A DNA stretch of 64,000 bases from Rahnella aquatilis CIP 78.65 = ATCC 33071. GTDB taxonomy: Bacteria > Pseudomonadota > Gammaproteobacteria > Enterobacterales > Enterobacteriaceae. Below, in pieces: positions 1 to 64,000 of the stretch (positions within the stretch are counted from its first letter, which is position 1; the number at the start of each line of letters is the position of its first letter). The position numbers were made by a program, and so were the translations under genes. The stretch is from positions 62,001 through 126,000 of the forward strand of contig NC_016818.1 in assembly GCF_000241955.1 (NCBI RefSeq), given 5' to 3'. Under the pieces are notes generated by a model. The model was given only the letters and a program-made list of their open reading frames with translations. It made no database searches and was not told the DNA's origin.

Positions 1-156
1 ACCAACTGTTACCACGCGTATCCGGCACATGCGGCGTTCGGTGGCTACAAACAGTCCGGTATCGGGCGTGAAACCCACAAGATGATGCTGGATCACTACC
101 AGCAAACCAAATGCTTACTCGTTTCTTATTCGAGTAAACCGCTGGGATTATTCTAA
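1..156 (+). CDS. Aldehyde dehydrogenase, C-terminal end only (partial)
   Basis: The first 52 codons are open and end at TAA (154-156). They encode the typical C-terminus of an NAD(P)-dependent aldehyde dehydrogenase: a segment reading [12 protein letters not shown], then HYQQTK and a short hydrophobic tail ending in LGLF. That block is characteristic of the AldB/ExaC-type subfamily, which oxidises small aliphatic aldehydes in the cytoplasm. The catalytic cysteine and glutamate lie upstream of the window, so substrate and full length cannot be judged. The gene is followed by a strong stem-loop, so it probably ends its own transcription unit and is unrelated to the peptide cluster downstream. 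Confidence 0.85.
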
Positions 157-193
157 CCTTAGGATAAATGTTACAAAATATATTTTTTGTTTT

Positions 194-229
194 TAATGGC
201 GATAACCTGAATATGCGTTATCGCCATTA
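194..229 (+). terminator. Strong stem-loop after the aldehyde dehydrogenase, possible terminator
   Basis: A perfect 13-bp inverted repeat (194-206 with 217-229) encloses a 10-nt loop. It lies 38 bases after the stop codon. The downstream flank is A/T-mixed and not a clean T-run, so it is a weak intrinsic terminator by sequence and may instead protect the mRNA 3' end. Confidence 0.5.
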
Positions 230-432
230 AATATATTTAATACATTATGAATAATATGATAATTGCCCTTCGTTATCGTAGTGCGTAAGATGCCCTCCTT
301 ACAGTTTTATTTCATGGCTAAATAGTCTTTATTATACATCGGCTGACATATTTCATATGTTCACATAACCTCTTGATAATCATCGATTGTAAATAAACTT
401 TATGCTGTGTCTTTTTGCATGAGAGAGCGGGA

Positions 433-1095
433 ATGTCCAGGAAGCTATTATATTTTTTCATCTACACACTATTTATTTGTTTATTATCAATTGGTTGTAC
501 CGTGGCCTATTATCAATATGTGGTGCTTGATTCAGGGGCAGAATCCTTGATTCAGATGGATGAAGGAAAGGTATCGAACAGCCCGTTAAAAGACAGCGAC
601 GTGTTAGTGGAAATAATGTCTTATGGCTGCCATTTTTGCGCCATTAATGACAAAGCTATTACTGAATTAGAAACGCGGCTGCCACAAGGGGTAAGAGTTG
701 TCCGTCTGCATCTGGAAAACACCGGTTCACGTGGTTTGGCTCGCTACGCCCGACTTTTTGCAACATTACAGGTCATGGGAATAGAACCGCAGTATCGTGA
801 AAAAGTGTATGCCGCTATTATCGATGACAACAAAGATCTCTCTGATAATATTATCTTAAATCGCTGGTTGTCGACGAACAGTATTGATGTCGAAAAATAT
901 CACGCCGTGGAAGCATCACAGGAAACAACAGACCTTATAAAATATATGAATGATGTCAGTCATTATTATGATGTCTCCGCGACGCCTGCTTTTATTGTCA
1001 ATAAGAGGTGGGTTGCGTTCCAGGATCGTGATTTCGATAAGTTCGGTGACCATTTGCTCTCATTACTGAAAAATAATAAACCACTGGAACAATGA
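433..1095 (+). CDS. DsbA/thioredoxin-fold oxidoreductase of the peptide cluster
   Basis: A 220-residue protein with an N-terminal hydrophobic anchor (residues about 5-30) and a periplasmic thioredoxin-like domain. The redox motif is Cys66-His-Phe-Cys69, and the cis-proline loop reads SATPAF near the C-terminus, as in DsbA/DsbG-type thiol oxidoreductases. It probably forms or shuffles disulfides in the periplasm. The four-cysteine peptide encoded at the end of the cluster is the obvious candidate substrate (inference). I chose the ATG at 433, after a purine-rich GAGAG/GGGA stretch, over an upstream in-frame TTG at 415. The stop overlaps the start of the next gene, so the two are translationally coupled. 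A lipoprotein form is possible because Cys22 follows a hydrophobic run, but the lipobox is poor. Confidence 0.75.
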   Translation: MSRKLLYFFIYTLFICLLSIGCTVAYYQYVVLDSGAESLIQMDEGKVSNSPLKDSDVLVEIMSYGCHFCAINDKAITELETRLPQGVRVVRLHLENTGSRGLARYARLFATLQVMGIEPQYREKVYAAIIDDNKDLSDNIILNRWLSTNSIDVEKYHAVEASQETTDLIKYMNDVSHYYDVSATPAFIVNKRWVAFQDRDFDKFGDHLLSLLKNNKPLEQ

Positions 1096-2042
1096 TGCGT
1101 TTCCTTCCCGTATGGATTTATATGCAGAGTCTTTTTCTGCTTTCTAAAATAGAAAGACAAGGGCTCATATTCCTTCTGCGTGGATTGAAACAAACCCGAT
1201 GGGTGCTGAATAAGATACCGCTGGGTGTCATTTTCGCAGGGTTGCATACAGTGAGACTTCTCCGGCTGACCGGTAAAGATCAAAACGCCCGTTCTCTCGT
1301 CGCCAGTGAAAATAAAAGATGCTTAACAGGCGATGACGGTAAAGTGGATTTTACCTGGACGGCGCAGCGCCGTAAGGCTCTGGATTACGCGGCAACATAC
1401 GGTAAAAATAAAAAGGTCATCAGCCAACTCGATGCCTGTGCTGCCGAGCTAGATAAGATTGTTGTGCCGCTTCATCAGGCTAAGAAACCGGTTATGTTGG
1501 CCCCTCTGCACATGGTGTCAGATATTCTGGCTGGCATTGTGGCCAGTAAAACCTGTCCGGGTAAAGGCACGGTGATCGTCTCTTCCAATGCTGAACACTA
1601 TATCGAACAGGACAGAATGAAAGGCGGCATAAATCTTGACTATTGCTCTATTCACAATAAAAGTCAGGATGTCGCGAAAAATATGATTTCTGCCTGCATG
1701 GAGGCGGCTGAAAATAAAAGCAATATCATTATTTTTCCGGACATCACACCGGACTATACAATAGCGACTGATAGTGCTTATTCCTCCAAGCTTAAATGCC
1801 GTTTATTTGATCGCCCTGCTAAATTACATAATGGCGTGGTCAGACTGGCAAAAATGCTCTCGGCGGACGTCGTGTTTTATTATTTGTATTATGACCGTGG
1901 GTTGAAAATACGTATTTTCCCCGCCGTCAGTGCAAAGAATGTGGCAGAAAAAATGCCGGAAATTATTGAGCATTCCATCAGAAGTCATCCTCAGGACTGG
2001 CTTTTATGGCATCTCCACTCTCTTTACTTTATTAATGAATAA
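1092..2042 (+). CDS. Putative acyltransferase, LpxL/LPLAT-like
   Basis: A 316-residue protein with a hydrophobic or amphipathic N-terminal third. The core resembles lysophospholipid/lipid A acyltransferases: a segment APLHMVSDIL could hold the catalytic His-Asp pair, and a later FPDITPDYTIATDS segment resembles the second conserved block of LpxL-type enzymes. The His-Asp spacing is HX3D, one residue shorter than the classical HX4D, so family membership is likely but not certain. Such enzymes move an acyl chain from acyl-ACP to an amine or hydroxyl at the inner membrane. The ACP, ketosynthase, dehydratase and ketoreductase genes in the same operon could supply the chain, and the acceptor may be the exported peptide (inference). 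Two adjacent ATGs (1092 and 1095) overlap the preceding stop. Confidence 0.55.
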   Translation: MMRFLPVWIYMQSLFLLSKIERQGLIFLLRGLKQTRWVLNKIPLGVIFAGLHTVRLLRLTGKDQNARSLVASENKRCLTGDDGKVDFTWTAQRRKALDYAATYGKNKKVISQLDACAAELDKIVVPLHQAKKPVMLAPLHMVSDILAGIVASKTCPGKGTVIVSSNAEHYIEQDRMKGGINLDYCSIHNKSQDVAKNMISACMEAAENKSNIIIFPDITPDYTIATDSAYSSKLKCRLFDRPAKLHNGVVRLAKMLSADVVFYYLYYDRGLKIRIFPAVSAKNVAEKMPEIIEHSIRSHPQDWLLWHLHSLYFINE

Positions 2043-2060
2043 ATTCCAGAAGAAATCATA

Positions 2061-4199
2061 ATGAGTCGTATTATTCCAGAGATGGTTTCACAAAGTGAAA
2101 TCAATGAGTGTGGTTTAGCCTGTATTGCGATGCTGGCGGATACCCAGGGAGTCAGTGTGACTCTTCCTCAGTTGCGAGACGCTTATCCTATTTCAGTACA
2201 CGGCACCTCTCTGGATACCCTGGCGACCATTTTATCAGATTACGCTATTCCGGTTTATCCCGTTTTATTTTCACCCGATGAAATTCAGGATTTACCGCTT
2301 CCTGCTATTCTTCATTATGGTGCGGGTCATTATGTTGTACTCGCTTACCGTAAAGGGGAAAGGGTGTGTGTCATGAACCCCGCAATCGGTCAGCAATTTT
2401 TAACCTTCGATGCGCTTAAAAAAGATATCAGTGGATATGCCCTGATAATAGATGAAGAGGCTGAGCCGAAAGAAACAAAATCCGCACCTGACCCTGCCGC
2501 GCCAAATAAATCATTTTTTGCCTGTCTGAGTCTGGAGCAAACGTCGAAAATAAAAGGTATTTATTTTCTGATGACGCTCGCTTTTCTTGTGTCGCTGACT
2601 TTATTTATTATGCCTGCCATGGTCGGACAGGCTATTAATGATGTCTTATCTGCGGCGGGGAAAGAAGATTTTCCTTATTTGCTTTTTCTACTCGCCTTTG
2701 TGATTTCGACAGCGCTGGCATTGTGGGTGCGTTCGGTCACGGAACAATGTGTAAAGCGCTTTGCGGTACTTAATAGTACGGCCGGATTTTCGCGGCTGCT
2801 GAGCAATTCCCTGCGTTTTTTTGAACGTCGGGCACCCGGCGAAGTCTTCAGTCGTTTTTCCGCATGGGAAACCGCCGCGTTGCAAAAGATTGAGCTGGAT
2901 AACGGCCTGCGTACTGACTGGATCATCGGTCTTTTGGCGTTCATCGTCATGGCTTACATGAGTTTTTCGCTGGCGCTGGTCTCCCTGGCCGGTGTGACCC
3001 TGATGGGGCTGGTGAGCGTCTGGGCTATCTATCGTGATCGATTCTATGCCCAGCAAATGCAGGAACGTATCGCTGAACAAAACGAATACATCCTTGAGTC
3101 AATTCACGGTTTCACGACGATAAAATCCGCCGGTTTATACGAGCAGCGCAAAAGCATGTTCGCCACTTATACGCTGGCGCTGTTTAACTGTATTCAGAAA
3201 AAACAAATTTATGAGCAGGTGAAAAACAGCATTTATCAGATGGCTGGCAGCCTTGAAATGGTCCTTTTCATGTTTCTGGCGCTGCCTTTGCTGAAAAATG
3301 GGGTGATCTCTTTGGGCAGCTTTTTTGCCTACAGTTTTATCCGGCAGATTTTCTCTTCTTACATCACCAAGATTTTCTTTGCAGTATTGCAGAAGAACCA
3401 GTTGCACATCATCGACCAGCGTGCCGCCGATCTGTTCCCTGCCACTGATGTCTCCGGGAAAGCGCCTGCGCGGCAGGCACAAGTTTGCGAACCGTTTTCT
3501 TTTACCGGCCAGCTAAAATTCGAGGATATCGCTTTCCGTTATGACAGCGCGAAACCGACGCTGCACAGCATGACTTTTGCGGTTGAGCAGGGTCATACCG
3601 TGGCGATAGTCGGTGAGTCAGGTGCGGGAAAAAGCACACTCATCAAAATTATCGCCGGCTTGCTGATACCGGATGAGGGGCAGATCAGTCTTCAGGGCAA
3701 TGAAATCACGTCGCATCAGATTGAAAAATTATGTTTCCTGCAAAGTCAGGAAGACATTCTGTTCAATACCAGTGTGCTTGAAAACATAACTTTATTTGAT
3801 CCTCACTACGATGACAGCCAGCAAAACCGTATCAGCGCATTGCTCGAAGGGCTCGGCCTGACAGGGGTCATCGGGCAGCTTCCCGGCGGGATGAATGCCA
3901 GGATCCGGGAAAGTCATACCGGCCTTTCGCTTGGGCAGCGTCAGCGCCTGTTACTGGCCAGGGCAATGTACAGCAACCGGCCGGTATTAGTGCTCGATGA
4001 ACCCACGGCAAATCTGGATGATGAAATGGCATCGCAGGTCATGATGTCCGTGATGGCACATTGTCATGAACAGGGAAAAACCCTGATTGTCGTCACACAC
4101 AGTAAAACTATTCTCAACCAGTTTGACCATGTTTATCACCTCGACCACGGCCACTTGTTGCCTCATGACAGCAGGGTGATTCAGGGATGTGTCGCATGA
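2061..4199 (+). CDS. Peptidase C39 domain ABC exporter (bacteriocin type)
   Basis: A 712-residue protein with three parts. Residues 1-135 are a C39 leader peptidase with Gln11, Cys17 in NECGLACIAML, and His90 in GAGHYVVL. Residues about 165-440 are the transmembrane domain. The nucleotide-binding domain carries Walker A GESGAGKST, signature LSLGQ, Walker B VLVLDEPTANLD and an H-loop in VVTHSK. Proteins of this kind cut double-glycine leaders on the cytoplasmic side and pump out the mature peptide. The third triad residue, usually Asp in a DPAxG motif, is Asn106 here (MNPAIG). A good Shine-Dalgarno (AGAAG) precedes the ATG. The cognate substrate is most likely the GG-leader peptide at 12142. 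Confidence 0.93.
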   Translation: MSRIIPEMVSQSEINECGLACIAMLADTQGVSVTLPQLRDAYPISVHGTSLDTLATILSDYAIPVYPVLFSPDEIQDLPLPAILHYGAGHYVVLAYRKGERVCVMNPAIGQQFLTFDALKKDISGYALIIDEEAEPKETKSAPDPAAPNKSFFACLSLEQTSKIKGIYFLMTLAFLVSLTLFIMPAMVGQAINDVLSAAGKEDFPYLLFLLAFVISTALALWVRSVTEQCVKRFAVLNSTAGFSRLLSNSLRFFERRAPGEVFSRFSAWETAALQKIELDNGLRTDWIIGLLAFIVMAYMSFSLALVSLAGVTLMGLVSVWAIYRDRFYAQQMQERIAEQNEYILESIHGFTTIKSAGLYEQRKSMFATYTLALFNCIQKKQIYEQVKNSIYQMAGSLEMVLFMFLALPLLKNGVISLGSFFAYSFIRQIFSSYITKIFFAVLQKNQLHIIDQRAADLFPATDVSGKAPARQAQVCEPFSFTGQLKFEDIAFRYDSAKPTLHSMTFAVEQGHTVAIVGESGAGKSTLIKIIAGLLIPDEGQISLQGNEITSHQIEKLCFLQSQEDILFNTSVLENITLFDPHYDDSQQNRISALLEGLGLTGVIGQLPGGMNARIRESHTGLSLGQRQRLLLARAMYSNRPVLVLDEPTANLDDEMASQVMMSVMAHCHEQGKTLIVVTHSKTILNQFDHVYHLDHGHLLPHDSRVIQGCVA

Positions 4200-5368
4200 A
4201 CGTCCTGCGACGCTATCGCGTGTTCAGTATTGCCAGTCTGACGCTGTGTGTGTTCATCGCCGCCACCGCTTTGCTGATAGCCCACCGCACCGACAACTCT
4301 GCAACCCGTCATCACATTGATGTCATCGGGCGTGGCGATATACAAACCACGGTGATGACGACGGGTGTGCTTCAGCCTCTGAAAAAAATAAGTGTTGGCG
4401 CACAAGTGAACGGCCAGCTTAAGAAATTGCACGTAAAGCAGGGTGACAGGGTGAAGAAAGGTCAGCTGCTGGCTGAGATTGACCCTGTTATTCAGCAAAA
4501 TGAATTGCGTAACGCGCAAGCCGAACTGCACAGTAACCGGGCGCAAATGCAGTCAGATAAAGCCCTGTTAAAGCAATATCAACTGGCGTTAACGCGGCAG
4601 AATAAAATGGCGCGCGACAGTGCGGGAGTGCAGAGCGATCTGGAATCCGCGCAGGCGCAATACGACGTGCAGCGTGAACAATTGAATATGGATGCTGCGC
4701 GGGTTGTACAGGCTGAGATTTCCGTCGAAACCGCCAAAGCCAATCTGGGATACACCCGAATTATCGCGCCTATTGACGGTGAGGTATTGGGCATTATCAC
4801 TCAGGAAGGGCAGACCATCGTTTCCTCCCAAACTGCGCCGACCATCATGGTGCTTGCTGATATGAGCGTCATGCGGATACAAACTCGCATTTCCGAAACC
4901 GATATCCTCAAAACGCATCCGGGCCAATCTGTGTGGTTTTATGTGATGGCAGATCCGACACGACGGTATGAAAGCGTGATGGGGGCGATTCAGGATGCGC
5001 CCGAAGAAGCGCTGCGCGAATCGAATGAGAGTTCCGGCAATACTCAGCAGTCCACTGCGGTTTATTACAACGGCGAATTTACTATCAGCAATGAGCAGCG
5101 TCGACTGAAAACATCCATGACGGCAGAGGCTTATATCATTATCGGTGAGGTGAAAAATGCCCTGCTGGTGCCATTAACCGCTGTGGGTGAACGCTCCCCG
5201 GAAGGGCGCTATCACGTACAGGTGAGAGAGAAAGATAAAATCACTGACCGGCTGATTGAGCTTGGGATCAGGGATAACAAATTTGCAGAAGTGAAATCAG
5301 GTCTGGCGCAAGGCGATCGGGTGGTAAGTACAACCTCTGCTCCGGGAGACGCAGATGCCAGCCAGTGA
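4196..5368 (+). CDS. macA: MacA-like periplasmic adaptor (membrane fusion protein)
   Basis: A 390-residue HlyD/MacA-type adaptor. It has an N-terminal membrane anchor (about residues 10-30), a biotinyl-lipoyl half-motif (VGAQVNGQLKKLHVKQGDRV), a long alpha-helical hairpin rich in Q, A and R, the second lipoyl half (APIDGEVLGII) and beta-barrel/membrane-proximal domains. It would link an inner-membrane ABC pump to the outer-membrane channel. The ATG at 4196 overlaps the stop of the C39 exporter as ATGA; an in-frame ATG at 4187 is an alternative. It sits between two ABC genes, so it could serve the C39 exporter, MacB, or both. Confidence 0.9.
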   Translation: MNVLRRYRVFSIASLTLCVFIAATALLIAHRTDNSATRHHIDVIGRGDIQTTVMTTGVLQPLKKISVGAQVNGQLKKLHVKQGDRVKKGQLLAEIDPVIQQNELRNAQAELHSNRAQMQSDKALLKQYQLALTRQNKMARDSAGVQSDLESAQAQYDVQREQLNMDAARVVQAEISVETAKANLGYTRIIAPIDGEVLGIITQEGQTIVSSQTAPTIMVLADMSVMRIQTRISETDILKTHPGQSVWFYVMADPTRRYESVMGAIQDAPEEALRESNESSGNTQQSTAVYYNGEFTISNEQRRLKTSMTAEAYIIIGEVKNALLVPLTAVGERSPEGRYHVQVREKDKITDRLIELGIRDNKFAEVKSGLAQGDRVVSTTSAPGDADASQ

Positions 5369-7307
5369 GCCTCTGATTTTATTACACCATGTCTCGCGTG
5401 TTTTCAGTTCGGGAGATCAGCAGGTTTCGGTGCTTGACGACGTTTCGCTGTCAGTTCAGGCAGGTGAGATGCTCGCGATTGTCGGGCCTTCTGGCTCGGG
5501 AAAATCCACCCTGATGAATATCTTAGGCGGGCTTGATATCCCGGACAGCGGCGAGGTCCGCATTGCCGGAATTGATACCCTCAACGCCTCTCATGAGCAG
5601 CTTGCCGCTTTGCGAAGCAGCAATATTGGTTTTATTTTCCAGCGTTATCACCTTATGCCTTATCTGACCGCGGCGGAAAACGTTGCCGTACCGGCTCAGT
5701 ACACCGCAATGCCGGAAAACGTTCAGGAGCAGCGTGCTGCCTACCTGTTGGAACATCTGGGGCTGAAGGAGAGAATGCAGCATAAGCCCTCCCAGCTTTC
5801 CGGCGGTCAGCAGCAACGGGTCAGTATCGCCCGCGCCCTGATGAACGGGGCGCCAATTATTCTTGCTGATGAACCGACCGGTGCGCTGGATGCGCAGAGC
5901 GGTCAGGAAATGATGGCGATTTTGCACGGACTTCATCAGTCCGGACATACCATTATTCTGGTGACGCATGACCGCAACGTTGCCTCTCAGGCAGAGCGAA
6001 TCATTGAAATCAGTGACGGCAAAATCATTGCGGATACGCCTAATCCCAGCGTTCACCAGGCCAGCGTGCCGGTGGTATTGCTTCCAGCGGTCAATACGGG
6101 GCGTTCTTCATGGCGGCAAAGTCTTCATGATGCGATAAAAATGGCCTGGCGGGCGCTGAACGGGCACCGGGTCAGGGCATTGCTTTCTATGCTGGGGATC
6201 ATTATTGGCGTGACGTCAGTGATTACTTCGATGGCGGTCGGTGAAGGCGCTAAGCTGAAAATAATTCGTGATATCAGCGCATTAGGCACCAGTACTGTGG
6301 CGGTTCGTCCCGGTCTTGGCTGGGACAATCCGCGGCCTGATCTCAGTGACTCCCTGACGCTCGGGGACGTCAGCACGCTGTCTGAGCTGCCTTTCGCTGT
6401 TCATGTTTCACCTGTTTTCACCCGTAACCTGGAGGCTCAGGTCGGCGGACGGCAAATGTTTTTTAATCTCACGGGGGTGAGCTCAGATTATTTTGCTGTG
6501 CACGATCTGGCCTTAAAAGAGGGGCGCAAACTCAACGAACACGATGTGGATGCCAGAGAGCCGGTTTTGCTGATTGACTCAGCCTCCGCTGAGACATTGT
6601 TTCATGAAGATAAAAATCCTTTAGGGGAAACAATTTATCTCAACAATGTGCCGTTGCGTGTTGTGGGGATTACGGCACCCAAAGGTTTAAAGAACATGGG
6701 TGGAGGCCTGAACGCCTGGATGGCTTATACGACGTTACAGGAACGTTTGACCGGACGTATGCCAGTCGGCGCGATTGAAATCCAGGTCGCGAAAGGTATG
6801 ACGTTGAAAGAAGCACAGCGGCGTATTGAATATGTGCTCGAAAAATCCCACGGTCGGCGTGATTTCTTCATTGAAACCGACGATATGATGCTGGAAACCC
6901 TGCAGAAAACTTCCGACTCTTTGACATTGCTGATTGCCACGATTGCGGGTATTTCACTGGTTGTCGGCGGCGTGGGTGTCATGAACATCATGCTGGTTTC
7001 GGTAGCCGAACGTATGCATGAAATAGGCATCCGGCTGGCTGTCGGTGCCCGCGCGGTGGATATCATGCGCCAGTTTCTGATTGAGTCGGTGGTGGTCTGC
7101 CTGTTTGGCTGTGTGGTGGGGGTGATTGTCACGTTTGTCGCAGGAACACTCTTCTCTGTGCTGACAAATCGATTCGAAATGGTGTTTACGCCGTTACCGA
7201 TATTTTACTCCTGCTGTTTCTCGGCCCTGATTGGTCTGGGTTTTGGATTCTTTCCGGCCCGTTTCGCCGCCCGGATGAAACCGACGGAGGCGCTGGCCAG
7301 AGAATGA
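5355..7307 (+). CDS. macB: MacB-like ABC exporter with FtsX-type permease
   Basis: A 650-residue fusion of an N-terminal ATPase and a C-terminal MacB/FtsX permease. The ATPase has Walker A VGPSGSGKSTLM, signature LSGGQQQRV and Walker B ILADEPTGALD. One transmembrane helix near residue 275 is followed by a large periplasmic domain and three C-terminal helices. The length matches E. coli MacB. With the adjacent adaptor and outer-membrane gene it forms a complete tripartite pump, acting as a mechanotransmitter for periplasmic substrates in the known family. It overlaps the adaptor gene by 14 bases and the next gene by 4. A role in export of, or self-protection against, the cluster product is inferred. 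Confidence 0.93.
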   Translation: MPASEPLILLHHVSRVFSSGDQQVSVLDDVSLSVQAGEMLAIVGPSGSGKSTLMNILGGLDIPDSGEVRIAGIDTLNASHEQLAALRSSNIGFIFQRYHLMPYLTAAENVAVPAQYTAMPENVQEQRAAYLLEHLGLKERMQHKPSQLSGGQQQRVSIARALMNGAPIILADEPTGALDAQSGQEMMAILHGLHQSGHTIILVTHDRNVASQAERIIEISDGKIIADTPNPSVHQASVPVVLLPAVNTGRSSWRQSLHDAIKMAWRALNGHRVRALLSMLGIIIGVTSVITSMAVGEGAKLKIIRDISALGTSTVAVRPGLGWDNPRPDLSDSLTLGDVSTLSELPFAVHVSPVFTRNLEAQVGGRQMFFNLTGVSSDYFAVHDLALKEGRKLNEHDVDAREPVLLIDSASAETLFHEDKNPLGETIYLNNVPLRVVGITAPKGLKNMGGGLNAWMAYTTLQERLTGRMPVGAIEIQVAKGMTLKEAQRRIEYVLEKSHGRRDFFIETDDMMLETLQKTSDSLTLLIATIAGISLVVGGVGVMNIMLVSVAERMHEIGIRLAVGARAVDIMRQFLIESVVVCLFGCVVGVIVTFVAGTLFSVLTNRFEMVFTPLPIFYSCCFSALIGLGFGFFPARFAARMKPTEALARE

Positions 7308-8734
7308 AAATACTCTTTACAGCGATACTGGCATGTTGTCTGGCCGGATGCGGGGCTTTTCTCAAAACACCTTATCAGCAACCTGAGTTGAATTTGCCGC
7401 AAGACTGGCAGAACAAACAAACGGGCACGGCCTGGCTTACCCATACCCCGCAATGGTGGCGTGTTTTTAATGATCCACAGTTTTCTCAGATGATCAGCGA
7501 TGTGCTAATCCACAATGATGATCTGGCTATCGCCGGTTACCGGTTGCGTCAGGCTGCGCTGGATGCGGGGCTGAGCAACACGAATCTGACGCCTGATGTC
7601 AGTGCCGGGGGAGAGGCCAGCAACAGTAAAAACACCCGGCGCAATACCGCCGCCCATGAAAATTATAATGCTTCTGTCACAACGAGTTATGAGCTGGATC
7701 TGTGGGGCAAGCTGGCGCGGACGCGTGAACAGGCGCAATGGCAGATGAATGCCACCGCCCTTGACCGGCAAAATACAGCGTTAATGCTGATCGGGACAAC
7801 GGGCCAGTATTACTGGCAAATCGCCGCGCTTAACGAACAAATCGGCAATACCGAAAAAAGTATTCAACTGGCAATGGAAACCGAAAGGATAACCCGTTCC
7901 GGCTATGAGGCGGGGGCGATCAATCAGCTGGATGTGCTGCAGGCGCGGCAGTCAGTGATTGATCAAACCAATAGCTTGCGTGAGCTGAACCAACAAAGAG
8001 AAGAAGCGCGTAATGCGCTGGCGATTCTTTTCGGCCGTGCGCCGTCAGCACGTGCGCCGGAGAAAATGTTTCTCGATCCCCGGCAGACCATCGGGCTGAC
8101 ACCTGATTTGCCTTTATCGGTCATCAGCCGCAGGCCGGATGTGCAGTCGGCTGAATGGAAACTCCGGGCTTCACTGGCGGCGTCCGATGTGGCGAGGCTG
8201 AATTTTTATCCTTCCTTGTCATTAGGTGCCACGTTGGGAGCAGGCAGTGCGGTGTTCAGCGAGTGGTTTTCCAATCCGGCACGGACGCTGAGCAGCGGCC
8301 TGACGTTACCTTTTGTGCAATGGAATACGGTACAACTGACCGTAGAACGCTCAGAACTGGATGTCAGACAGGCGGCGGCTACCTTCCGTCAGTCGGTCTA
8401 CAGCGCATTGTCTGACGTTGAAAATACAACCTCACAAAGAAACACTTATCAGGCTCAGCGTGAAGATCTTCTGGTTTCTCTTGGGCTGGGTGAGCAACGG
8501 CTGCGTTTAGCCAAAAGTCAGTATCTGGCCGGGGCGGTTTCCCTGCAAACCTGGCTGGATGCGCAAAGCAGCCTGCTGAGTGCTGAAAATCAGCTGGCGG
8601 ATGCCCAGGCCCGATATCTCAATGCAACGTTGCAACTGTGGCTGGCGCTCGGCGGGGAAGTCAACCTCGATGAAATTATCGCCAGTGCCCATGTTAATAC
8701 CCCTCCAGGGAAGGAAAATAAGCGTAATGGATAA
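7304..8734 (+). CDS. NodT/TolC-family outer-membrane efflux lipoprotein
   Basis: A 476-residue outer-membrane factor. The N-terminus has a lipoprotein signal with lipobox CLAGC (Cys16). Two repeated OMF domains follow, with typical phrases such as SYELDLWGK, SVISRRPDVQSAEW and ARLNFYPSLSLG. It would form the trimeric outer-membrane channel for the MacAB-type pump and possibly for the C39 exporter. It overlaps macB by ATGA, showing coupling. No homologue-level specificity can be read from sequence. Confidence 0.92.
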   Translation: MKILFTAILACCLAGCGAFLKTPYQQPELNLPQDWQNKQTGTAWLTHTPQWWRVFNDPQFSQMISDVLIHNDDLAIAGYRLRQAALDAGLSNTNLTPDVSAGGEASNSKNTRRNTAAHENYNASVTTSYELDLWGKLARTREQAQWQMNATALDRQNTALMLIGTTGQYYWQIAALNEQIGNTEKSIQLAMETERITRSGYEAGAINQLDVLQARQSVIDQTNSLRELNQQREEARNALAILFGRAPSARAPEKMFLDPRQTIGLTPDLPLSVISRRPDVQSAEWKLRASLAASDVARLNFYPSLSLGATLGAGSAVFSEWFSNPARTLSSGLTLPFVQWNTVQLTVERSELDVRQAAATFRQSVYSALSDVENTTSQRNTYQAQREDLLVSLGLGEQRLRLAKSQYLAGAVSLQTWLDAQSSLLSAENQLADAQARYLNATLQLWLALGGEVNLDEIIASAHVNTPPGKENKRNG

Positions 8735-9980
8735 GTCACATTCTTTAAAAAGAGTCGTCGTCACAGGCTACGGCGCCATCACTCCGTTGGGAATGAATGC
8801 GCATCAGAGCTGGGATGCCATCATGGCGTATGAAACAGGTTACCGGTATATCGACAGGCGTTCCGGGGGGATCAAATCCCGCTTCTTTGGCCTGATAGAG
8901 GGCGAACTTAACCTGAAATTTCTACCAGCCGGTATCCGCCGCCGGTTACCACGCTTTGCGCATTTAGCGCTTATTGCGGCACGTGAGGCGATGGAGATGG
9001 CTTTCGGCGATACGTCGCTGACGCAATATCATGCCGAACTTGATCGCGGCGCCATTATCGGCACAGGCTGGGGTGGGCTGGATGAAACGGTCAGTAATCA
9101 CGATAAATATCGGGCAAGCGGCCTGGGGTCAACCTTCGGATGTTTTTACTCTATGCCCAGCATTGCCACTGCAGCTTGCAGCCAGCACTGGATGCTGAGG
9201 GGCTATCAGAATACGCCTTCTGCCGCTTGTGCAACCGGTACGATCGCCATAGGTGATGCTTTCAATGCTATCCAAACCGGGCGCGCAACCATGATGCTGG
9301 CGGGCGGTGCAGAATCATTACGTACCGACACGGCGGTCTGGAATATCGATGTCCTGAGCGCCCTGACCCGCGAAGAGCAGGACATCACCAAAGCCAGTTG
9401 CCCGTTCAGCCTTGAACGTAACGGCTTTGTGTTGTCCGAAGGCGCGGCGGTGTTATGCCTGGAAGACCGGGAGATCGCACTGGCGCGTGGCGCGACCATT
9501 TTGGGTGAGATCACCGGCTACGGTAATTTCTCTGATGCCGTCGATTTTACAGCACCGGCTGAAGACAAACTGGCTCGGGTCAATACCATTCAGGCTGCAC
9601 TGAGTCAGGCGGGATTAAGCGCCGGTGAGCTTGACTACATCAATGCGCACGGGACTTCCACTCAGCTCAATGACCGCAATGAAACGGAATCTGTGAAGCT
9701 CGCGCTGGGTGAAAAAGCGTATGACATCCCGGTTTCCAGTACCAAGGGTTACAGCGGCCATCTCATTGCCGCAGCAGGAAGTTTCGAAAGCATTGTCTGC
9801 CTGCAGGCGCTTGAGCATCAGATTATGCCTGCCACTCATCATTTGAGACTGGCCGATCCTGCCTGCGATCTGGATTTCATTCGCGAAGGACACCGGCCTG
9901 CATCCCTGCAAAACACCCTCAATCTGAGCTTTGGTTTTGGCGGAGCCAATGCTGCATTAGTGATCAGCAGGGGGGAGTGA
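8727..9980 (+). CDS. Beta-ketoacyl-ACP synthase, KAS II (FabF-like)
   Basis: A 417-residue condensing enzyme. It has Cys168 in SAACATGT and the two catalytic histidines in NAHGTSTQLND and KGYSGHLIAAAG, so the Cys-His-His triad is intact. The C-terminal glycine-rich SFGFGGANAALV is typical of KAS II. It would elongate an ACP-bound acyl chain with malonyl units. The start at 8727 follows AAGGAAA and overlaps the end of the outer-membrane gene by 8 bases; an in-frame upstream extension inside that gene is rejected. Its place in an exporter/peptide operon suggests secondary metabolism instead of housekeeping fatty-acid synthesis. Confidence 0.92.
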   Translation: MDKSHSLKRVVVTGYGAITPLGMNAHQSWDAIMAYETGYRYIDRRSGGIKSRFFGLIEGELNLKFLPAGIRRRLPRFAHLALIAAREAMEMAFGDTSLTQYHAELDRGAIIGTGWGGLDETVSNHDKYRASGLGSTFGCFYSMPSIATAACSQHWMLRGYQNTPSAACATGTIAIGDAFNAIQTGRATMMLAGGAESLRTDTAVWNIDVLSALTREEQDITKASCPFSLERNGFVLSEGAAVLCLEDREIALARGATILGEITGYGNFSDAVDFTAPAEDKLARVNTIQAALSQAGLSAGELDYINAHGTSTQLNDRNETESVKLALGEKAYDIPVSSTKGYSGHLIAAAGSFESIVCLQALEHQIMPATHHLRLADPACDLDFIREGHRPASLQNTLNLSFGFGGANAALVISRGE

Positions 9981-10780
9981 TGAACTTATTCTACGGTGAG
10001 CAGGATGCACAAGCATGGGCAAAATTTTCGGGTGACTACAATCCGATTCATTTCGATTTACAGCATGCGCAGGCAATGGGACTGGAGAGCCTGACGGTTC
10101 ACGGTATGCGCGCGTTGCTGGATATGAAAAATCATCTGAGTCATGCCGTCGCGCCGATGAATTCGGATTACTACCAGTTCAGCGCCCGTCTGCGGCAGGC
10201 GGTGAAGTGCCAGACACCTTACCGGCTTATCTCCGCCCTGAACGTGGCCGGTTCAGCAGCCAGCAGTCAGCTTACTGAGCTGGACTCAGGATTGTGCTGT
10301 TTTAGCGGCAAGCTGAACGGCACGCTTAAGCGGCCAGACGTAGATATCCCACTAAAACAAACCCTTACGGAGGAAGAACTTGCGGTATTGATTGCGGCAT
10401 ATCCGTCAGAGAAGTCAGAGACGATGTCATGGGAAGTCCTGGACGCGGTTTTATTTGAGCGGATCGTGAACATTCCCGAGACACTGGATTGTGTCCGGGA
10501 AGCGATACCACACCTGTCGGCGATGTCGCTGGCCGATGTGTTTAAGCTGATCCCTGTGGTGCAAACTCATCACGACGTGTTTTTTAACCATCAGCATCTG
10601 ATTACCCCGGCTCGGGAAGCTGTTGGCAGACCCTTCCGTTATGGCCTGCTGCCCGTATTGATCATCGGAAACGCAGAGCAGGGTTTTGTTATCCGCATGA
10701 CCATCCAGGGAGGGTATGACGCACATCCCTCAATCATGACCGCGATAACCCTGAAAACCTGGCCTGTTCAGACACATTAA
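9980..10780 (+). CDS. MaoC-like hot-dog dehydratase
   Basis: A 266-residue protein whose first 50 residues carry the hydratase-2 motif: FSGDYNPIHFD then AQAMGLESLTVHGM. Asp19 and His24 are the expected catalytic dyad of R-specific enoyl-CoA/ACP hydratases (MaoC family). The rest is poorly conserved and may be a second, degenerate hot-dog half. It would dehydrate the 3-hydroxyacyl-ACP produced by the ketoreductase encoded nearby. The ATG overlaps the KAS stop by one base (TGATG). Confidence 0.75.
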   Translation: MNLFYGEQDAQAWAKFSGDYNPIHFDLQHAQAMGLESLTVHGMRALLDMKNHLSHAVAPMNSDYYQFSARLRQAVKCQTPYRLISALNVAGSAASSQLTELDSGLCCFSGKLNGTLKRPDVDIPLKQTLTEEELAVLIAAYPSEKSETMSWEVLDAVLFERIVNIPETLDCVREAIPHLSAMSLADVFKLIPVVQTHHDVFFNHQHLITPAREAVGRPFRYGLLPVLIIGNAEQGFVIRMTIQGGYDAHPSIMTAITLKTWPVQTH

Positions 10781-10797
10781 AGACTAAGGAAAGAAAA

Positions 10798-11049
10798 ATG
10801 AGTGAAGTAATAAAAAGTGAAATTTACAGCATTGTGTGTGAAATGTTATGCGATGCGAAAGACCTTGAACCAGAAACATTAAGTGAAGATCTTCCGCTTA
10901 AAAGCCTGAAGCTCGACAGTCTGGATTATGTTGAGTTAATGGTGCTGGTGAAGCGTGAGTTTGATATTTCTCTCAGCGCGGATATGTTTATTGAACACCC
11001 CGATATGACGCTGGGGGAAATGTGTCAGATGCTGGAAGCATTACGTTAA
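10798..11049 (+). CDS. Acyl carrier protein
   Basis: An 83-residue acidic four-helix carrier protein with the phosphopantetheine attachment motif LDSLD (Ser41). It would hold the growing acyl chain for the neighbouring ketosynthase, ketoreductase and dehydratase, and possibly donate it to the acyltransferase at 1092. AAGGAAAG gives a strong ribosome site. No phosphopantetheinyl transferase is encoded in the cluster, so a host enzyme would have to activate it. Confidence 0.93.
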   Translation: MSEVIKSEIYSIVCEMLCDAKDLEPETLSEDLPLKSLKLDSLDYVELMVLVKREFDISLSADMFIEHPDMTLGEMCQMLEALR

Positions 11050-11786
11050 TGAATACCCGGAAATGGATACTGATTACCGGAGGTAGTCGGGGAATAGGCA
11101 AGGCTATGGTTATTCGCCTGTCAAAAAAATACGATATTGTCTTTACCTGGAATACGAATGCTGATCAGGCTCAATCTGTTGAAAAGGATTGCGCGGATAC
11201 CTTTGGTGAAGTCAGAGGATATTGTTGCGATGGCAGAAATGAAGAACAGGTTAGCCTGCTTGCCCGGTTGTTGCTCACAGAACGGGGAGCGCCATACTGC
11301 ATTATCCATAATGCGGGGATAACACGGGATGCTTTACATATTAAGCAGACTTCTGCCGACTGGCATGATGTTATCAATACCAATCTTAATGCGATATTTC
11401 ACTGGAATCAGCATTTGCTGCCACCCATGCTGGCGCGCGGCGAAGGGAGTGTCATCATGATGTCTTCTGTTTCTGCACAGAAAGGGAATGTCGGACAGGT
11501 TGCATACAGTGCTACAAAAGCGGCAATGACCGGCATCACACGATCACTGGCGCTGGAAGTTGCCCGCTTTGGCATCAGGGTGAACAGTCTTTTACCGGGC
11601 GTCATTGAAACGGAAATGACGGCTGCCCTGAGGGATGAGGAACGTAAGGCATTACGTTCTCATATCCCTTTGCGCAGATTAGGAAAAGCCGATGAAATTG
11701 CACTGATGGCTGATTTTTTATTAAGTGAATCCGGCAGTTATATTACCGGTCAAAGTATTATTATAGACGGAGGACTGAGCGCCTGA
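11049..11786 (+). CDS. 3-ketoacyl-ACP reductase, FabG-like SDR
   Basis: A 245-residue short-chain dehydrogenase with the NADPH-binding TGGSRGIG motif (10-17), NAG in IIHNAGITRD, the catalytic Ser and Tyr-xxx-Lys (SSVSAQKG and YSATK) and a C-terminal ITGQSIIIDGG. It would reduce the 3-ketoacyl-ACP made by the cluster ketosynthase. The start overlaps the ACP stop as TAATG, so it is the last gene of the coupled run that begins at 433. There is no enoyl reductase, acyltransferase for malonyl, or thioesterase nearby. The chain may therefore stay hydroxylated or unsaturated, or host enzymes may complete the cycle (inference). Confidence 0.92.
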   Translation: MNTRKWILITGGSRGIGKAMVIRLSKKYDIVFTWNTNADQAQSVEKDCADTFGEVRGYCCDGRNEEQVSLLARLLLTERGAPYCIIHNAGITRDALHIKQTSADWHDVINTNLNAIFHWNQHLLPPMLARGEGSVIMMSSVSAQKGNVGQVAYSATKAAMTGITRSLALEVARFGIRVNSLLPGVIETEMTAALRDEERKALRSHIPLRRLGKADEIALMADFLLSESGSYITGQSIIIDGGLSA

Positions 11787-12141
11787 TAAGTTAAAATAAA
11801 CCTTCTTAATACAGTTTATTTTTATTATTGTGATTTATTTTGCAAGGGGTTGTTGTATGCGGATAATATGATTTTAAATTTATAATTATTTAATATAAAT
11901 GAGTTGATGATATTATATTATTTGTTTATCATACTGCTTATCCCGATGTTAGCTGTCAACGCAGAATATTTTACGGCAATTTATTGCTGGCGTTAAGTTT
12001 TGCAAGTATTAAATGATCTGGTGATATTAATATTCACTTCGTGAATATTAATGGGTTGGGTTATTTATAAAGTGCTGTAATGAAGTTGAAGTGAGTGTTA
12101 TTTAATTAAATATGTTTAACTTTTAATAAGGAAATTAATCA
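11787..12141 (+). other. AT-rich leader region of the peptide gene
   Basis: This 355-base stretch has no convincing ORF and is much richer in A/T than the genes on either side. It should contain the separate promoter for the peptide gene. The only clear structure is the 12-bp palindrome at 12026-12052. A Shine-Dalgarno, AAGGA, sits just before the ATG at 12142. No clean -35/-10 pair could be assigned. Confidence 0.6.
12026..12052 (+). promoter_or_regulatory. Palindrome/hairpin upstream of the peptide gene
   Basis: A perfect 12-bp inverted repeat (ATTAATATTCAC and its complement) with a 3-nt TTC loop, about 90 bases before the peptide start. It is not followed by a T-run, so it is not an intrinsic terminator. 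It could be an operator for a regulator or an mRNA 5' hairpin. Confidence 0.55.
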
Positions 12142-12324
12142 ATGAAGAAAATTACTACAGAAGTTGCAAAAGAAATCATCGGCGGCAAAGATTCATGTGA
12201 AAGCTCTTATCAGTGGAATGGCAACCGTTGTGAGTATCAAACACGTTGTTATGACAAGCATGGTAACCTTTCTTCTAAATCCGCTACTCAGGCTGGCAGC
12301 ACCTACTATTGCCAGCCTAAATAA
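12142..12324 (+). CDS. Double-glycine-leader peptide, putative class II microcin-like precursor
   Basis: A 60-residue peptide. Residues 1-15 form a leader ending in IIGG, with the hydrophobic-spacing pattern of double-glycine leaders cut by C39 peptidases. The predicted 45-residue mature part starts KDSCESS and holds four cysteines (mature positions 4, 15, 21, 42), so two disulfides are possible. It is hydrophilic and aromatic-rich. It resembles small GG-leader peptides annotated as DUF4762 in Serratia and relatives; I recall this family but could not check it. The adjacent C39 exporter, DsbA-like protein and acyl-chain genes fit a modified, secreted peptide. No immunity gene is recognisable. 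Ribosome site AAGGA. Confidence 0.8.
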   Translation: MKKITTEVAKEIIGGKDSCESSYQWNGNRCEYQTRCYDKHGNLSSKSATQAGSTYYCQPK

Positions 12325-12355
12325 GCCGTTAGAAGCCAATACCTGTAATTAACGT

Positions 12356-12392
12356 AAAGACATGGTTGAGTTATCTTCCATGTCTTTTTATT
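12356..12392 (+). terminator. Rho-independent terminator of the peptide gene
   Basis: A 10-bp stem (AAAGACATGG with CCATGTCTTT) and a 12-nt loop, followed by TTTATTTT. It lies 31 bases after the peptide stop and before the convergent mdfA end. Confidence 0.85.
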
Positions 12393-12393
12393 T

Positions 12394-13629
12394 TCAGGCG
12401 CTCGCACCTGTAATCACAATTTGCCTGCTGCGCAGAAACACCACTACCAGCGCCAGCCAGGCGAGGCCGCTAATCAGGTTGAACAGGTTAAACATCCCCG
12501 TACCGCCTTCAACGTAAGCCACTTTTGCCAGCTCAATCCCGAGCGTGAATATCATCATGCTGATGACGCCCATTGCCGCAGAAACAGTGCCTTTGCTCAT
12601 GTCGCTGGAGAACAGCGTCAGGCGGTACAAACCGGCATTCGCCACCCCAATCCCGAACGCATACAGGCTCAGACCCGCAGTCATCCACAGATACGCATGC
12701 GCGGAAAACAGCGTAGCCACTGCGGCGATCAACAGGCCGACCACCATCGGACCCGCACCCAGCTTAATCAGGTATTCGACGGTGCGTTTGCCGGACAGGC
12801 GTGCCAGCGTCACGTTACCGATGATCAGCGCGCCGAAAATTGGCACCTGCAACAACCCGTAATCGTAGGCCGCTAAGCTTTCACCGCTGATTAAAATCAC
12901 CGGCGACTGCGCAATCCACGTCAGCAGCGGCAGGCTGGCAAAACCAATTGCCAGTGCGCCGCACAGGAATTGACGGTTTTTCAGCACATGTTTGTAATCG
13001 CGCAGCAGACTCGGCATGGAGAAGGGTTCACCCAGACGGGAAGCGGTCTCCGGCATGGATTTCCATAACCCCCACAGCGCAATGGCGGCAAGTACAGCGA
13101 AAATCACAAACATCGACTGCCACGGCGCAACGTGGATCAGCGCCGCACCGGCCAGCGGACCGAGCAGTGGCGCAATCAGCGCGACGTTCGCCATCATGGC
13201 GGTGATTTTAATACACACCGATTCCTCGAAGGATTCCTGTATCGCGGCATAGCCGACCGCGCCGATAAAGCACAAGCTGATGCCTTGCAGGAAACGCATC
13301 ACCATAAACTGCTCGATGTTTTGCGCAAACAGAATTGCCAGACAGGTGATGATGAAAAAACTCACGCCCGCGAGCATCACCGGACGACGCCCGCGCCTGT
13401 CGGACAGCGGGCCGAGCAGCCATTGCAGGAACATGCCGCCAGCCAGATACGCGGTCATGGATGTCGGCACCCACTCTTCCCCGGCATTAAAATTAGCCAC
13501 GACGGCCAGCATGCCCGGTTGGATCATATCGTTACCGATATAGGTCGCGAACTCGAACAGCACCAGGCACAGAGGGAACAAAAGCGCCTGCCGTCCCAGA
13601 AGGGACGCAGTATTTGGAGAATTATGCAT
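12394..13629 (-). CDS. mdfA: Multidrug efflux MFS transporter MdfA
   Basis: A 411-residue, 12-helix major facilitator protein that exchanges protons for diverse cationic and neutral drugs across the inner membrane. The length equals E. coli MdfA (410). The functionally important acidic residues Glu26 and Asp34 are at the same positions ([11 protein letters not shown]). Motif A between helices 2 and 3 reads [13 protein letters not shown]. It is a single-gene unit that converges with the peptide gene, and it is probably core genome unrelated to the cluster. Confidence 0.95.
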
Positions 13630-13867
13630 TTTTAGTTATTTCACAGACGTAAGGCTAATCATTTGAAAATTAGCAGAAAATAAGAGACTGTCCGGGCGGG
13701 TTTCGCAGGCGAGGCAGTAATACCCGCTATTTTGCCGATTATTTGAGCGCAACGCAATATTCAGATTCACCTTAAGCACAATCTGAGATTGGCACTTTTG
13801 CCTTGTTAGCCGTCTAAAAGCTGGCTACGCTGCAAACAACCCATCGGTAAGAAGGAAAATGCAGGGA

Positions 13868-14863
13868 ATGAGCCAAAAAATCAGCTGGATAGATAATCTG
13901 CGCGCGCTCGCCTGCATGATGGTGGTGATGATCCACGCCAGTACGTCACTGGTGGTCAATTTCGCTGCGGTACATACCGCTGAATGGACAGTGGCAAACC
14001 TGCTCAATTCTGCCTCACGCGTCTGTGTGCCGTTGTTCTTTATGATTTCCGGCGCGCTGTTTTTGGGGGAAAAGAGCGCGCAAAAACGGCATTTTCTGCG
14101 TGTCACATTATGTTTGCTGTTCTATAGCGCCGTCTCGCTGATTTATATCCTTACGATGACAAAAATAGGATTTTGGCCGTCTCTGCGTCTGATTGTCGAA
14201 AAACCGGTGTTTTACCACCTTTGGTTCTTCTACGCCATTATCGTGATTTACCTGCTTTCCCCGCTGATTAACGTTAAAGCTGTGTCCGGCAGATATCTGC
14301 TGATCGCCGGAATGCTGCTCGGCGTGCTGGCGAACCCGCAGCTTCCTGCCGTGACGTGGCAGAAAATCCACCTTCTGCCACTGGATTTGTACATCAGCGG
14401 CGATACCTTCTATTACGTGCTTTATGCCCTGATGGGCCGCGCCATCAGCCAGCTCAATACCGAAAAAACGGCGATTACGCTGGCCGCCAGCGGCACGTTT
14501 ATCCTCAGCACGCTGGCGATTGCCACGGGCACATACCGGCAGATGCAGATTAACCAGAACTTCGCTGACACGTTTTACGTCTACAGCGGTCCGCTGGTGT
14601 TTATCTCCGCCATCGCGCTGTTCGTGGTGTTCAAAAACACGCTGGCACACCGTATTTTGCCGGGATTTGCGCTGATTTCCCGTCATTCACTAGCCATCTA
14701 CGGTTTTCATGCGCTGATCATCATTGGCCTGCGCAACCAGCATCTCGACTTTCCGCAATTCCCGCTGCTGAACCTGGTCTTTTTGTTTATCTGCGGACTC
14801 GGCGGCGGGCTCTTACTGGCAATGGGGTTGGGGAAAATAGACCGGCGGAACTGGGTGAGCTGA
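13868..14863 (+). CDS. wecH: O-acetyltransferase WecH (acyltransferase 3 family)
   Basis: A 331-residue multi-pass membrane acyltransferase, identical in length to E. coli WecH, which O-acetylates enterobacterial common antigen. Diagnostic segments include WIDNLRALACMMVVMIHAS near the N-terminus (with the conserved His), NSASRVCVPLFFMISG, KPVFYHLWFF and SRHSLAIYGFHALII. I chose the ATG at 13868: it aligns with the E. coli start, and AAGGA at 13852-13856 is only 2 bases from the upstream ATG at 13859 but 11 from this one. It stands alone, divergent from mdfA. Confidence 0.92.
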   Translation: MSQKISWIDNLRALACMMVVMIHASTSLVVNFAAVHTAEWTVANLLNSASRVCVPLFFMISGALFLGEKSAQKRHFLRVTLCLLFYSAVSLIYILTMTKIGFWPSLRLIVEKPVFYHLWFFYAIIVIYLLSPLINVKAVSGRYLLIAGMLLGVLANPQLPAVTWQKIHLLPLDLYISGDTFYYVLYALMGRAISQLNTEKTAITLAASGTFILSTLAIATGTYRQMQINQNFADTFYVYSGPLVFISAIALFVVFKNTLAHRILPGFALISRHSLAIYGFHALIIIGLRNQHLDFPQFPLLNLVFLFICGLGGGLLLAMGLGKIDRRNWVS

Positions 14864-14882
14864 ATACTCTGAAACGCAGTTG

Positions 14883-16874
14883 TTATGTCACGGTATAGCC
14901 TTGTTTTGGGGTATTTGGCTTATTGGGGAAAGCCAGTTTTAATTCACCTTTTTCAACCATGGGTTTTAAATGGCTTTGTCTGATATTTTGAGATGTTCTG
15001 TTTGTAAAATCACTTAAAACTGAGATAGCGATGTAATGTTCATTACACAAAGTACTAATAACATCTCGCATCTCTTCGTTGGTTAATCTTCTTTTCACCC
15101 TCGCAGGTTTTGCAAGACTTAATAAATTGTTTTTAAATGATAATTCCAACACGTCAAGCTGATCTACAAAGGGTCTGTCTAATAAAGGGCTTATAAATCT
15201 GCCGTGAGGATCTCGATGCTCATCTATTCTCGGTATCATAGCATCATGGCTTATCGGATTACTTTTGCTATGCGTTGAGTCCCCTTCACTATGCGTTAAG
15301 TCTCCTTCACTATGCGTGAAGTCAGAGATCAGGCTTAACGCATTTGAAAATACTTCTTCGGGGGAAGGAGGTTGTTCCATTCCCGGCAGGCTGTAAGATT
15401 TATCCTTACGCTCACCACTAGAAACCAGAAAACCTTTAGCCTCAAGGCGAGGTAACGCCAGCGTGACATCCCGCGTGTGTTTGCTCGTCAGTTGGCAGGC
15501 TCTTTGGTGATTAATCCACCCTTCAATCGCCGCAGTAGTTACGATCATGCGCTCAAAGTCATCAAGAGTACTGAACCTGGTACCGAAGAGTTTTTGGAGT
15601 TGCGCTGAAATGTATTCAGGAATCAAGCTCGCAGTTGAAAGCTCTAGTAATGTTTGCTCGGTATGCTCAGTTTTCTCATAAAGTTTTGGTGCGCGCCAGT
15701 TTGCGGATTGCCAGCCGCTATAAATTTTCGGGATACCGGAACCGGCTCGTTCTCCAGCACCAATATTGAGAAACATCTGGTGCATGCGCCGGTTTCGACA
15801 ATCAGTTTCACCGCCTTTTATTGCTATTTCTGGCGGGATTCTCATGAGCCCAGGGTTGCGAAAACCAAACATATCGGGGCGTTTAACTATTAATATAGAT
15901 GCGCGTCCTGTGTAATCAGAATGAACGAGTGTATTAACTAAGGCTTCACGTAGCGCAACATGAATTAATGTATCATCCTGGCGCACACCATCTTTAATTT
16001 TGAATGGAATCTTTAGGTCTGTTGTTAGTTTTCGATACGTTCGTCGATAAAAATCAAAGATATTTCCTGACCAGGTGCCATCAGGGCATAAACGATCTAC
16101 CCAGCGTAACTCGGTCTTTGCTTCCGGGCGTTCCTGATAGTCGACGAAGTAATGAGGTACTGCATCCTGAATAGCTTGCCAGGTTCCAAACATCAGAATA
16201 CCAGCGAGAGTGATTCCTTCCTGACCCGATTGTCGATCTTTACGCCAGCCTCCAATTTTGGCCATAAGATCAAAATTATTAAGCTCTAACCATAGATGTT
16301 GTGGTTTCGCAATCGCTAAAAGTTGTTTATAAGCATTCAGACTTTCTTGTTCAATATCATTCAGGTCAAAGCCAGTGAGAATTTTATCATCTCGGCTATC
16401 CTCAACCTGTTCTGCCAGCATTCTCTTTACTTGCTCCTGAGAACAATGGCGATCGCCTTCATGAAGCCTGATATAAGTAAACTCAAGAGGATTCTTTTTA
16501 AGGAAAATAGGCTTTTGATGTCGGGTTGCAATAGGAATATGGATCACAAGGATGAGTTTGCTATCAAGAAGTGTTGTTTGCACATCTGCATCTGTTAGCA
16601 AATTTATATTTACCAGATTTGGATTGTTAAGGTTGTTAAACAACTCTTTTTTGATTTTTTCCGGATCATTAATTCCTACAGGAATGAACTCGCCCTTTTT
16701 TTCTTTGACGCCTAAGACAACATAGCCTCCTCGGGTATTAGCCATTGCACTATATGTTGGCCAAAAATCCTGAGGCAATTTTCCCTGACCATCCTGCCCT
16801 TGTGCTTGTTTAAATTCTAACTCGACAGATTCAGCAAGGGTTTGGAGGTCAATTAAGTCTGTTATCTTAAACAT
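14883..16874 (-). CDS. AlbA_2 (Schlafen-type) domain protein with GHKL-like ATPase region
   Basis: A 663-residue protein. The N-terminal ~150 residues match the AlbA_2/Schlafen-type putative nucleic-acid-binding domain (VELEFKQA, then ANTRGGYVVLGVKE). The middle contains an HATPase_c_4-like region (ALREALVNTLVHSDY, then GAGERAGSGIPKIY). The C-terminus has a winged-helix-like part and a short tandem heptad repeat (THSEGDL/THSEGDS/THSKSN). It is annotated in many genomes as an ATP-binding or RecG-like transcriptional regulator of unknown role; some relatives occur in defence or mobile regions. It is more A/T-rich than its neighbours, which suggests acquisition. No partner gene is adjacent. Confidence 0.8.
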   Translation of the reverse strand: MFKITDLIDLQTLAESVELEFKQAQGQDGQGKLPQDFWPTYSAMANTRGGYVVLGVKEKKGEFIPVGINDPEKIKKELFNNLNNPNLVNINLLTDADVQTTLLDSKLILVIHIPIATRHQKPIFLKKNPLEFTYIRLHEGDRHCSQEQVKRMLAEQVEDSRDDKILTGFDLNDIEQESLNAYKQLLAIAKPQHLWLELNNFDLMAKIGGWRKDRQSGQEGITLAGILMFGTWQAIQDAVPHYFVDYQERPEAKTELRWVDRLCPDGTWSGNIFDFYRRTYRKLTTDLKIPFKIKDGVRQDDTLIHVALREALVNTLVHSDYTGRASILIVKRPDMFGFRNPGLMRIPPEIAIKGGETDCRNRRMHQMFLNIGAGERAGSGIPKIYSGWQSANWRAPKLYEKTEHTEQTLLELSTASLIPEYISAQLQKLFGTRFSTLDDFERMIVTTAAIEGWINHQRACQLTSKHTRDVTLALPRLEAKGFLVSSGERKDKSYSLPGMEQPPSPEEVFSNALSLISDFTHSEGDLTHSEGDSTHSKSNPISHDAMIPRIDEHRDPHGRFISPLLDRPFVDQLDVLELSFKNNLLSLAKPARVKRRLTNEEMRDVISTLCNEHYIAISVLSDFTNRTSQNIRQSHLKPMVEKGELKLAFPNKPNTPKQGYTVT
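15262..15325 (-). repeat. 21-bp tandem repeat inside the AlbA_2 gene
   Basis: About three imperfect 21-bp copies encode the heptapeptide series THSEGDL, THSEGDS, THSKSN. The repeat keeps the frame, so copy number can change without breaking the protein. It lies in a linker between the ATPase-like region and the C-terminal domain. Confidence 0.75.
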
Positions 16875-16974
16875 CTCAATTTCCTGAAGTCACGGTTAAG
16901 TCCTGAAGAAAGTTTATTCTTAATCAGGAGAAAATAATATACGTGTTCTTGTGACTTCCCAGTTGACCTGATAT

Positions 16975-17889
16975 TCACGCCCACCGTTCCTGCGCACGGC
17001 GCAATTGCCTTGCAGAGGAGAACCCCGCAGCCAGAGCCGCTTTTTCAATCCCCGCGCCCTGCTGAAGGCGCTGTTGCGCCACGGCGATACGCAACTGCTC
17101 GTGGTAGTCACGCACGCTGATCCCCAGATGCTGGCGGAACAAACGGGTGAGGTGGCGTGCGCTGATGTGCGCTCTGGCAGCGACCTCTTCCACCTGCCAG
17201 GCGGATTCCGGTTCGGCGGCCATCAGATTTTGTGCGCGGTGAACTGCGGGGTGCAGATGATTACGGTAACGCAGCCATGGAGAGAGTTGCGGATCATCAC
17301 CGCCACGGCGAAAATACACCACCATTTCGCGGGCGACATCCAGCGCCGCCTGCGGCCCCAGATGCGTGGCGATCAGGTGCAGTGCCAGATCGATACCGGC
17401 GCTGATGCCCGCGCTGGTCAGCACGGAACGGTCTTCAACAAATATCCGGTTATCTTTTACCTGTGCGGCGGGCACCTGCTGGCGCAACTGCCCGATTACG
17501 TCGTGATGTGTGGTGCACTGATAGCCGTCGAGCAGCCCGGCTTTTCCGGCCAGCAGGCTGCCGGAGCAGATACACACCAGCGTTAAATCCCCTGCGTCAA
17601 TGACGCTTTTTTGCTGATGCAGCCAGTCGCAGGTCGTCTGCGCCACCATTGAGCTGAAGTTTTCAGCGGATTCCGCCACGCCCGGCATGATCAGAATGCT
17701 GCCCTCTGGCAGGCTTTGCGGCAATGGCTGCAAATGGCTGACCATCAGGCCGGTAGACATCATGACTTCCGGCTGCGGCCCGATGTAGTGCAGCCGGAAT
17801 TGCCCGCTCAGGCGCAACGCTTCCGCCGGGCCGGTCAGATCCAAAGACATCACGCCGGGGAGCGTCACAAAGTAGACATTTCGCTGCAT
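16975..17889 (-). CDS. GlxA-family transcriptional regulator (DJ-1/PfpI + AraC HTH)
   Basis: A 304-residue protein. An N-terminal DJ-1/PfpI-like sensor domain has VCICSGSLLAGKAGLLDG with a Cys in the nucleophile-elbow position. A C-terminal AraC-type double helix-turn-helix follows (VEEVAARAHISARHLTRLFRQHLG, positions about 235-260). Such regulators often control degradation of amino-acid-like or quaternary amine compounds. It lies 35 bases downstream of the isochorismatase-like gene in the same direction and may regulate that gene. The effector is unknown. Confidence 0.88.
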   Translation of the reverse strand: MQRNVYFVTLPGVMSLDLTGPAEALRLSGQFRLHYIGPQPEVMMSTGLMVSHLQPLPQSLPEGSILIMPGVAESAENFSSMVAQTTCDWLHQQKSVIDAGDLTLVCICSGSLLAGKAGLLDGYQCTTHHDVIGQLRQQVPAAQVKDNRIFVEDRSVLTSAGISAGIDLALHLIATHLGPQAALDVAREMVVYFRRGGDDPQLSPWLRYRNHLHPAVHRAQNLMAAEPESAWQVEEVAARAHISARHLTRLFRQHLGISVRDYHEQLRIAVAQQRLQQGAGIEKAALAAGFSSARQLRRAQERWA

Positions 17890-17924
17890 AGTGCTTCATC
17901 CGTCCGCAGGGGAAAACGCTATCT

Positions 17925-18479
17925 TCACACAGCGCGGTCGAGTTCCGCCAGCGCACCGGTCACGTCGGTGAGGGTGGCAAAGCGATCGGCGAGAACCAGT
18001 TCGGTACGCAATTTAATGTCCTGCGCGCTCAGCGTAACTCCGCTGGCGTGGGTCATCGGGAACGTCAGTGTCGCTTCGGTGACAAAAGTCACCGAATAAC
18101 CCAGATCGGACGCCACGCGCGCCGTCGTTTCGCAGCACTGCTCGGTGCGCATACCGGCGATGATCAGATGCGTGATGCCGTTTTCGCGCAGCCAGCCGTC
18201 GAGGCCGGATTCGGTCAGGGCATTATGGACGTGTTTATGCACGACATGTTGCGGCTGGTGTGTGAGAAAAGTCATCGGCGTGACCAGACCGGAAGCCAGC
18301 GAAAAGTCGCCATCAGGATTGACGTGAAATACATCGATAACCGGCACGTTGCGGGTCTGACAGCCATCGATCAGCCGGATTAATGCTTCGCTAAATGCCG
18401 GTAAATCATCCTGCTGCCAGAAGTCTTTATGTTCGAAGGAACGTTGAACGTCGATATTTAACAGGGCACTTTGGGTCAT
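17925..18479 (-). CDS. Isochorismatase-like cysteine hydrolase
   Basis: A 184-residue member of the isochorismatase/cysteine hydrolase superfamily: Asp10 in LLNIDVQRSF, a Lys in VVHKHVHNAL and the nucleophile Cys in GMRTEQCCETTAR. Members hydrolyse amides or isochorismate-like enol ethers in the cytoplasm. The start at 18479 follows GGAGTCC; the longer upstream reading frame is rejected. It forms a likely operon with the GlxA-type regulator. The substrate cannot be read from the sequence. Confidence 0.87.
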   Translation of the reverse strand: MTQSALLNIDVQRSFEHKDFWQQDDLPAFSEALIRLIDGCQTRNVPVIDVFHVNPDGDFSLASGLVTPMTFLTHQPQHVVHKHVHNALTESGLDGWLRENGITHLIIAGMRTEQCCETTARVASDLGYSVTFVTEATLTFPMTHASGVTLSAQDIKLRTELVLADRFATLTDVTGALAELDRAV

Positions 18480-18610
18480 TTCCGGACTCCATCTGGTGAA
18501 TGTGAAGCCAGTGTGCACCTGAATTGAAATGAGAAGAATGCCAAAAACGGACATGATGCTGACCAGGGCGGACGACCTGCGCCATCCGCCGTCTGTTCAG
18601 AATTTTTTGA

Positions 18611-19216
18611 TCAAAACTTCTGATCGGCGCGCCAGTGGTGATAGTCAATATGGTCGGCCTGGAAATTGGTGGTTTCAGCGTCGCCGGTCAGGCGGTACGC
18701 AAGCTGAAACGCAAAATCAAACGCCAGCCCTAATCCTTTGCCGCTGAGTAAGTTGCCGTCTTCCACAAAAGACTGATTGACGTAAACGCCGTCTTTTACG
18801 TCTTTGTATAAATCGCCGGAACAGACATAGCGGCGGCCTTTCAGCAGCCCGTTTCCGCCCAGTACGCGCGCGGCAGCGGAGCACAGCGGACAAATCAGTT
18901 TCCCGGCCTCGTCGTGACGGCGGACAAATTCCACCACCTCTTTACTGGCCGCCAGCGCCACCGAGCCTTCCGGCCCGCCGGGCATCACCACAGCATCGAA
19001 TAAACGGTCGCCCTGCGCGGACAGCAGTTCGTTGGCCTGCATCTGAATGCCGTGATAAGTGCGCAGCGTCAGGCTTTTCTGGCAGGCTAATGTGGTGACC
19101 TGAATCTCCAGCCGCTCGAGAATATCGAGCACAATTACCGCTTCGCCTTCTTCAAATCCGTCGGCCAGCAGCAGCGCGACCTGCTTTTTCGCGTTGTCCT
19201 TTACCATAATGTTCAT
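18611..19216 (-). CDS. DJ-1/PfpI family protein
   Basis: A 201-residue single-domain DJ-1/PfpI protein: LLLADGFEEGEAV with the conserved Glu, VVMPGG and the nucleophile Cys in ICPLCSAAARVL. Family members act as glyoxalases, chaperones or deglycases; none can be singled out here. Two starts are possible: ATG at 19216, only one base after AGAGGA, and ATG at 19207 with 11-base spacing. Both the Shine-Dalgarno and the first ATG lie inside the 3' arm of a perfect 13-bp inverted repeat. Confidence 0.85.
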   Translation of the reverse strand: MNIMVKDNAKKQVALLLADGFEEGEAVIVLDILERLEIQVTTLACQKSLTLRTYHGIQMQANELLSAQGDRLFDAVVMPGGPEGSVALAASKEVVEFVRRHDEAGKLICPLCSAAARVLGGNGLLKGRRYVCSGDLYKDVKDGVYVNQSFVEDGNLLSGKGLGLAFDFAFQLAYRLTGDAETTNFQADHIDYHHWRADQKF

Positions 19217-19247
19217 GTCCTCTGAGGATAAAAATCAGAGGACATGA
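19213..19247 (-). promoter_or_regulatory. Hairpin covering the ribosome site of the DJ-1/PfpI gene
   Basis: A perfect 13-bp inverted repeat (TCATGTCCTCTGA and its complement) with a 9-nt loop. In the minus-strand mRNA the 3' arm contains AGAGGA and the ATG at 19216, so folding would hide the translation start. It has no T-run. It could control translation or mark the end of the idnD message. Confidence 0.6.
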
Positions 19248-19294
19248 TAAAATGAAACGCTGTTTTGATATTGTGACTGGTATTGCAGACCCGG

Positions 19295-20326
19295 TTAGAA
19301 AACCAGTTGCACTTTCGACGCTTTGGATTTATCCAGGGCGTATTCCAGCGCTTCCACCAGACTTTCCTGCGGGAATTCCGCCGACAACAACGGCATCGGA
19401 TCGACGGTTTTATTGGCCAGCCATTCGACTGCCGTGTTGAATTCTTCGGTGAAGCGGAAGCTGCCAACCCAGTTAATTTCTTTGGCAATCAGCATCATCA
19501 GCGGGAATTCATTCACTACTGGTCCCATGCCGACCTGAACCAGCGTGCCGCGCGCACGGGTGACTTCCAGACAACGGTGGATAGAAGAAGGATGGCCGGA
19601 GGCATCGAAGGAGACATTGAAAAAGCCTTTCTCCGCCTGATATTCGCTGAAATCACCCTGTGCGGCGTCCAGCGCTTTACTTGCCCCTACCGCCAGTGCC
19701 AGCGTACGGCAACGTTCACTCGGATCCGTCACCACGATTTGCGCCGCGCCTTTGGCTTTTGCCGCCAGCACAATCAGGCAACCAATCGGACCGACGCCGG
19801 AAACAAACACGGTTTTTCCATGAATATCTCCCGCCTGATTGACGGCATGAATGGCGACGGCCAGCGGCTCGGCGAACACCATCAGGCGGTCACTGACCTG
19901 ATTGTCGTAAGCAATGCACTGGTCGCTGTCGACGATTTTATACTGGGTGAACGCGCCGTTGATGTGCGGGAAATACATGGCGCTGCCGAAGAATTTCATG
20001 GTGGTGCACTGGTTTTCGTCGCCGGACAGACAGTACTTGCAGGCTTTGCATGGCTTACTCGGGTTCAGCGCCACTTTCTGGCCGGGCTGCAAACGCGGGT
20101 TATCCGATTTCTCCACCACACCGACCACTTCATGGCCAAGCACCATCGCCTCGCGTACTCGGAAATCACCGACAGCGCCGTGTTCGTAATAATGCAGATC
20201 CGAACCGCAGATGCCGCCGCGGGTGATTTTCACCAGCGTGCCCTGGCCGGTGTAATCGAGGGTCTGGTGGATCACCGAGACGTCTTTTTTCCCGGTCACG
20301 ACGCAGGATTGTGTGGCAATAGTCAT
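19295..20326 (-). CDS. idnD: L-idonate 5-dehydrogenase
   Basis: A 343-residue zinc-dependent medium-chain alcohol dehydrogenase, the same length as E. coli IdnD. The two share long blocks such as TRGGICGSDLHYY, NPSKPC..CKYC..ENQC (structural zinc), RFFGSAMYFPH-type KFFGSAMYFPH, FAEPLAVAIHA, SGVGPIGCLIV and the terminal AAKVQLVF-like SKVQLVF. It oxidises L-idonate to 5-ketogluconate using NAD(P) in the cytoplasm. Other idn genes are absent here, so it may work alone or with enzymes elsewhere. Confidence 0.92.
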   Translation of the reverse strand: MTIATQSCVVTGKKDVSVIHQTLDYTGQGTLVKITRGGICGSDLHYYEHGAVGDFRVREAMVLGHEVVGVVEKSDNPRLQPGQKVALNPSKPCKACKYCLSGDENQCTTMKFFGSAMYFPHINGAFTQYKIVDSDQCIAYDNQVSDRLMVFAEPLAVAIHAVNQAGDIHGKTVFVSGVGPIGCLIVLAAKAKGAAQIVVTDPSERCRTLALAVGASKALDAAQGDFSEYQAEKGFFNVSFDASGHPSSIHRCLEVTRARGTLVQVGMGPVVNEFPLMMLIAKEINWVGSFRFTEEFNTAVEWLANKTVDPMPLLSAEFPQESLVEALEYALDKSKASKVQLVF

Positions 20327-20448
20327 GGAATTCTCGCTCTTTAAAGGGCCTGATTACGCCCAGTAAAGAGGGTTTACCGGTCAGAAAATGTGATCGTCGT
20401 CACTTTGTGCCGTGTTACGAAAACCTGTTACCCATAACTTGAACGGAC

Positions 20449-21651
20449 TCAACTTTTCCCGGCAGATTTATCACGATTTCGCGCCGGAATGCTGAGGATC
20501 AGATGGGTTGCCACTCCGCCCGCCAGCCCCCAGAATGCCGAACCGACACCCAGCAGCGTGACGCCTGAAGCGGTGATCAGAAACGTAATGATTGCCGCGT
20601 CGCGCTGACGCTCGTTTTCCAGCGCGCGGTACAGGCTGCCTGCAATGGTGCCGAGCAACGCCAGCCCGGCGATGGTGTGGATCAGCGCCTGTGGCAGGGC
20701 GGTAAAGACCATGCCGATGGAGCCGCCAAATACGCCCGCGATCAGATAGAAAATGCCTGCCGCGACAGCTGCCATATAGCGTTTTTTAGGATCGGGATGA
20801 ATATCCTCACCCATACAAATCGCGGCGGTAATGGCGGCGATACAGATGGTAAAACCGCCGAACGGTGCCAGAATTAACGCAGTGAGCGCCGTCCAGGAAA
20901 TCAGTGGCGACACGGGCAGATGATAGCCGTGCGCTTTCAGTGTGGCGATGCCTGGGGCATTCTGTGAGGCCATGGTCACCACAAAAAACGGAATGCCGAT
21001 GCCGATAATTGAGGAAAGCGTGAAATGCGGCATCACAAACGCCGGTGCGGCGAAGGTCAGCGTCTGGCCGTGCAGCGCAATATCACCCTGTAATCCGGCG
21101 ACGGTCAGCCCGGCAACCAACGCCAGTACCACCGCATAGCGCGGCAGGGCGCGTTTTGCCAGCAGATACACCAGACACATGGTCCCTGCCAGGGCAAAAT
21201 TGCTTTGCAGTGAGGTAAAGGCGTTCAGCCCGAAGCGCAACAGAATACCGCCGAGCATCGCCGCTGACAGCGCCTGAGGAATGTAATGCATCAGTCTGGC
21301 GAATAAGCCGGTCACGCCGCACAACAGGATCAGCCCGGTAGCAAACACAAATACGCCAATGGCTTCGTTAAGCGAAGTGCCGGGCAGGCTGGTCACCAGC
21401 AGCGCCGCGCCGGGCGTTGACCAGGCCGTCACCACCGGCGTGCGGTAATACAACGATAGCCCGATGCTGGTAACACCCATGCCCAGCCCGAGCATACTCA
21501 GCCAGCCGCCAATCTGCGCTACGCTGGCGCCCGCCGCTTCCGCCGCCTGAAAGATAATCGCGGCGGAGCTGGTATACCCGACTAAAACCGCGACAAATCC
21601 GGCGATTACCGCCGAAAACGTTAAATTCTGCAAACTGAGACGCGAGGCCAT
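20449..21651 (-). CDS. ydcO: BenE/YdcO-family inner-membrane transporter
   Basis: A 400-residue, roughly 12-helix membrane protein of the benzoate/H+ symporter (BenE) family. Segments include FVAVLVGYTSSAAIIFQAAEAAGAS near the N-terminus, AWSTPGAALL and GGFTICIAAITAAICMGEDIHPDP. In E. coli the homologue YdcO is divergent from the regulator YdcN, exactly as here. The substrate is not established for YdcO; benzoate is inferred only from the family name. Confidence 0.88.
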   Translation of the reverse strand: MASRLSLQNLTFSAVIAGFVAVLVGYTSSAAIIFQAAEAAGASVAQIGGWLSMLGLGMGVTSIGLSLYYRTPVVTAWSTPGAALLVTSLPGTSLNEAIGVFVFATGLILLCGVTGLFARLMHYIPQALSAAMLGGILLRFGLNAFTSLQSNFALAGTMCLVYLLAKRALPRYAVVLALVAGLTVAGLQGDIALHGQTLTFAAPAFVMPHFTLSSIIGIGIPFFVVTMASQNAPGIATLKAHGYHLPVSPLISWTALTALILAPFGGFTICIAAITAAICMGEDIHPDPKKRYMAAVAAGIFYLIAGVFGGSIGMVFTALPQALIHTIAGLALLGTIAGSLYRALENERQRDAAIITFLITASGVTLLGVGSAFWGLAGGVATHLILSIPARNRDKSAGKS

Positions 21652-21694
21652 GGGCGAAATTCCTTCTGGTTAGCGGACGCTGGCGGTATGCTAT

Positions 21695-21752
21695 TGTGCG
21701 TTATAGCGCACATCTGCTGCGCTCAAGATATCACTGTGCGTTATAACGCACA
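21695..21752. promoter_or_regulatory. Two palindromic operators in the ydcO-ydcN divergent promoter region
   Basis: Two copies of an 18-bp palindrome occur: TGTGCGTTATAGCGCACA at 21695-21712 (one mismatched pair) and TGTGCGTTATAACGCACA at 21735-21752 (perfect). Their spacing is exactly 40 bp, about four helical turns, so two dimers would bind the same DNA face. They lie between the two divergent starts and are the likely binding sites of the YdcN-type regulator. Confidence 0.8.
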
Positions 21753-21789
21753 ATCGCGATCGGTAAAAACGATGGCCAGAGGAGTCAGG

Positions 21790-22356
21790 ATGCAGGAACT
21801 CACCGACCATATTGGCAGCCAGCTGAAAGCCGTGCGCAGCGAACGCGGCTGGAGTCTCAGCCAGACGGCAGAACATACCGGCGTCAGCAAGGCGATGCTC
21901 GGGCAAATTGAGCGCGGCGAATCCAGCCCGACCGTCGCGACGCTGTGGAAAATCGCCAGCGGCCTGAATGTTTCGTTCTCGGAATTTCTCGAAACGCCCC
22001 CCGCGCAGTCAGCGGCGTTGCATCGCCACGGCTTACTGACTACGTTCAACAGTGACACTTCGGGAATGCGCGTGGTGCCGCTGTTTCCGTTCGATACCAC
22101 GCTGCGTATGGACATGTTTGTTATCGATCTCGAGCCGGGCGGATGCAGCGAATCCACACCACACGAAGCCGGAGTCATTGAGCATGTGATTGTTATCGAA
22201 GGTGAACTGATGCTGACGGTTGATGGCGTGACGCGCGTATTGCAGGCCGGTGAAGGCTTGCGTTTTGCTGCCGACTGCCCGCACGCTTACCGCAATGAAA
22301 GCGGCCATTCCGTGCGTTTCCACGACCTGATACATTATCCGCAGTCACGCCCGTAA
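21790..22356 (+). CDS. ydcN: XRE-cupin transcriptional regulator YdcN
   Basis: A 188-residue regulator. The N-terminal XRE helix-turn-helix reads LKAVRSERGWSLSQTAEHTGVSKAMLGQIERGESSPTVATLW (residues about 12-53, shown here only to mark the domain as VSKAMLGQIERGESSPT). The C-terminal cupin includes STPHEAGVIEHVIVIEG. Both halves resemble E. coli YdcN. The start at 21790 follows GGAG with 5-base spacing; the longer frame to 21688 would run through both operators and is rejected. It probably represses itself and ydcO through those operators. Confidence 0.88.
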   Translation: MQELTDHIGSQLKAVRSERGWSLSQTAEHTGVSKAMLGQIERGESSPTVATLWKIASGLNVSFSEFLETPPAQSAALHRHGLLTTFNSDTSGMRVVPLFPFDTTLRMDMFVIDLEPGGCSESTPHEAGVIEHVIVIEGELMLTVDGVTRVLQAGEGLRFAADCPHAYRNESGHSVRFHDLIHYPQSRP

Positions 22357-22384
22357 CCTTTTCATTTCCTGAGGAGAATGCCCG

Positions 22385-22837
22385 ATGAGCCAGCCGCACG
22401 ATGTGATAATCCGTCCGTTAGCCCCCGCAGATCGTGAAGGCTGGGAAGTATTATGGCGCGATTACCTGGATTTTTATCAGTCGACGCTCGATCCTGCGCA
22501 GTTTGATTACACCTTCCGGCGGTTATCGCAGCCTGATTACGCCAGTATGTTTGGCTATGTGGCGGTGCATGAGGGAAAACTGGTCGGGCTGGTGAACTGT
22601 ATCAATCACGATCATGGCTGGCATATGCAGCAGGTGGTGTATTTGCAGGATTTATATGTCGATGACGGCGCGCGTAAACTGGGGATCGGGCAAAAACTGA
22701 TTGAAGCGGTTTACGCCTACGCCGATGAAAACAATAAAGCTAACGTCTACTGGACGACCCAAACCTCGAATCATACTGCCCGCAAACTGTACGATCGTGT
22801 GGGCCGGCTGACTGATTTTATTAAATATGCCCGCTAG
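22385..22837 (+). CDS. GNAT N-acetyltransferase
   Basis: A 150-residue single-domain GNAT protein. Motif A reads LQDLYVDDGARKLGIGQKLI, containing the acetyl-CoA pyrophosphate loop RKLGIGQ. A C-terminal TSNHTARKLYDRVG holds the usual tyrosine. It transfers acetyl from acetyl-CoA to an amine on an unknown substrate. GAGGAG lies just upstream of the ATG. The end overlaps the convergent acetyltransferase by 4 bases. It may be co-transcribed with ydcN (28 bases apart). Confidence 0.88.
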   Translation: MSQPHDVIIRPLAPADREGWEVLWRDYLDFYQSTLDPAQFDYTFRRLSQPDYASMFGYVAVHEGKLVGLVNCINHDHGWHMQQVVYLQDLYVDDGARKLGIGQKLIEAVYAYADENNKANVYWTTQTSNHTARKLYDRVGRLTDFIKYAR

Positions 22838-23307
22838 AGCGGTTTGCGCATGTTCATTTTGGTGGTGACGTAACCGAGGCTGGCGTACAGCGCCTGTGCA
22901 CCGGGATTGCTGGCAAACACATTCAGTTCAATCGCCACGCTACCGAGGGCGCGCAGGCGTTCTTCCATCAGACGGAATGCCGCCGCGGCATGTCCCTGAC
23001 GGCGAAATTGCGGGTACACTGTCAGTTCATACACAAACGCGCTGCGCACGCCGTAGCGTTCAATGTTGGCGAACCACAGATAGCCTGCGGTTTCGCTGTG
23101 TTCTTGCGCACGGATCTCATAAAGATAATGGTCAGGCGTATCAATGCCTTGCGGCAGTGCGCTTTGCGTGGAACTGCGTGCGCGTTCCAGCGCGGTATCC
23201 GCTTGCCACAGACCCGCGGTCACGTTCTCTTCGGCATAGTCTCTCGCCAGCTGTTCGGCGAATTCTGCATAAAATGCGGTACTCATGGGCACTAAAACGG
23301 TCATCAT
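22834..23307 (-). CDS. GNAT N-acetyltransferase
   Basis: A 157-residue GNAT protein with motif A VYELTVYPQFRRQGHAAAAF and a C-terminal NPGAQALYASLGY, typical of small-molecule or protein N-acetyltransferases. Adjacent ATGs at 23307 and 23304 are both possible; the second has better spacing from GAGGG. It converges with the unrelated GNAT gene at 22385. Substrate unknown. Confidence 0.85.
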   Translation of the reverse strand: MMTVLVPMSTAFYAEFAEQLARDYAEENVTAGLWQADTALERARSSTQSALPQGIDTPDHYLYEIRAQEHSETAGYLWFANIERYGVRSAFVYELTVYPQFRRQGHAAAAFRLMEERLRALGSVAIELNVFASNPGAQALYASLGYVTTKMNMRKPL

Positions 23308-23318
23308 TTCCCTCTGAA

Positions 23319-23858
23319 TTATTGACGGGTTTCCACTTTTTTATACGGCGTAACATAGCATTCGCTGATGGTGGTGGAATGACTTTCCATCTGCGTGATG
23401 ATGTAGCCTTTATCGGTCAGCGCCACCGAACTGTAAGGGGTTTCATTATTTTTATCTGAAATTACCTCTTCAAAAGACTGAATGATTTTGGCTTTTTCAC
23501 TGGCGCGCGTCGGATCATCCATCCCGTCGACCCGGATCATCGCCTGCTTAAACTGATTACTGAATCCCGTTTTCCCCGCCTTGCTTTCAATCACGGCCTT
23601 GATGTTCACCGTAACGTCATTACCGAGCAGAAATAAGCTATTGCTCTGATAAACTAGCACATTCTTGCGCTTCGAGACCACAAAACCGTTCTCGATAACT
23701 TTCATTTTGCTGTTGTTGGCGTAAGTCACGTCATCGAGACAAATGGTTTTATCCCCGACCTTGAACTGGCTGAACCGTGCTTTGATTTCTTTCGGCGTGG
23801 ATGCCGCCTGCGAGCAGAGCGGCGCAAGCAGCAGAAGAGGTAAGAGCCATGACTTCAT
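23319..23858 (-). CDS. Hypothetical periplasmic protein
   Basis: A 179-residue protein with a clear Sec signal peptide (MKSWLLPLLLLAPLCSQA, cleavage after the alanine). A mature domain of about 160 residues follows, rich in Lys, Asp and beta-strand residues, with two cysteines (CLDD and SECY). I do not recognise the family. AGGAAAC precedes the ATG at 23858; the upstream in-frame extension is rejected. The downstream GNAT gene starts 11 bases after its stop, so the two are probably co-transcribed. Confidence 0.75.
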   Translation of the reverse strand: MKSWLLPLLLLAPLCSQAASTPKEIKARFSQFKVGDKTICLDDVTYANNSKMKVIENGFVVSKRKNVLVYQSNSLFLLGNDVTVNIKAVIESKAGKTGFSNQFKQAMIRVDGMDDPTRASEKAKIIQSFEEVISDKNNETPYSSVALTDKGYIITQMESHSTTISECYVTPYKKVETRQ

Positions 23859-23944
23859 AGGAGTTTCCTGAACAGGTGCTGAATCAGCCGACATAACAGC
23901 AGTATAGGGAGGCCGGCGCAGGATGCGAACGTTTATCTTTGGCG

Positions 23945-23985
23945 CACCTCATACTATTCATTGCTACAATGAATAGTATGAGGTG
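23945..23985. repeat. Perfect 19-bp inverted repeat with 3-nt loop
   Basis: CACCTCATACTATTCATTG is followed by CTA and its exact complement. It lies about 90 bases beyond the end of the minus-strand hcp gene and 87 bases before the start of the 23319-23858 gene. There is no T-run on either side, so a standard intrinsic terminator is unlikely. Confidence 0.8.
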
Positions 23986-24073
23986 GGTTGGAGGCGTAAA
24001 AATGCCGACTTTATATGTCGCTTTTGGATTTCCGAAGCAGAGATGGAGGCTGTAGTGGGTTGTCGCCGATCTA

Positions 24074-24553
24074 TTAGGCGGTTATGCGTTCATTCCAGGT
24101 ATCTTTATAAATGATATTCCCGTTTACATACTTCCATGTAATGCTTTCATAGCGTAGTTGGATAGTTTCAAAATGTGTTCCAGTCTGGTTGCCTGGGTAT
24201 AAATTTGGTGCAATGGATGTAACTTTTACATTTTCCAAAATGATATTGAAGTATTCGGCTTCTATTCCCGCCTCAAGAATATGATACATTTTGATTGTAG
24301 CAGACTTCAGCGTTTGTCCTTCGCTCAGTGCGCGATACAAAAGCGGCGTTGTCCTATCGAATTCTTTTTGCAAGGTGATCGGAGAATGTATTCGTGTCCC
24401 TGTTAGTTTACCCGTGTTTCTGTCGGCTGGGATATGCATATTATGAGTCACTGATTTTAACTCTATCGCCCCTTCTCTGCCTGAAACCAACGAACCACCA
24501 ACAATGGGCGAACCCTCTACTCCGGTTAGAAATAAATATGCTGGATTTGACAT
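24074..24553 (-). CDS. hcp: Type VI secretion tube protein Hcp
   Basis: A 159-residue Hcp1-family protein, starting MSNPAYLFLTGVEGSPIVGGS and including HSPITLQKEFDRTTPLLYRAL and FETIQLRYESITWKY. Hcp hexamers stack to form the secreted tube of the type VI machine and can carry small effectors in the ring lumen. The rest of the T6SS is not in this window, so this is an orphan hcp. It is the last gene of a three-gene minus-strand unit after a putative effector and immunity gene, a common layout for Hcp-dependent cargo. Confidence 0.92.
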   Translation of the reverse strand: MSNPAYLFLTGVEGSPIVGGSLVSGREGAIELKSVTHNMHIPADRNTGKLTGTRIHSPITLQKEFDRTTPLLYRALSEGQTLKSATIKMYHILEAGIEAEYFNIILENVKVTSIAPNLYPGNQTGTHFETIQLRYESITWKYVNGNIIYKDTWNERITA

Positions 24554-24575
24554 GAAATATCCTTATTTTTAATGT

Positions 24576-24788
24576 TTAGTTATCTTGCGGGTAATATTTA
24601 TCGATTAGTTTACCAATAATCCATATGACAAATACCATAGCTGAAATGGCGAGCAATCTCTCCAGCCAGGTATCAAAATAAAATACGAAGAATAACGAAA
24701 ACCAGACTGATGCACCGCCAAGGATAGCGCCTATTTGACCTACTGCAGCGTTTGCAGCTTTCTTCATAAAGCTGGGTTTCTTATCCAC
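24576..24788 (-). CDS. Two-helix membrane protein, putative immunity protein
   Basis: A 70-residue protein with two predicted transmembrane helices: IGAILGGASVWFSLFFVFYF (about 18-37) and LLAISAMVFVIWIIGKLI. I use the GTG start at 24788, directly after the TAA of the upstream gene and preceded by GGAG; an internal ATG at 24767 lacks a ribosome site. Its size, topology and position next to a membrane-active candidate effector and hcp suggest an inner-membrane immunity protein. No homology could be verified. Confidence 0.6.
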   Translation of the reverse strand: MDKKPSFMKKAANAAVGQIGAILGGASVWFSLFFVFYFDTWLERLLAISAMVFVIWIIGKLIDKYYPQDN

Positions 24789-25439
24789 TTATCCACGGGC
24801 TCCAACTTTTGAATCTACAATTTTTAAGATCTTATCAAACGCGGGAGAGCCTTGTTGGTGTCGAACAGACAGGGCGTCAACAAAAGGTGACAGGGCAGGC
24901 TCGAACAGGAAATAAAGCAGATCATAATCTTTTAACCGCAAAGTAGCGTAGAGTTCAGGCACTTCCACGCTCAGCTTTTCTGATGCCCGAATGCAGCGTT
25001 CTTTCATTCCTCCGACTAATAATATGTTTCCAATGACCCCGCCTCTTACTTTCACAAAAAAGCTTGTTCCTTGAGCTATCGCGATAGCAACTTTCCCGGC
25101 AATAACTGTATTAGTTACAGTTCTGCCGACAACTGAGAAAAAAGATCGGCTGTATGTTTTGTTTTGTTCGCTTTCTGAAACATATTTATCGAAATCGTTA
25201 AGTATAGTCTGTATCGCGTCCGTAATCCGATCATGTTCCAGTATTCCACGTTTAATCGCTTCTATTATTCTTATTGTTTCTGTTTCATGTGCGTGGTATG
25301 AATCTGTATCGAAAAAACCATACGCAAGATATCCCAGATCAACGGGCACGGAAAGTATTCCATGTACCAAACCAATAGCTGAATCAGGTGAAATAATTAT
25401 GTCGGCAATGCGCTGTGCTATCTCTTCTGAATTATCCAT
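24789..25439 (-). CDS. Putative Hcp-associated membrane effector
   Basis: A 216-residue protein with no recognised enzymatic motif. It has two stretches that could insert into membranes: AIGLVHGILSVPVDLGYLAY (about 21-40) and a Gly/Ala/Val-rich region around residues 108-145. The gene directly precedes a two-helix small protein and hcp. This layout, size and amphipathic/hydrophobic make-up recall the pore-forming T6SS effector Ssp6 and its immunity protein Sip6 of Serratia marcescens. That comparison is from memory of the system's features, not from alignment. A/T-rich codon use suggests acquisition. Confidence 0.5.
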   Translation of the reverse strand: MDNSEEIAQRIADIIISPDSAIGLVHGILSVPVDLGYLAYGFFDTDSYHAHETETIRIIEAIKRGILEHDRITDAIQTILNDFDKYVSESEQNKTYSRSFFSVVGRTVTNTVIAGKVAIAIAQGTSFFVKVRGGVIGNILLVGGMKERCIRASEKLSVEVPELYATLRLKDYDLLYFLFEPALSPFVDALSVRHQQGSPAFDKILKIVDSKVGARG

Positions 25440-25662
25440 AAGGCGCCCTTTGAAGTCCGTTTATTTGGCGGTTTTTTAGAGGATATATTGACTTAAGCCA
25501 AATGGCAATGGCTAAAAAACGTGCGAAAGTTTGGTGTGGAAAATATCTTGTTTAATCAGTTTCTGGAAATTAGCTGAATGTATAAGATGATGTACGCATT
25601 CTTTAGAATGAGAAAATTTGCCCGTATCCCATCAACTCCGCACGGGTTTATCATCTGAATGA

Positions 25663-26802
<1,140 letters not shown>

Positions 26803-26821
26803 GACATTTTTCCTTTTATCG

Positions 26822-27457
26822 TTAACGTTTTGTCGTAGCGAGGCGAACTGCAAAAGCGATAAACACGGTGCCGGTAAGGCGATCCAGCGTTCTGACCACT
26901 GCCGGACGGCGCAACCAGCGCGACAGCGGGCGGGTGGCCGAAATCATGGTGACCGACCATAACGTCCCGATCACCGCATGCATGGCGGCGAGGCCGAAAA
27001 TATATGGCCCGACCGGATAGCCGGTGGCAACGAACTGCGGCAGGAAAGAGACATAAAATACGCCGACTTTCGGGTTAAGCACATTACCAAAAAGGCCTTT
27101 GACGAACGGCGAGTTTCCGATACGCAAGGCTTTGTGACGGCTTTCCGGCGCATCCATGTTCATTTTGCTGCGCGGTTTGAACAACATCTGCAGACCGAGC
27201 CAGGCCAGATACGCGGCACCAATCCATTTGAGGACATTGAATGCGATTTCAGAGGCCGCCAGCACGGCACCGAGGCCAAGTGCCACCATCGCGCCCCAGA
27301 CCAGACAGCCGGAGCTGATGCCAAAAGCGGTGGACAGCGCCTTTTTACTGCCCTGACTGGCAGCAGTGCGCAAAACCAGTGCGGTATCGAGACCGGGTGT
27401 AAGCGTTAAAATGCCGGCGGCAAGCGCGTAAGAAAGCAGGGATTCGGTGACGGTCAT
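26822..27457 (-). CDS. LysE/RhtB family amino-acid exporter
   Basis: A 211-residue protein with six hydrophobic segments and the LysE-family signature near the N-terminus (LTPGLDTALVLRTAASQG). Members export amino acids or derivatives across the inner membrane. It heads a two-gene unit with a GNAT acetyltransferase, which may modify the same substrate (inference). Confidence 0.88.
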   Translation of the reverse strand: MTVTESLLSYALAAGILTLTPGLDTALVLRTAASQGSKKALSTAFGISSGCLVWGAMVALGLGAVLAASEIAFNVLKWIGAAYLAWLGLQMLFKPRSKMNMDAPESRHKALRIGNSPFVKGLFGNVLNPKVGVFYVSFLPQFVATGYPVGPYIFGLAAMHAVIGTLWSVTMISATRPLSRWLRRPAVVRTLDRLTGTVFIAFAVRLATTKR

Positions 27458-27557
27458 GGCTTTTCCTGATGAGCGAAAAAACCAGAATAGTGAAGCGGAC
27501 AGCTCAGATGCAATCGCGAATTTAAACGAAATTCGGCATAAAAATGCTGGAAAATAA

Positions 27558-27592
27558 AAAAGCCTGTGGAAGTCGGGCTTCCACAGGCTTTT
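27558..27592 (-). terminator. Rho-independent terminator of the BhsA/YhcN-type gene
   Basis: A 15-bp perfect stem (AAAAGCCTGTGGAAG and its complement) with a TCGGG loop, 21 bases after the stop of the minus-strand gene. T-rich tails are present on both strands, so it may act in both directions. Confidence 0.92.
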
Positions 27593-27613
27593 CAGAGGGT
27601 TTCAGGCAGGCGA

Positions 27614-27871
27614 TTATTTGTAGATTTCAGCGTCAGCGTGCAGTTTGTTGTTACCGGTCACGGAGATGATGCGGTAAGAAGAGGCACCGGCTTCTTGCGC
27701 TTGTTGAGAAAGTTTCGCTTCCAGGCCACTGATAGAAGTGGAGTTGGCGGCGGAAATCACTCCAATTTTCTGCATGTCACTTGTTGGCTGATTAATCTGC
27801 TGAGCCGCGAAGCTACCGAAAGAAATCAGGGAAAGGGTGGCAGCTACAGCAAAAATTTTGACGTTTTTCAT
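27614..27871 (-). CDS. DUF1471 (YhcN/BhsA/McbA) periplasmic stress protein
   Basis: An 85-residue protein with a signal peptide ending SFGSFA before AQQINQP, then the small DUF1471 domain (QKIGVISAANSTSISGLEAKL, ASSYRIISVTGNNKLHADAEIYK in two halves). Family members such as BhsA, McbA and YhcN are induced by acid, peroxide or metals and affect envelope permeability and biofilms. It is monocistronic with its own strong terminator. The exact paralogue cannot be fixed. Confidence 0.9.
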   Translation of the reverse strand: MKNVKIFAVAATLSLISFGSFAAQQINQPTSDMQKIGVISAANSTSISGLEAKLSQQAQEAGASSYRIISVTGNNKLHADAEIYK

Positions 27872-28275
27872 GATGATTTATCCATTCAGGTTATGAGAGT
27901 GAAAGGTAGTTGCCTTTCGATGAATGTATAATAGGCGTGATCTTCAGGGATGAAAAACGGATTGATTTGAGCAACTCGTTCAAAAAATTTGTCCTATTTT
28001 TTACGCAATTTTACGTGCGAATGCGGGCAGCTGACGAAACCGCATTCGTGCTGACATAGTCTGAAACTGCCTTAGATTTCTCTGCATTTTTTCCCTTCCT
28101 GCTGATTTTGGGCGGTTTTGTAGAAAGGGTGCTAGACTTTATCTGTAGTTCAAGAAGAGGGCGTTCGTGTAAAACATGCGTTCTGCTCGCAGAGCCTGAA
28201 ATGTTCTGCTCTTGTTTGGCTAACTTGGCTGAACAATATTGACGGTAACGGAAATTTATTTGGAGGAGTCGAAAA
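27872..28275. other. 404-base divergent intergenic region
   Basis: No supported gene is present. It must hold the minus-strand promoter of the DUF1471 gene and the plus-strand promoter of the YeaQ-type gene. For the latter, GCTAGACTTTA at 28131-28141 is close to the extended -10 used by sigma-S (consensus KCTAYRCTTAA, one mismatch in the core), in keeping with stress control of YeaQ relatives. GGAGG at 28262 is the ribosome site. Confidence 0.5.
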
Positions 28276-28524
28276 ATGGGAATTTTATCCTGGATTATCT
28301 TTGGTCTGATCGCAGGTATTCTGGCTAAGTGGATCATGCCGGGCAAAGATGGTGGCGGATTCATTCTGACCATCGTTCTGGGTGTTGTCGGTGCCGTTGT
28401 GGGTGGCTACATCAGTACTTTCTTCGGCTTTGGTCGCGTGGACGGATTCAACTTCGGCAGCTTCGTTGTCGCGGTGATCGGTGCGATCGTCGTACTGTTT
28501 ATTTATCGCAAAATCAGAAACTAA
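28276..28524 (+). CDS. GlsB/YeaQ/YmgE family stress membrane protein
   Basis: An 82-residue, glycine-rich protein with three short hydrophobic helices (GILSWIIFGLIAGILAKWI, FILTIVLGVVGAVVGGYIS, FVVAVIGAIVVLFIY). This is the pattern of the transglycosylase-associated GlsB/YeaQ/YmgE family. Function is unclear; E. coli members are stress or sigma-S induced. GGAGG lies 10 bases upstream, and a terminator follows. Confidence 0.92.
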   Translation: MGILSWIIFGLIAGILAKWIMPGKDGGGFILTIVLGVVGAVVGGYISTFFGFGRVDGFNFGSFVVAVIGAIVVLFIYRKIRN

Positions 28525-28551
28525 AGGTTTGTCATAACGCCTGAAGTGATG

Positions 28552-28577
28552 AAAGCCGCGCCTGTCGCGGCTTTTTT
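28552..28577 (+). terminator. Rho-independent terminator after the YeaQ-type gene
   Basis: A 9-bp stem AAAGCCGCG/CGCGGCTTT with a CCTGT loop and a run of six T, 28 bases after the stop codon. Confidence 0.92.
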
Positions 28578-28584
28578 GTGTCTG

Positions 28585-28923
28585 TTAATCCTGAAGCATA
28601 ACCTGATAACTGGCTTCAGGCTCATGCAATCTCATGGAAAGAGTATCAGCAGGAGATCGGCTCTTATGCATGATTGCAATAAATATGAGCCCGGCAGGAG
28701 TGGTTAAAAAGTACGCCACATGGTGCTGATGGGGAAACCGGAAGAGATCTTTATGGAACGATACTGGCCTTCCCATATCCGGGTGAGTCGCCAGCAGAGA
28801 AAAAAGGTCTGACAATTCAGAAAGGTACTTATCGGATTGAGCTTTTCCCCAGTGTGCTTGGGAATAACGCTGAATATCAAATAAATCATCCTGTGCCTCC
28901 CTGGCAATTTTATAGCGACTCAT
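28585..28923 (-). CDS. ParE/RelE-family toxin
   Basis: A 112-residue protein with the ParE-type pattern YKIAREAQDDLFDIQRYS near the N-terminus, HPDMGRPVSF in the middle and IFIAIMHKSR at the beta-sheet end. Family members poison gyrase or cleave mRNA at ribosomes. The ATG at 28923 follows the antitoxin stop after one base; the longer upstream frame is rejected. With the Phd-like gene it forms a type II toxin-antitoxin operon. Confidence 0.88.
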   Translation of the reverse strand: MSRYKIAREAQDDLFDIQRYSQAHWGKAQSDKYLSELSDLFSLLATHPDMGRPVSFHKDLFRFPHQHHVAYFLTTPAGLIFIAIMHKSRSPADTLSMRLHEPEASYQVMLQD

Positions 28924-28924
28924 T

Positions 28925-29185
28925 TTAGTCCCGTTTTCCACTCATCAACTGAGCGAAAAAGGTTTCGCCATCCATGACGTCTCCGTGGGCAATATCCGCT
29001 TCGGCACGTGCCACTTTTTCTTTAAGAAGCCGCATCTTAATTTCTTCAAGCATCTGATAGTCTTCGATAGAGAGCATCACGGCGACGGGTTTGCCGTTCC
29101 GATTGATTTGCACAGGTTCCCGCTGGACTCTCAAAAGAACATCACCAAATTGAGTTTTGACTTCATTAGCGCTTAGTGACTTCAT
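28925..29185 (-). CDS. Phd/YefM-family antitoxin
   Basis: An 86-residue protein. The N-terminal Phd/YefM DNA-binding fold reads MKSLSANEVKTQFGDVLLRV then PVQINRNGKPVAVMLS and EDYQMLEEI. The flexible charged C-terminus binds the toxin. AAGGAAG precedes the ATG at 29185. It should repress the operon through the palindrome just upstream. Confidence 0.9.
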   Translation of the reverse strand: MKSLSANEVKTQFGDVLLRVQREPVQINRNGKPVAVMLSIEDYQMLEEIKMRLLKEKVARAEADIAHGDVMDGETFFAQLMSGKRD

Positions 29186-29195
29186 GTTGACTTCC

Positions 29196-29223
29196 TTCGA
29201 ATGATTCGTTCGATTCATTCGAA
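29196..29223. promoter_or_regulatory. Imperfect palindrome, likely antitoxin operator
   Basis: A 28-bp dyad with 9-bp perfect outer arms (TTCGAATGA and TCATTCGAA), placed 11 bases upstream of the antitoxin start. The inner part is nearly symmetric. This position and form are typical for autoregulation of Phd-type operons. Confidence 0.7.
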
Positions 29224-29274
29224 ATATTGTACGCCTGGTAACCCTAAACTGCCTAAGGTTTCATCAGTGAAGTT

Positions 29275-29655
29275 TCACTCCACCGGCGACGTCGGCAGCC
29301 GCACGATGTCCTGATTTTCATTGCCCATCCAGTAGACGCCTTCTTTCGCCCAGAACGGGCCTTCGATAAAATCGAGCAGGTCAGAATACTCCTCGTAAAA
29401 CTGCTTACCGTCACGGTTATACACACGCATATAGCCGGAGTAATGTCCGCCGTCGCCCGGCATGGTCATGCGCGGGATAAATTCAAACGTTTTGTACTCG
29501 CGCACCACATACTGTTTATTCGGGCTCCACTCCTCCGAAACCAGCTTCCCCTGTTTCCACCACTGATGGCACCCGGCGATAACCGCCACCAGCACCGCCA
29601 GCATGATCCAGCGTTTACGCTGACGCACCAGGGCTTCCTGACTTTTGATTTTCAT
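29275..29655 (-). CDS. Small membrane-anchored hypothetical protein
   Basis: A 126-residue protein with a basic N-terminus, one transmembrane segment (WIMLAVLVAVIAGC, about residues 16-29) and a soluble domain of about 95 residues rich in Tyr, Trp and Glu, presumably periplasmic. The Cys at the end of the helix could be a lipobox (VIAGC), so a lipoprotein is possible. I do not recognise the family. Confidence 0.65.
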   Translation of the reverse strand: MKIKSQEALVRQRKRWIMLAVLVAVIAGCHQWWKQGKLVSEEWSPNKQYVVREYKTFEFIPRMTMPGDGGHYSGYMRVYNRDGKQFYEEYSDLLDFIEGPFWAKEGVYWMGNENQDIVRLPTSPVE

Positions 29656-29743
29656 AATTTGTGTTCTTTTCAGCGTGAGTTGAGAAAAGGGCTGTCAATG
29701 TGGCTGAAAAGTAGCGGCTTGTCTTGCAAAAAGCCAGTATCGG

Positions 29744-30442
29744 CTAAATCGCCACCAGCCCCCGCACGCCTTCGGCTTCCATTTCGTCGCCACGGCCGCG
29801 TTTAACAATACTGCCGCGTGACATCACCAGATAGCTGTCGGCGAGTTCGGCGGCGAAATCGTAGAATTGTTCGACCAGCAGAATTGCCATGTCGCCCCGG
29901 GCGGCGAGCTGTTTAATCACCGCGCCGATTTCTTTGATCACCGACGGCTGAATGCCTTCGGTCGGTTCGTCGAGGATCAGCAGGCTGGGTTTACAGGCCA
30001 GCGCGCGGCCAATGGCCAGTTGTTGTTGCTGGCCGCCTGACAAATCACCGCCACGGCGATGTTTCATTTCCAGCAGGATCGGGAACAGGTGATAGATTTC
30101 ATCCGGCACCTGTTTTGCATGGCTCCCGGAAAAACGCGAAAGACCCATCAGCAGATTTTCTTCCACCGTCAGGCGCGGAAAAATTTCGCGACCCTGCGGG
30201 ACATAGGCGATGCCCGCCTGAACGCGCTGATGCGGTTTGCGGGAATTGATCACCTGATCCTGCCAGCGGATGGTGCCGGATTTGGCCGGGATCAGCCCCA
30301 TCAGGCATTTGAGCAGCGTGGTTTTTCCCACGCCATTACGCCCGAGCAGACAGGTGACTTCGCCGATTTTTGCCTCAAAAGACAGGCCGCGCAAAATGTG
30401 GCTGCCGCCGTAAAACTGATTCAGTTCATTTACCTGCAACAT
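29744..30442 (-). CDS. urtE: Urea ABC transporter ATPase UrtE
   Basis: A 232-residue ABC ATPase of the branched-chain amino-acid/urea group: Walker A LGRNGVGKTTLL, signature LSGGQQQQLAIGRAL, Walker B LLILDEPTEGI. It ends the urt operon and lies 11 bases after urtD. With UrtD it drives urea uptake through UrtB/UrtC. The urea carboxylase and allophanate hydrolase genes in the same operon support urea as the substrate instead of branched amino acids. Confidence 0.94.
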   Translation of the reverse strand: MLQVNELNQFYGGSHILRGLSFEAKIGEVTCLLGRNGVGKTTLLKCLMGLIPAKSGTIRWQDQVINSRKPHQRVQAGIAYVPQGREIFPRLTVEENLLMGLSRFSGSHAKQVPDEIYHLFPILLEMKHRRGGDLSGGQQQQLAIGRALACKPSLLILDEPTEGIQPSVIKEIGAVIKQLAARGDMAILLVEQFYDFAAELADSYLVMSRGSIVKRGRGDEMEAEGVRGLVAI

Positions 30443-30453
30443 AATGCAATTCC

Positions 30454-31260
30454 TCAGCGCCCTAAATACACGTCGATAACCTGCTCGTTGGCCTGCACGT
30501 CACGCAGTGAACCTTCGGCCAGAACCTGCCCCTGATGCAGTACGGTGACATGGTCAGCGATGGTTTCCACAAAGCCCATATCGTGCTCGACCACCATCAG
30601 CGAATGCCTGCCAGCCAGTTGTTTAAACAGCTCGGCGGTGTATTCGGTTTCGGCATCGGTCATGCCCGCTGCCGGTTCGTCGAGCAGTAATAAATGCGGC
30701 TCCTGCACCAGCAGCATGCCGATTTCCAGAAACTGTTTCTGACCGTGCGAAAGCAGGCCCGCAGGGCGATGCCGTTCGGCGGCAAGGCGCAGCGTGCCGA
30801 GCATTTCATCAATGCGGTCACGCTGCTCGCTGTTCATTTTGGCGCGCAGACAGGCCCACACCGACTTATTGGTTTTCTGCGCGATTTCCAGATTTTCAAA
30901 CACGGTCAGGGCTTCAAATACGGTCGGTTTCTGAAATTTCCGCCCGATGCCGGACTGCGCAATCTGTACCGGATCCAGCTTCGTCAGATCGGTACGCTGA
31001 TCGTAAAAAACACGGCCGCTTTGCGGTTTGGTTTTGCCGGTGATGACATCCATTAGTGTGGTTTTTCCCGCGCCGTTCGGGCCGATCACACAGCGTAATT
31101 CGCCAACGCTGATATTCAGCGATAAATTGGTCAGCGCCTTAAACCCGTCAAAGCTGACGTTGATATTTTCCAGCTGCAAAATCGGATCGGTTTGTTCACG
31201 GTGCCTGTCCGCCAGTTGCGGCTGGGTAAACAGGTCTTCGGTCATGGTCATCGGACTCAT
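30454..31260 (-). CDS. urtD: Urea ABC transporter ATPase UrtD
   Basis: A 268-residue ABC ATPase: Walker A GPNGAGKTTLM, signature LSHGQKQFLEIGM, Walker B LLLLDEPAAGM and H-loop VVEHDMGF. A 25-residue N-terminal extension precedes the core. The start overlaps the urtC stop (TGATG). It is the LivG-like partner of UrtE. Confidence 0.94.
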   Translation of the reverse strand: MSPMTMTEDLFTQPQLADRHREQTDPILQLENINVSFDGFKALTNLSLNISVGELRCVIGPNGAGKTTLMDVITGKTKPQSGRVFYDQRTDLTKLDPVQIAQSGIGRKFQKPTVFEALTVFENLEIAQKTNKSVWACLRAKMNSEQRDRIDEMLGTLRLAAERHRPAGLLSHGQKQFLEIGMLLVQEPHLLLLDEPAAGMTDAETEYTAELFKQLAGRHSLMVVEHDMGFVETIADHVTVLHQGQVLAEGSLRDVQANEQVIDVYLGR

Positions 31261-32333
31261 CAGGATTTCCTCTTGCGCAGCAGGCCAATCACGCCTTGCG
31301 GCAGGAACAGCGTCACCAGAATAAACATGCCGCCGAGCACAAATTGCCAGTATTCAGGAATAGCGACGGTGAACCAGCTTTTCGCGCCGTTGACGATGCC
31401 TGCGCCAATAATCGGGCCGATCAGCGTGCCGCGCCCGCCGAGTGCCACCCAGATGGCGGCTTCGATGGAGTTGGTTGGCGACATTTCGCTCGGGTTGATA
31501 ATCCCGACCTGCGGCACGTACAACGCGCCCGCCAGGCCGCACAGCATGGCGGAAATCGTCCAGACGAACAGCTTGAAGCCTTTCGGATCGTAGCCGCAGA
31601 AAATCAGCCGGTTTTCAGCGTCGCGCACGGCAGTCAGCACGCGGCCATATTTACTGCGCGCCAGCGCAAAGCCGAGCGCCAGACTGGCAACCAGCACCAG
31701 AACCGTGGCTAAAAACAATCCCACGCGGGTGCCGGTGGCGGTGACCGGAAAGCCGAGCAGGGTGGTGAAACCGGTGAAACCGTTATTGCCACCGAAGCCG
31801 GTTTCATTGCGGAAAAACAGCAACATACCGGCGTAAGTCAGCGCCTGCGTCATGATAGAAAAATAGACGCCTTTGATTTTTGAGCGGAAGGCGAAATAGC
31901 CGAAAACAAACGCCAGCGCGCCGGGCACCAGCACAATCAGACACAGCGCCCAGGCAAAATGCTGTGTACCCGCCCAGAACCACGGCAGCTCGGTCCACGA
32001 CAGAAACGACATAAAATCCGGCAACCCGCTGCCTGCGGCCTGCCGCATTAAATACATGCCCATCGCATAACCGCCGAGGGCGAAAAACAGCCCGTGGCCG
32101 AGCGACAGCAAACCGGCGTAGCCCCACACCAGATCGAGCGCGATCGCCACGATCGCGTAGCAGAGGATCTTACCGATCAGCGTCAGCGTGTAGGTGGAGA
32201 TCGCCAGCGGATTTGTGGCGGGTAACAGCGCCAGAAACGGCATCACAATCAGGATGATGAGCACCAGTGTGCCCACCGAAATCGCAATCTTCGGCGCTTT
32301 TTGTACGCCGGTAATCGTCAGAGGCTGGCTCAT
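31260..32333 (-). CDS. urtC: Urea ABC transporter permease UrtC
   Basis: A 357-residue LivM-like permease with about nine hydrophobic helices. It includes VWGYAGLLSLGHGLFFALGGYAMG early and GALYVPQVGIINPSEMSPTNSIEAAIWVALGG late, both typical of UrtC. It forms the membrane channel with UrtB. Its start overlaps the end of urtB. Confidence 0.95.
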   Translation of the reverse strand: MSQPLTITGVQKAPKIAISVGTLVLIILIVMPFLALLPATNPLAISTYTLTLIGKILCYAIVAIALDLVWGYAGLLSLGHGLFFALGGYAMGMYLMRQAAGSGLPDFMSFLSWTELPWFWAGTQHFAWALCLIVLVPGALAFVFGYFAFRSKIKGVYFSIMTQALTYAGMLLFFRNETGFGGNNGFTGFTTLLGFPVTATGTRVGLFLATVLVLVASLALGFALARSKYGRVLTAVRDAENRLIFCGYDPKGFKLFVWTISAMLCGLAGALYVPQVGIINPSEMSPTNSIEAAIWVALGGRGTLIGPIIGAGIVNGAKSWFTVAIPEYWQFVLGGMFILVTLFLPQGVIGLLRKRKS

Positions 32334-33901
32334 CAGTCAATCACCCTGCCTTTAAAGGCGAAGAGTCCCTGCGGACGTTTCTGGATAAACAGGATTATCA
32401 GCGCGAGGATCAGGATTTTCCCCAGTACCGCGCCGATTTCCGGCTCAAGAATTTTGTTTACAATGCCCAGACCAAAGGCCGCCACGACGGTGCCCGCCAG
32501 TTGTCCGACGCCGCCGAGCACCACCACCAGGAAGGAGTCGATGATGTAACCCTGACCGAGTTCCGGTCCGACATTGCTTAGCTGCGACAGCGCGACGCCG
32601 CCCAGACCGGCAATGCCGGAACCGAGGCCGAACGCCAGCATATCGACGCGACCGGTCGGCACGCCGCAACAGGCCGCCATCGCGCGGTTTTGCGTCACGG
32701 CACGCACGTTCATGCCAAGGCGCGTTTTATTGAGCAGCAGCCAGGTCAGGCCGAGCACCAGCAATACGAAGATGATTACCGCGATGCGGTTGTACGGCAG
32801 CACCAGATTCGGCAACAGCTGAATGCCGCCGGAGAGCCAGCCGGGGTTCGCCACTTCAACGTTCTGCGCGCCAAACAGCACGCGCACGCCCTGGATCAGG
32901 ATCAGGCTGATGCCCCAGGTCGCCAGCAGGGTTTCCAGCGGACGTCCGTATAAATGGCGGATCACCGTGCGCTCCAGCGCCATGCCTGTTCCGGCGGTAA
33001 TGAAAAAGGCCACCGGCAGCGCGACCAGCGGATACAGCGCCAGCAACCCCGGCGCGTAGTGCTGAAACAGCGACTGCACCATATACGTCGAATAGGAACC
33101 GAGCATTAACATCTCGCCGTGCGCCATGTTAATCACGCCCAGTAAACCGTAAGTGATTGCCAGACCGAGCGCGGCCAGCAGCAGAATCGAGCCGAGCGAC
33201 AAACCGGTAAATGCCTGACCGAGCAGATCGCCCATCATCAGGCGATGCTGCACCGCTTTCAGGCTGGCGAGCGCGGCGTTGCGCACCGTAGCGTCAGGTT
33301 CGGTTTTCGGATCCGTCAGGCTTTGCAGACGGCCCTGCGTATCGGGATCGCCCGACGTGCCGAGCAGTTCAACGGCTTTCAGGCGCACCTGCGGACGGGT
33401 ATCGGCCAGCTGTAAATTCGCCAGCGCGATGGAAAGGGCGTCGTGCACCGTGCTGTCCTTTTCCTGTTCAAGGCGATGGGTCAGCAGCGGCAACTGATCG
33501 GCCTGCGCTTCGCGTTGCAGAGATTTGGCGGCCTGCAAACGGACGGCGCTGTCGGTGCTCACCAGACGGTGTGCGGAAAGCGCATTGGCAATCAGGATAC
33601 GCAGGCGGTTGTTCAGCCAGACTTTTTTGACTTCGCCCTGCGGTTTCACATCGCCTTCCAGCGGCGTCAGCTGATCGCCATTCTGGGTGAACGCGTGCTT
33701 CGCTTCGTCGGTGACGACGTTTTCCTGCTTCAGTGCTTCGAGCAGCGGCAGCCTTTCCGGCTGTGGATCCGCCGCCCATTGTTGTAATAACGTGGCCTGC
33801 TGGCTGCGGCTGGCGGCAGCAAAGTCATTCGCCGCCCCCGCTTCGGCCAGCAACGGAAGGCAACAAAGCAGGAAAAGCAGTGATCGGATGAGGATTCTCA
33901 T
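32333..33901 (-). CDS. urtB: Urea ABC transporter permease UrtB
   Basis: A 522-residue protein. A signal-peptide-like N-terminus (MRILIRSLLFLLCCLPLLAEA) is followed by a roughly 200-residue extracytoplasmic region with HEAT-like repeats, then a LivH-like permease with LGLAITYGLLGVINMAHGEMLMLG. The long N-terminal domain is normal for proteobacterial UrtB. A palindromic repeat separates it from urtA, so its translation may be set lower than that of the binding protein. Confidence 0.95.
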   Translation of the reverse strand: MRILIRSLLFLLCCLPLLAEAGAANDFAAASRSQQATLLQQWAADPQPERLPLLEALKQENVVTDEAKHAFTQNGDQLTPLEGDVKPQGEVKKVWLNNRLRILIANALSAHRLVSTDSAVRLQAAKSLQREAQADQLPLLTHRLEQEKDSTVHDALSIALANLQLADTRPQVRLKAVELLGTSGDPDTQGRLQSLTDPKTEPDATVRNAALASLKAVQHRLMMGDLLGQAFTGLSLGSILLLAALGLAITYGLLGVINMAHGEMLMLGSYSTYMVQSLFQHYAPGLLALYPLVALPVAFFITAGTGMALERTVIRHLYGRPLETLLATWGISLILIQGVRVLFGAQNVEVANPGWLSGGIQLLPNLVLPYNRIAVIIFVLLVLGLTWLLLNKTRLGMNVRAVTQNRAMAACCGVPTGRVDMLAFGLGSGIAGLGGVALSQLSNVGPELGQGYIIDSFLVVVLGGVGQLAGTVVAAFGLGIVNKILEPEIGAVLGKILILALIILFIQKRPQGLFAFKGRVID

Positions 33902-33937
33902 AATGTTCTCGCCGCATAAAGTTGATGCTGGTTTGCT

Positions 33938-34083
33938 TCTCCCCCTGCGAAGGGGGAGGAGTGAAAGGCACCGATCTGCTCCCTCCCCTGCGAAGGGGAG
34001 GGCTGGGGTGGGGTATTAATGGCGACTCAGTGTCAAAAACCCACACCCCATCCCAGCCTTCCCCTCGTGAGAGGGGAAGGAGC
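33938..34083. repeat. GC-rich palindromic dispersed repeat, copy 1 (urtA-urtB gap)
   Basis: A nested set of inverted repeats built on CCCCTGCGAAGGGG-type arms, plus a long outer stem pairing about 33996-34014 with 34045-34064. About 75 bases (33951 to about 34025) are almost the same as 55451 to about 55523, including a shared GTATTAATGGCG tail. It fills the gap between urtA and urtB and could form strong mRNA hairpins. Confidence 0.85.
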
Positions 34084-34091
34084 TAAAACAA

Positions 34092-35360
34092 TCAGTTAAC
34101 CGTTTTCACCGGGGTATCTGGCTTTTTATCGTTACCCGCGATGTACGGGCTCCACGGCTGGGCGCGGATAGGTTTGTCGGTCTGCCAGACCACGTTGAAC
34201 TGACCGTTGGATTCGATTTCGCCGATCATCACCGGTTTGTGCAGGTGATGGTTGGTTTTATCCATGGTCAGCGTGAAGCCGGACGGCGCAGCGAATGTCT
34301 GCCCGGCCATGGCAGCGCGGACTTTATCCACGTCCGTCGTACCGGCTTTTTCCACCGCCTGTGCCCACATATGGATACCGACATAAGTCGCTTCCATCGG
34401 GTCATTGGTGACTGCATTATCGGCATTCGGCAGTTTGTGCGCTTTAGCGTAGGCCTTCCATTCGGCCACGAATTTCTTGTTGGTCGGGTTATCAACAGAC
34501 TGGAAGTAGTTCCATGCCGCGAGGTCACCGACCAGCGGTTTGGTGTCGATACCGCGCAGTTCTTCTTCGCCGACTGAGAATGCCACCACCGGCACATCGG
34601 TCGCTTTCACGCCCTGATTCGCCAGTTCTTTGTAGAACGGCACGTTGGAGTCGCCGTTGATGGTGGAAATCACGGCGGTTTTGCCGCCCGCGGAGAATTT
34701 CTTAATGTTGGAAACGATGGTCTGATAATCGCTGTAACCGAACGGTGTATAGACTTCTTCGATGTCGCTGTCTTTCACGCCTTTGGAATGCAGGAAGGCG
34801 CGCAGGATTTTGTTGGTGGTGCGCGGATAGACGTAGTCAGTGCCGAGCAGGAAGAAGCGTTTGGCCGCACCGCCGTCTTCACTCATCAGATATTCCACCG
34901 CAGGAATGGCCTGCTGGTTAGGCGCGGCACCGGTATAGAACACGTTTGGCGACATCTCTTCACCTTCGTATTGCACCGGATAGAAAAGCAGGCCGTTCAG
35001 TTCTTCAAATACCGGCAGCACAGATTTACGCGACACCGACGTCCAGCAGCCAAACACTACCGCGACTTTATCCTGCGTCAGCAACTGGCGGGCTTTCTCA
35101 GCAAACAGCGGCCAGTTAGAGGCCGGATCGACCACCACTGGCTCGAGCTTTTTGCCGAGCACGCCGCCTTTGGCGTTGATGTCGTCAATAGTCATCAGCG
35201 CGATGTCTTTCAGCGGAGTTTCTGAAATGGCCATGGTGCCGGAAAGCGAATGCATGATACCGACTTTGATGGTCTCAGCTGCCTGCGCGCTCCAGGCTAA
35301 GCCCATGCTGACTACGCTGGCGGAAAGAGCAAAGGCTTTAATAAAACGTCGACGTTGCAT
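34092..35360 (-). CDS. urtA: Urea ABC transporter substrate-binding protein UrtA
   Basis: A 422-residue periplasmic binding protein. The N-terminus, MQRRRFIKAFALSAS, matches a twin-arginine signal (RRRFIK), followed by AWSAQA cleavage. The mature part begins ETIKVGIMHSLSGTMAISE, typical of UrtA. The start at 35360 is supported by TAT/Sec signal geometry; the 87-codon upstream extension is rejected. It lies after the GntR gene and before the permeases. It binds urea for the UrtBCDE importer. Confidence 0.95.
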   Translation of the reverse strand: MQRRRFIKAFALSASVVSMGLAWSAQAAETIKVGIMHSLSGTMAISETPLKDIALMTIDDINAKGGVLGKKLEPVVVDPASNWPLFAEKARQLLTQDKVAVVFGCWTSVSRKSVLPVFEELNGLLFYPVQYEGEEMSPNVFYTGAAPNQQAIPAVEYLMSEDGGAAKRFFLLGTDYVYPRTTNKILRAFLHSKGVKDSDIEEVYTPFGYSDYQTIVSNIKKFSAGGKTAVISTINGDSNVPFYKELANQGVKATDVPVVAFSVGEEELRGIDTKPLVGDLAAWNYFQSVDNPTNKKFVAEWKAYAKAHKLPNADNAVTNDPMEATYVGIHMWAQAVEKAGTTDVDKVRAAMAGQTFAAPSGFTLTMDKTNHHLHKPVMIGEIESNGQFNVVWQTDKPIRAQPWSPYIAGNDKKPDTPVKTVN

Positions 35361-35445
35361 AGATGAATCCTCTGTAAAATTGCTGTGATTTAAATAGGTT
35401 AAGAGAACGCGGGTATGGTGAAAGTCGAAACAACATTTAAAAAAG

Positions 35446-36168
35446 TCATGACGGGTTGCCTTCGTCACTTTCCGCCCTGGCCCGGTGCAGCATATGCAAA
35501 GTAATTTTGCGTACCTCGGCCTTACTGACGGCAATATGATCGTGTAACTGGCGCTGCGCCTCCTCAGTGTGTTGCTGGATGATGGCGAGCAAAATGCTCG
35601 CGTGTTCTTTATAAGTGGCATTCACACGCTCACCTTTGGTGAAATCCAGCCGCCGGATGATGCGGATTTTTTCCGTCAGCTCGCGGTGGATACGCGCCAT
35701 TTCGGCGTTTCCGGCCGCTGCCACCAGCGTCATGTGAAACTCTTCGTCATAACGCGACACCAGCTGACCCTCCGCCAGTTGCGGCTGATCGACCCAGAAG
35801 GCTTTCAGTTCGGCCAGTTGCAGCGGCTGAGCGGCGGGCGGCAGCGCACACAGACGCTTTACCGCTTCCAGTTCCAGCACGATACGCAGATCGTACAACT
35901 GCTCGAAAAAGTCGAAATCGAACGGGCGAACCTGCCAGCCGCTGCGGAAAAACACTTCGACATAGCCTTCGTGCTCCAGCCAGAACAGCGCCTGACGTAC
36001 CGGTGTGCGGCTGACTTCCATGCGGTCAGCGATGTCGTTTTCGCTGAACCGGTCACCGGGCAACAGGCGGAAGCTAAAAATGTCGTCTTTCAGCTGCTGA
36101 TAGATGCGTTCCGCCAGCCCTTCCGGGCGGCTTTTACTGCGTGAAGATTTAGATCCCGTGAGTTGCAT
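35446..36168 (-). CDS. GntR-family (FCD) transcriptional regulator
   Basis: A 240-residue regulator with an N-terminal winged helix (AERIYQQLKDDIFSFRLLPGDRFSENDIADRMEVSRTPVRQAL spans about 20-62; key part SENDIADRMEVSRTPVR) and a C-terminal FCD ligand-binding domain with HMTLVAAAGN and the Asp/His metal-site pattern. AGGGAA lies upstream of the ATG at 36168. It is inside the operon, between urea carboxylase and urtA, so it probably senses a urea-pathway metabolite and controls the same genes. Confidence 0.9.
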   Translation of the reverse strand: MQLTGSKSSRSKSRPEGLAERIYQQLKDDIFSFRLLPGDRFSENDIADRMEVSRTPVRQALFWLEHEGYVEVFFRSGWQVRPFDFDFFEQLYDLRIVLELEAVKRLCALPPAAQPLQLAELKAFWVDQPQLAEGQLVSRYDEEFHMTLVAAAGNAEMARIHRELTEKIRIIRRLDFTKGERVNATYKEHASILLAIIQQHTEEAQRQLHDHIAVSKAEVRKITLHMLHRARAESDEGNPS

Positions 36169-36196
36169 AAAATATTCCCTGTTGTTCCCGATAGTG

Positions 36197-39100
36197 TTAA
36201 ACGGCTGCGTCCAGCCACAGCAGCGCATCACCTGGCCCGACCGGACGGCCTTGCTGGCAACTGATTTTCAGTACGGTACCGGCGCACGGCGCGTTGACCG
36301 ACAGCTCCATTTTCATGGCTTCGACGACGATCAGCGGCTGGCCTTCTTCTACCTGCTGACCCGGCTGCACCAGGATTTTCCAGACATTGCCGTTAAGGTC
36401 GGCGCTGACTAAGTGCCCGTCCTGATCTGCGTCGTCTTCCACTAACTGCACGGCGTTGGCGGCGGCTTCCACTGCGACGCTTTCAGCCTCATGCCAGTGC
36501 GCCACTTCGCGGGTAAACGCATCAGCTTGTCTGGCGCGAAAATCAGCAATATCGGCGGCGTTGTCGGCAAGAAATTGGGTGTATTGCGCAAAATCGAATT
36601 CTGTCTCTTCGATGTGAATTTGTGCCCGTCCTTCGCGGAAGGCTTCGCGCTGAATGTCCAGTTCGGCTTCGGTGACCTCATAGAACCGCACCTGATCAAA
36701 GAAGTGCAGCAGCCACGGCTCGCCGTTTTTGAACTGCTCATTCTTAAGAAACTTGTTCCAGATCGGCAGCGTGCGGCCGACCAGCTGATAGCCGCCCGGC
36801 GAATCCATGCCATAAATGCACATGTACATGCCGCCGATGCCGACCGTGCCTTCGGCGGTGAAGGTGCGCGCCGGGTTGTATTTGGAACTCAGCAGGCGAT
36901 GGCGCGGATCGACCGGCACCGCGCAGGGTGCGCCGAGATAGACATCGCCCAGCCCGAGGATCAGGTAGCTGGCGTCGAAAATGATGTTTTTCACCTCGTC
37001 GCGGCTCGACAGTCCGTTCGTGCGCTGGATGAAATCGACGTTATTGGGCAGCCACGGTGCATCGGCACGTACGGTTTGCTGATAGCGTTCGACCGCGCCA
37101 AGTGTGGCGGCATCTTCAAAGGCCATCGGCATATGCACGATGCGCGTCGGGATTTTCAGCTGGCTGACATCGTCCAGATTGTGTTCCAGCGTCAGTAAAT
37201 GTTGCAGCAGCGCAGTCTGATGCAGTACGCGGCTGTCGTAGCGGATTTGCAGCGAGCGCACGCCCGGCGACAGTTCTTCTATCCCTTGCTGACCGGCGGC
37301 CCTGATGGCGTTCATCAGCAGGTAAATGCGCATACGCACCGCCAGATCCAGCACGTTATCGCCGTACTCAATCAGCACGTAGCCATCACCTGCCTGCCGG
37401 TATTCCACCGACGGTCGATCCGCCGTGGCCGGTAAAGCCGCAAGAACCGTGGCGGAAGCGGTGGTGTCCGGCAGCAGGGACGGCACCGGCAGCGCCATCG
37501 CATTGACCGGCATCAGCGAATCGAGCGTGCCTTGCTGCGCCCGTTCCAGCGCCTGCGCCTGTTCAAAACTGATCGGATGGAAGCGGATTTTATCGCCCGG
37601 TTTCACCTGCCCGACTTTCCACAGTTCGGCTTTGGCGATAGTCACCGGGCAGACGAAACCGCCGAGGCTTGGCCCGTCGCGGGTCAGGATCACCGGGAAG
37701 TCGCCGGTGAAATTAATCGCGCCGATGGCATATTCGCAGTCATGGACATTCGACGGATGCAGACCGGCTTCGCCACCGTCCTGCCGCGCCCATTGCGGTT
37801 TCGGGCCGACCAGCCGCACACCGAGGCGGTTGGAGTTGTAATGCACCTGCCATTCGGCGGCAAAGAAGGTGTCGATAGATTCTTTAGTGAAGAAATCCGG
37901 TGCGCCGTGCGGTCCGTAAAGCACGCCGATATTCCAGAGCTCACCGTAAGGCGGCACGATATTTTCCGCAGCCGCCTGCGGTAAACTGACTGGCGCAGGG
38001 GTGGTGCAGGCCGCGAGTTCCGGCTGCGAGACGGTCAGCATATCGGCGACGCGCAGCGTGCGGCCTGCGTGCCCGCCAAACTGCCCGAGCGCAAAGGTGG
38101 AACGGCTGCCGAGATACACCGGCACGTCGAAACCGTTACGCACGGCGAGACAGGTGCGGCAACCCTGCGTGGCGCGGCCAAGCGTCAGCGTCTGACCGGC
38201 TTTCACCTCCACCGGCTGCCAGTAAGACACGGGTTCGCCGTCAAGCGTTGCCGGGCAGCGTGCGCCGGTCAGTGCGATAACGGCGTCGCAATGAAAACGC
38301 AGCGTTGGCCCCTGTAACGTGAATTCCAGACCGGCGGCATCCGGATGATTACCGACAATGCGGTTGGCGAGACGGAAGGCAAAATCGTCCATCGGGCCGG
38401 AAGGTGGCACGCCGATATCCCAGTAGCCGAGACGCCCCGGATAATCCTGCACGCTGCTGTAGGTGCCGGGGGCGATCACTTCGATGGCGTGTGGCGCATA
38501 AACAAAACTGTCGAGCATGCGTGTCCACATTTCGCCGTCGCGGAACACCGGTGTGGCGACCACCTGTCGCAGATAATCAATGTTGGTAGCGATGCCGTGC
38601 AGGCGGGTAGCGGCCAGCGCAGCGGACATTTTCGCCAGCGCATCCTGACGATCGGTGCCATGGACAATCAGCTTGGCGATCATCGGGTCGTAAAACGCCG
38701 ACACTTCGCTGCCGGTAGACACCCAGCCGTCAACGCGCACGTCGTCGGGGAAAAACACTTCGGTCAGCACGCCCGGACTCGGCTGGAAATTCTTCAGCGG
38801 ATCTTCAGCGTAAATACGCACTTCCATTGATGCACCCTGCGGGGCTTTTGCCATGGCAGGCCAGTCCGCTGGCTCGTTTGCCGCGACGTTCAGCATGCAT
38901 TCGATCAGATCCAGACCGGTGACCATTTCGGTGACCGGATGCTCAACCTGCAAACGGGTGTTTACTTCGAGAAAATAAAATTCATCGCGCGCGGCGTCAT
39001 AGATAAATTCAACGGTACCGGCGCTGCGGTAGTTCACGGACTGACCGAGCTGCACGGCGGCGCGATGCAACGCCTCGCGGCTGGCCTGCGGCAGATTCGG

Positions 39101-39829
39101 CGCAGGCGTTTCCTCCACCACTTTCTGATTGCGGCGCTGCAAAGAACAGTCCCGCTCGCCGAGGGCCACTACGTGGCCTTTGCCGTCGCCAAAAATTTGC
39201 ACTTCGACATGGCGGGCGCGATCGACAAAGCGTTCCAGAAACACACCGGCATCACGGAAAAACTGCTCGCCGAGACGTTTCACGCTGTCCCACGCGGCGC
39301 GCAATGCCTCTTCATCATCACAGCGCGTCAGGCCAATGCCCCCGCCGCCAGCGGTGCTTTTCAGCATGATCGGATAGCCAATTTCAGCGGCAGCTTTCAC
39401 CGCGTCATCCATGCTGTCGAGCAAACCGGTGCCCGGCGTCATCGGCACATTGGCGGCTCCGGCTAATTCGCGGGCGCGGTGCTTGAGGCCAAACTCGCGG
39501 ATTTGTCCGGCGGTCGGGCCGATAAACGCAATACCCGCCGCCTCACAGGCATCGGCGAACTCTGCGCTTTCGGATAAAAAGCCGTATCCCGGATAAATAG
39601 CCTGCGCGCCGGTTTCTTTCGCGGCGGCCAGGATTTTGTCGATCATCAGGTAGCTTTCGCTGGCCTTTTCGCCCCCCAGCGCGATGGCGATATCCGCCTG
39701 AGTGACGTGTGGCGCATTGCGGTCAGCATCGGAATACACGGCCACGCTGGTGATGCCCAGGCGTTTCAGCGTGCGGATCGCCCGGCAGGCGATTTCGCCA
39801 CGGTTAGCAATTAAAACGGTGTTAAACAT
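36197..39829 (-). CDS. uca: Urea carboxylase
   Basis: A 1210-residue multidomain enzyme. Residues 1-450 are biotin carboxylase with ATP-grasp (MLKSTAGGGGIGLTR, EVNTRLQVEHPVTEM). The middle holds KipA- and KipI-like (AHS2/AHS1) domains that form the carboxyltransferase (NRIVGNHPDAAGLE, TRDGPSLGGFVCP, RHRLLSSKYNPARTF). The C-terminal biotinyl domain carries the lysine in VEAMKMELS. It makes allophanate from urea, ATP and bicarbonate in the cytoplasm. The allophanate hydrolase gene is 10 bases upstream in the operon, together forming the urea amidolyase route. Length agrees with the family (about 1200). Confidence 0.96.
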   Translation of the reverse strand: MFNTVLIANRGEIACRAIRTLKRLGITSVAVYSDADRNAPHVTQADIAIALGGEKASESYLMIDKILAAAKETGAQAIYPGYGFLSESAEFADACEAAGIAFIGPTAGQIREFGLKHRARELAGAANVPMTPGTGLLDSMDDAVKAAAEIGYPIMLKSTAGGGGIGLTRCDDEEALRAAWDSVKRLGEQFFRDAGVFLERFVDRARHVEVQIFGDGKGHVVALGERDCSLQRRNQKVVEETPAPNLPQASREALHRAAVQLGQSVNYRSAGTVEFIYDAARDEFYFLEVNTRLQVEHPVTEMVTGLDLIECMLNVAANEPADWPAMAKAPQGASMEVRIYAEDPLKNFQPSPGVLTEVFFPDDVRVDGWVSTGSEVSAFYDPMIAKLIVHGTDRQDALAKMSAALAATRLHGIATNIDYLRQVVATPVFRDGEMWTRMLDSFVYAPHAIEVIAPGTYSSVQDYPGRLGYWDIGVPPSGPMDDFAFRLANRIVGNHPDAAGLEFTLQGPTLRFHCDAVIALTGARCPATLDGEPVSYWQPVEVKAGQTLTLGRATQGCRTCLAVRNGFDVPVYLGSRSTFALGQFGGHAGRTLRVADMLTVSQPELAACTTPAPVSLPQAAAENIVPPYGELWNIGVLYGPHGAPDFFTKESIDTFFAAEWQVHYNSNRLGVRLVGPKPQWARQDGGEAGLHPSNVHDCEYAIGAINFTGDFPVILTRDGPSLGGFVCPVTIAKAELWKVGQVKPGDKIRFHPISFEQAQALERAQQGTLDSLMPVNAMALPVPSLLPDTTASATVLAALPATADRPSVEYRQAGDGYVLIEYGDNVLDLAVRMRIYLLMNAIRAAGQQGIEELSPGVRSLQIRYDSRVLHQTALLQHLLTLEHNLDDVSQLKIPTRIVHMPMAFEDAATLGAVERYQQTVRADAPWLPNNVDFIQRTNGLSSRDEVKNIIFDASYLILGLGDVYLGAPCAVPVDPRHRLLSSKYNPARTFTAEGTVGIGGMYMCIYGMDSPGGYQLVGRTLPIWNKFLKNEQFKNGEPWLLHFFDQVRFYEVTEAELDIQREAFREGRAQIHIEETEFDFAQYTQFLADNAADIADFRARQADAFTREVAHWHEAESVAVEAAANAVQLVEDDADQDGHLVSADLNGNVWKILVQPGQQVEEGQPLIVVEAMKMELSVNAPCAGTVLKISCQQGRPVGPGDALLWLDAAV

Positions 39830-39839
39830 GTGCGCATCC

Positions 39840-41687
39840 TCAGCTTTTTACCGGTGAATTCAGGTTCTGGATATAACTTCTCCAGCCGCCAAACGCCGTG
39901 ATATCCGTGGCCCCGCTGATCGCCCACGGCTCGCAGATAAAACCTTTCACCGTGCGGCCATCGGCCAGTTCGAGAGTGCCGATACCGAGCGGTGCCGGGA
40001 TTTCAGCGACAAATTCACCCAGGCGCGCCAGCGGGATATCCCACAGTTCGACGACAATGGCGCTGCCGCCTTCTGCCCGCACCAGCCCCGGTTTTGGCGG
40101 TGTGGTATTGGCGAGGGCATAGAGTTTATAAGCCGCTGCAGTAGTGGTCTGTTCGACGCGCACCGCATGGCGGCGGGTGAGCTGGAAATTCAGCGGCATG
40201 CCGGTCAGATGAGCACCGACCACCGCCACGCGCACGCTGGCGGTACTGACCGGCGCGGCACTCATGAATTCTTCGGGTTTCATCGTCAGCCCGGTCGCAC
40301 CGAGCGGCAGGCTCAGGCTGCGCTGCCACTGACGGCCAAAACTGGCCAGCGCATCGTCGTGCCACGCGGGGGCGATCAGCGTGATACCGGCGGGCAGGCC
40401 GTCAGCACGCAGGCCGGAAGGCAGCGCCAGCGCCGACAAATCCGCCAGATTGGTGAAGTTGGTGTAAATGCCGAACTGTGAGTTGTAAAGCACCGGCTCC
40501 CGCACCAGCTCTTCCTGCGTGCGGATGGTTGGCGACGTTGGCACCACCAGCGCGTCAAACCCTTCCAGTGCCAGATTGATTTTGCGTGCCAGTTCCGCCC
40601 GCAAATATTCGGCGCGCCAGGCATCGCAGGCGCTGTAGTTCAGACCATTGGCGACAATACCGCGCACCACGGGATCCATCGCCTCCGGGCTTTCCTCAAA
40701 AATTTCGCCGACAGCCACGGTGCGTTCCGCCACCCACGCGCCGTAATACAGTTGCTCGGCCAGTTCACGAAAAGGCGTAAAATCAATGGGTTCCAGCGTC
40801 ACGCCGTGGTGGCGCATGCGATCCAGCGCCTCACTGAAAGCTGCCTGTGCCAGGTCGTCCCCACAAAATTCCAGACGGTCAGGCATGGCGATGCGCGGCT
40901 GTGCGGAAAAAGCCACCGGCGCGGTATGCGGGTTTTTACGGGAATAGGCATCGGCGGCATCATATCCGCCTGCGGCGTGGGCCACGGTTTGGGCATCGGC
41001 CACGGTCAGGGCAAAAATTGAGACGGCATCATTCAGGCGGCAGGCGGGCACCACGCCGGTATTCGACAGCCAGCCTTTGGTCGGTTTCAGCCCGACGATG
41101 TTGTTAAAGCCCGCCGGAACGCGCCCGGACCCGGCGGTGTCGGTGCCCAGCGAAAACGCCACCAGACCACGAGCCAGCACCGACGCAGAACCGGAGCTGG
41201 AACCGCCACTGACGTAATCAGGATTGAACGTATTACGCACGGCGCCGTACGGTGAGCGGGTGCCGACCAGACCGGTGGCAAACTGATCCAGATTGGTTTT
41301 ACCGATCACCACCGCGCCTTTGGCTTTCAGATTGGCAATGACGGTGGCATCTGCTTGTGCTGTGTAAGCGAACGCCGGGCAGGCCGCCGTGGTCGGCCAG
41401 CCAGCAATATCCATATTGTCTTTGACGGCAAACGGCACGCCAAACAACGGCAGGGCGCTCAGGGAGCCTTCAGCCTGATCGCGCAGGGTTTCAAGACGGG
41501 TGATTTGTGCTTCAAGCTGCTCTGCCGTGGCGAGATAAATCCAGGCATTGTCTGTTTCACTCAGACTTCCCAACACCAGGGAAAGCGTACTGCGCAGACT
41601 GTCCGGCGCATTGCGGTAATGCTGCTGCCATTCCCGCAAGGTAAAACCGTGAAAGGGTGATGCGACTGTATCTGAAGCTGAGGCCAT
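39840..41687 (-). CDS. atzF: Allophanate hydrolase
   Basis: A 615-residue amidase-signature enzyme: catalytic Lys in FAVKDNMDIAGW and the Ser-cisSer region GGSSSGSASVLARG, followed by GTDTAGSGRVPAG. The C-terminal ~150 residues form the second domain typical of AtzF/DUR1,2-type enzymes. It splits allophanate into ammonia and carbon dioxide, completing urea breakdown without urease. It is the first gene of the operon, about 30 bases after the predicted sigma-54 transcription start. Confidence 0.95.
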   Translation of the reverse strand: MASASDTVASPFHGFTLREWQQHYRNAPDSLRSTLSLVLGSLSETDNAWIYLATAEQLEAQITRLETLRDQAEGSLSALPLFGVPFAVKDNMDIAGWPTTAACPAFAYTAQADATVIANLKAKGAVVIGKTNLDQFATGLVGTRSPYGAVRNTFNPDYVSGGSSSGSASVLARGLVAFSLGTDTAGSGRVPAGFNNIVGLKPTKGWLSNTGVVPACRLNDAVSIFALTVADAQTVAHAAGGYDAADAYSRKNPHTAPVAFSAQPRIAMPDRLEFCGDDLAQAAFSEALDRMRHHGVTLEPIDFTPFRELAEQLYYGAWVAERTVAVGEIFEESPEAMDPVVRGIVANGLNYSACDAWRAEYLRAELARKINLALEGFDALVVPTSPTIRTQEELVREPVLYNSQFGIYTNFTNLADLSALALPSGLRADGLPAGITLIAPAWHDDALASFGRQWQRSLSLPLGATGLTMKPEEFMSAAPVSTASVRVAVVGAHLTGMPLNFQLTRRHAVRVEQTTTAAAYKLYALANTTPPKPGLVRAEGGSAIVVELWDIPLARLGEFVAEIPAPLGIGTLELADGRTVKGFICEPWAISGATDITAFGGWRSYIQNLNSPVKS

Positions 41688-41727
41688 GTTTTGAATCCCA
41701 TCTGGTATACAAGATTGAATTCATCTA

Positions 41728-41745
41728 AGCAAAGCCTGTGCCAAA
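41728..41745 (-). promoter_or_regulatory. Sigma-54 promoter of the urea operon
   Basis: On the minus strand this reads TTTGGCACAGGCTTTGCT. The -24 GG and -12 GC are separated by exactly 10 bases, matching TGGCAC-N5-TTGCW. The predicted start point is near 41717, giving a leader of about 30 bases before allophanate hydrolase. TGCACC at 41806-41811 could be a half-site for the activator NtrC; no full site was recognised. Confidence 0.75.
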
Positions 41746-41972
41746 TCATTATCTATTGATATTGTTGGGTTTATATTTCGATGTATGACCGTGTTGACTA
41801 TTTGTTGCACCATGGACGGAATGCAACTGAACAAAAATGGGGCGAGAATTTGCGCTTTGTGCAGCTACCGTTCAAGGTAATTGCATTATGATTATTTCCA
41901 ATAATGCTCAGGAAGGGCATATCTTTTAAATGCTGTCTTTCTCCGAAACTGTCTTTAGGAAACCCCTATTTA

Positions 41973-43418
41973 ATGCAACTTCGTCATCTCTCTGAACGCC
42001 TGAAAAAGCTGTTACTGGCGCTGGTTCTGGTGATTATCACGCTTTTGGCTGTGCGCACTTATGACGCCTTACAGGGGCCGCCGCTTGAGCCGTGGCATAA
42101 ACTGGTGCCGGACGAGCTGAGTGTGGAACAACTGGATAAAAGCGACTGGTCCGCCTATTTACGCGCGGAGCAACAGGCGTTTGTTGAAGTGAAGCAGCAG
42201 GTGACGGACAAACTCGACAGGGAAGACCGCATTCCGCTGAACCGCTATTACGACCGTAGTCCGATTTATCCTGAACATTTTGCCCAGGACTGGAACCGCT
42301 CTTATGAGCTGATGCCCGACGGTAAACCAGCCGGTGCAGTGGTGCTGTTACACGGTCTGACCGATTCCCCTTACAGCCTGCGCCATATTGCGCAGGATTA
42401 TCGTCGCCGTGGATTTGTGGTTGTCGGTATCCGCCTGCCTGGCCACGGCACCGTGCCCGGTGGCCTGACGCGGGTGGACTGGGAACAGTGGCTGGCGGCA
42501 ACGCGGCTGGCGGTGCGTGAGGCGCGTCGTACCGCCGGGGCAGAGGTGCCGCTGCAACTGGTCGGTTTCTCCAACGGCGGGGCGCTGGCAATGAAATACA
42601 CGCTGGATTCCCTTGATGATCCTGCACTGGCGCGGCCATCGCGCGTGGTGCTGATTTCACCGATGATCGGTGTGACGAGTTTTGCGCGCTTCGCCGGATA
42701 TGCGGGCTGGCCGGCTATTTTCCCGGCCTTTGCCAAAACGGCCTGGCTGAACCTGATGCCGGAGTTTAACCCCTTTAAATACAATTCTTTTCCGGTGAAA
42801 GCCGCCCGTCAGTCCTATCTGCTCACCCATATTTTGCAGCAGCAGATCAGCAAGGATGCGCAATCCGGCAAGCTGGCGCAGTTACCGCCTTTGCTGGCGT
42901 TTCAGTCAGTTGTCGATTCCACCGTCAGTTCCCGTGCGGTGGTGACGGCGTTGTTTAATCAGCTTCCCGCCAACGGCAGCCAGTTGGTTCTGTTTGATAT
43001 CAACCGCAGTGCCTATGTCGGCCCGCTGTTGCGTCCTTCCTCTGAAACTGCAGCAGAGCGCCTGTTACCTGCGCCACCGCGCACGTATCAGACGACGGTT
43101 GTCACCAATGCGTCGCCGGACGATGCCGCCGCTGTCGCGAAAACTACCGCAGCGGGGGAGAGTGCTGCGACGGTCAGCCCGCTGGGGCTGAATTATCCCC
43201 CGGAGTTCTATTCGTTATCGCATGTCTCGCTGCCTTTCCCGACTGACGATTCGCTGTACGGGCGCAATCCGCAAGGCCCGGCGCAATTTGGCATCAGGCT
43301 GGGAACACTGGCTGCCCGTGGGGAAAATGGCGCACTGGTGGTGAGTATGGATCAACTGATGCGGGTTTCATCTAACCCGTTTTATCCGTATATGTTGCAG
43401 AGAATTGAAGGCTTCTGA
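41973..43418 (+). CDS. Membrane-anchored alpha/beta hydrolase
   Basis: A 481-residue protein with an N-terminal transmembrane anchor ([16 protein letters not shown], about 13-28) and an alpha/beta hydrolase domain: VVLLHGLTDSPYSLRHIA (oxyanion region), nucleophile elbow GFSNGGAL and a late SLSHVSLPFP that could hold the catalytic His. The fold and topology suggest a periplasm-facing esterase/lipase. I chose ATG 41973 because it starts just before the anchor; an in-frame ATG at 41904 would add 23 residues. It is divergent from the urea operon. Substrate unknown. Confidence 0.8.
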   Translation: MQLRHLSERLKKLLLALVLVIITLLAVRTYDALQGPPLEPWHKLVPDELSVEQLDKSDWSAYLRAEQQAFVEVKQQVTDKLDREDRIPLNRYYDRSPIYPEHFAQDWNRSYELMPDGKPAGAVVLLHGLTDSPYSLRHIAQDYRRRGFVVVGIRLPGHGTVPGGLTRVDWEQWLAATRLAVREARRTAGAEVPLQLVGFSNGGALAMKYTLDSLDDPALARPSRVVLISPMIGVTSFARFAGYAGWPAIFPAFAKTAWLNLMPEFNPFKYNSFPVKAARQSYLLTHILQQQISKDAQSGKLAQLPPLLAFQSVVDSTVSSRAVVTALFNQLPANGSQLVLFDINRSAYVGPLLRPSSETAAERLLPAPPRTYQTTVVTNASPDDAAAVAKTTAAGESAATVSPLGLNYPPEFYSLSHVSLPFPTDDSLYGRNPQGPAQFGIRLGTLAARGENGALVVSMDQLMRVSSNPFYPYMLQRIEGF

Positions 43419-43457
43419 ACCGGCTGATTGGGATAATGACAAAAAGTGCTTGCGATA

Positions 43458-43473
43458 ATATAGCGCGCTATAT
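43458..43473. promoter_or_regulatory. 16-bp palindrome in the ohrR promoter
   Basis: The perfect palindrome ATATAGCGCGCTATAT lies between a possible -35 (TTGCGA, 43450-43455) and -10 (TATATT, 43473-43478; 17-base spacing). It is a good candidate for the OhrR autoregulatory site. The sequence differs from the Bacillus/Xanthomonas OhrR box, so the assignment is positional. Confidence 0.6.
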
Positions 43474-43484
43474 ATATTGACGGC

Positions 43485-43949
43485 ATGAACATGACAACAG
43501 ACACTGACTCAACACCAAACAGCATGCTGCATCTGGATCAACAGATGTGTTTCGCGCTCTACTCCGCGAATCTGGCGCTGCATAAGGTTTACCGCAAGCT
43601 GCTCGGGCAGCTCGAGCTCACTTATCCGCAATATCTGGTGATGCTGGTGCTGTGGCAGCGTGATGAAGTGACGGTGTCTGAAATCGGCGAAAAACTGTTT
43701 CTGGATTCTGCGACCTTAACGCCGCTGTTAAAACGTCTTGAAGCGGCAGGGTTGCTGGTGCGTCAGCGCGCCAAAGCAGACGAACGCCAGGTGATTATTT
43801 CCCTGACTGAGGCGGGCAAAACGTTACGCGAAAAAGCGCAGGGCATTCCTGAAGCCATTCTGTGTGCGACGGAATGTGATATCGGCGAAATCGTGGCGCT
43901 GAAACAGCAGCTCGAAGTATTACGGGCTAAACTTCAGGATAAAGCGTAA
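43485..43949 (+). CDS. ohrR: Organic hydroperoxide sensor/repressor OhrR (MarR family)
   Basis: A 154-residue MarR-family winged-helix protein. The peroxide-sensing Cys22 lies in [13 protein letters not shown], the conserved OhrR N-terminal motif. The wing region reads [19 protein letters not shown]. It represses ohr until organic hydroperoxides oxidise Cys22. No Shine-Dalgarno precedes any candidate ATG (43485, 43491, 43524), and with the proposed -10 the message would be nearly leaderless. The ohr gene follows at 44084. Confidence 0.92.
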
Positions 43950-44083
43950 GTCTGGTTGTCTTAAACGTGTTAAACAGACGTGGCCGGAGGGACTTCTTTG
44001 GAGCGTCTGGTAGAACTTAGTAAGTAGTGTGCGATTAAATCGTTTAAAACACATAAGTATTTATCCACAATAAGGAACGAAAT

Positions 44084-44506
44084 ATGTCTATTGAAAAAGT
44101 TGTGTATCGTGCTCATGCATCCGCTACCGGTGGCCGTGATGGCCGTGCGACTTCTGATGACGGCGTTCTTGACGTCAAACTGGGCGTGCCAAAAGAAATG
44201 GGCGGCATGGGTGGCGGTACCAACCCTGAGCAACTGTTTGCCGCCGGTTATTCCGCCTGCTTCCTCGGCGCACTGAAAGCCGTGGCCGCGCAGGAAAAAA
44301 TTAAGATCCCCGCTGACGCTAAAATTGAAGGCGCGGTAGGCATTGGTGCTATCCCGGGCGGCTATGGCATTGAAGTACAGCTTGATATTACCCTGCCGGG
44401 CTTTGAGCGCAGCGAAGCCGAAGCGCTGGTGGCTAAAGCACATCAGGTTTGCCCGTACTCCAACGCGACCCGCGGCAATATCGACGTCACGCTGAACGTT
44501 AAATAA
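44084..44506 (+). CDS. ohr: Organic hydroperoxide resistance protein Ohr
   Basis: A 140-residue Ohr/OsmC-family thiol peroxidase with both catalytic cysteines, Cys59 in [10 protein letters not shown] and Cys123 in [11 protein letters not shown]. It reduces organic and fatty-acid hydroperoxides using lipoylated proteins as electron donors, in the cytoplasm. AAGGAACG precedes the ATG. It is paired with ohrR, and a terminator follows. Confidence 0.95.
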
Positions 44507-44567
44507 CGTTCTGATACACAACGCCTTCACCAGGGGAATGTTGTGATGTATAAAAGCAAAAAATCTC

Positions 44568-44589
44568 AGGAGGCTCCGGCCTCCTTTTT
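44568..44589 (+). terminator. Rho-independent terminator of ohr
   Basis: A 7-bp stem AGGAGGC/GCCTCCT with a TCCG loop and five T, 61 bases after the ohr stop. Confidence 0.85.
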
Positions 44590-44777
44590 GCATTTCCAGC
44601 GCGTATCTGCAGACAAACAGAAAATATTCAGAAAGAAAATACCCCGTCGCTGCGCATGTGGAACAAGCCAGAAAGCTGCATAAAAACGCATTCTCAGCAT
44701 AATCTGTGAACCAGTCCGCCATAAACATGTCACAATGATTCCAAATCTTTCAAAATACGTTAGGAAAGTCACTTTTC

Positions 44778-46457
44778 ATGAATAGAGTGAAGACTCTATC
44801 GCAGCAAAATATCTCTTTATTGTTAGCGATTTACATTGGCATTTTCCTCAATGTCTCTGTGTTCCAGCGCCGCTTTGCTGCATTGGTCAATCATTTCACG
44901 TCGGCTGAACTGGTTCAGGCCGTCACCGAAGTCTGTGCCATCGTCTTATTTACCTTCTTTGTCCTGCGGCTGCTCTCGCTGGGAGGGCGACTGTTTTTCC
45001 GCATTATCGCCAGTTTGCTGGTGCTGATTTCCGTTGCCGCCAGTTATTACATGGTGATGTTCAATGTGGTGATCGGTTACGGCATTGTGGTATCGGTGAT
45101 GACCACCGATATCGATCTGAGCAAAGAGATCATTGGGTATCACCTGTTTATCTGGATGGCACTGGTCAGCGCGATACCGCTGTTCCTCATCTGGAAAAAT
45201 AATCTGCGCCTGACGTTGATCGAACAGATGAAAACGCCGGGGCAACGTGTGCTGCCTTTAGGGGTGCTGCTGGCGGCGGCATTGCTGGTCTGGTTGCCGT
45301 TGCGTACTCTGGATCACGCGCAGAGCGTGAATGAGAAGAAAACGAATGTGGATCTGCCGAGTTATGGCGGTGTGGTCGCGCACTCTTATCTGCCGTCTAA
45401 CTGGCTGGCTGCGCTGGGTTTGTATGCCTATACGCAAGTGGATGAAAGTCAGGATGCCAGCCATTATTTTGATCCGGCGAAAGAATTCACCTATGTGCCG
45501 CCCGCCGATATTGATGACACCTATGTGGTGTTTATCATCGGTGAAACCACCCGCTGGGATCATCTGGGAATTTTGGGTTATGAGCGCGATACCACGCCGC
45601 GCCTGTCCAAAGAAAAGAACCTGGTCGCGTTTCGCGGCACATCCTGCGATACGGCAACCAAACTGTCACTGCGCTGTATGTTTGTGCGCGAAGGCGGTAC
45701 GGTGGATAACCCGCAACGTACCCTGAAAGAGCAGAATATCTTTGCGGTGATGAAGTCGCTGGGCTTCACCTCTGAACTGTTCGCGATGCAAAGCGAGCTG
45801 TGGTTCTACAATAATGCAGATACCAATAATTTCTCCTTCCGTGAAATTATCGCTTCGGAAAAACGCAACGATGGCAAACCGGTTGATGACATGTTGCTGG
45901 TCAACGAGTTAGCGCAATCACTGAAAACGCATCCGAAAGGTAAGCATCTGGTGATCCTGCATACCAAAGGTTCGCATTATCTGTATTCCCAGCGTTATCC
46001 GCGCAGTTACGCCCGGTATACGCCGGAATGTAAAAGCAACACCTGCACCAAAGCGGAACTGATTAATGCCTTCGATAACAGTGTGTTATACACCGATACC
46101 TTTATTGACAATGTGATCGATCAGTTACGTGATAAGAAAGCGCTGGTGTTTTATGCCTCCGATCACGGTGAGTCTATCGATGAGAATTCGCATCTGCACG
46201 GTACACCGCGCGAGATGGCACCGCCGGAGCAGTTCCGTGTGCCGATGATGGTGTGGGCTTCCGACAGTTTCCTTGAACAACCGGATCACAAACTGGCGTT
46301 TGAGCAATTGCAGGCACAACAACGCGTGGGTGCTAAGAAACGTCATGTTGAGTTATTCGATTCAATTTTGGGTTGTCTGGGCTATACCTCGCCAGACGGT
46401 GGCATCAATCCGGCGAACAACTGGTGTGCTAAACCCCAGACAGAACAGAAGCTGTAG
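44778..46457 (+). CDS. eptB: Kdo2-lipid A phosphoethanolamine 7''-transferase EptB
   Basis: A 559-residue inner-membrane protein with five N-terminal helices and a periplasmic alkaline-phosphatase-type catalytic domain. Key blocks are FIIGETTRWDHLGILGYERDTTP (metal site), SCDTATKLSLRCMFVR with the nucleophilic Thr, LHTKGSHYLYSQRYP and YASDHGESIDE. These closely match E. coli EptB (563 residues), which adds phosphoethanolamine to the outer Kdo of LPS. AGGAAAG is upstream. It is a single-gene unit. Confidence 0.95.
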   Translation: MNRVKTLSQQNISLLLAIYIGIFLNVSVFQRRFAALVNHFTSAELVQAVTEVCAIVLFTFFVLRLLSLGGRLFFRIIASLLVLISVAASYYMVMFNVVIGYGIVVSVMTTDIDLSKEIIGYHLFIWMALVSAIPLFLIWKNNLRLTLIEQMKTPGQRVLPLGVLLAAALLVWLPLRTLDHAQSVNEKKTNVDLPSYGGVVAHSYLPSNWLAALGLYAYTQVDESQDASHYFDPAKEFTYVPPADIDDTYVVFIIGETTRWDHLGILGYERDTTPRLSKEKNLVAFRGTSCDTATKLSLRCMFVREGGTVDNPQRTLKEQNIFAVMKSLGFTSELFAMQSELWFYNNADTNNFSFREIIASEKRNDGKPVDDMLLVNELAQSLKTHPKGKHLVILHTKGSHYLYSQRYPRSYARYTPECKSNTCTKAELINAFDNSVLYTDTFIDNVIDQLRDKKALVFYASDHGESIDENSHLHGTPREMAPPEQFRVPMMVWASDSFLEQPDHKLAFEQLQAQQRVGAKKRHVELFDSILGCLGYTSPDGGINPANNWCAKPQTEQKL

Positions 46458-46518
46458 GTCATTTTGGCGGCGTATCGGATAATTTCTGGTCAGTCAGTTC
46501 GGATGTTTGAAAAAGCCA

Positions 46519-46547
46519 TTGACGCTCTCAGGGGGTCGCAGTAAGAT
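46519..46547 (+). promoter_or_regulatory. Sigma-70 promoter of tRNA-Pro
   Basis: TTGACG (46519-46524), a 17-base spacer, and TAAGAT (46542-46547), followed by a GC-rich discriminator (GCGCCCC). That is the form expected of a stringently controlled stable-RNA promoter, with the start a few bases before the tRNA. Confidence 0.8.
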
Positions 46548-46557
46548 GCGCCCCATT

Positions 46558-46634
46558 CGGCGAGTAGCGCAGCTTGGTAGCGCAACTGGTTTGGGACCAG
46601 TGGGTCGGAGGTTCGAATCCTCTCTCGCCGACCA
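46558..46634 (+). tRNA. proM: tRNA-Pro (anticodon TGG)
   Basis: A 77-nt cloverleaf: acceptor CGGCGAG/CTCGCCG, D arm with GCGCAGCTTGGTAGCGC, anticodon stem ACTGG/CCAGT around loop TTTGGGA (anticodon TGG), T arm with GGTTCGAATCC, and an encoded CCA. It is essentially identical to E. coli proM as I recall it. Its last 17 bases are repeated twice downstream. Confidence 0.97.
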
Positions 46635-46646
46635 TATTCGAAAAAG

Positions 46647-46673
46647 CCTGCTTTTTTAAAGCAGGTTTTTTTT
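46647..46673 (+). terminator. Terminator in repeat unit 1 (tRNA-Pro)
   Basis: An 8-bp stem CCTGCTTT/AAAGCAGG with a TTT loop and eight T, starting 12 bases after the tRNA CCA end. Confidence 0.93.
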
Positions 46674-46685
46674 CGTCTGTAGTAA

Positions 46686-46788
46686 AGAGGATGAGAACCT
46701 CCGAAGGAGGTTTGAGCTGAGCGAAGCGAGACCACGTTGCTTTAGCAACGGCCCGCAGGGCAAGCATCGAAGATGCGCATCATCCTCT
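46686..46788 (+). ncRNA. Candidate structured RNA domain in repeat unit 1
   Basis: A 9-bp closing stem (AGAGGATGA 46686-46694 with TCATCCTCT 46780-46788) encloses four short perfect hairpins: 46696-46712 (loop GAA), 46735-46750 (loop TTTA), 46751-46761 (loop GCA) and 46764-46776 (loop GAA). The same set recurs 165 bases later. It is a proposal from pairing only; transcription past the first terminator is not shown. Confidence 0.45.
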
Positions 46789-46811
46789 CTCGCCGACCAT
46801 ATTCGAAAAAG

Positions 46812-46838
46812 CCTGCTTTTTTAAAGCAGGTTTTTTTT
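46812..46838 (+). terminator. Terminator in repeat unit 2
   Basis: An exact copy of the unit 1 terminator, 165 bases downstream: stem CCTGCTTT/AAAGCAGG with a T-run. Confidence 0.9.
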
Positions 46839-46975
46839 CGTCTGTAGTAAAGAGGATGAGAACCTCCGAAGGAGGTTTGAGCCGAGCGAAGCGAGACCAC
46901 GTTGCTTTAGCAACGGCCCGCAGGGCAAGCATCGAAGATGCGCATCATCCTCTCTCGCCGACCATATTTGAAAAA

Positions 46976-47001
46976 CCTGCTTTTTAAAGCAGGTTTTTTT
47001 T
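46976..47001 (+). terminator. Terminator in partial repeat unit 3
   Basis: Stem CCTGCTTT/AAAGCAGG with a 2-nt loop and eight T; slightly shorter than in units 1 and 2. It faces the end of yhaV and, read on the other strand, could also mark the end of that operon. Confidence 0.85.
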
Positions 47002-47028
47002 CGTCTGTAGTTTATGAGGATGTCCGGC

Positions 47029-47508
47029 TCAGGGCAATTTCTGTTCTGCGAGTTCATGGCTGCAACTTTCAACAAGTGCCTGCCAGTTGTCTGGCGGTTC
47101 ACCGCTTTTCAACATCTTGCGAAACATCCGGTATGCGTCTGTTTTGCTTTCGTAAGCGCGTAATTCTTTATCATCATTCACCCAGGCGTAAATAATGATC
47201 CGGCTTTTCAGGTTGTAGCGGAAAAACAAACGGTACTGCTGGAAGAATTTTGCCCTGAACCAGTGTGAGAATTCCCCGCCTAACGTATCGCCCTGACGGA
47301 ATTCAACACGCGCCGGATCCTGCGGGATAACGTCAAACATCAGCTTATTGATCGCAGCCAGCCGTTTGGTGGCGTTCTTACTTTTATAGCCCGCCGGATC
47401 TTTGCGGCGCAGTAAAACAACCTGATCAGTGAGTGCCTGTATTTGTTGCAGGATCAGAGGATGAGCGAGAAGGGTCCATCCGTTAATCTCCATGGCCTGA
47501 TTATGCAT
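47029..47508 (-). CDS. yhaV: Type II toxin YhaV
   Basis: A 159-residue RelE-superfamily ribonuclease toxin. It shares with E. coli YhaV (154 residues) INGWTLLAHP, KDPAGYKSKNATKRLAAI, RYRLFFRY as QYRLFFRY, WVNDDKELRAYESKTDAY and FRKMLKSGEPPDNW. It degrades mRNA on translating ribosomes. It lies 6 bases after prlF in the same direction. The operon sits just beyond the tRNA-Pro repeats. Confidence 0.93.
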   Translation of the reverse strand: MHNQAMEINGWTLLAHPLILQQIQALTDQVVLLRRKDPAGYKSKNATKRLAAINKLMFDVIPQDPARVEFRQGDTLGGEFSHWFRAKFFQQYRLFFRYNLKSRIIIYAWVNDDKELRAYESKTDAYRMFRKMLKSGEPPDNWQALVESCSHELAEQKLP

Positions 47509-47514
47509 AATCCT

Positions 47515-47859
47515 TTACTCGTCATCGTCAGAAAGCGGGCTCTCAAGATCGATAGCCATCCCGGCGGTCAGTACATTGATTTTTTCATGCAGGGATAATG
47601 TCACCGGCTGCATATTTTCCGGGTTGTTGAGCATATCTTTCGCCACAAAACCGAGAAAGGCACTGATAACAGGGTCTTCCGCTTCTTCGAGTTGCCTCGA
47701 AATAACCACCTGCCCGTCTGGCAAAATCTTGTACTGGATCCGATCATTTTCGGTGAGATTTAATGCCTTACGGATAGTGGCCGGAATGGTGGTCTGGAAA
47801 CGGCGGGTGACTTTGGATTCGGCTTCGAATTTTATTCCCCATACTGCCGAGGCTGACAT
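47515..47859 (-). CDS. prlF: Antitoxin PrlF (SohA)
   Basis: A 114-residue antitoxin with an N-terminal AbrB/SpoVT-type swapped-hairpin DNA-binding domain (ESKVTRRFQTTIPATIRKALNL) and an acidic tail ending DDDE, like E. coli PrlF (111 residues). It neutralises YhaV and represses the operon. The 31-base palindrome 46 bases upstream is the likely operator. Confidence 0.93.
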   Translation of the reverse strand: MSASAVWGIKFEAESKVTRRFQTTIPATIRKALNLTENDRIQYKILPDGQVVISRQLEEAEDPVISAFLGFVAKDMLNNPENMQPVTLSLHEKINVLTAGMAIDLESPLSDDDE

Positions 47860-47904
47860 AGTGAGACTCCATAATGATGCTTATTTGAGCAATTTTGTCA
47901 GCGT

Positions 47905-47935
47905 AATGCATTTGCATTGCCAATGCAAATGCATT
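47905..47935. promoter_or_regulatory. 31-base palindrome upstream of prlF, likely operator
   Basis: Perfect 15-base arms (AATGCATTTGCATTG and complement) around one central C. Each arm itself contains TGCATTTGCA-like sub-symmetry. It lies between prlF and the end of the adjacent RelE-type toxin gene, where PrlF/YhaV autoregulation is expected. Confidence 0.75.
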
Positions 47936-47940
47936 GCTCT

Positions 47941-48270
47941 TCACTTCATCATCTTCAAATCGCCTTTGCGGTGATTTTTATGATCCTGATAGAAATTCTC
48001 CTGCGAATCCAGGCTCAGAAGATACAGTTCAATTTTCTCTTCACGCCAGCAATAGCCCAGCAAAGCCTGCTGCTTTTCCAGTGGAAATTTATGCACCCTC
48101 AGGTAACTGAGATCGCCTTTCTTGAGTTCCCCGAGCCGTGGGTCATCCTGTATGCGTTCAATTTCATCTTCGACGATAACTTGCTGTGATAAAGGCAATC
48201 GTCCAAAAGCTTTGGTAAAGCGATGAGATTCAAATGTATCAATCCTTTGACCGCTCAGTCCTTCTGACAT
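47941..48270 (-). CDS. RelE/ParE-family toxin
   Basis: A 109-residue protein with the RelE-like order: FTKAFGRLPLSQQVIVEDEIERI, then LSYLRVHKFPLEKQQALLGYCW and IELYLLSLDSQENFYQDHK near the end. It probably targets mRNA on ribosomes or gyrase. The ATG at 48270 is preceded by AAGGT and overlaps the antitoxin gene by 32 bases, showing tight coupling. Confidence 0.85.
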   Translation of the reverse strand: MSEGLSGQRIDTFESHRFTKAFGRLPLSQQVIVEDEIERIQDDPRLGELKKGDLSYLRVHKFPLEKQQALLGYCWREEKIELYLLSLDSQENFYQDHKNHRKGDLKMMK

Positions 48271-48475
48271 AGCGCGTTACCTTGTTGTTATCTGTCTCGC
48301 TTTTGGCCAATAACGTTTCCACAATAAACCGGTACGTCAGATCAGGGTTATCCTCGGCGATCCTGCCGATTTTTGCCCAGTGTTCGATCTGTTTGGGAAT
48401 ACTCCGGTGGGAGGCTTCCGCATGTATTTTTACATCACTCACAAAATCATCATCTAAGCGAATACTGGTTGCCAT
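48239..48475 (-). CDS. ParD-like antitoxin
   Basis: A 78-residue protein whose first half is a ribbon-helix-helix of the ParD-like family: MATSIRLDDDFVSDVKIHAEASHRSIPKQIEHWAKIG (key part SIRLDDDFV and RSIPKQIEHWAKIGR). The basic C-terminus would bind the RelE-type toxin encoded just downstream. It heads a second toxin-antitoxin pair next to prlF-yhaV. Confidence 0.87.
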   Translation of the reverse strand: MATSIRLDDDFVSDVKIHAEASHRSIPKQIEHWAKIGRIAEDNPDLTYRFIVETLLAKSETDNNKVTRYVRRTERSKD

Positions 48476-48686
48476 GGTTTACCTCTGGTCGTTTTTTATA
48501 CCCGATAGCAGGGTGCGCCATAAAATTGCGTAATGCAACAAATTGTCGCGGACAACCATTCCGTTTTTTCTTCCCTGAGCCGCGAGAATAGGCGTTGCCT
48601 CACACGTAAGAAAGGGGCATTTTCGTCGGATTTTCATCCCTGAGAGGCATCACGTAAAAAAGCCCGGCACGGCGTTTTTCTTGCAT

Positions 48687-50066
48687 TCAAGCCTGCGCAC
48701 CGTCCCGCAAAGGCTCACCTAATAATGGGGCTAAAAACGCCAGATCTTCCTGTTCTTCCAGCCGGTTGAGCTGGCGGAAAAGGTCGCTGGCGTCGTGCAT
48801 TGCCGCGCAGCAATCCGTGAATTTTCGCAACCTGTCGGCGTCACTGAACGGCTCGCGGTTGCTGCCTTTTGCCAGTTTGCGGCCTGCCTGTAACGTGCGG
48901 CCATCGCGCAGGGTAAGCGTGACTTCATGTGTCAGGCGATCGCCCGGCGGTGTTTCCGCTTCCTGCTCCGGGGTATAACAGCGCATGGAAATGCGGGCCA
49001 GACGCGCCGGTTCAGCGAGTTCTGCGACCCGCGCTGGCGTGAAATCACTGACCCCCAGCGAGCCGTGGCGCAGCCAGGTATCGACGCAGTATTGCATCGA
49101 GAAACGCGCCTGCATTTCATTGACCGGCTGCGGATACGCCAGATTACGCAGATTGGCGATGCCGACCAGCGTGTCCACCGTCAGCACGTCGTCATCGCTG
49201 AAATCATGCTGCGCACGCAGGTCGTCGAGTGCGTCGATAACCATGTGTGTCGAACCGCAGCACGGGTGACGTTTTGGCATCACGCCGGTGGTTTCAATGA
49301 TATGAAGATGGGTGCCCAAAATGGCCGGAATATCCCAGCCCGGCGGTGTCAGGCCGCCAAACATCTCCAGAAAGCCTTGCGGTGCTTCAAGAATATCAAT
49401 GCGTCCCTGCATCTGCTGGCGGGCGAAATTCGCCGCGTCCACCGCATTGCGGGCCGCCCATCCGGCGTGCAGCGGTTTGACCGGCGTGCCGAACTGCCCT
49501 TTGGTGCCGGAGGCAAAACTGACAGCATTGCTCAACGCGCGCGCGATACCGGCCTGATCCAGCCCCATCAGCCAGGCGACACCTGCCGCGCTGCCGATGC
49601 AGCCGACAGTCGAGGTGCCATGCCAGCCTGCGGTGTAATGTGATGGTGCGACGCCGGACCCGACAAACGCCTGCGCCTGTAAACCGATCAGATAGGCTTT
49701 CACCAGTTGTTCGCCACTGGCGCGGATGTCATCAGCGACTGCCAGTAATGCCGGTACCAGCACCGCAGACGCATGGCTCATGCCTGGCGCAAAATTGTCG
49801 TCGTAATCGATGGCGTGCGCAGCCGTACCGTTGACCAGCGCCGCGATGGCCGCCGGGGCACGTCCGCCGCCAGCTAACCGTGAACTGGCGTGCGGGGTGA
49901 AATACGTTTCGCTGGCGGCACGCACGGCACGACTGGAGAAATCATCCTGTCCGGCGTACAGGCAGGCCAGCGTATCGGTGATCGCCTCGCGGGCTTTGCG
50001 GCGGGCGGCGGGGCTGAAATCAGGCTGGCTGCAACACCAGCGGGCAATGGCTTCAATCACATTCAT
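48687..50066 (-). CDS. MmgE/PrpD family protein
   Basis: A 459-residue member of the MmgE/PrpD family (2-methylcitrate dehydratase-like fold): AITDTLACLYAG, GTAAHAIDYDD, HASAVLVPALLA, GWHGTSTVGCIGSAAG and HPCCGSTHMVIDAL. Many relatives are not methylcitrate dehydratases and act as isomerases or dehydratases in diverse catabolic operons. AAGGA precedes the ATG at 50066. It is the last gene of the peptide-importer/amidohydrolase operon, so it may process a product of the imported compound. Confidence 0.9.
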   Translation of the reverse strand: MNVIEAIARWCCSQPDFSPAARRKAREAITDTLACLYAGQDDFSSRAVRAASETYFTPHASSRLAGGGRAPAAIAALVNGTAAHAIDYDDNFAPGMSHASAVLVPALLAVADDIRASGEQLVKAYLIGLQAQAFVGSGVAPSHYTAGWHGTSTVGCIGSAAGVAWLMGLDQAGIARALSNAVSFASGTKGQFGTPVKPLHAGWAARNAVDAANFARQQMQGRIDILEAPQGFLEMFGGLTPPGWDIPAILGTHLHIIETTGVMPKRHPCCGSTHMVIDALDDLRAQHDFSDDDVLTVDTLVGIANLRNLAYPQPVNEMQARFSMQYCVDTWLRHGSLGVSDFTPARVAELAEPARLARISMRCYTPEQEAETPPGDRLTHEVTLTLRDGRTLQAGRKLAKGSNREPFSDADRLRKFTDCCAAMHDASDLFRQLNRLEEQEDLAFLAPLLGEPLRDGAQA

Positions 50067-50085
50067 GATGTTTCCTTCAACGGCA

Positions 50086-50868
50086 TCAGTGGCGGCTGGC
50101 AGCAAGAAATTGTTGGGTATACGGCTCGCGGGCCGCACCGCTGCGGATTTCGGCGGCGGTCAGTTCTTCCAGCAGTTTTCCCTGATGCATGATGGCGACG
50201 CGGTCGCACAGGTGCGCGACCACCGCCAGATCGTGCGTTACCATCAGGTAAGTCAGGTTGCGTTCGCGGCGCAGTTTTTTCAGCAGATTGAGGATTTCCG
50301 CCTGCACCGACACATCCAGTGCGGACGTGGGTTCGTCGAGCAGCAGCACCTGCGGTTCAATGATCAGCGCCCGTGCCAGCGCCACACGCTGGCGCTGACC
50401 GCCGGAAAGCTGATGCGGATAGCGGTAACGAAAGGCATCGCTCAGGCCAAGCGCATTCAGCACGTCACTGATGCGTGCTTCACGCCGGTCCATGCCGTGG
50501 ATCACCAGCGGTTCCAGCAGCGTGTGATAGACCATTTTGCGCGGATGCAGCGAGGCATACGGATCCTGAAACACCATCTGTACCTGCCGGTAATAGTCTT
50601 TATCGCGCACCGGATGTTGTTCGCGGTTCTGATACAAAATCGCGCCGCTGTAGCGGGTGTTCTGCCCGGTCAGCGTGCGCAGAATGGTCGATTTTCCGCA
50701 GCCGGATTCGCCGATCAGTCCGTAACTTTCGCCTCTGGCAATGTGCATCGTGACGCTATCGACCACAGTTTTACTGTGAGTGCCTTTGCCGAACGCGATG
50801 CTCAGATCGACGGTTTCGATCATCCGGTCGGCGGTCAGTGGCGGCGCGGGGTTCATGAAGGTGGTCAT
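50086..50868 (-). CDS. Peptide-type ABC importer ATPase (DppF/OppF-like)
   Basis: A 260-residue ABC ATPase: Walker [12 protein letters not shown], signature LSGGQRQRVALARAL, Walker B VLLLDEPTSALD, H-loop VTHDLAVV. It overlaps the preceding ATPase gene as TGATG. It works with the DppD-like ATPase to power uptake through the two permeases of this operon. Confidence 0.92.
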   Translation of the reverse strand: MTTFMNPAPPLTADRMIETVDLSIAFGKGTHSKTVVDSVTMHIARGESYGLIGESGCGKSTILRTLTGQNTRYSGAILYQNREQHPVRDKDYYRQVQMVFQDPYASLHPRKMVYHTLLEPLVIHGMDRREARISDVLNALGLSDAFRYRYPHQLSGGQRQRVALARALIIEPQVLLLDEPTSALDVSVQAEILNLLKKLRRERNLTYLMVTHDLAVVAHLCDRVAIMHQGKLLEELTAAEIRSGAAREPYTQQFLAASRH

Positions 50869-51734
50869 CAGCAGGTTTCTCCGTAGCGGTATACCGGGCC
50901 GGTCAGCCACGCCGGGTCGCGCGCCGGAATGGCTAGCATGTCTACCGGATGCTGTAAATCCGGCTGGCTGGCAAGCAGGGCGCGGGTGTAAGGATGCCTG
51001 GCGTTATGCAGCTGATCTGCCGCGATTTCCTCGAGAATGCGCCCGGCGTACATCACCAGGGCGCGGTCGCAGAAACCCGACACCAGACTCAGATCGTGAG
51101 TGATAAACAGCAGGCCGGTTTTGCGCCGTGCCAGTAACGCATCCAGCACGCTGAGCACCTGCTGGCGCACCGTGACGTCCAGCGCCGACGTGGGTTCGTC
51201 GGCGATAATCAAATCAGGTTCAGGGATCAGCATCATGGCGATCATGATGCGCTGGCCCATACCGCCGGAAATCTCGTGCGGATAGAGATCAAAAACCCGC
51301 TCCGGGTCGCGGATATTCACCGCCTCCAGCATTGCCAGTGCTTTCACGCGGGCTTCTCTCTCGCTGACATGAAAGTGAATGCGATACGCCTCATTAATCT
51401 GATGACCGACGCGCATCAGCGGATTCAGTGAGAATTTCGGATCCTGCATAATCATCGAAATACGTTTGCCACGGATTTTACGCATCTGGCGCTCGCCGGT
51501 GCTGAGCAGATCGATATCGCCCAACTGCATCCGGTCGGCGCTGACGCTGGCACCCTGCGGCGTCAGTTTCAGCAGCGACCGGCCGGTGAGCGATTTGCCG
51601 GAACCGGATTCGCCGACAATCGCCACTTTTTCACGGCCAACCGAGAAGGAGATCCCGCGCACCGCGTGGTTTTCCTGCCGGTGGCCTTTGAACCTAATGT
51701 TCAGGTTTTGCACATCAAGCAATGTTTCAGTCAT
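50868..51734 (-). CDS. Peptide-type ABC importer ATPase (DppD/OppD-like)
   Basis: A 288-residue ABC ATPase: Walker [12 protein letters not shown], signature ISGGMGQRIMIAMML, Walker B LIIADEPTSALD. It is shorter at the C-terminus than DppD and lacks most of the usual cysteine-containing tail. The start at 51734 overlaps the permease gene by 8 bases. Confidence 0.92.
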   Translation of the reverse strand: MTETLLDVQNLNIRFKGHRQENHAVRGISFSVGREKVAIVGESGSGKSLTGRSLLKLTPQGASVSADRMQLGDIDLLSTGERQMRKIRGKRISMIMQDPKFSLNPLMRVGHQINEAYRIHFHVSEREARVKALAMLEAVNIRDPERVFDLYPHEISGGMGQRIMIAMMLIPEPDLIIADEPTSALDVTVRQQVLSVLDALLARRKTGLLFITHDLSLVSGFCDRALVMYAGRILEEIAADQLHNARHPYTRALLASQPDLQHPVDMLAIPARDPAWLTGPVYRYGETC

Positions 51735-52662
51735 GGCGCAGATCCAGTACGTCGCGCAGGCCGTCACCGAACAGGTTAAACGCCAGGCTGGTGAAAAGAA
51801 TCGACAGGCCGGGAATGGCGGCAATCGTCCAGTGGGTCATCATGAACTGACGGCCGGAAGAGAGCATCGCGCCCCATTCCGGGCTGGGTGCCTGTGCGCC
51901 GAGGCCAAGAAAACCGAGGCCGGAGGCGGTCAGGATAATTCCCGCCATGTTGAGCGTCAGGCGCACCACCACCGACGGCAGACACATCGGAATGATGTGG
52001 CGCAGGATAATGCGCATCTGCGACGCACCCTGTAACCGCACGGCGGCGACGTAATCCATTTTGCGGATAGACAAGGCTTCGGCGCGTGCCAGCCGGGCAA
52101 TCGGCGGCCAGGCGGAAAGCGAAATCGCGATAATCGCATTTTCGATGCCGGGGCCGAGGGCGGCGACAAAACCCAGCGCCAGGATCAGGCTCGGGAACGC
52201 CAGAAAGATATCGACGATGCGCATCAGAATGGTGTCCGTCCAGCCGCCGACGGTGCCCGCCAGCGTGCCGACCAGCAAACCGAGCGGACCGACAATCAGC
52301 GCCGTCAGGCCGGTGATGTAGAGCGTGATGCGTGCGCCATAAATCAGGCGGCTGTAAATATCGCGTCCGAGTTCGTCAGTGCCCAGCCAGTATTCCCGGT
52401 CCGGCGGTGCCAGCCGCAGGTGCAGGTTTTGGGCATAAATATCGTGCGTCGCCAGCCACGGCGCGAAAATGGCGACCGCGACGATAAACAGGATGACGAT
52501 CAGCCCGAACCGCGCCGACGTATTCCGGCGAAAGCGCCGCCACTGGTTCAGGCTTTGCTGCACACGCGCCTGCCACGGCGTGGCCGGAACCGGGGCGTCG
52601 AGCCAGGCCCGCAGGGAAAACGCCGGACGGGCAGTGAGATGAGGTTTAGCGGAGTCGGTCAT
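51727..52662 (-). CDS. Peptide-type ABC importer permease (DppC-like)
   Basis: A 311-residue permease with a cytoplasmic N-terminus, about six helices and the EAA-loop (RAEALSIRKMDYVAAVRLQGAS). LGTDELGRDIYSRLIYGAR is typical of DppC/OppC. It pairs with the upstream DppB-like permease, overlapping it by 4 bases. Confidence 0.93.
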   Translation of the reverse strand: MTDSAKPHLTARPAFSLRAWLDAPVPATPWQARVQQSLNQWRRFRRNTSARFGLIVILFIVAVAIFAPWLATHDIYAQNLHLRLAPPDREYWLGTDELGRDIYSRLIYGARITLYITGLTALIVGPLGLLVGTLAGTVGGWTDTILMRIVDIFLAFPSLILALGFVAALGPGIENAIIAISLSAWPPIARLARAEALSIRKMDYVAAVRLQGASQMRIILRHIIPMCLPSVVVRLTLNMAGIILTASGLGFLGLGAQAPSPEWGAMLSSGRQFMMTHWTIAAIPGLSILFTSLAFNLFGDGLRDVLDLRHD

Positions 52663-53744
52663 GATTGCTCCTGACGGGTTCGCGGATCAAAGATGCGGTA
52701 GAGCAGGTCGCAGATAAGGTTCAGCGCCACAAAAATCACGCCGATCAGTAACGAGCAGCCGACCACAGCGTTCATATCGCCCGCCAGCATGGCGTTGGTG
52801 AGATAGCGGCCAAAACCCGGCCAGGCGAACACGGTTTCGGTCAGCACCGCGCCTTCGAGTAAAAAGGCGTAAGACAGCGCGACGACCGTCACCACCTGCA
52901 CCGCGACGTTGCGAAAGGCGTGGATCCACACACTGCGCGCCCACGACAGCCCTTTGACGCGCGCGGTGATCACATATTCCTGCCCGAGTTGTTCAATCAT
53001 AAAACTGCGGGTCATGCGGCTGATGTACGACAGCCCGCTGAGGCCAAGAATTGATGCCGGTAAAATCAGGTGGCTGAAAACGTTGCGAAACGCCTCCCAG
53101 TTGCCGGTTAATGCGGTGTCGATCAGATAAAACCCGGTGACTTTCTGCACGTCGAATTCATACATAAAGTCGATACGCCCCGGTCCGCCGATCCAGCCGA
53201 GTCCGGCGTAAAACAGCACCAGCCCCATCAGCCCCAGCCAGAAATTCGGCGCGGAATGCCCCAGCAGGCCGATAAAGCGGATGCAGTGATCAAACCAGGT
53301 ATTGCGGTACATCGCCGACAACACGCCCGCCGGAATGCCCAGACAGGTGGCGATCAGCGCGGCCAGCGTCGCCAGTTCCAGCGTGGCCGGAAACACGCGG
53401 GCGATGTCGGTGGTGACCGGATTGCCGGTGGTCAGTGCGTTACCGAAATCCAGCATCGCGACGTTTTTCAGGTACATCAGAAACTGTTCCCACAGCGGTT
53501 TGTCCAGCCCCAGCAGGTGATACATTTTCTGATAGGCTTCCTGACTGGCGTTATCGCCGAGTACCGATACCACGGGATCAATCGGCAGCAGACGCCCGAT
53601 AAAAAAGGTCAGCGCCGCCAGCCCCAGTAAGGTGCAGAACACGGAAACCAGCAATTTACCCAGCCGGGCGGCGCTTTCGCGCAGCCGCAGCCAGAGAGGT
53701 TCAGCGGGTGACATTCCCGCCGCGGTCGGGTCGAGTTGCGACAT
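52659..53744 (-). CDS. Peptide-type ABC importer permease (DppB-like)
   Basis: A 361-residue permease with six helices; GLSWARSVWIHAFRNVAVQVVT is the EAA-loop region and FAWPGFGRYLTNAML the typical late motif. A roughly 25-residue N-terminal extension precedes the usual DppB start. It is the third gene of the amidohydrolase operon. Confidence 0.93.
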   Translation of the reverse strand: MSQLDPTAAGMSPAEPLWLRLRESAARLGKLLVSVFCTLLGLAALTFFIGRLLPIDPVVSVLGDNASQEAYQKMYHLLGLDKPLWEQFLMYLKNVAMLDFGNALTTGNPVTTDIARVFPATLELATLAALIATCLGIPAGVLSAMYRNTWFDHCIRFIGLLGHSAPNFWLGLMGLVLFYAGLGWIGGPGRIDFMYEFDVQKVTGFYLIDTALTGNWEAFRNVFSHLILPASILGLSGLSYISRMTRSFMIEQLGQEYVITARVKGLSWARSVWIHAFRNVAVQVVTVVALSYAFLLEGAVLTETVFAWPGFGRYLTNAMLAGDMNAVVGCSLLIGVIFVALNLICDLLYRIFDPRTRQEQS

Positions 53745-53772
53745 CGGGCGCTCCCTGGTGAGTGTGTAATGC

Positions 53773-55371
53773 TTATTTAGAGGCCAGCGCGTAATACACG
53801 CGGAAGCCGTTCCACGTCCAGTCTTTGACCTGTCTGGTCAGACCGGCGGTGTTGTACATCTGGAACATGATCGCCATCGGGCCTTGCTGCATCTGCTCTT
53901 CCTGCAGGCTGTGGTAGAGCGCGATACGTTTTTGCTCGTCCGGTTCGAGCAGTGCTTCGGTGACTTTTTTGTTCATCGCCGGATCGAAATACGAGGCGCG
54001 CCAGCTCGGGTACTGGGTTTTCTTGGCTTCCTTGCTGTTGTCCGGGTTGTAGACCAGACGTGAGGCGTTGCCGTGCGCATCCGGCACCGAGGTCTGCCAC
54101 GCCATCATGGCGCTCTGGAATTCACGTCCGCGCACGCGGCTGAATAACTGGGCATTGGCCATGCTTTCGATGGAGAGTTTTACGCCAATTTTCGAGGCAT
54201 TTTCCTGCGTACTTTGGGCGATCGGCGCGGAGTGCGGCAGGGTACCGATGATCAGTCTGGCGGAGAATCCGTCGGGATAACCGGCCTCGGTCAGCAACTG
54301 TCTGGCTTTCGCCAGATCCAGTTTGAACGGCTGTCCGGCGTCTTTATCCAGCGCACCAAAGGCGCCGAGCTGGGCGAAACTGGCGCGCGGCACACCGAGA
54401 TACGGCATCACGGTGGAAGCCAGCCCCTGATAATCAATCAGATAACGCATCGCGAGGCGCACTTTCGGGTTTTTGAAAATCGGGTCTTCGCTGTTAAAGG
54501 TCCAGAAAAACAACTGCGGCTTGAGGACTTTCACCACGTTGACCTGACCGCCTTTATCCAGATCACGTAAATCGTCCGGTGCCAGATCACGGGCGATATC
54601 CACATCTCCCTGGGTCAGCAGCAGGCGCTGCGTGCCGGTTTCCGCGACGTGGCGGATCAGGATGCGTTGCAGTTTCGGTTTCTCACCCCAGTAATCTTTA
54701 TTCGCCTGCAACACTACGCCTTCACCGGCGTTCCAGCGCATCAGCTGATAGGCTCCGACGCAGGCGGTGTGCGTGGTCAGGTATTTGTTGCCCATGTCAT
54801 CACCGACGGCATTTTTCTCCACCAGCGCCTTATCCAGCGTGGTCGAGACGTTGTTAGCGGCGATGGCCTGCAACACCAGATTGGTCGGATACGGCTGGTC
54901 GAATGTCATCACCAGCGTGTCGTCATCCGGCGCGGTAATGCGTTCTTTGACGTTTTCTTTGGTAAAGCCGTATTCGGTCAGGGTGGCGGAGTTACCGAAA
55001 CCAAGCAGCACCACGCGCTGCAACGACCAGGCGACGTCTTTCGCGGTGGCCTTATTGCCGGAGGGGAAGGTCATGCCGGTATTGAGATGGAAGGTAATTT
55101 GTTTGCGATCCGGCGAGATATCCCAGCTTTTCGCCAGACGGGGAATGACTTTGGATTCGTCTTGCGGATCGAAATCCACCAGCGTGTCGCAGGTGTTTTT
55201 GATGATTTCATTGGTGACCACTTCGCCGATCTGCGCCGGGTCAAAGGTGCTGATCGCATCAATATTCCATGCCATCACCAGCGAATCAGCAGGCGTTGCT
55301 GCCTGCGCCGCCGAGCATCCCAACGTGAGGCCAGTGAGTGTGGCGAGCATTTTTATTCTGGTGTTGAGCAT
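53773..55371 (-). CDS. Peptide-type ABC importer substrate-binding protein (DppA-like)
   Basis: A 532-residue SBP_bac_5 protein. The signal peptide MLNTRIKMLATLTGLTLG..AAQA is followed by mature SLVMAWNIDAISTFDPAQIG; the family block is AWSLQRVV..GFGNS. It captures the substrate in the periplasm. AAGGAACC precedes the ATG at 55371. Its pairing with an M20 amidohydrolase suggests N-acyl amino acids, aminobenzoyl-glutamate-like compounds or peptides, but this is inference. Confidence 0.93.
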   Translation of the reverse strand: MLNTRIKMLATLTGLTLGCSAAQAATPADSLVMAWNIDAISTFDPAQIGEVVTNEIIKNTCDTLVDFDPQDESKVIPRLAKSWDISPDRKQITFHLNTGMTFPSGNKATAKDVAWSLQRVVLLGFGNSATLTEYGFTKENVKERITAPDDDTLVMTFDQPYPTNLVLQAIAANNVSTTLDKALVEKNAVGDDMGNKYLTTHTACVGAYQLMRWNAGEGVVLQANKDYWGEKPKLQRILIRHVAETGTQRLLLTQGDVDIARDLAPDDLRDLDKGGQVNVVKVLKPQLFFWTFNSEDPIFKNPKVRLAMRYLIDYQGLASTVMPYLGVPRASFAQLGAFGALDKDAGQPFKLDLAKARQLLTEAGYPDGFSARLIIGTLPHSAPIAQSTQENASKIGVKLSIESMANAQLFSRVRGREFQSAMMAWQTSVPDAHGNASRLVYNPDNSKEAKKTQYPSWRASYFDPAMNKKVTEALLEPDEQKRIALYHSLQEEQMQQGPMAIMFQMYNTAGLTRQVKDWTWNGFRVYYALASK

Positions 55372-55437
55372 AAATCGGGTTCCTTTGATTAAATTTTTTC
55401 TCATCCCCTTCGCAGAAGAAGACGTTTTCGGCCGGCT

Positions 55438-55580
55438 CCCGCCCCTTCGCAGGGGGAGGAGTAAAGACTCGATCGGCTCCCTCCCCTGCGAAGGGGAGGG
55501 TTGGGGTGGGGTATTAATGGCGTCGCCGGAGTTGCCAGCTAAACCCCCTCCCGTCCTCCCCCTTCGCTCGGGGAGGCGCG
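55438..55580. repeat. GC-rich palindromic dispersed repeat, copy 2
   Basis: It shares about 75 nearly identical bases with 33951 to about 34025, including CCCTCCCCTGCGAAGGGG and the GTATTAATGGCG tail, and has its own flanking inverted arms. It fills the gap between the amidohydrolase stop and the binding-protein gene. Confidence 0.85.
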
Positions 55581-55584
55581 CACA

Positions 55585-57024
55585 TTATTCAGGACGTGGC
55601 TGAACCGGCGGTTTGACTTCCGGCGGGATCGGGCACACGTAAGGGGTTTCGGCGGTCAGTTCCTGATGCGCCTGTTTGGCGGCTGCCATCAGTGCGCTGT
55701 CGGTCAGGGTGTCGATGGCGGTGGCGGCCATGATTTTGGCGACGTAAGCCAGACCTTTGTGCGCGGCAGGCATTTTTCCCTGTGCGGTGAGCTGCCACGA
55801 ATGGCCCGGTGTCCCGATGGCGTAAGTCGGGACGTGCGCCTGCACGGTGGGCATTTTCCAGCTAATGTCGCCGACGTCGGTCGACCCCAGCATCAGTTCG
55901 CCGGAGGTTTCCAGTGGCACAATAAATTCACATAACGGTGAGGCATCCTGCGGTTTTTTAAGGCCGATACGGCGGTAAGCGCTCTGTAAGTCCTGCGGGC
56001 TGAGCGTGGCCTGAATTTCGGCGGCAAAGGCTTTGTCGGCGGCGTCAAATTCCAGCGGGCCGAGCAGTGCAAAGTTACGCTGCATGGCTTCTTCCAGCGG
56101 ACGGTTGCCCAGCAGGTTGGCCACAGCGCTCATGATGCTGATATCGACGGTGGTTTCGGTCATCATCGCCGCGCCCTGAGCGACTTTCTTCACGCGCTCG
56201 TTGAGTTCAAACATGGCGTGTACGTCGCGCGAACGAATGGCGTAACGCACGGCGGCACGCGCCTGTACCACGTTGGGGGCAATGCCGCCGGAATCGAGCA
56301 TGGCGTAGTGAATACGGGAATCCTGCGGTACGTGTTCGCGCAGGTAGTTGACGCCGACGTTCATCAGTTCAACGGCGTCCAGCGCGCTTCGTCCGAGATG
56401 TGGCGAGGCGGCAGCGTGTGAGGAGCGGCCATGGAAGACGAAATCCATGCGGGTGTTGGCCAGCGATTCGGCGCGGGCAACTTCCGAAAAGGCATTCGGA
56501 TGCCAGGTGATGGCAATGTCTACGCCGTCAAATGCTCCGGCGCGGGCCATAAAGGATTTCGCCGCGCCGCCTTCTTCCGCCGGACAGCCGTAATAGCGCA
56601 CGCGCCCTGGCGTGCCGGTTTGTGCCAGCCAGTCTTTCAGCGCTGTTGCTGCCAGCATAGCAGCAGAACCCAGCAGGTTATGGCCGCAACCATGGCCCTG
56701 ACCGTTACCCGGCAATGGCTCAGGGCGGGCAATGCCTGCCACCTGGCTCAGCCCCGGCAGTGCATCGTATTCGCCGAGAATCGCAATGATCGGGCCGCCT
56801 TCACCGGCTTCGCCCATCACCGCCGTCGGAATGTCGGCGACGTTTTCAGTGACGCGAAAACCCTGTTCTTTCAGCATCGCCGTGTGTTCGGCGACGGAAC
56901 GGTACTCGGTATAGCAAATTTCAGGCATACCCCAGACGCGATCGCTCAGGGCGGTAAACAGGGCTTTTTTGGCGTCGACCAGGCTCCAGACGGATTCTTT
57001 ATTCTGCGCAGATGCGTTATTCAA
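55585..57024 (-). CDS. M20 family amidohydrolase, AbgB-like
   Basis: A 479-residue M20D metallopeptidase-like amidohydrolase: PIIAILGEYDALPGLSQ, metal-site GHGCGHNLLGSA, catalytic CPAEEGG and dimerisation-domain GRSSHAAASPHLGRSALDA. Length and motifs match the AbgB subunit of p-aminobenzoyl-glutamate hydrolase (481), but no AbgA partner is present, so the substrate may differ. It is the first gene of the seven-part operon running to 48687 and is presumably cytoplasmic, acting on imported amides. Confidence 0.9.
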   Translation of the reverse strand: MNNASAQNKESVWSLVDAKKALFTALSDRVWGMPEICYTEYRSVAEHTAMLKEQGFRVTENVADIPTAVMGEAGEGGPIIAILGEYDALPGLSQVAGIARPEPLPGNGQGHGCGHNLLGSAAMLAATALKDWLAQTGTPGRVRYYGCPAEEGGAAKSFMARAGAFDGVDIAITWHPNAFSEVARAESLANTRMDFVFHGRSSHAAASPHLGRSALDAVELMNVGVNYLREHVPQDSRIHYAMLDSGGIAPNVVQARAAVRYAIRSRDVHAMFELNERVKKVAQGAAMMTETTVDISIMSAVANLLGNRPLEEAMQRNFALLGPLEFDAADKAFAAEIQATLSPQDLQSAYRRIGLKKPQDASPLCEFIVPLETSGELMLGSTDVGDISWKMPTVQAHVPTYAIGTPGHSWQLTAQGKMPAAHKGLAYVAKIMAATAIDTLTDSALMAAAKQAHQELTAETPYVCPIPPEVKPPVQPRPE

Positions 57025-57177
57025 CGGAGACTCCTTGTGCCAGTGGCTACAGTTTCGTGAGGTGAATGTGTCGGAGGAACCTGTTCAGAATGTGTGCAGA
57101 AAAGACAAAGATCCAATGAGTCTTTCATCTGACCCATTCCGGAATTGCATAGATTTTTTGAGGTATGCGAAAACGGC

Positions 57178-57194
57178 ATAGTCTTCGTGACTAT
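57178..57194. promoter_or_regulatory. Inverted repeat upstream of the amidohydrolase operon
   Basis: ATAGTC and GACTAT are separated by 5 bases, in the 257-base gap between the LysR stop and the amidohydrolase start. It could be a binding site for the adjacent LysR regulator; no second site was found. Confidence 0.35.
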
Positions 57195-57281
57195 ATGAAT
57201 AAAAAGGAGAAATTACAGGTTACGGGGAGGCCCCCGCAGAATAGCAGGCGTGAAAAGAACCCCTTTTATCGCCTGAACCGG

Positions 57282-58208
57282 TCAGGCGACGGCGCGGGTC
57301 TGGTGCAACTGACTGGCTTTATTCCACAGCCGTTCGGCCTGCGGTGTGCGAAATTTTTCCAGCCGGTAAAGACGGATGCTGGCCTGAATATCCCAGCTTC
57401 GTTCTCCGGCGCGGATAAGCGATCCGTTCGCCAGTTCTTCGCTGATCAGGCTGGCTGGCAGCCACGCCACGCCGCAGCCGGAAATCGTCATCGCCTTCAG
57501 GCCGCTACACATCGGATTTTCGTAAATCGGTTTCAGCGGCAGCGGGCGCGACGCAAACAGGGCGCTCAGCGCGTGGGCAAAAAAGGAGCGGTTGCCGTAA
57601 CTGAGATAAGGAAGCTGAACACGCGTGCCGCCAGAAGTATTCAGCGCAAACAGGGGATTGCCGTCTTCGTCCGGTGCACAGACGGCCAGTGCACTCTCTT
57701 TTCCCAGTTCAATATAGGGAAAGCGTTCGAGCTGTTTCATCAGCGGAACGGAATCATGGGCGTAGGTCAGCAAAAAATCCGTTTCGCCATCCAGCAGCAG
57801 GGAAATATTGCCGCTGAATGACGGCTGCTGATCGCACAAACGAATGTAGCCGTACTGATGCGACGGGTCGATCTGGTTTATCCAGTCGGGAAAAAAGGTC
57901 AGGGAAAGCGTGTTCAGCGCGGCAAAATGCACGATGGTGTGCTTCTGCGCATGGCGCTCACGCAGGTCGCTGCGCAACTGCGTCATGGAAAACACCAGCT
58001 CTGCTGCGGTATGCAGAAAGTCCTGGCCCTGCGGAGTCAGGCGTATCGGGTAGGTTTTGCGGTCAAACAGCGGCACGCCAAGCCATTCTTCCAGTTGCTT
58101 AATTCGTCGGCTCAGCGCGGACTGGGTGATGTTTCTTTCACTGGCGGCTCGCGTAAAGCTATAGCACTGAGACACGCTGAGAAAATCTTCAAACCACTTC
58201 AGTTCCAT
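57282..58208 (-). CDS. LysR-family regulator (HypT-like)
   Basis: A 308-residue LTTR. The N-terminal winged helix reads MELKWFEDFLSVSQCYSFTRAASERNITQSALSRRIKQLE (key part RNITQSALSRRIKQLE), like HypT/YjiE-type regulators. The C-terminal effector domain includes ISGCGVAWLPASLI. I use the ATG at 58208; the upstream in-frame extension is rejected. It lies just upstream of, and is read toward, the amidohydrolase operon, so it is the likely regulator. Confidence 0.9.
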   Translation of the reverse strand: MELKWFEDFLSVSQCYSFTRAASERNITQSALSRRIKQLEEWLGVPLFDRKTYPIRLTPQGQDFLHTAAELVFSMTQLRSDLRERHAQKHTIVHFAALNTLSLTFFPDWINQIDPSHQYGYIRLCDQQPSFSGNISLLLDGETDFLLTYAHDSVPLMKQLERFPYIELGKESALAVCAPDEDGNPLFALNTSGGTRVQLPYLSYGNRSFFAHALSALFASRPLPLKPIYENPMCSGLKAMTISGCGVAWLPASLISEELANGSLIRAGERSWDIQASIRLYRLEKFRTPQAERLWNKASQLHQTRAVA

Positions 58209-58796
58209 CAGAAAACCTCTGGCGGGTGATAAGCCCGTTAGAACAAGCAATAACTGAGCCAGAGTTTAAAAACTGCTTAACATACTGGTTTCAATCCATG
58301 TCCACCCGCCACCCGGCTTATGCCTGAAAAACAGACAAGATCAGTATGCTAAATCACCTGCACCACCAGCGTGCAATTGCGCTATTTTGGGGTGTTTTGC
58401 CGGTGCCAGGGCAAACGCTTTCGCTGACGAGTCGACGCCGTTTACTGCACTTCCCAGCATTTTCCGCTGCTTTCCACCCCTATCTCAAAAATAACCGTTC
58501 ATATATTCATCATTTAGCCAGAAATTTTTAGGGATTTAAAATGGGCGAAACCCCCAGGAATATTCTTTTACAAAGGGGATTGTCTGGTTATTCACTGCAC
58601 AGACTGAACATTCATCCTGATTTGGTTAACAAAATGTTTTTTTATGTTTGTTTGTTGTAACTCACAGTCTGTGTAAATGCCTGATGGTTATATTGACGTC
58701 AAGGTAAGGAGTTGCCAAATTGATAGCCCCAAGGAAGACCAGTGATTATTTCCGGTAAGATTTTGTAAAGCCAGCTTTACAGAACGAAGGAAAAAA

Positions 58797-58877
58797 ATGG
58801 CAGTTCACCATGCTCTGGTTGGACTTATTGCAGCGCACGAGCAAACACAGTCACCCGCAAATAAAAATAAAGGGTGA
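58797..58877 (+). CDS. Candidate 26-residue leader peptide in the dppA 5' region
   Basis: The ATG is preceded by AAGGA at about 6-base spacing, better than many genes here. The peptide starts MAVHHALVGLIAAHEQ, is uncharged in its first half and basic at the end (NKNKG). The stop overlaps the GGGTGAC arm of a hairpin, so ribosome movement could affect folding. It has no runs of one regulatory amino acid. Real expression is unproven. Confidence 0.35.
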   Translation: MAVHHALVGLIAAHEQTQSPANKNKG

Positions 58878-58888
58878 CGTGAGCTGTA

Positions 58889-58914
58889 TACACAACACAC
58901 ACATCCACATCACC
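58889..58914 (+). promoter_or_regulatory. CA-rich GcvB-type sRNA target in the dppA leader
   Basis: The run TACACAACACACACATCC and following bases is complementary to the G/U-rich R1 region of GcvB. GcvB represses dppA by this pairing in E. coli and Salmonella. It ends about 22 bases before the dppA start, overlapping the translation-initiation region. Confidence 0.75.
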
Positions 58915-58936
58915 ATTAATCGATGGAGCAGAAGCG

Positions 58937-60544
58937 ATGACAATCTCTTTAGGTAAGTCGGGGCTACTGAAATTCAGTATGGGCCTGATTGCGCTGACCG
59001 TTGCGGCCAGTGTCCAGGCAAAAACGTTAGTGTATTGCTCTGAAGGTTCACCTGAAGGCTTCAACCCTCAGCTGTTCACCTCCGGCACCACGTATGACGC
59101 AAGCTCCGTGCCTATCTACAACCGTCTGGTTGAATTCAAGATCGGGACCACTGAAATCCAGCCGGGTCTGGCTGAGAAGTGGGACGTATCGGCTGATGGC
59201 AAAACCTATACCTTCCATCTGCGCAAAGGCGTGAAATGGCAGGACAACAAGGAATTCAAACCGACCCGTGATTTCAATGCGGATGACGTTGTGTATTCCT
59301 TCGAACGTCAGCTGGACAAAAATAACCCATACCACGGTGTTTCTGGCGGCAGCTACGAATACTTCGAAGGCATGGGCATGGGCGATCTGATCAACAAGAT
59401 CGTGAAAGTGGATGACAATACCGTGCAGTTCGTCCTGAACCGCCCTGAGTCTCCGTTCCTGGCTGACCTCGCGATGGACTTTGCTTCTATCCTGTCTGCG
59501 GAATACGCTGACAACATGCTGAAAGCGAAAACCCCTGAGAAAGTCGACCTGGATCCGATCGGTACCGGTCCGTTCCAGCTTGTGCAATACCAGAAAGATT
59601 CACGCATCCTCTACAAAGCCTTCCCTGGCTTCTGGGGCACCAAGCCGCAGATCGACCGTTTAGTCTTCTCCATCACGCCTGATGCTTCCGTGCGTTACGC
59701 GAAACTGCAGAAAAACGAATGTCAGGTGATGCCGTACCCGAACCCGGCAGACATTGCGGCAATGAAGAAAGATAAATCCATCAACCTGATGCAACAACCG
59801 GGTCTGAACGTGGGTTATCTCTCCTTCAACGTTGAGAAAAAACCGCTGGATGAAGTGAAAGTGCGTCAGGCACTGACCATGGCGGTGAACAAAAAAGCCA
59901 TCATCGACGCGGTTTATCAGGGGGCTGGCCAGCCAGCTAAGAACCTGATCCCACCAACAATGTGGGGCTATAACAAAGACGTGGTGGATTACGAATACAA
60001 TCCTGAGAAAGCCAAAGAGCTGCTGAAAGAAGCCGGTCACGCAGACGGTTTTGCTATCGATCTGTGGGCGATGCCGGTACAGCGTCCGTACAACCCGAAC
60101 GCACGCCGTATGGCTGAAATGATCCAGGCTGACTGGGCGAAAATTGGCGTGAAAGCCAACATCGTGACTTACGAGTGGGGCGAATACCTCAAGCGTGCTA
60201 AGAACGGTGAGCACCAGTCTGTGATGATGGGCTGGACCGGCGACAATGGGGATCCGGATAACTTCTTCGCCACCCTGTTCAGCTGTGCAGCTGCGAAAGA
60301 CGGTTCCAACTACTCCCGCTGGTGCTACAAGCCGTTTGAAGATCTGATCCAGCCAGCCCGTGCGGAATCTGATCACGCCAAACGTGCTGCGCTGTATCAG
60401 CAGGCTCAGGTTGTGATGCATGACCAGGCCCCTGCGCTGATCATCGCTCACTCCACCGTGTACGAACCCGTTCGCAAAGAAGTCAAAGGGTATGTCGTCG
60501 ATCCGCTCGGCAAACACCACTTCGAAAACGTCTCAATGGAGTAA
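58937..60544 (+). CDS. dppA: Dipeptide-binding protein DppA
   Basis: A 535-residue periplasmic SBP_bac_5 protein, same length as E. coli DppA, with a signal peptide ending ASVQA and mature KTLVYCSEGSPEGFNPQLFTSGTTYDASS, the DppA hallmark. It binds dipeptides (and haem or aminolevulinate in E. coli) and also aids chemotaxis with Tap. GGAG lies upstream. Codon use is that of a highly expressed gene. The operon continues with dppBCDF. Confidence 0.97.
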   Translation: MTISLGKSGLLKFSMGLIALTVAASVQAKTLVYCSEGSPEGFNPQLFTSGTTYDASSVPIYNRLVEFKIGTTEIQPGLAEKWDVSADGKTYTFHLRKGVKWQDNKEFKPTRDFNADDVVYSFERQLDKNNPYHGVSGGSYEYFEGMGMGDLINKIVKVDDNTVQFVLNRPESPFLADLAMDFASILSAEYADNMLKAKTPEKVDLDPIGTGPFQLVQYQKDSRILYKAFPGFWGTKPQIDRLVFSITPDASVRYAKLQKNECQVMPYPNPADIAAMKKDKSINLMQQPGLNVGYLSFNVEKKPLDEVKVRQALTMAVNKKAIIDAVYQGAGQPAKNLIPPTMWGYNKDVVDYEYNPEKAKELLKEAGHADGFAIDLWAMPVQRPYNPNARRMAEMIQADWAKIGVKANIVTYEWGEYLKRAKNGEHQSVMMGWTGDNGDPDNFFATLFSCAAAKDGSNYSRWCYKPFEDLIQPARAESDHAKRAALYQQAQVVMHDQAPALIIAHSTVYEPVRKEVKGYVVDPLGKHHFENVSME

Positions 60545-60702
60545 TTGACTACTGAGCGCACAGGGAGCTCTGCGTTGTGCGGTGCTCGCAATTTTCGCCT
60601 ACCTAATGGTATGTCTCAATTGCTCTGCTCCTCCGCCTTGCTCGCTGAGCGCTCACTACGTCTTTTAGTTCAGCGATATAAAGTTTTGTGAGCTATCAAT
60701 AA

Positions 60703-60730
60703 GCCCGGCGAGCTACGGTTCTCCGGGCAT
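60703..60730 (+). terminator. Stem-loop between dppA and dppB, attenuator-like
   Basis: A 6-bp GC stem GCCCGG/CCGGGC with a 14-nt loop, followed by ATTTTAT, within the 207-base dppA-dppB gap. It probably lowers read-through, so DppA is made in excess of the membrane parts, as in E. coli. Confidence 0.6.
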
Positions 60731-60751
60731 TTTATACAGAGAGTACGGGAT

Positions 60752-61771
60752 ATGTTGCAGTTCATACTCCGACGTCTGGGGTTAGTTATCCCAACGTTTA
60801 TCGGCATTACTTTGCTGACTTTTGCCTTCGTACACATGATACCAGGCGACCCGGTCACCATCATGGCAGGCGAGCGCGGTGTTTCCCCCGAACGTCACGC
60901 CCAGCTGATGGCAGATATGGGGCTCGACAAGCCTCTTTACCAGCAATATTTCCACTACGTGAACGGTGTGCTGCATGGCGACCTGGGCACGTCCTTAAAA
61001 AGCCGCACCCCTGTCTGGCAGGAATTCGTACCGCGCTTCAAAGCCACAGTGGAGCTGGGCATCTGCGCGATGATTTTCGCGATCATTGTGGGTATTCCGG
61101 TGGGTGTGCTGGCGGCGGTAAAGCGGGGATCGATATTCGACCACACGGCCGTCGGGATCTCGCTGACCGGCTATTCGATGCCGATATTCTGGTGGGGGAT
61201 CATGCTGGTGATGCTGGTCTCGGTGCAGCTTAATCTGACGCCCGTGTCGGGGCGAATAAGCGACACCGTCTTCCTCGATGACAGCCTGCCGCTGACCGGC
61301 TTTATGCTGATCGATACGCTGTTCTGGGGCGAACCGGGTGATTTCGTGGATGCCGTGATGCACATGATTTTACCGGCCATCGTACTGGGTACCATTCCGC
61401 TGGCGGTGATTGTGCGTATGACCCGTTCTTCCATGCTGGAAGTTCTGGGCGAAGACTACATCCGTACCGCGCGCGCCAAAGGCGTCAGCCGCATGCGGGT
61501 GATTGTCGTCCACGCACTGCGCAATGCGCTGTTGCCGGTGGTCACCATCATTGGTTTGCAGGTCGGTACGCTGCTGGGCGGCGCGATCCTGACCGAAACT
61601 ATCTTCTCCTGGCCGGGACTCGGCCGGTGGCTGATCGACGCACTCCAGCGCCGCGACTATCCGGTCGTGCAGGGCGGGGTGTTGCTGGTCGCTACTCTGA
61701 TCATCGTGGTTAACCTGCTGGTAGATGTGCTCTACGGCGTGGTCAACCCGCGTATTCGCCACAAGAAATAA
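60752..61771 (+). CDS. dppB: Dipeptide ABC transporter permease DppB
   Basis: A 339-residue permease (E. coli 339). It begins MLQFILRRLGLVIPTFIGIT and has the EAA loop ARAKGVSRMRVIVVHALRNALLPVVT and the late FSWPGLGRWLIDALQRRDYPVVQGG. It forms the channel with DppC. Confidence 0.97.
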   Translation: MLQFILRRLGLVIPTFIGITLLTFAFVHMIPGDPVTIMAGERGVSPERHAQLMADMGLDKPLYQQYFHYVNGVLHGDLGTSLKSRTPVWQEFVPRFKATVELGICAMIFAIIVGIPVGVLAAVKRGSIFDHTAVGISLTGYSMPIFWWGIMLVMLVSVQLNLTPVSGRISDTVFLDDSLPLTGFMLIDTLFWGEPGDFVDAVMHMILPAIVLGTIPLAVIVRMTRSSMLEVLGEDYIRTARAKGVSRMRVIVVHALRNALLPVVTIIGLQVGTLLGGAILTETIFSWPGLGRWLIDALQRRDYPVVQGGVLLVATLIIVVNLLVDVLYGVVNPRIRHKK

Positions 61772-61781
61772 GGGGCGCACA

Positions 61782-62696
61782 ATGTCTCAAACCACTGAGC
61801 CGGTCGCTAACGAGTTAGTGACGGCTGCGCCAGTGCCGATGCCGCCGATGCGCGAATTCTGGCATTACTTCAAGCGTAACAAAGGGGCCGTTGTTGGCCT
61901 GGTTTACATCATTATCATGCTGGTCATTGCGATTGGTGCGAACGTGATCGCCCCGCATCTGCCCGCTGAACAGTTCCGTGACGCGCTGCTGCGTCCGCCG
62001 GTCTGGATGGAAGGCGGCAGCTGGAAATTCCTGCTGGGCACCGACGACGTGGGCCGCGATATTCTGTCGCGTCTGATGTACGGCGCGCGTTTATCGCTGC
62101 TGGTCGGGTGTCTGGTGGTGGTGCTCTCCTTGATCCTCGGCGTGGTGTTCGGTCTGTTTGCCGGCTACTACGGCGGTGTGGTTGACGCCATCATCATGCG
62201 TGTGGTCGATATCATGCTGGCCCTGCCAAGCCTGCTGCTGGCGCTGGTGCTGGTGGCGATTTTCGGTCCGTCTATCGTCAACGCCTCGCTGGCACTGACG
62301 TTCGTCGCCTTACCGCACTATGTGCGTTTAACCCGCGCTGCGGTGCTGGTGGAAGTGAACCGCGACTACGTCACCGCTTCGCGCGTTGCCGGTGCCGGTT
62401 CTGCGCGCCAGATGTTCGTCAATATTTTACCTAACTGCTTAGCGCCGCTGATCGTTCAGGCATCGCTGGGCTTCTCCAACGCCATCCTCGATATGGCAGC
62501 GTTGGGCTTCCTCGGTATGGGCGCACAGCCGCCAACGCCGGAGTGGGGCACCATGCTGTCGGACGTCTTACAGTTTGCTCAAAGTGCCTGGTGGGTCGTG
62601 ACCTTCCCCGGCGTGATCATTCTGCTGACGGTACTGGCATTTAACCTGATGGGTGATGGCCTGCGTGATGCCCTCGACCCTAAACTTAAGCAGTAA
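61782..62696 (+). CDS. dppC: Dipeptide ABC transporter permease DppC
   Basis: A 304-residue permease with [21 protein letters not shown] and the EAA loop region [27 protein letters not shown] in two parts. The ATG at 61782 has AAGGGGCG upstream and starts 10 bases after dppB. Upstream in-frame codons inside dppB are rejected. Confidence 0.96.
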
Positions 62697-62706
62697 GGGG
62701 TTGGAG

Positions 62707-63732
62707 ATGGAAACAACATTAACGAATGACGTTCAGGTCGGCAAAACGTTGCTGACCGTGGATAAGCTCTCCGTTCACTTTGGTGACGAAGGGACGCCGT
62801 TCCGCGCCGTAGACCGTATCAGTTACAGCGTGAAACAGGGCGAAGTGGTCGGGATTGTCGGTGAATCCGGCTCCGGTAAATCCGTCAGTTCACTGGCGCT
62901 GATGGGGCTGATCGACTTCCCCGGCAAAGTGATGGCTGAAAAACTCGAGTTCGGTGGCCGTAGTCTGCAGGGCATCAGCGAAAAAGAGCGCCGTCAGATT
63001 GTTGGTGCTGAAGTCGCGATGATTTTCCAGGATCCGATGACCAGCCTGAACCCGTGTTACACCGTCGGTTTCCAGATTATGGAAGCCATCAAGGTGCATC
63101 AGGGCGGCAATAAAAAGACCCGTCGTCAGCGCACGATCGATTTGCTGAATCTGGTGGGTATTCCGGATCCGGCTTCGCGTCTCGACGTCTATCCGCATCA
63201 GCTTTCCGGCGGAATGAGCCAGCGCGTGATGATCGCCATGGCGATTGCCTGCCGTCCGAAATTACTGATTGCCGATGAGCCGACCACCGCGCTCGACGTA
63301 ACCATTCAGGCGCAGATCATCGAACTGCTGCTCGACCTGCAACAACGCGAAAACATGGCGCTGATGCTGATCACCCATGACCTGGCACTGGTGGCCGAAG
63401 CCGCACAGCACATTATCGTAATGTATGCCGGTCAGGTGGTGGAGTCGGCAAAAGCCACGGAAATCTTCCGTGCGCCGCGCCATCCTTACACGCAGGCGCT
63501 GCTGCGATCCTTGCCGGAATTCGCGGCGGATAAAGCCCGTCTGCAATCCTTGCCGGGTGTGGTGCCGGGTAAATATGACCGTCCTGCGGGCTGTCTGCTG
63601 AATCCGCGTTGCCCGTATGCAACCGACCTTTGCCGTAAAGAAGAACCTGCGCTGCGCGACCTCGCGAACGGGCGCCAGTCGAAGTGCCATTATCCGCTGG
63701 ATGATGCCGGGAGACCAACTTATGAGTCCTGA
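62707..63732 (+). CDS. dppD: Dipeptide ABC transporter ATPase DppD
   Basis: A 341-residue ATPase: Walker [12 protein letters not shown], signature [15 protein letters not shown], Walker [11 protein letters not shown], and the C-terminal cysteine cluster ([14 protein letters not shown] and a later Cys) typical of full-length DppD/OppD, which can bind an iron-sulfur cluster in relatives. The start at 62707 follows GGAG. Confidence 0.96.
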
Positions 63733-64000
63733 TAACACCCAACCGCAGCCGCTGTTGCATGCGATTGACCTGAAAAAACATTATCCGGTGAAGAAGGGCA
63801 TCTTCGGCCAGGAACGTACCGTGAAGGCGCTAGACGGTGTTTCTTTCACCCTCGAACGCGGTAAAACGCTGGCAGTGGTCGGGGAATCTGGCTGTGGGAA
63901 ATCCACGCTGGGCCGCCTGCTGACCATGATTGAAGTGCCGACCGGCGGTGAGCTGTATTACCGCGGGCAGGATTTGCTGAAACCGGATGCGACGGCGGAA
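63722..64000 (+). CDS. dppF: Dipeptide ABC transporter ATPase DppF (5' part, cut by the window end)
   Basis: 93 codons are present, open to the window edge. The protein starts [22 protein letters not shown] and includes [24 protein letters not shown] with the Walker A motif. It overlaps dppD by 11 bases. Signature and Walker B lie beyond the window. Confidence 0.95.

What the first reader, a model, noticed from the sequence alone, without database searches (positions are those of the whole stretch)
433..12324. Possible acylated, disulfide-bonded microcin pathway with two exporters
One coupled run of ten genes joins a DsbA-like oxidoreductase, an LPLAT-like acyltransferase, a C39 peptidase-exporter, MacA, MacB, an outer-membrane channel, and a small fatty-acid module (KAS, MaoC-like dehydratase, ACP, ketoreductase). 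A four-cysteine double-glycine peptide follows. Seen directly: motifs, overlaps and order. Known: C39 exporters cut GG leaders; the four lipid enzymes form most of an elongation cycle. Inferred: the acyl chain is attached to the peptide, making a lipidated microcin. An alternative is that the lipid and peptide are separate products.
Basis: partly seen in the sequence, partly recalled or inferred. Interest (0 to 1): 0.92.

Follow-up and report, generated by a model that had tools for sequence, protein, structure and literature searches.

The report
Conserved pathway for exported lipid-linked peptides
A ten-gene bacterial operon and a small cysteine-rich peptide of unknown function travel together across many enterobacteria, and probably fold the peptide, attach a fatty chain to it and ship it out of the cell, often from within a gene cluster for surface hairs (fimbriae).

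Summary
Ten overlapping or closely spaced genes (433-11786) encode DsbA-like, LPLAT-fold, C39-exporter, MacA, MacB, outer-membrane channel, KAS, MaoC-like, ACP and ketoreductase proteins; a 60-residue double-glycine peptide with four cysteines follows (12142-12324). I found 80 distinct operon loci; 59 share one order, with the peptide just upstream of dsbA. In 392 sampled family genomes the acyltransferase occurs in 47, the peptide in 46, both in 45; the two acyltransferase-only genomes carry a second double-glycine peptide type. The peptides are Pfam DUF4762 (26 of 27), a family without known function. Their core has one invariant lysine ([D/N]-K-x-G; K in 82 of 82 cores). Peptides beside operons without DsbA have two cysteines, not four to six. 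Operons usually sit near chaperone-usher fimbrial genes (19 of 22 tested, about 2 expected); the window's copy does not. Best reading: a pathway that acylates the peptide (most likely that lysine), exports it by C39, oxidises it with DsbA and releases it by MacAB plus channel. Coupling of lipid module and peptide is strongly supported; acyl attachment is inferred; 'microcin' (killing) is unsupported: no immunity gene found, conserved core.

The parts
433..1095 (+). DsbA-like thiol oxidoreductase with N-terminal hydrophobic anchor; active site C-H-F-C, conserved Pro185
   Evidence: PF01323 34.3 bits; both active-site Cys in 45 of 46 sequences (one gap)
1092..2042 (+). LPLAT-fold acyltransferase; invariant H-x-x-S-D (H140, D144) and F-P-D (215-217)
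2061..4199 (+). C39 peptidase-ABC exporter with catalytic Cys and His; Asn-Pro at the usual Asp-Pro position
   Evidence: Cys, His, Asn in 49 of 51 (two gaps)
4187..5368 (+). MacA-like periplasmic adaptor
   Evidence: NF008606 MacA 299.7 bits, below equivalog cut-off 342
5355..7307 (+). MacB-like ABC transporter
   Evidence: MacB 696.6 bits, below equivalog cut-off 966
7304..8734 (+). NodT/TolC-like outer-membrane channel
   Evidence: OEP 143.7; TIGR01845 254.5 bits, over its cut-off
8727..9980 (+). FabF-like ketoacyl synthase, Cys-His-His
   Evidence: Cys, His, His in 51 of 51
9977..10780 (+). MaoC-like (hotdog) dehydratase, GDYNPIHFD motif
   Evidence: Asp and His in 49 of 49
10798..11049 (+). 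acyl carrier protein, DSL serine
   Evidence: Ser in 51 of 51
11049..11786 (+). SDR-type ketoacyl reductase, YxxxK
   Evidence: Tyr and Lys in 47 of 47
12142..12186 (+). leader of the precursor peptide, MKKITTEVAKEIIGG (double-glycine)
   Evidence: predicted helix at residues 6-14
12187..12324 (+). core of the DUF4762-type peptide, 45 residues, four Cys (19, 30, 36, 57), stop included
   Evidence: modelled as three strands (pLDDT 71)
12253..12264 (+). D38-K39-H40-G41 turn; K39 is the one invariant Lys of the family, candidate acylation site
   Evidence: 82 of 82, 54 of 54, 111 of 111

Best explanation
This is a dedicated biosynthesis and export pathway for a small ribosomal peptide of the DUF4762 family. 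KAS, MaoC-like dehydratase, ketoreductase and the private ACP build or tailor an acyl chain with help from host fatty-acid synthesis. The LPLAT-fold enzyme on the cytoplasmic face of the inner membrane moves the chain from ACP to the precursor peptide, most likely to the invariant Lys of the [D/N]-K-x-G turn. The C39 exporter cuts after GG and moves the peptide into the periplasm. DsbA forms the disulfides there. MacA, MacB and the dedicated channel then pump it from the periplasm to the outside. Shown by sequence: gene content, order, active-site conservation, co-occurrence, the invariant Lys, and the link between DsbA and cysteine number. Inferred from family knowledge: C39 cleavage, DsbA oxidation, MacAB export. 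Inferred here and untested: acyl attachment to the peptide and its site.
For: 80 distinct operon loci, 59 with one order. Of 73 with enough flank, 68 have a family peptide beside the operon by profile and 4 more a second double-glycine peptide type, seen by eye. In 392 family genomes: MaoC 46, peptide 46, both 44; LPLAT 47, with peptide 45; Fisher p 3e-53 and 2e-55, without correction for kinship. Active-site residues kept in every sequence that covers them, in seven enzyme families. One invariant Lys: 82 of 82 distinct cores, 54 of 54 after thinning at 70% identity; the next Lys column has 29 of 82. The second peptide type, otherwise unlike, also has K-[N/D]-G. DsbA present: 61 of 61 full-length adjacent peptides have 4-6 Cys; DsbA absent: 7 of 7 adjacent peptides have 2 Cys. 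In G690 the peptide gene lies between the LPLAT and C39 genes. G684 and G740 lack MaoC and KR beside the operon but keep LPLAT, KAS and ACP. Precedent: enterotoxin STII gets two disulfides in the periplasm and leaves by MacAB-TolC (passages of PMC5985334); side-chain acylation of Lys or Orn in RiPPs by GNATs (passages of PMC13060382).
Against: No measured acylation. The nearest solved folds, PatA and LpxM, acylate glycolipids, not peptides (substrates recalled). D-K-x-G also reads as a plain beta-turn (modelled between strands 2 and 3), so Lys invariance may be structural. The Lys counts are partly circular, since the search profiles contain that Lys; the first harvest asked only for GG and at least two Cys. 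G651 lacks an operonic DsbA although its distant peptides have four Cys, and its operon L123 has no peptide beside it. None of the 46 peptide-bearing genomes lacks both MaoC and KAS, so co-occurrence cannot separate 'acylated peptide' from 'lipid made alongside'; operons with DsbA and C39 but neither lipid genes nor this peptide were not searched for.
Confidence: 0.57

Rival explanations
1. The lipid module and LPLAT modify a membrane lipid or lipid A in the producer, giving self-protection or a platform for the peptide; the peptide itself is only cleaved and disulfide-bonded.
For: Nearest folds PatA and LpxM, glycolipid acyltransferases. No separate immunity gene was found in or beside the operon, so some other self-protection is needed if the peptide is toxic. 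Constant retention of LPLAT with the peptide fits immunity too.
Against: Does not explain the single invariant Lys. Modification of lipid A would not obviously need a private KAS, dehydratase, KR and ACP. The conserved motif is H-x3-D, unlike the H-x4-D/E that I recall for LpxL/LpxM.
Confidence: 0.22
2. Peptide and lipid are two separate exported products, one leaving by the C39 exporter and the other by MacAB plus channel, made together because both serve surface colonisation.
For: Two export systems in one operon. Glycolipids are listed among MacB substrates (Table 2 passage of PMC5985334). Fimbrial setting.
Against: No adaptor other than MacA is present in the operon for the C39 exporter, so MacA-MacB-channel would be needed to complete peptide export; near one-to-one retention of peptide and LPLAT.
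Confidence: 0.12
3. The peptide is acylated at its new N-terminus after GG cleavage (lipolanthine-like), not on Lys.
For: N-terminal lipidation is known for microvionin, goadvionins and lipoavitides (passage of PMC13060382).
Against: C39 cleavage is coupled to export, whereas acyl-ACP is cytoplasmic (family knowledge); the first core residue varies widely (Thr 40, Cys 9, Asn 6, Lys 6 and nine other residues among 80).
Confidence: 0.09

Closest known systems
Class IIa microcins (MccV, L, N, PDI, S)
   Same: Double-glycine leader, C39 peptidase-ABC exporter, small core with possible disulfides, Enterobacterales.
   Different: No CvaA-type membrane-fusion partner and no immunity gene found; dedicated outer-membrane channel rather than shared TolC; private DsbA, lipid module and MacAB; core conserved rather than highly variable; killing activity unknown.
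Selidamides / nostolysamides (GNAT-acylated RiPPs)
   Same: Ribosomal peptide; here Lys side-chain acylation is predicted, there it is known.
   Different: No lanthionine synthetase and no GNAT among the ten genes; LPLAT-fold enzyme and private ACP/KAS/MaoC/KR instead; Cys pairs instead of lanthionines.
Lipolanthines (microvionin), goadvionins, lipoavitides
   Same: Acyl chain joined to a ribosomal peptide.
   Different: Those are class III lanthipeptides lipidated at the N-terminus, attributed to GNATs in the passage seen; neither enzyme type is among the ten genes.
E. coli STII enterotoxin export (DsbA, then MacAB-TolC)
   Same: Small disulfide-bonded peptide oxidised in the periplasm and released by MacAB and a channel.
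   Different: STII enters the periplasm by Sec and no lipid is mentioned; here the proposed entry is by C39 and all parts are in one operon.
Aryl polyene / dialkylresorcinol type clusters (recalled)
   Same: KAS, hotdog dehydratase, KR, ACP and an LPLAT-type enzyme.
   Different: No second KAS, ligase or aromatic starter enzyme among the ten genes. Related KAS-MaoC-KR/ACP sets in 24 loci (Photorhabdus, Azoarcus and others; MaoC 24-30% identical) show no peptide, DsbA or LPLAT by profile and only a weak C39 hit in one; a number have a MacB-like or weak MacA-like gene nearby.

Membership tests
Class II microcin | Precursor with double-glycine leader | tested here: met
   definition from passages of PMC9746304
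Class II microcin | C39 peptidase-ABC transporter with catalytic residues | tested here: met
   Cys and His in 49 of 51 (two gaps); Asn in place of Asp before Pro in all 49
Class II microcin | Cognate membrane-fusion protein (CvaA type) beside the transporter | tested here: not met
   the only adaptor is MacA-like, directly before macB
Class II microcin | Adjacent immunity protein | tested here: inconclusive
   no conserved small companion gene recognised; recurrent neighbours are fimbrial, regulatory and HD-domain genes and one unassigned 184-residue ORF; immunity proteins lack sequence similarity, so absence is not proof
Class II microcin | Antibacterial activity | not testable with these tools
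   needs an assay
Pfam DUF4762 (PF15959) | Profile match of the peptide | tested here: met
   26 of 27 members at E <= 0.1; the window's own peptide scores 19.0 bits, below the cut-off of 27, but aligns with the family
Lipidated RiPP | Precursor peptide genetically tied to an acyltransferase | tested here: met
Lipidated RiPP | Acyl group on the mature peptide | not testable with these tools
   needs mass spectrometry
Selidamide / lipolanthine | GNAT acyltransferase and lanthionine synthetase | tested here: not met
   none among the ten genes
LPLAT superfamily | LPLAT fold | tested here: met
LPLAT superfamily | H-x4-D/E catalytic motif (recalled) | tested here: not met
   conserved H-x3-D instead (APxHxxSD); so it is LPLAT-fold, but its chemistry is not assured
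MacAB efflux | MacA and MacB equivalog scores | tested here: not met
   299.7 of 342 and 696.6 of 966 bits; a MacAB-like paralogue pair

The most novel reading that the evidence does not exclude
A fimbria-coupled family of ribosomal lipopeptides: DUF4762 precursors are fatty-acylated on one invariant lysine by an LPLAT-fold enzyme fed by a private mini fatty-acid synthase, exported in two steps (C39, then DsbA oxidation, then MacAB and channel), and deployed together with chaperone-usher fimbriae on surfaces or in contact with other cells. Extra DUF4762 genes elsewhere in the same genomes are further substrates served in trans.
Probability: 0.33. Interest if true: 0.86.

Novelty: new variant of a known kind. 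Interest (0 to 1): 0.74.

Why it matters
It gives a function hypothesis to a domain of unknown function and to a ten-gene operon present in about one in eight sampled species genomes of the family (47 of 392). It predicts peptide acylation by an enzyme whose nearest solved relatives work on lipids, names one residue to test, and ties a secreted lipopeptide to fimbriae. It also puts a C39 exporter and the STII-type DsbA-then-MacAB route in one operon, a ready model for two-step export.

Tried and rejected
Plasmid or E. coli origin: no near match in 20,395 E. coli records; in 72,556 plasmid records one 104-base macB match. Aryl-polyene cluster: rejected because a second KAS, ligase and starter enzymes are absent from the ten genes (feature list recalled). 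Immunity gene: clustering 2172 flank ORFs gave mostly fimbrial, regulatory and HD-domain genes; I looked at the 14 largest clusters only; one 184-residue ORF on the opposite strand recurs in 24 loci, has no Pfam match and stays unexplained. Fold of the peptide: no PDB match at E <= 0.001; model pLDDT 71. A sub-threshold match of the window's peptide to ADGRF3_N (24.1 bits, cut-off 31) is held by 1 of 27 members and taken as chance. PDB sequence search with the LPLAT profile: one chance-level hit. Promoter scan near peptide and dsbA: no excess beyond about two sd over shuffles. Papers: DUF4762 in 0 papers. Searches listed no paper that, from title or abstract start, describes this system; in some only 20 of 106, 10 of 56 and 15 of 776 papers were listed. 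PMC9746304, PMC10233263, PMC5985334 and PMC13060382 were seen only as passages. In PMC9746304's main text 'fatty acid', 'acyl', 'fimbria', 'MacB' and 'DsbA' do not occur, but its supplementary hit lists were not seen, so some of these peptides may be among its predicted microcins.

Rows dropped before counts: in the Cys count two ORFs (L039, L051), which I judge cut by the locus edge, are left out, giving 61 instead of 63; six further edge-cut peptides (L010, L011, L013, L017, L020, L025) gave no core. In the adjacency count I left out seven of 80 loci with too little flank or a contig end (L009, L018, L021, L023, L024, L028, L043). L123 is a true miss. Two loci lack a KR call and the Serratia rubidaea and Trabulsiella odontotermitis loci (L026/L146, L035/L166) have several genes in pieces. 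The four variant-order peptides were judged by eye, not by profile.
Full report
WHAT IS THERE. The window (G000:C1:62001-126000) carries ten same-strand genes from 433 to 11786, each overlapping its neighbour or 17-18 bases from it: DsbA-like, LPLAT-like, C39-ABC, MacA, MacB, outer-membrane channel, KAS, MaoC-like, ACP, KR. A 60-residue peptide follows after a 355-base AT-rich gap, at 12142-12324, with a ribosome-binding-like AAGGA and a GG leader. One match in its genome.

IT IS A REAL, WIDE SYSTEM. A MaoC profile (25 sequences) fetched 78 loci from the species-genome collection. Annotating them and 50 operon regions from unnamed species genomes gave 80 distinct operon loci after removing identical KAS sequences: 59 PEP-DsbA-LPLAT-C39-MacA-MacB-OMF-KAS-MaoC-ACP-KR; 4 the same but cut before the peptide; 4 with a changed order (MacA-MacB-OMF-KAS-MaoC-ACP-KR-LPLAT-C39, no DsbA); 2 PEP-LPLAT-... 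without DsbA; 2 without peptide and DsbA (L009, a contig end, and L123); 2 lacking KR; 2 lacking both MaoC and KR; 2 contig fragments; and three single arrangements: the window's (peptide at the 3' end), L019 (3' peptide, no DsbA) and L120 (peptide between LPLAT and C39). Genera include Yersinia, Serratia, Rahnella, Klebsiella, Enterobacter, Citrobacter, Providencia, Hafnia, Pantoea, Erwinia and Trabulsiella.

CO-OCCURRENCE. In 392 genomes drawn from the family: MaoC profile 46, peptide profile 46, LPLAT profile 47. MaoC and peptide share 44; LPLAT and peptide share 45. MaoC and LPLAT without profile peptide: G632 and G635, which hold the changed order and a different double-glycine, two-Cys peptide. 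Peptide without MaoC: G684 and G740, whose operon keeps LPLAT, KAS and ACP. Peptide without LPLAT: only G679, a broken-up assembly (600 contigs, 73% complete). Two same-genus genomes (G543, G685) have none of the three, so the system is accessory. In a wider sample of the order PF15959 was found in 6 of 394 genomes, all among the 8 with a strong MaoC match (six further MaoC matches are weak). Fisher p is 3e-53 and 2e-55 but ignores kinship. Against exclusivity of the lipid quartet: 24 distant loci (L062-L085) have KAS, MaoC and KR, mostly with ACP, without peptide, DsbA or LPLAT by profile.

THE PEPTIDE. 26 of 27 aligned members match Pfam DUF4762. A profile search of 5.8 billion proteins returned 111 proteins, those with names called DUF4762, hypothetical or uncharacterised. 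In 82 distinct cores, K of the K-x-G motif is 82 of 82, its Gly 82 of 82, the four Cys 77, 82, 80 and 79; after thinning at 70% identity K is 54 of 54; in the 111 proteins 111 of 111. No other Lys column exceeds 29 of 82. The profiles contain this Lys, which inflates later counts, but the first harvest asked only for GG and Cys. The second peptide type, found by position, has N-K-D-G, R-K-D-G or D-K-N-G; L019 has N-K-H-N. The model (pLDDT 71) has a leader helix and three strands with D-K-x-G as the turn between strands 2 and 3, so a structural role is possible. Some genomes carry further family peptides far from the operon (fetched: L122, L124-L134, L137), in every case in genomes that have an operon.

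DISULFIDES. All 61 full-length peptides beside operons with DsbA have 4-6 Cys in the core. The seven beside operons without DsbA have two (three by profile; four by eye). Exception: G651 lacks an operonic DsbA but has four-Cys peptides elsewhere in the genome. DsbA keeps both Cys of C-x-x-C and Pro185.

EXPORT. Class II microcins use precursor, immunity protein, C39 transporter, fusion protein and TolC (passages of PMC9746304). Here no CvaA-type fusion protein is in the operon; the adaptor is MacA next to MacB. STII offers a matching second step: periplasmic peptide, two disulfides by DsbA, release by MacAB-TolC (passages of PMC5985334). I therefore favour two steps in series: C39 across the inner membrane, DsbA, then MacAB and channel across the outer membrane. 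Acylation should precede export because acyl-ACP is cytoplasmic, and a side chain is then likelier than the new N-terminus (inference).

SURROUNDINGS. Flank ORFs include, again and again, fimbrial subunits, PapD chaperone, usher, FimB-type recombinase, FaeA-like, LuxR and OmpR/ToxR-type regulators and an HD-domain protein (one representative of each cluster was profiled). Of the 48 sampled genomes with an operon I tested the 20 in at most four contigs (22 operons): an usher gene lies within 20 kb of the operon's MaoC or KAS gene in 19 (expected 1.95; not corrected for kinship, but two layouts exist, fimbriae upstream and fimbriae downstream). In L184 (upstream layout) a 294-residue fimbrial-type ORF, an adhesin by position and not profiled, ends about 330 bases before the peptide gene on the same strand. 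The window's own operon is one of the three exceptions (nearest usher 220 kb away). This suggests use with surface attachment or cell contact; it does not say whether the peptide kills, signals or coats.

VERDICT. The link of lipid module, exporter and peptide is strongly supported; peptide acylation on Lys is the best but unproven reading; 'microcin' should be dropped until activity is shown.

Noticed in passing
loci L138-L181, L184-L187: The operon usually lies beside a chaperone-usher fimbrial cluster with FimB-type recombinase and regulators (19 of 22 operons tested).
   Followed up: partly
L118 and L119 (G684, G740): Reduced operon without MaoC and KR but with LPLAT, KAS and ACP: a natural test of which lipid enzymes are needed.
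   Followed up: partly
L122, L124-L134, L137: Extra DUF4762 peptide genes away from the operon, in genomes that have an operon.
   Followed up: partly
L121:10580-11844: A DUF4762 peptide directly before a lone MaoC-like gene with no other operon genes, in a genome (G651) that has a DsbA-less operon elsewhere.
   Followed up: no
L086:13064-13615 (- strand) and 23 other loci: A recurrent 184-residue ORF without Pfam match, opposite strand downstream of the operon, in largely the same loci as an OmpR/ToxR-type regulator.
   Followed up: no
L062-L085: KAS-MaoC-KR/ACP sets without peptide, DsbA or LPLAT in Photorhabdus (beside a cysteine-desulfurase-like ORF, by eye), Azoarcus, Acetobacteraceae and others: modules of other pathways.
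   Followed up: partly
L014:2128-4254: The C39 exporter gene of this Rahnella inusitata locus is split into two reading frames.
   Followed up: no
window 12356-12394: A 10-base inverted repeat (AAAGACATGG / CCATGTCTTT) followed by T-rich sequence just after the peptide gene, terminator-like by eye; the scan, limited to loops of 3-8, reported none.
   Followed up: no
window 46558-46964: tRNA-Pro (TGG) followed by two RtT RNA repeats.
   Followed up: no
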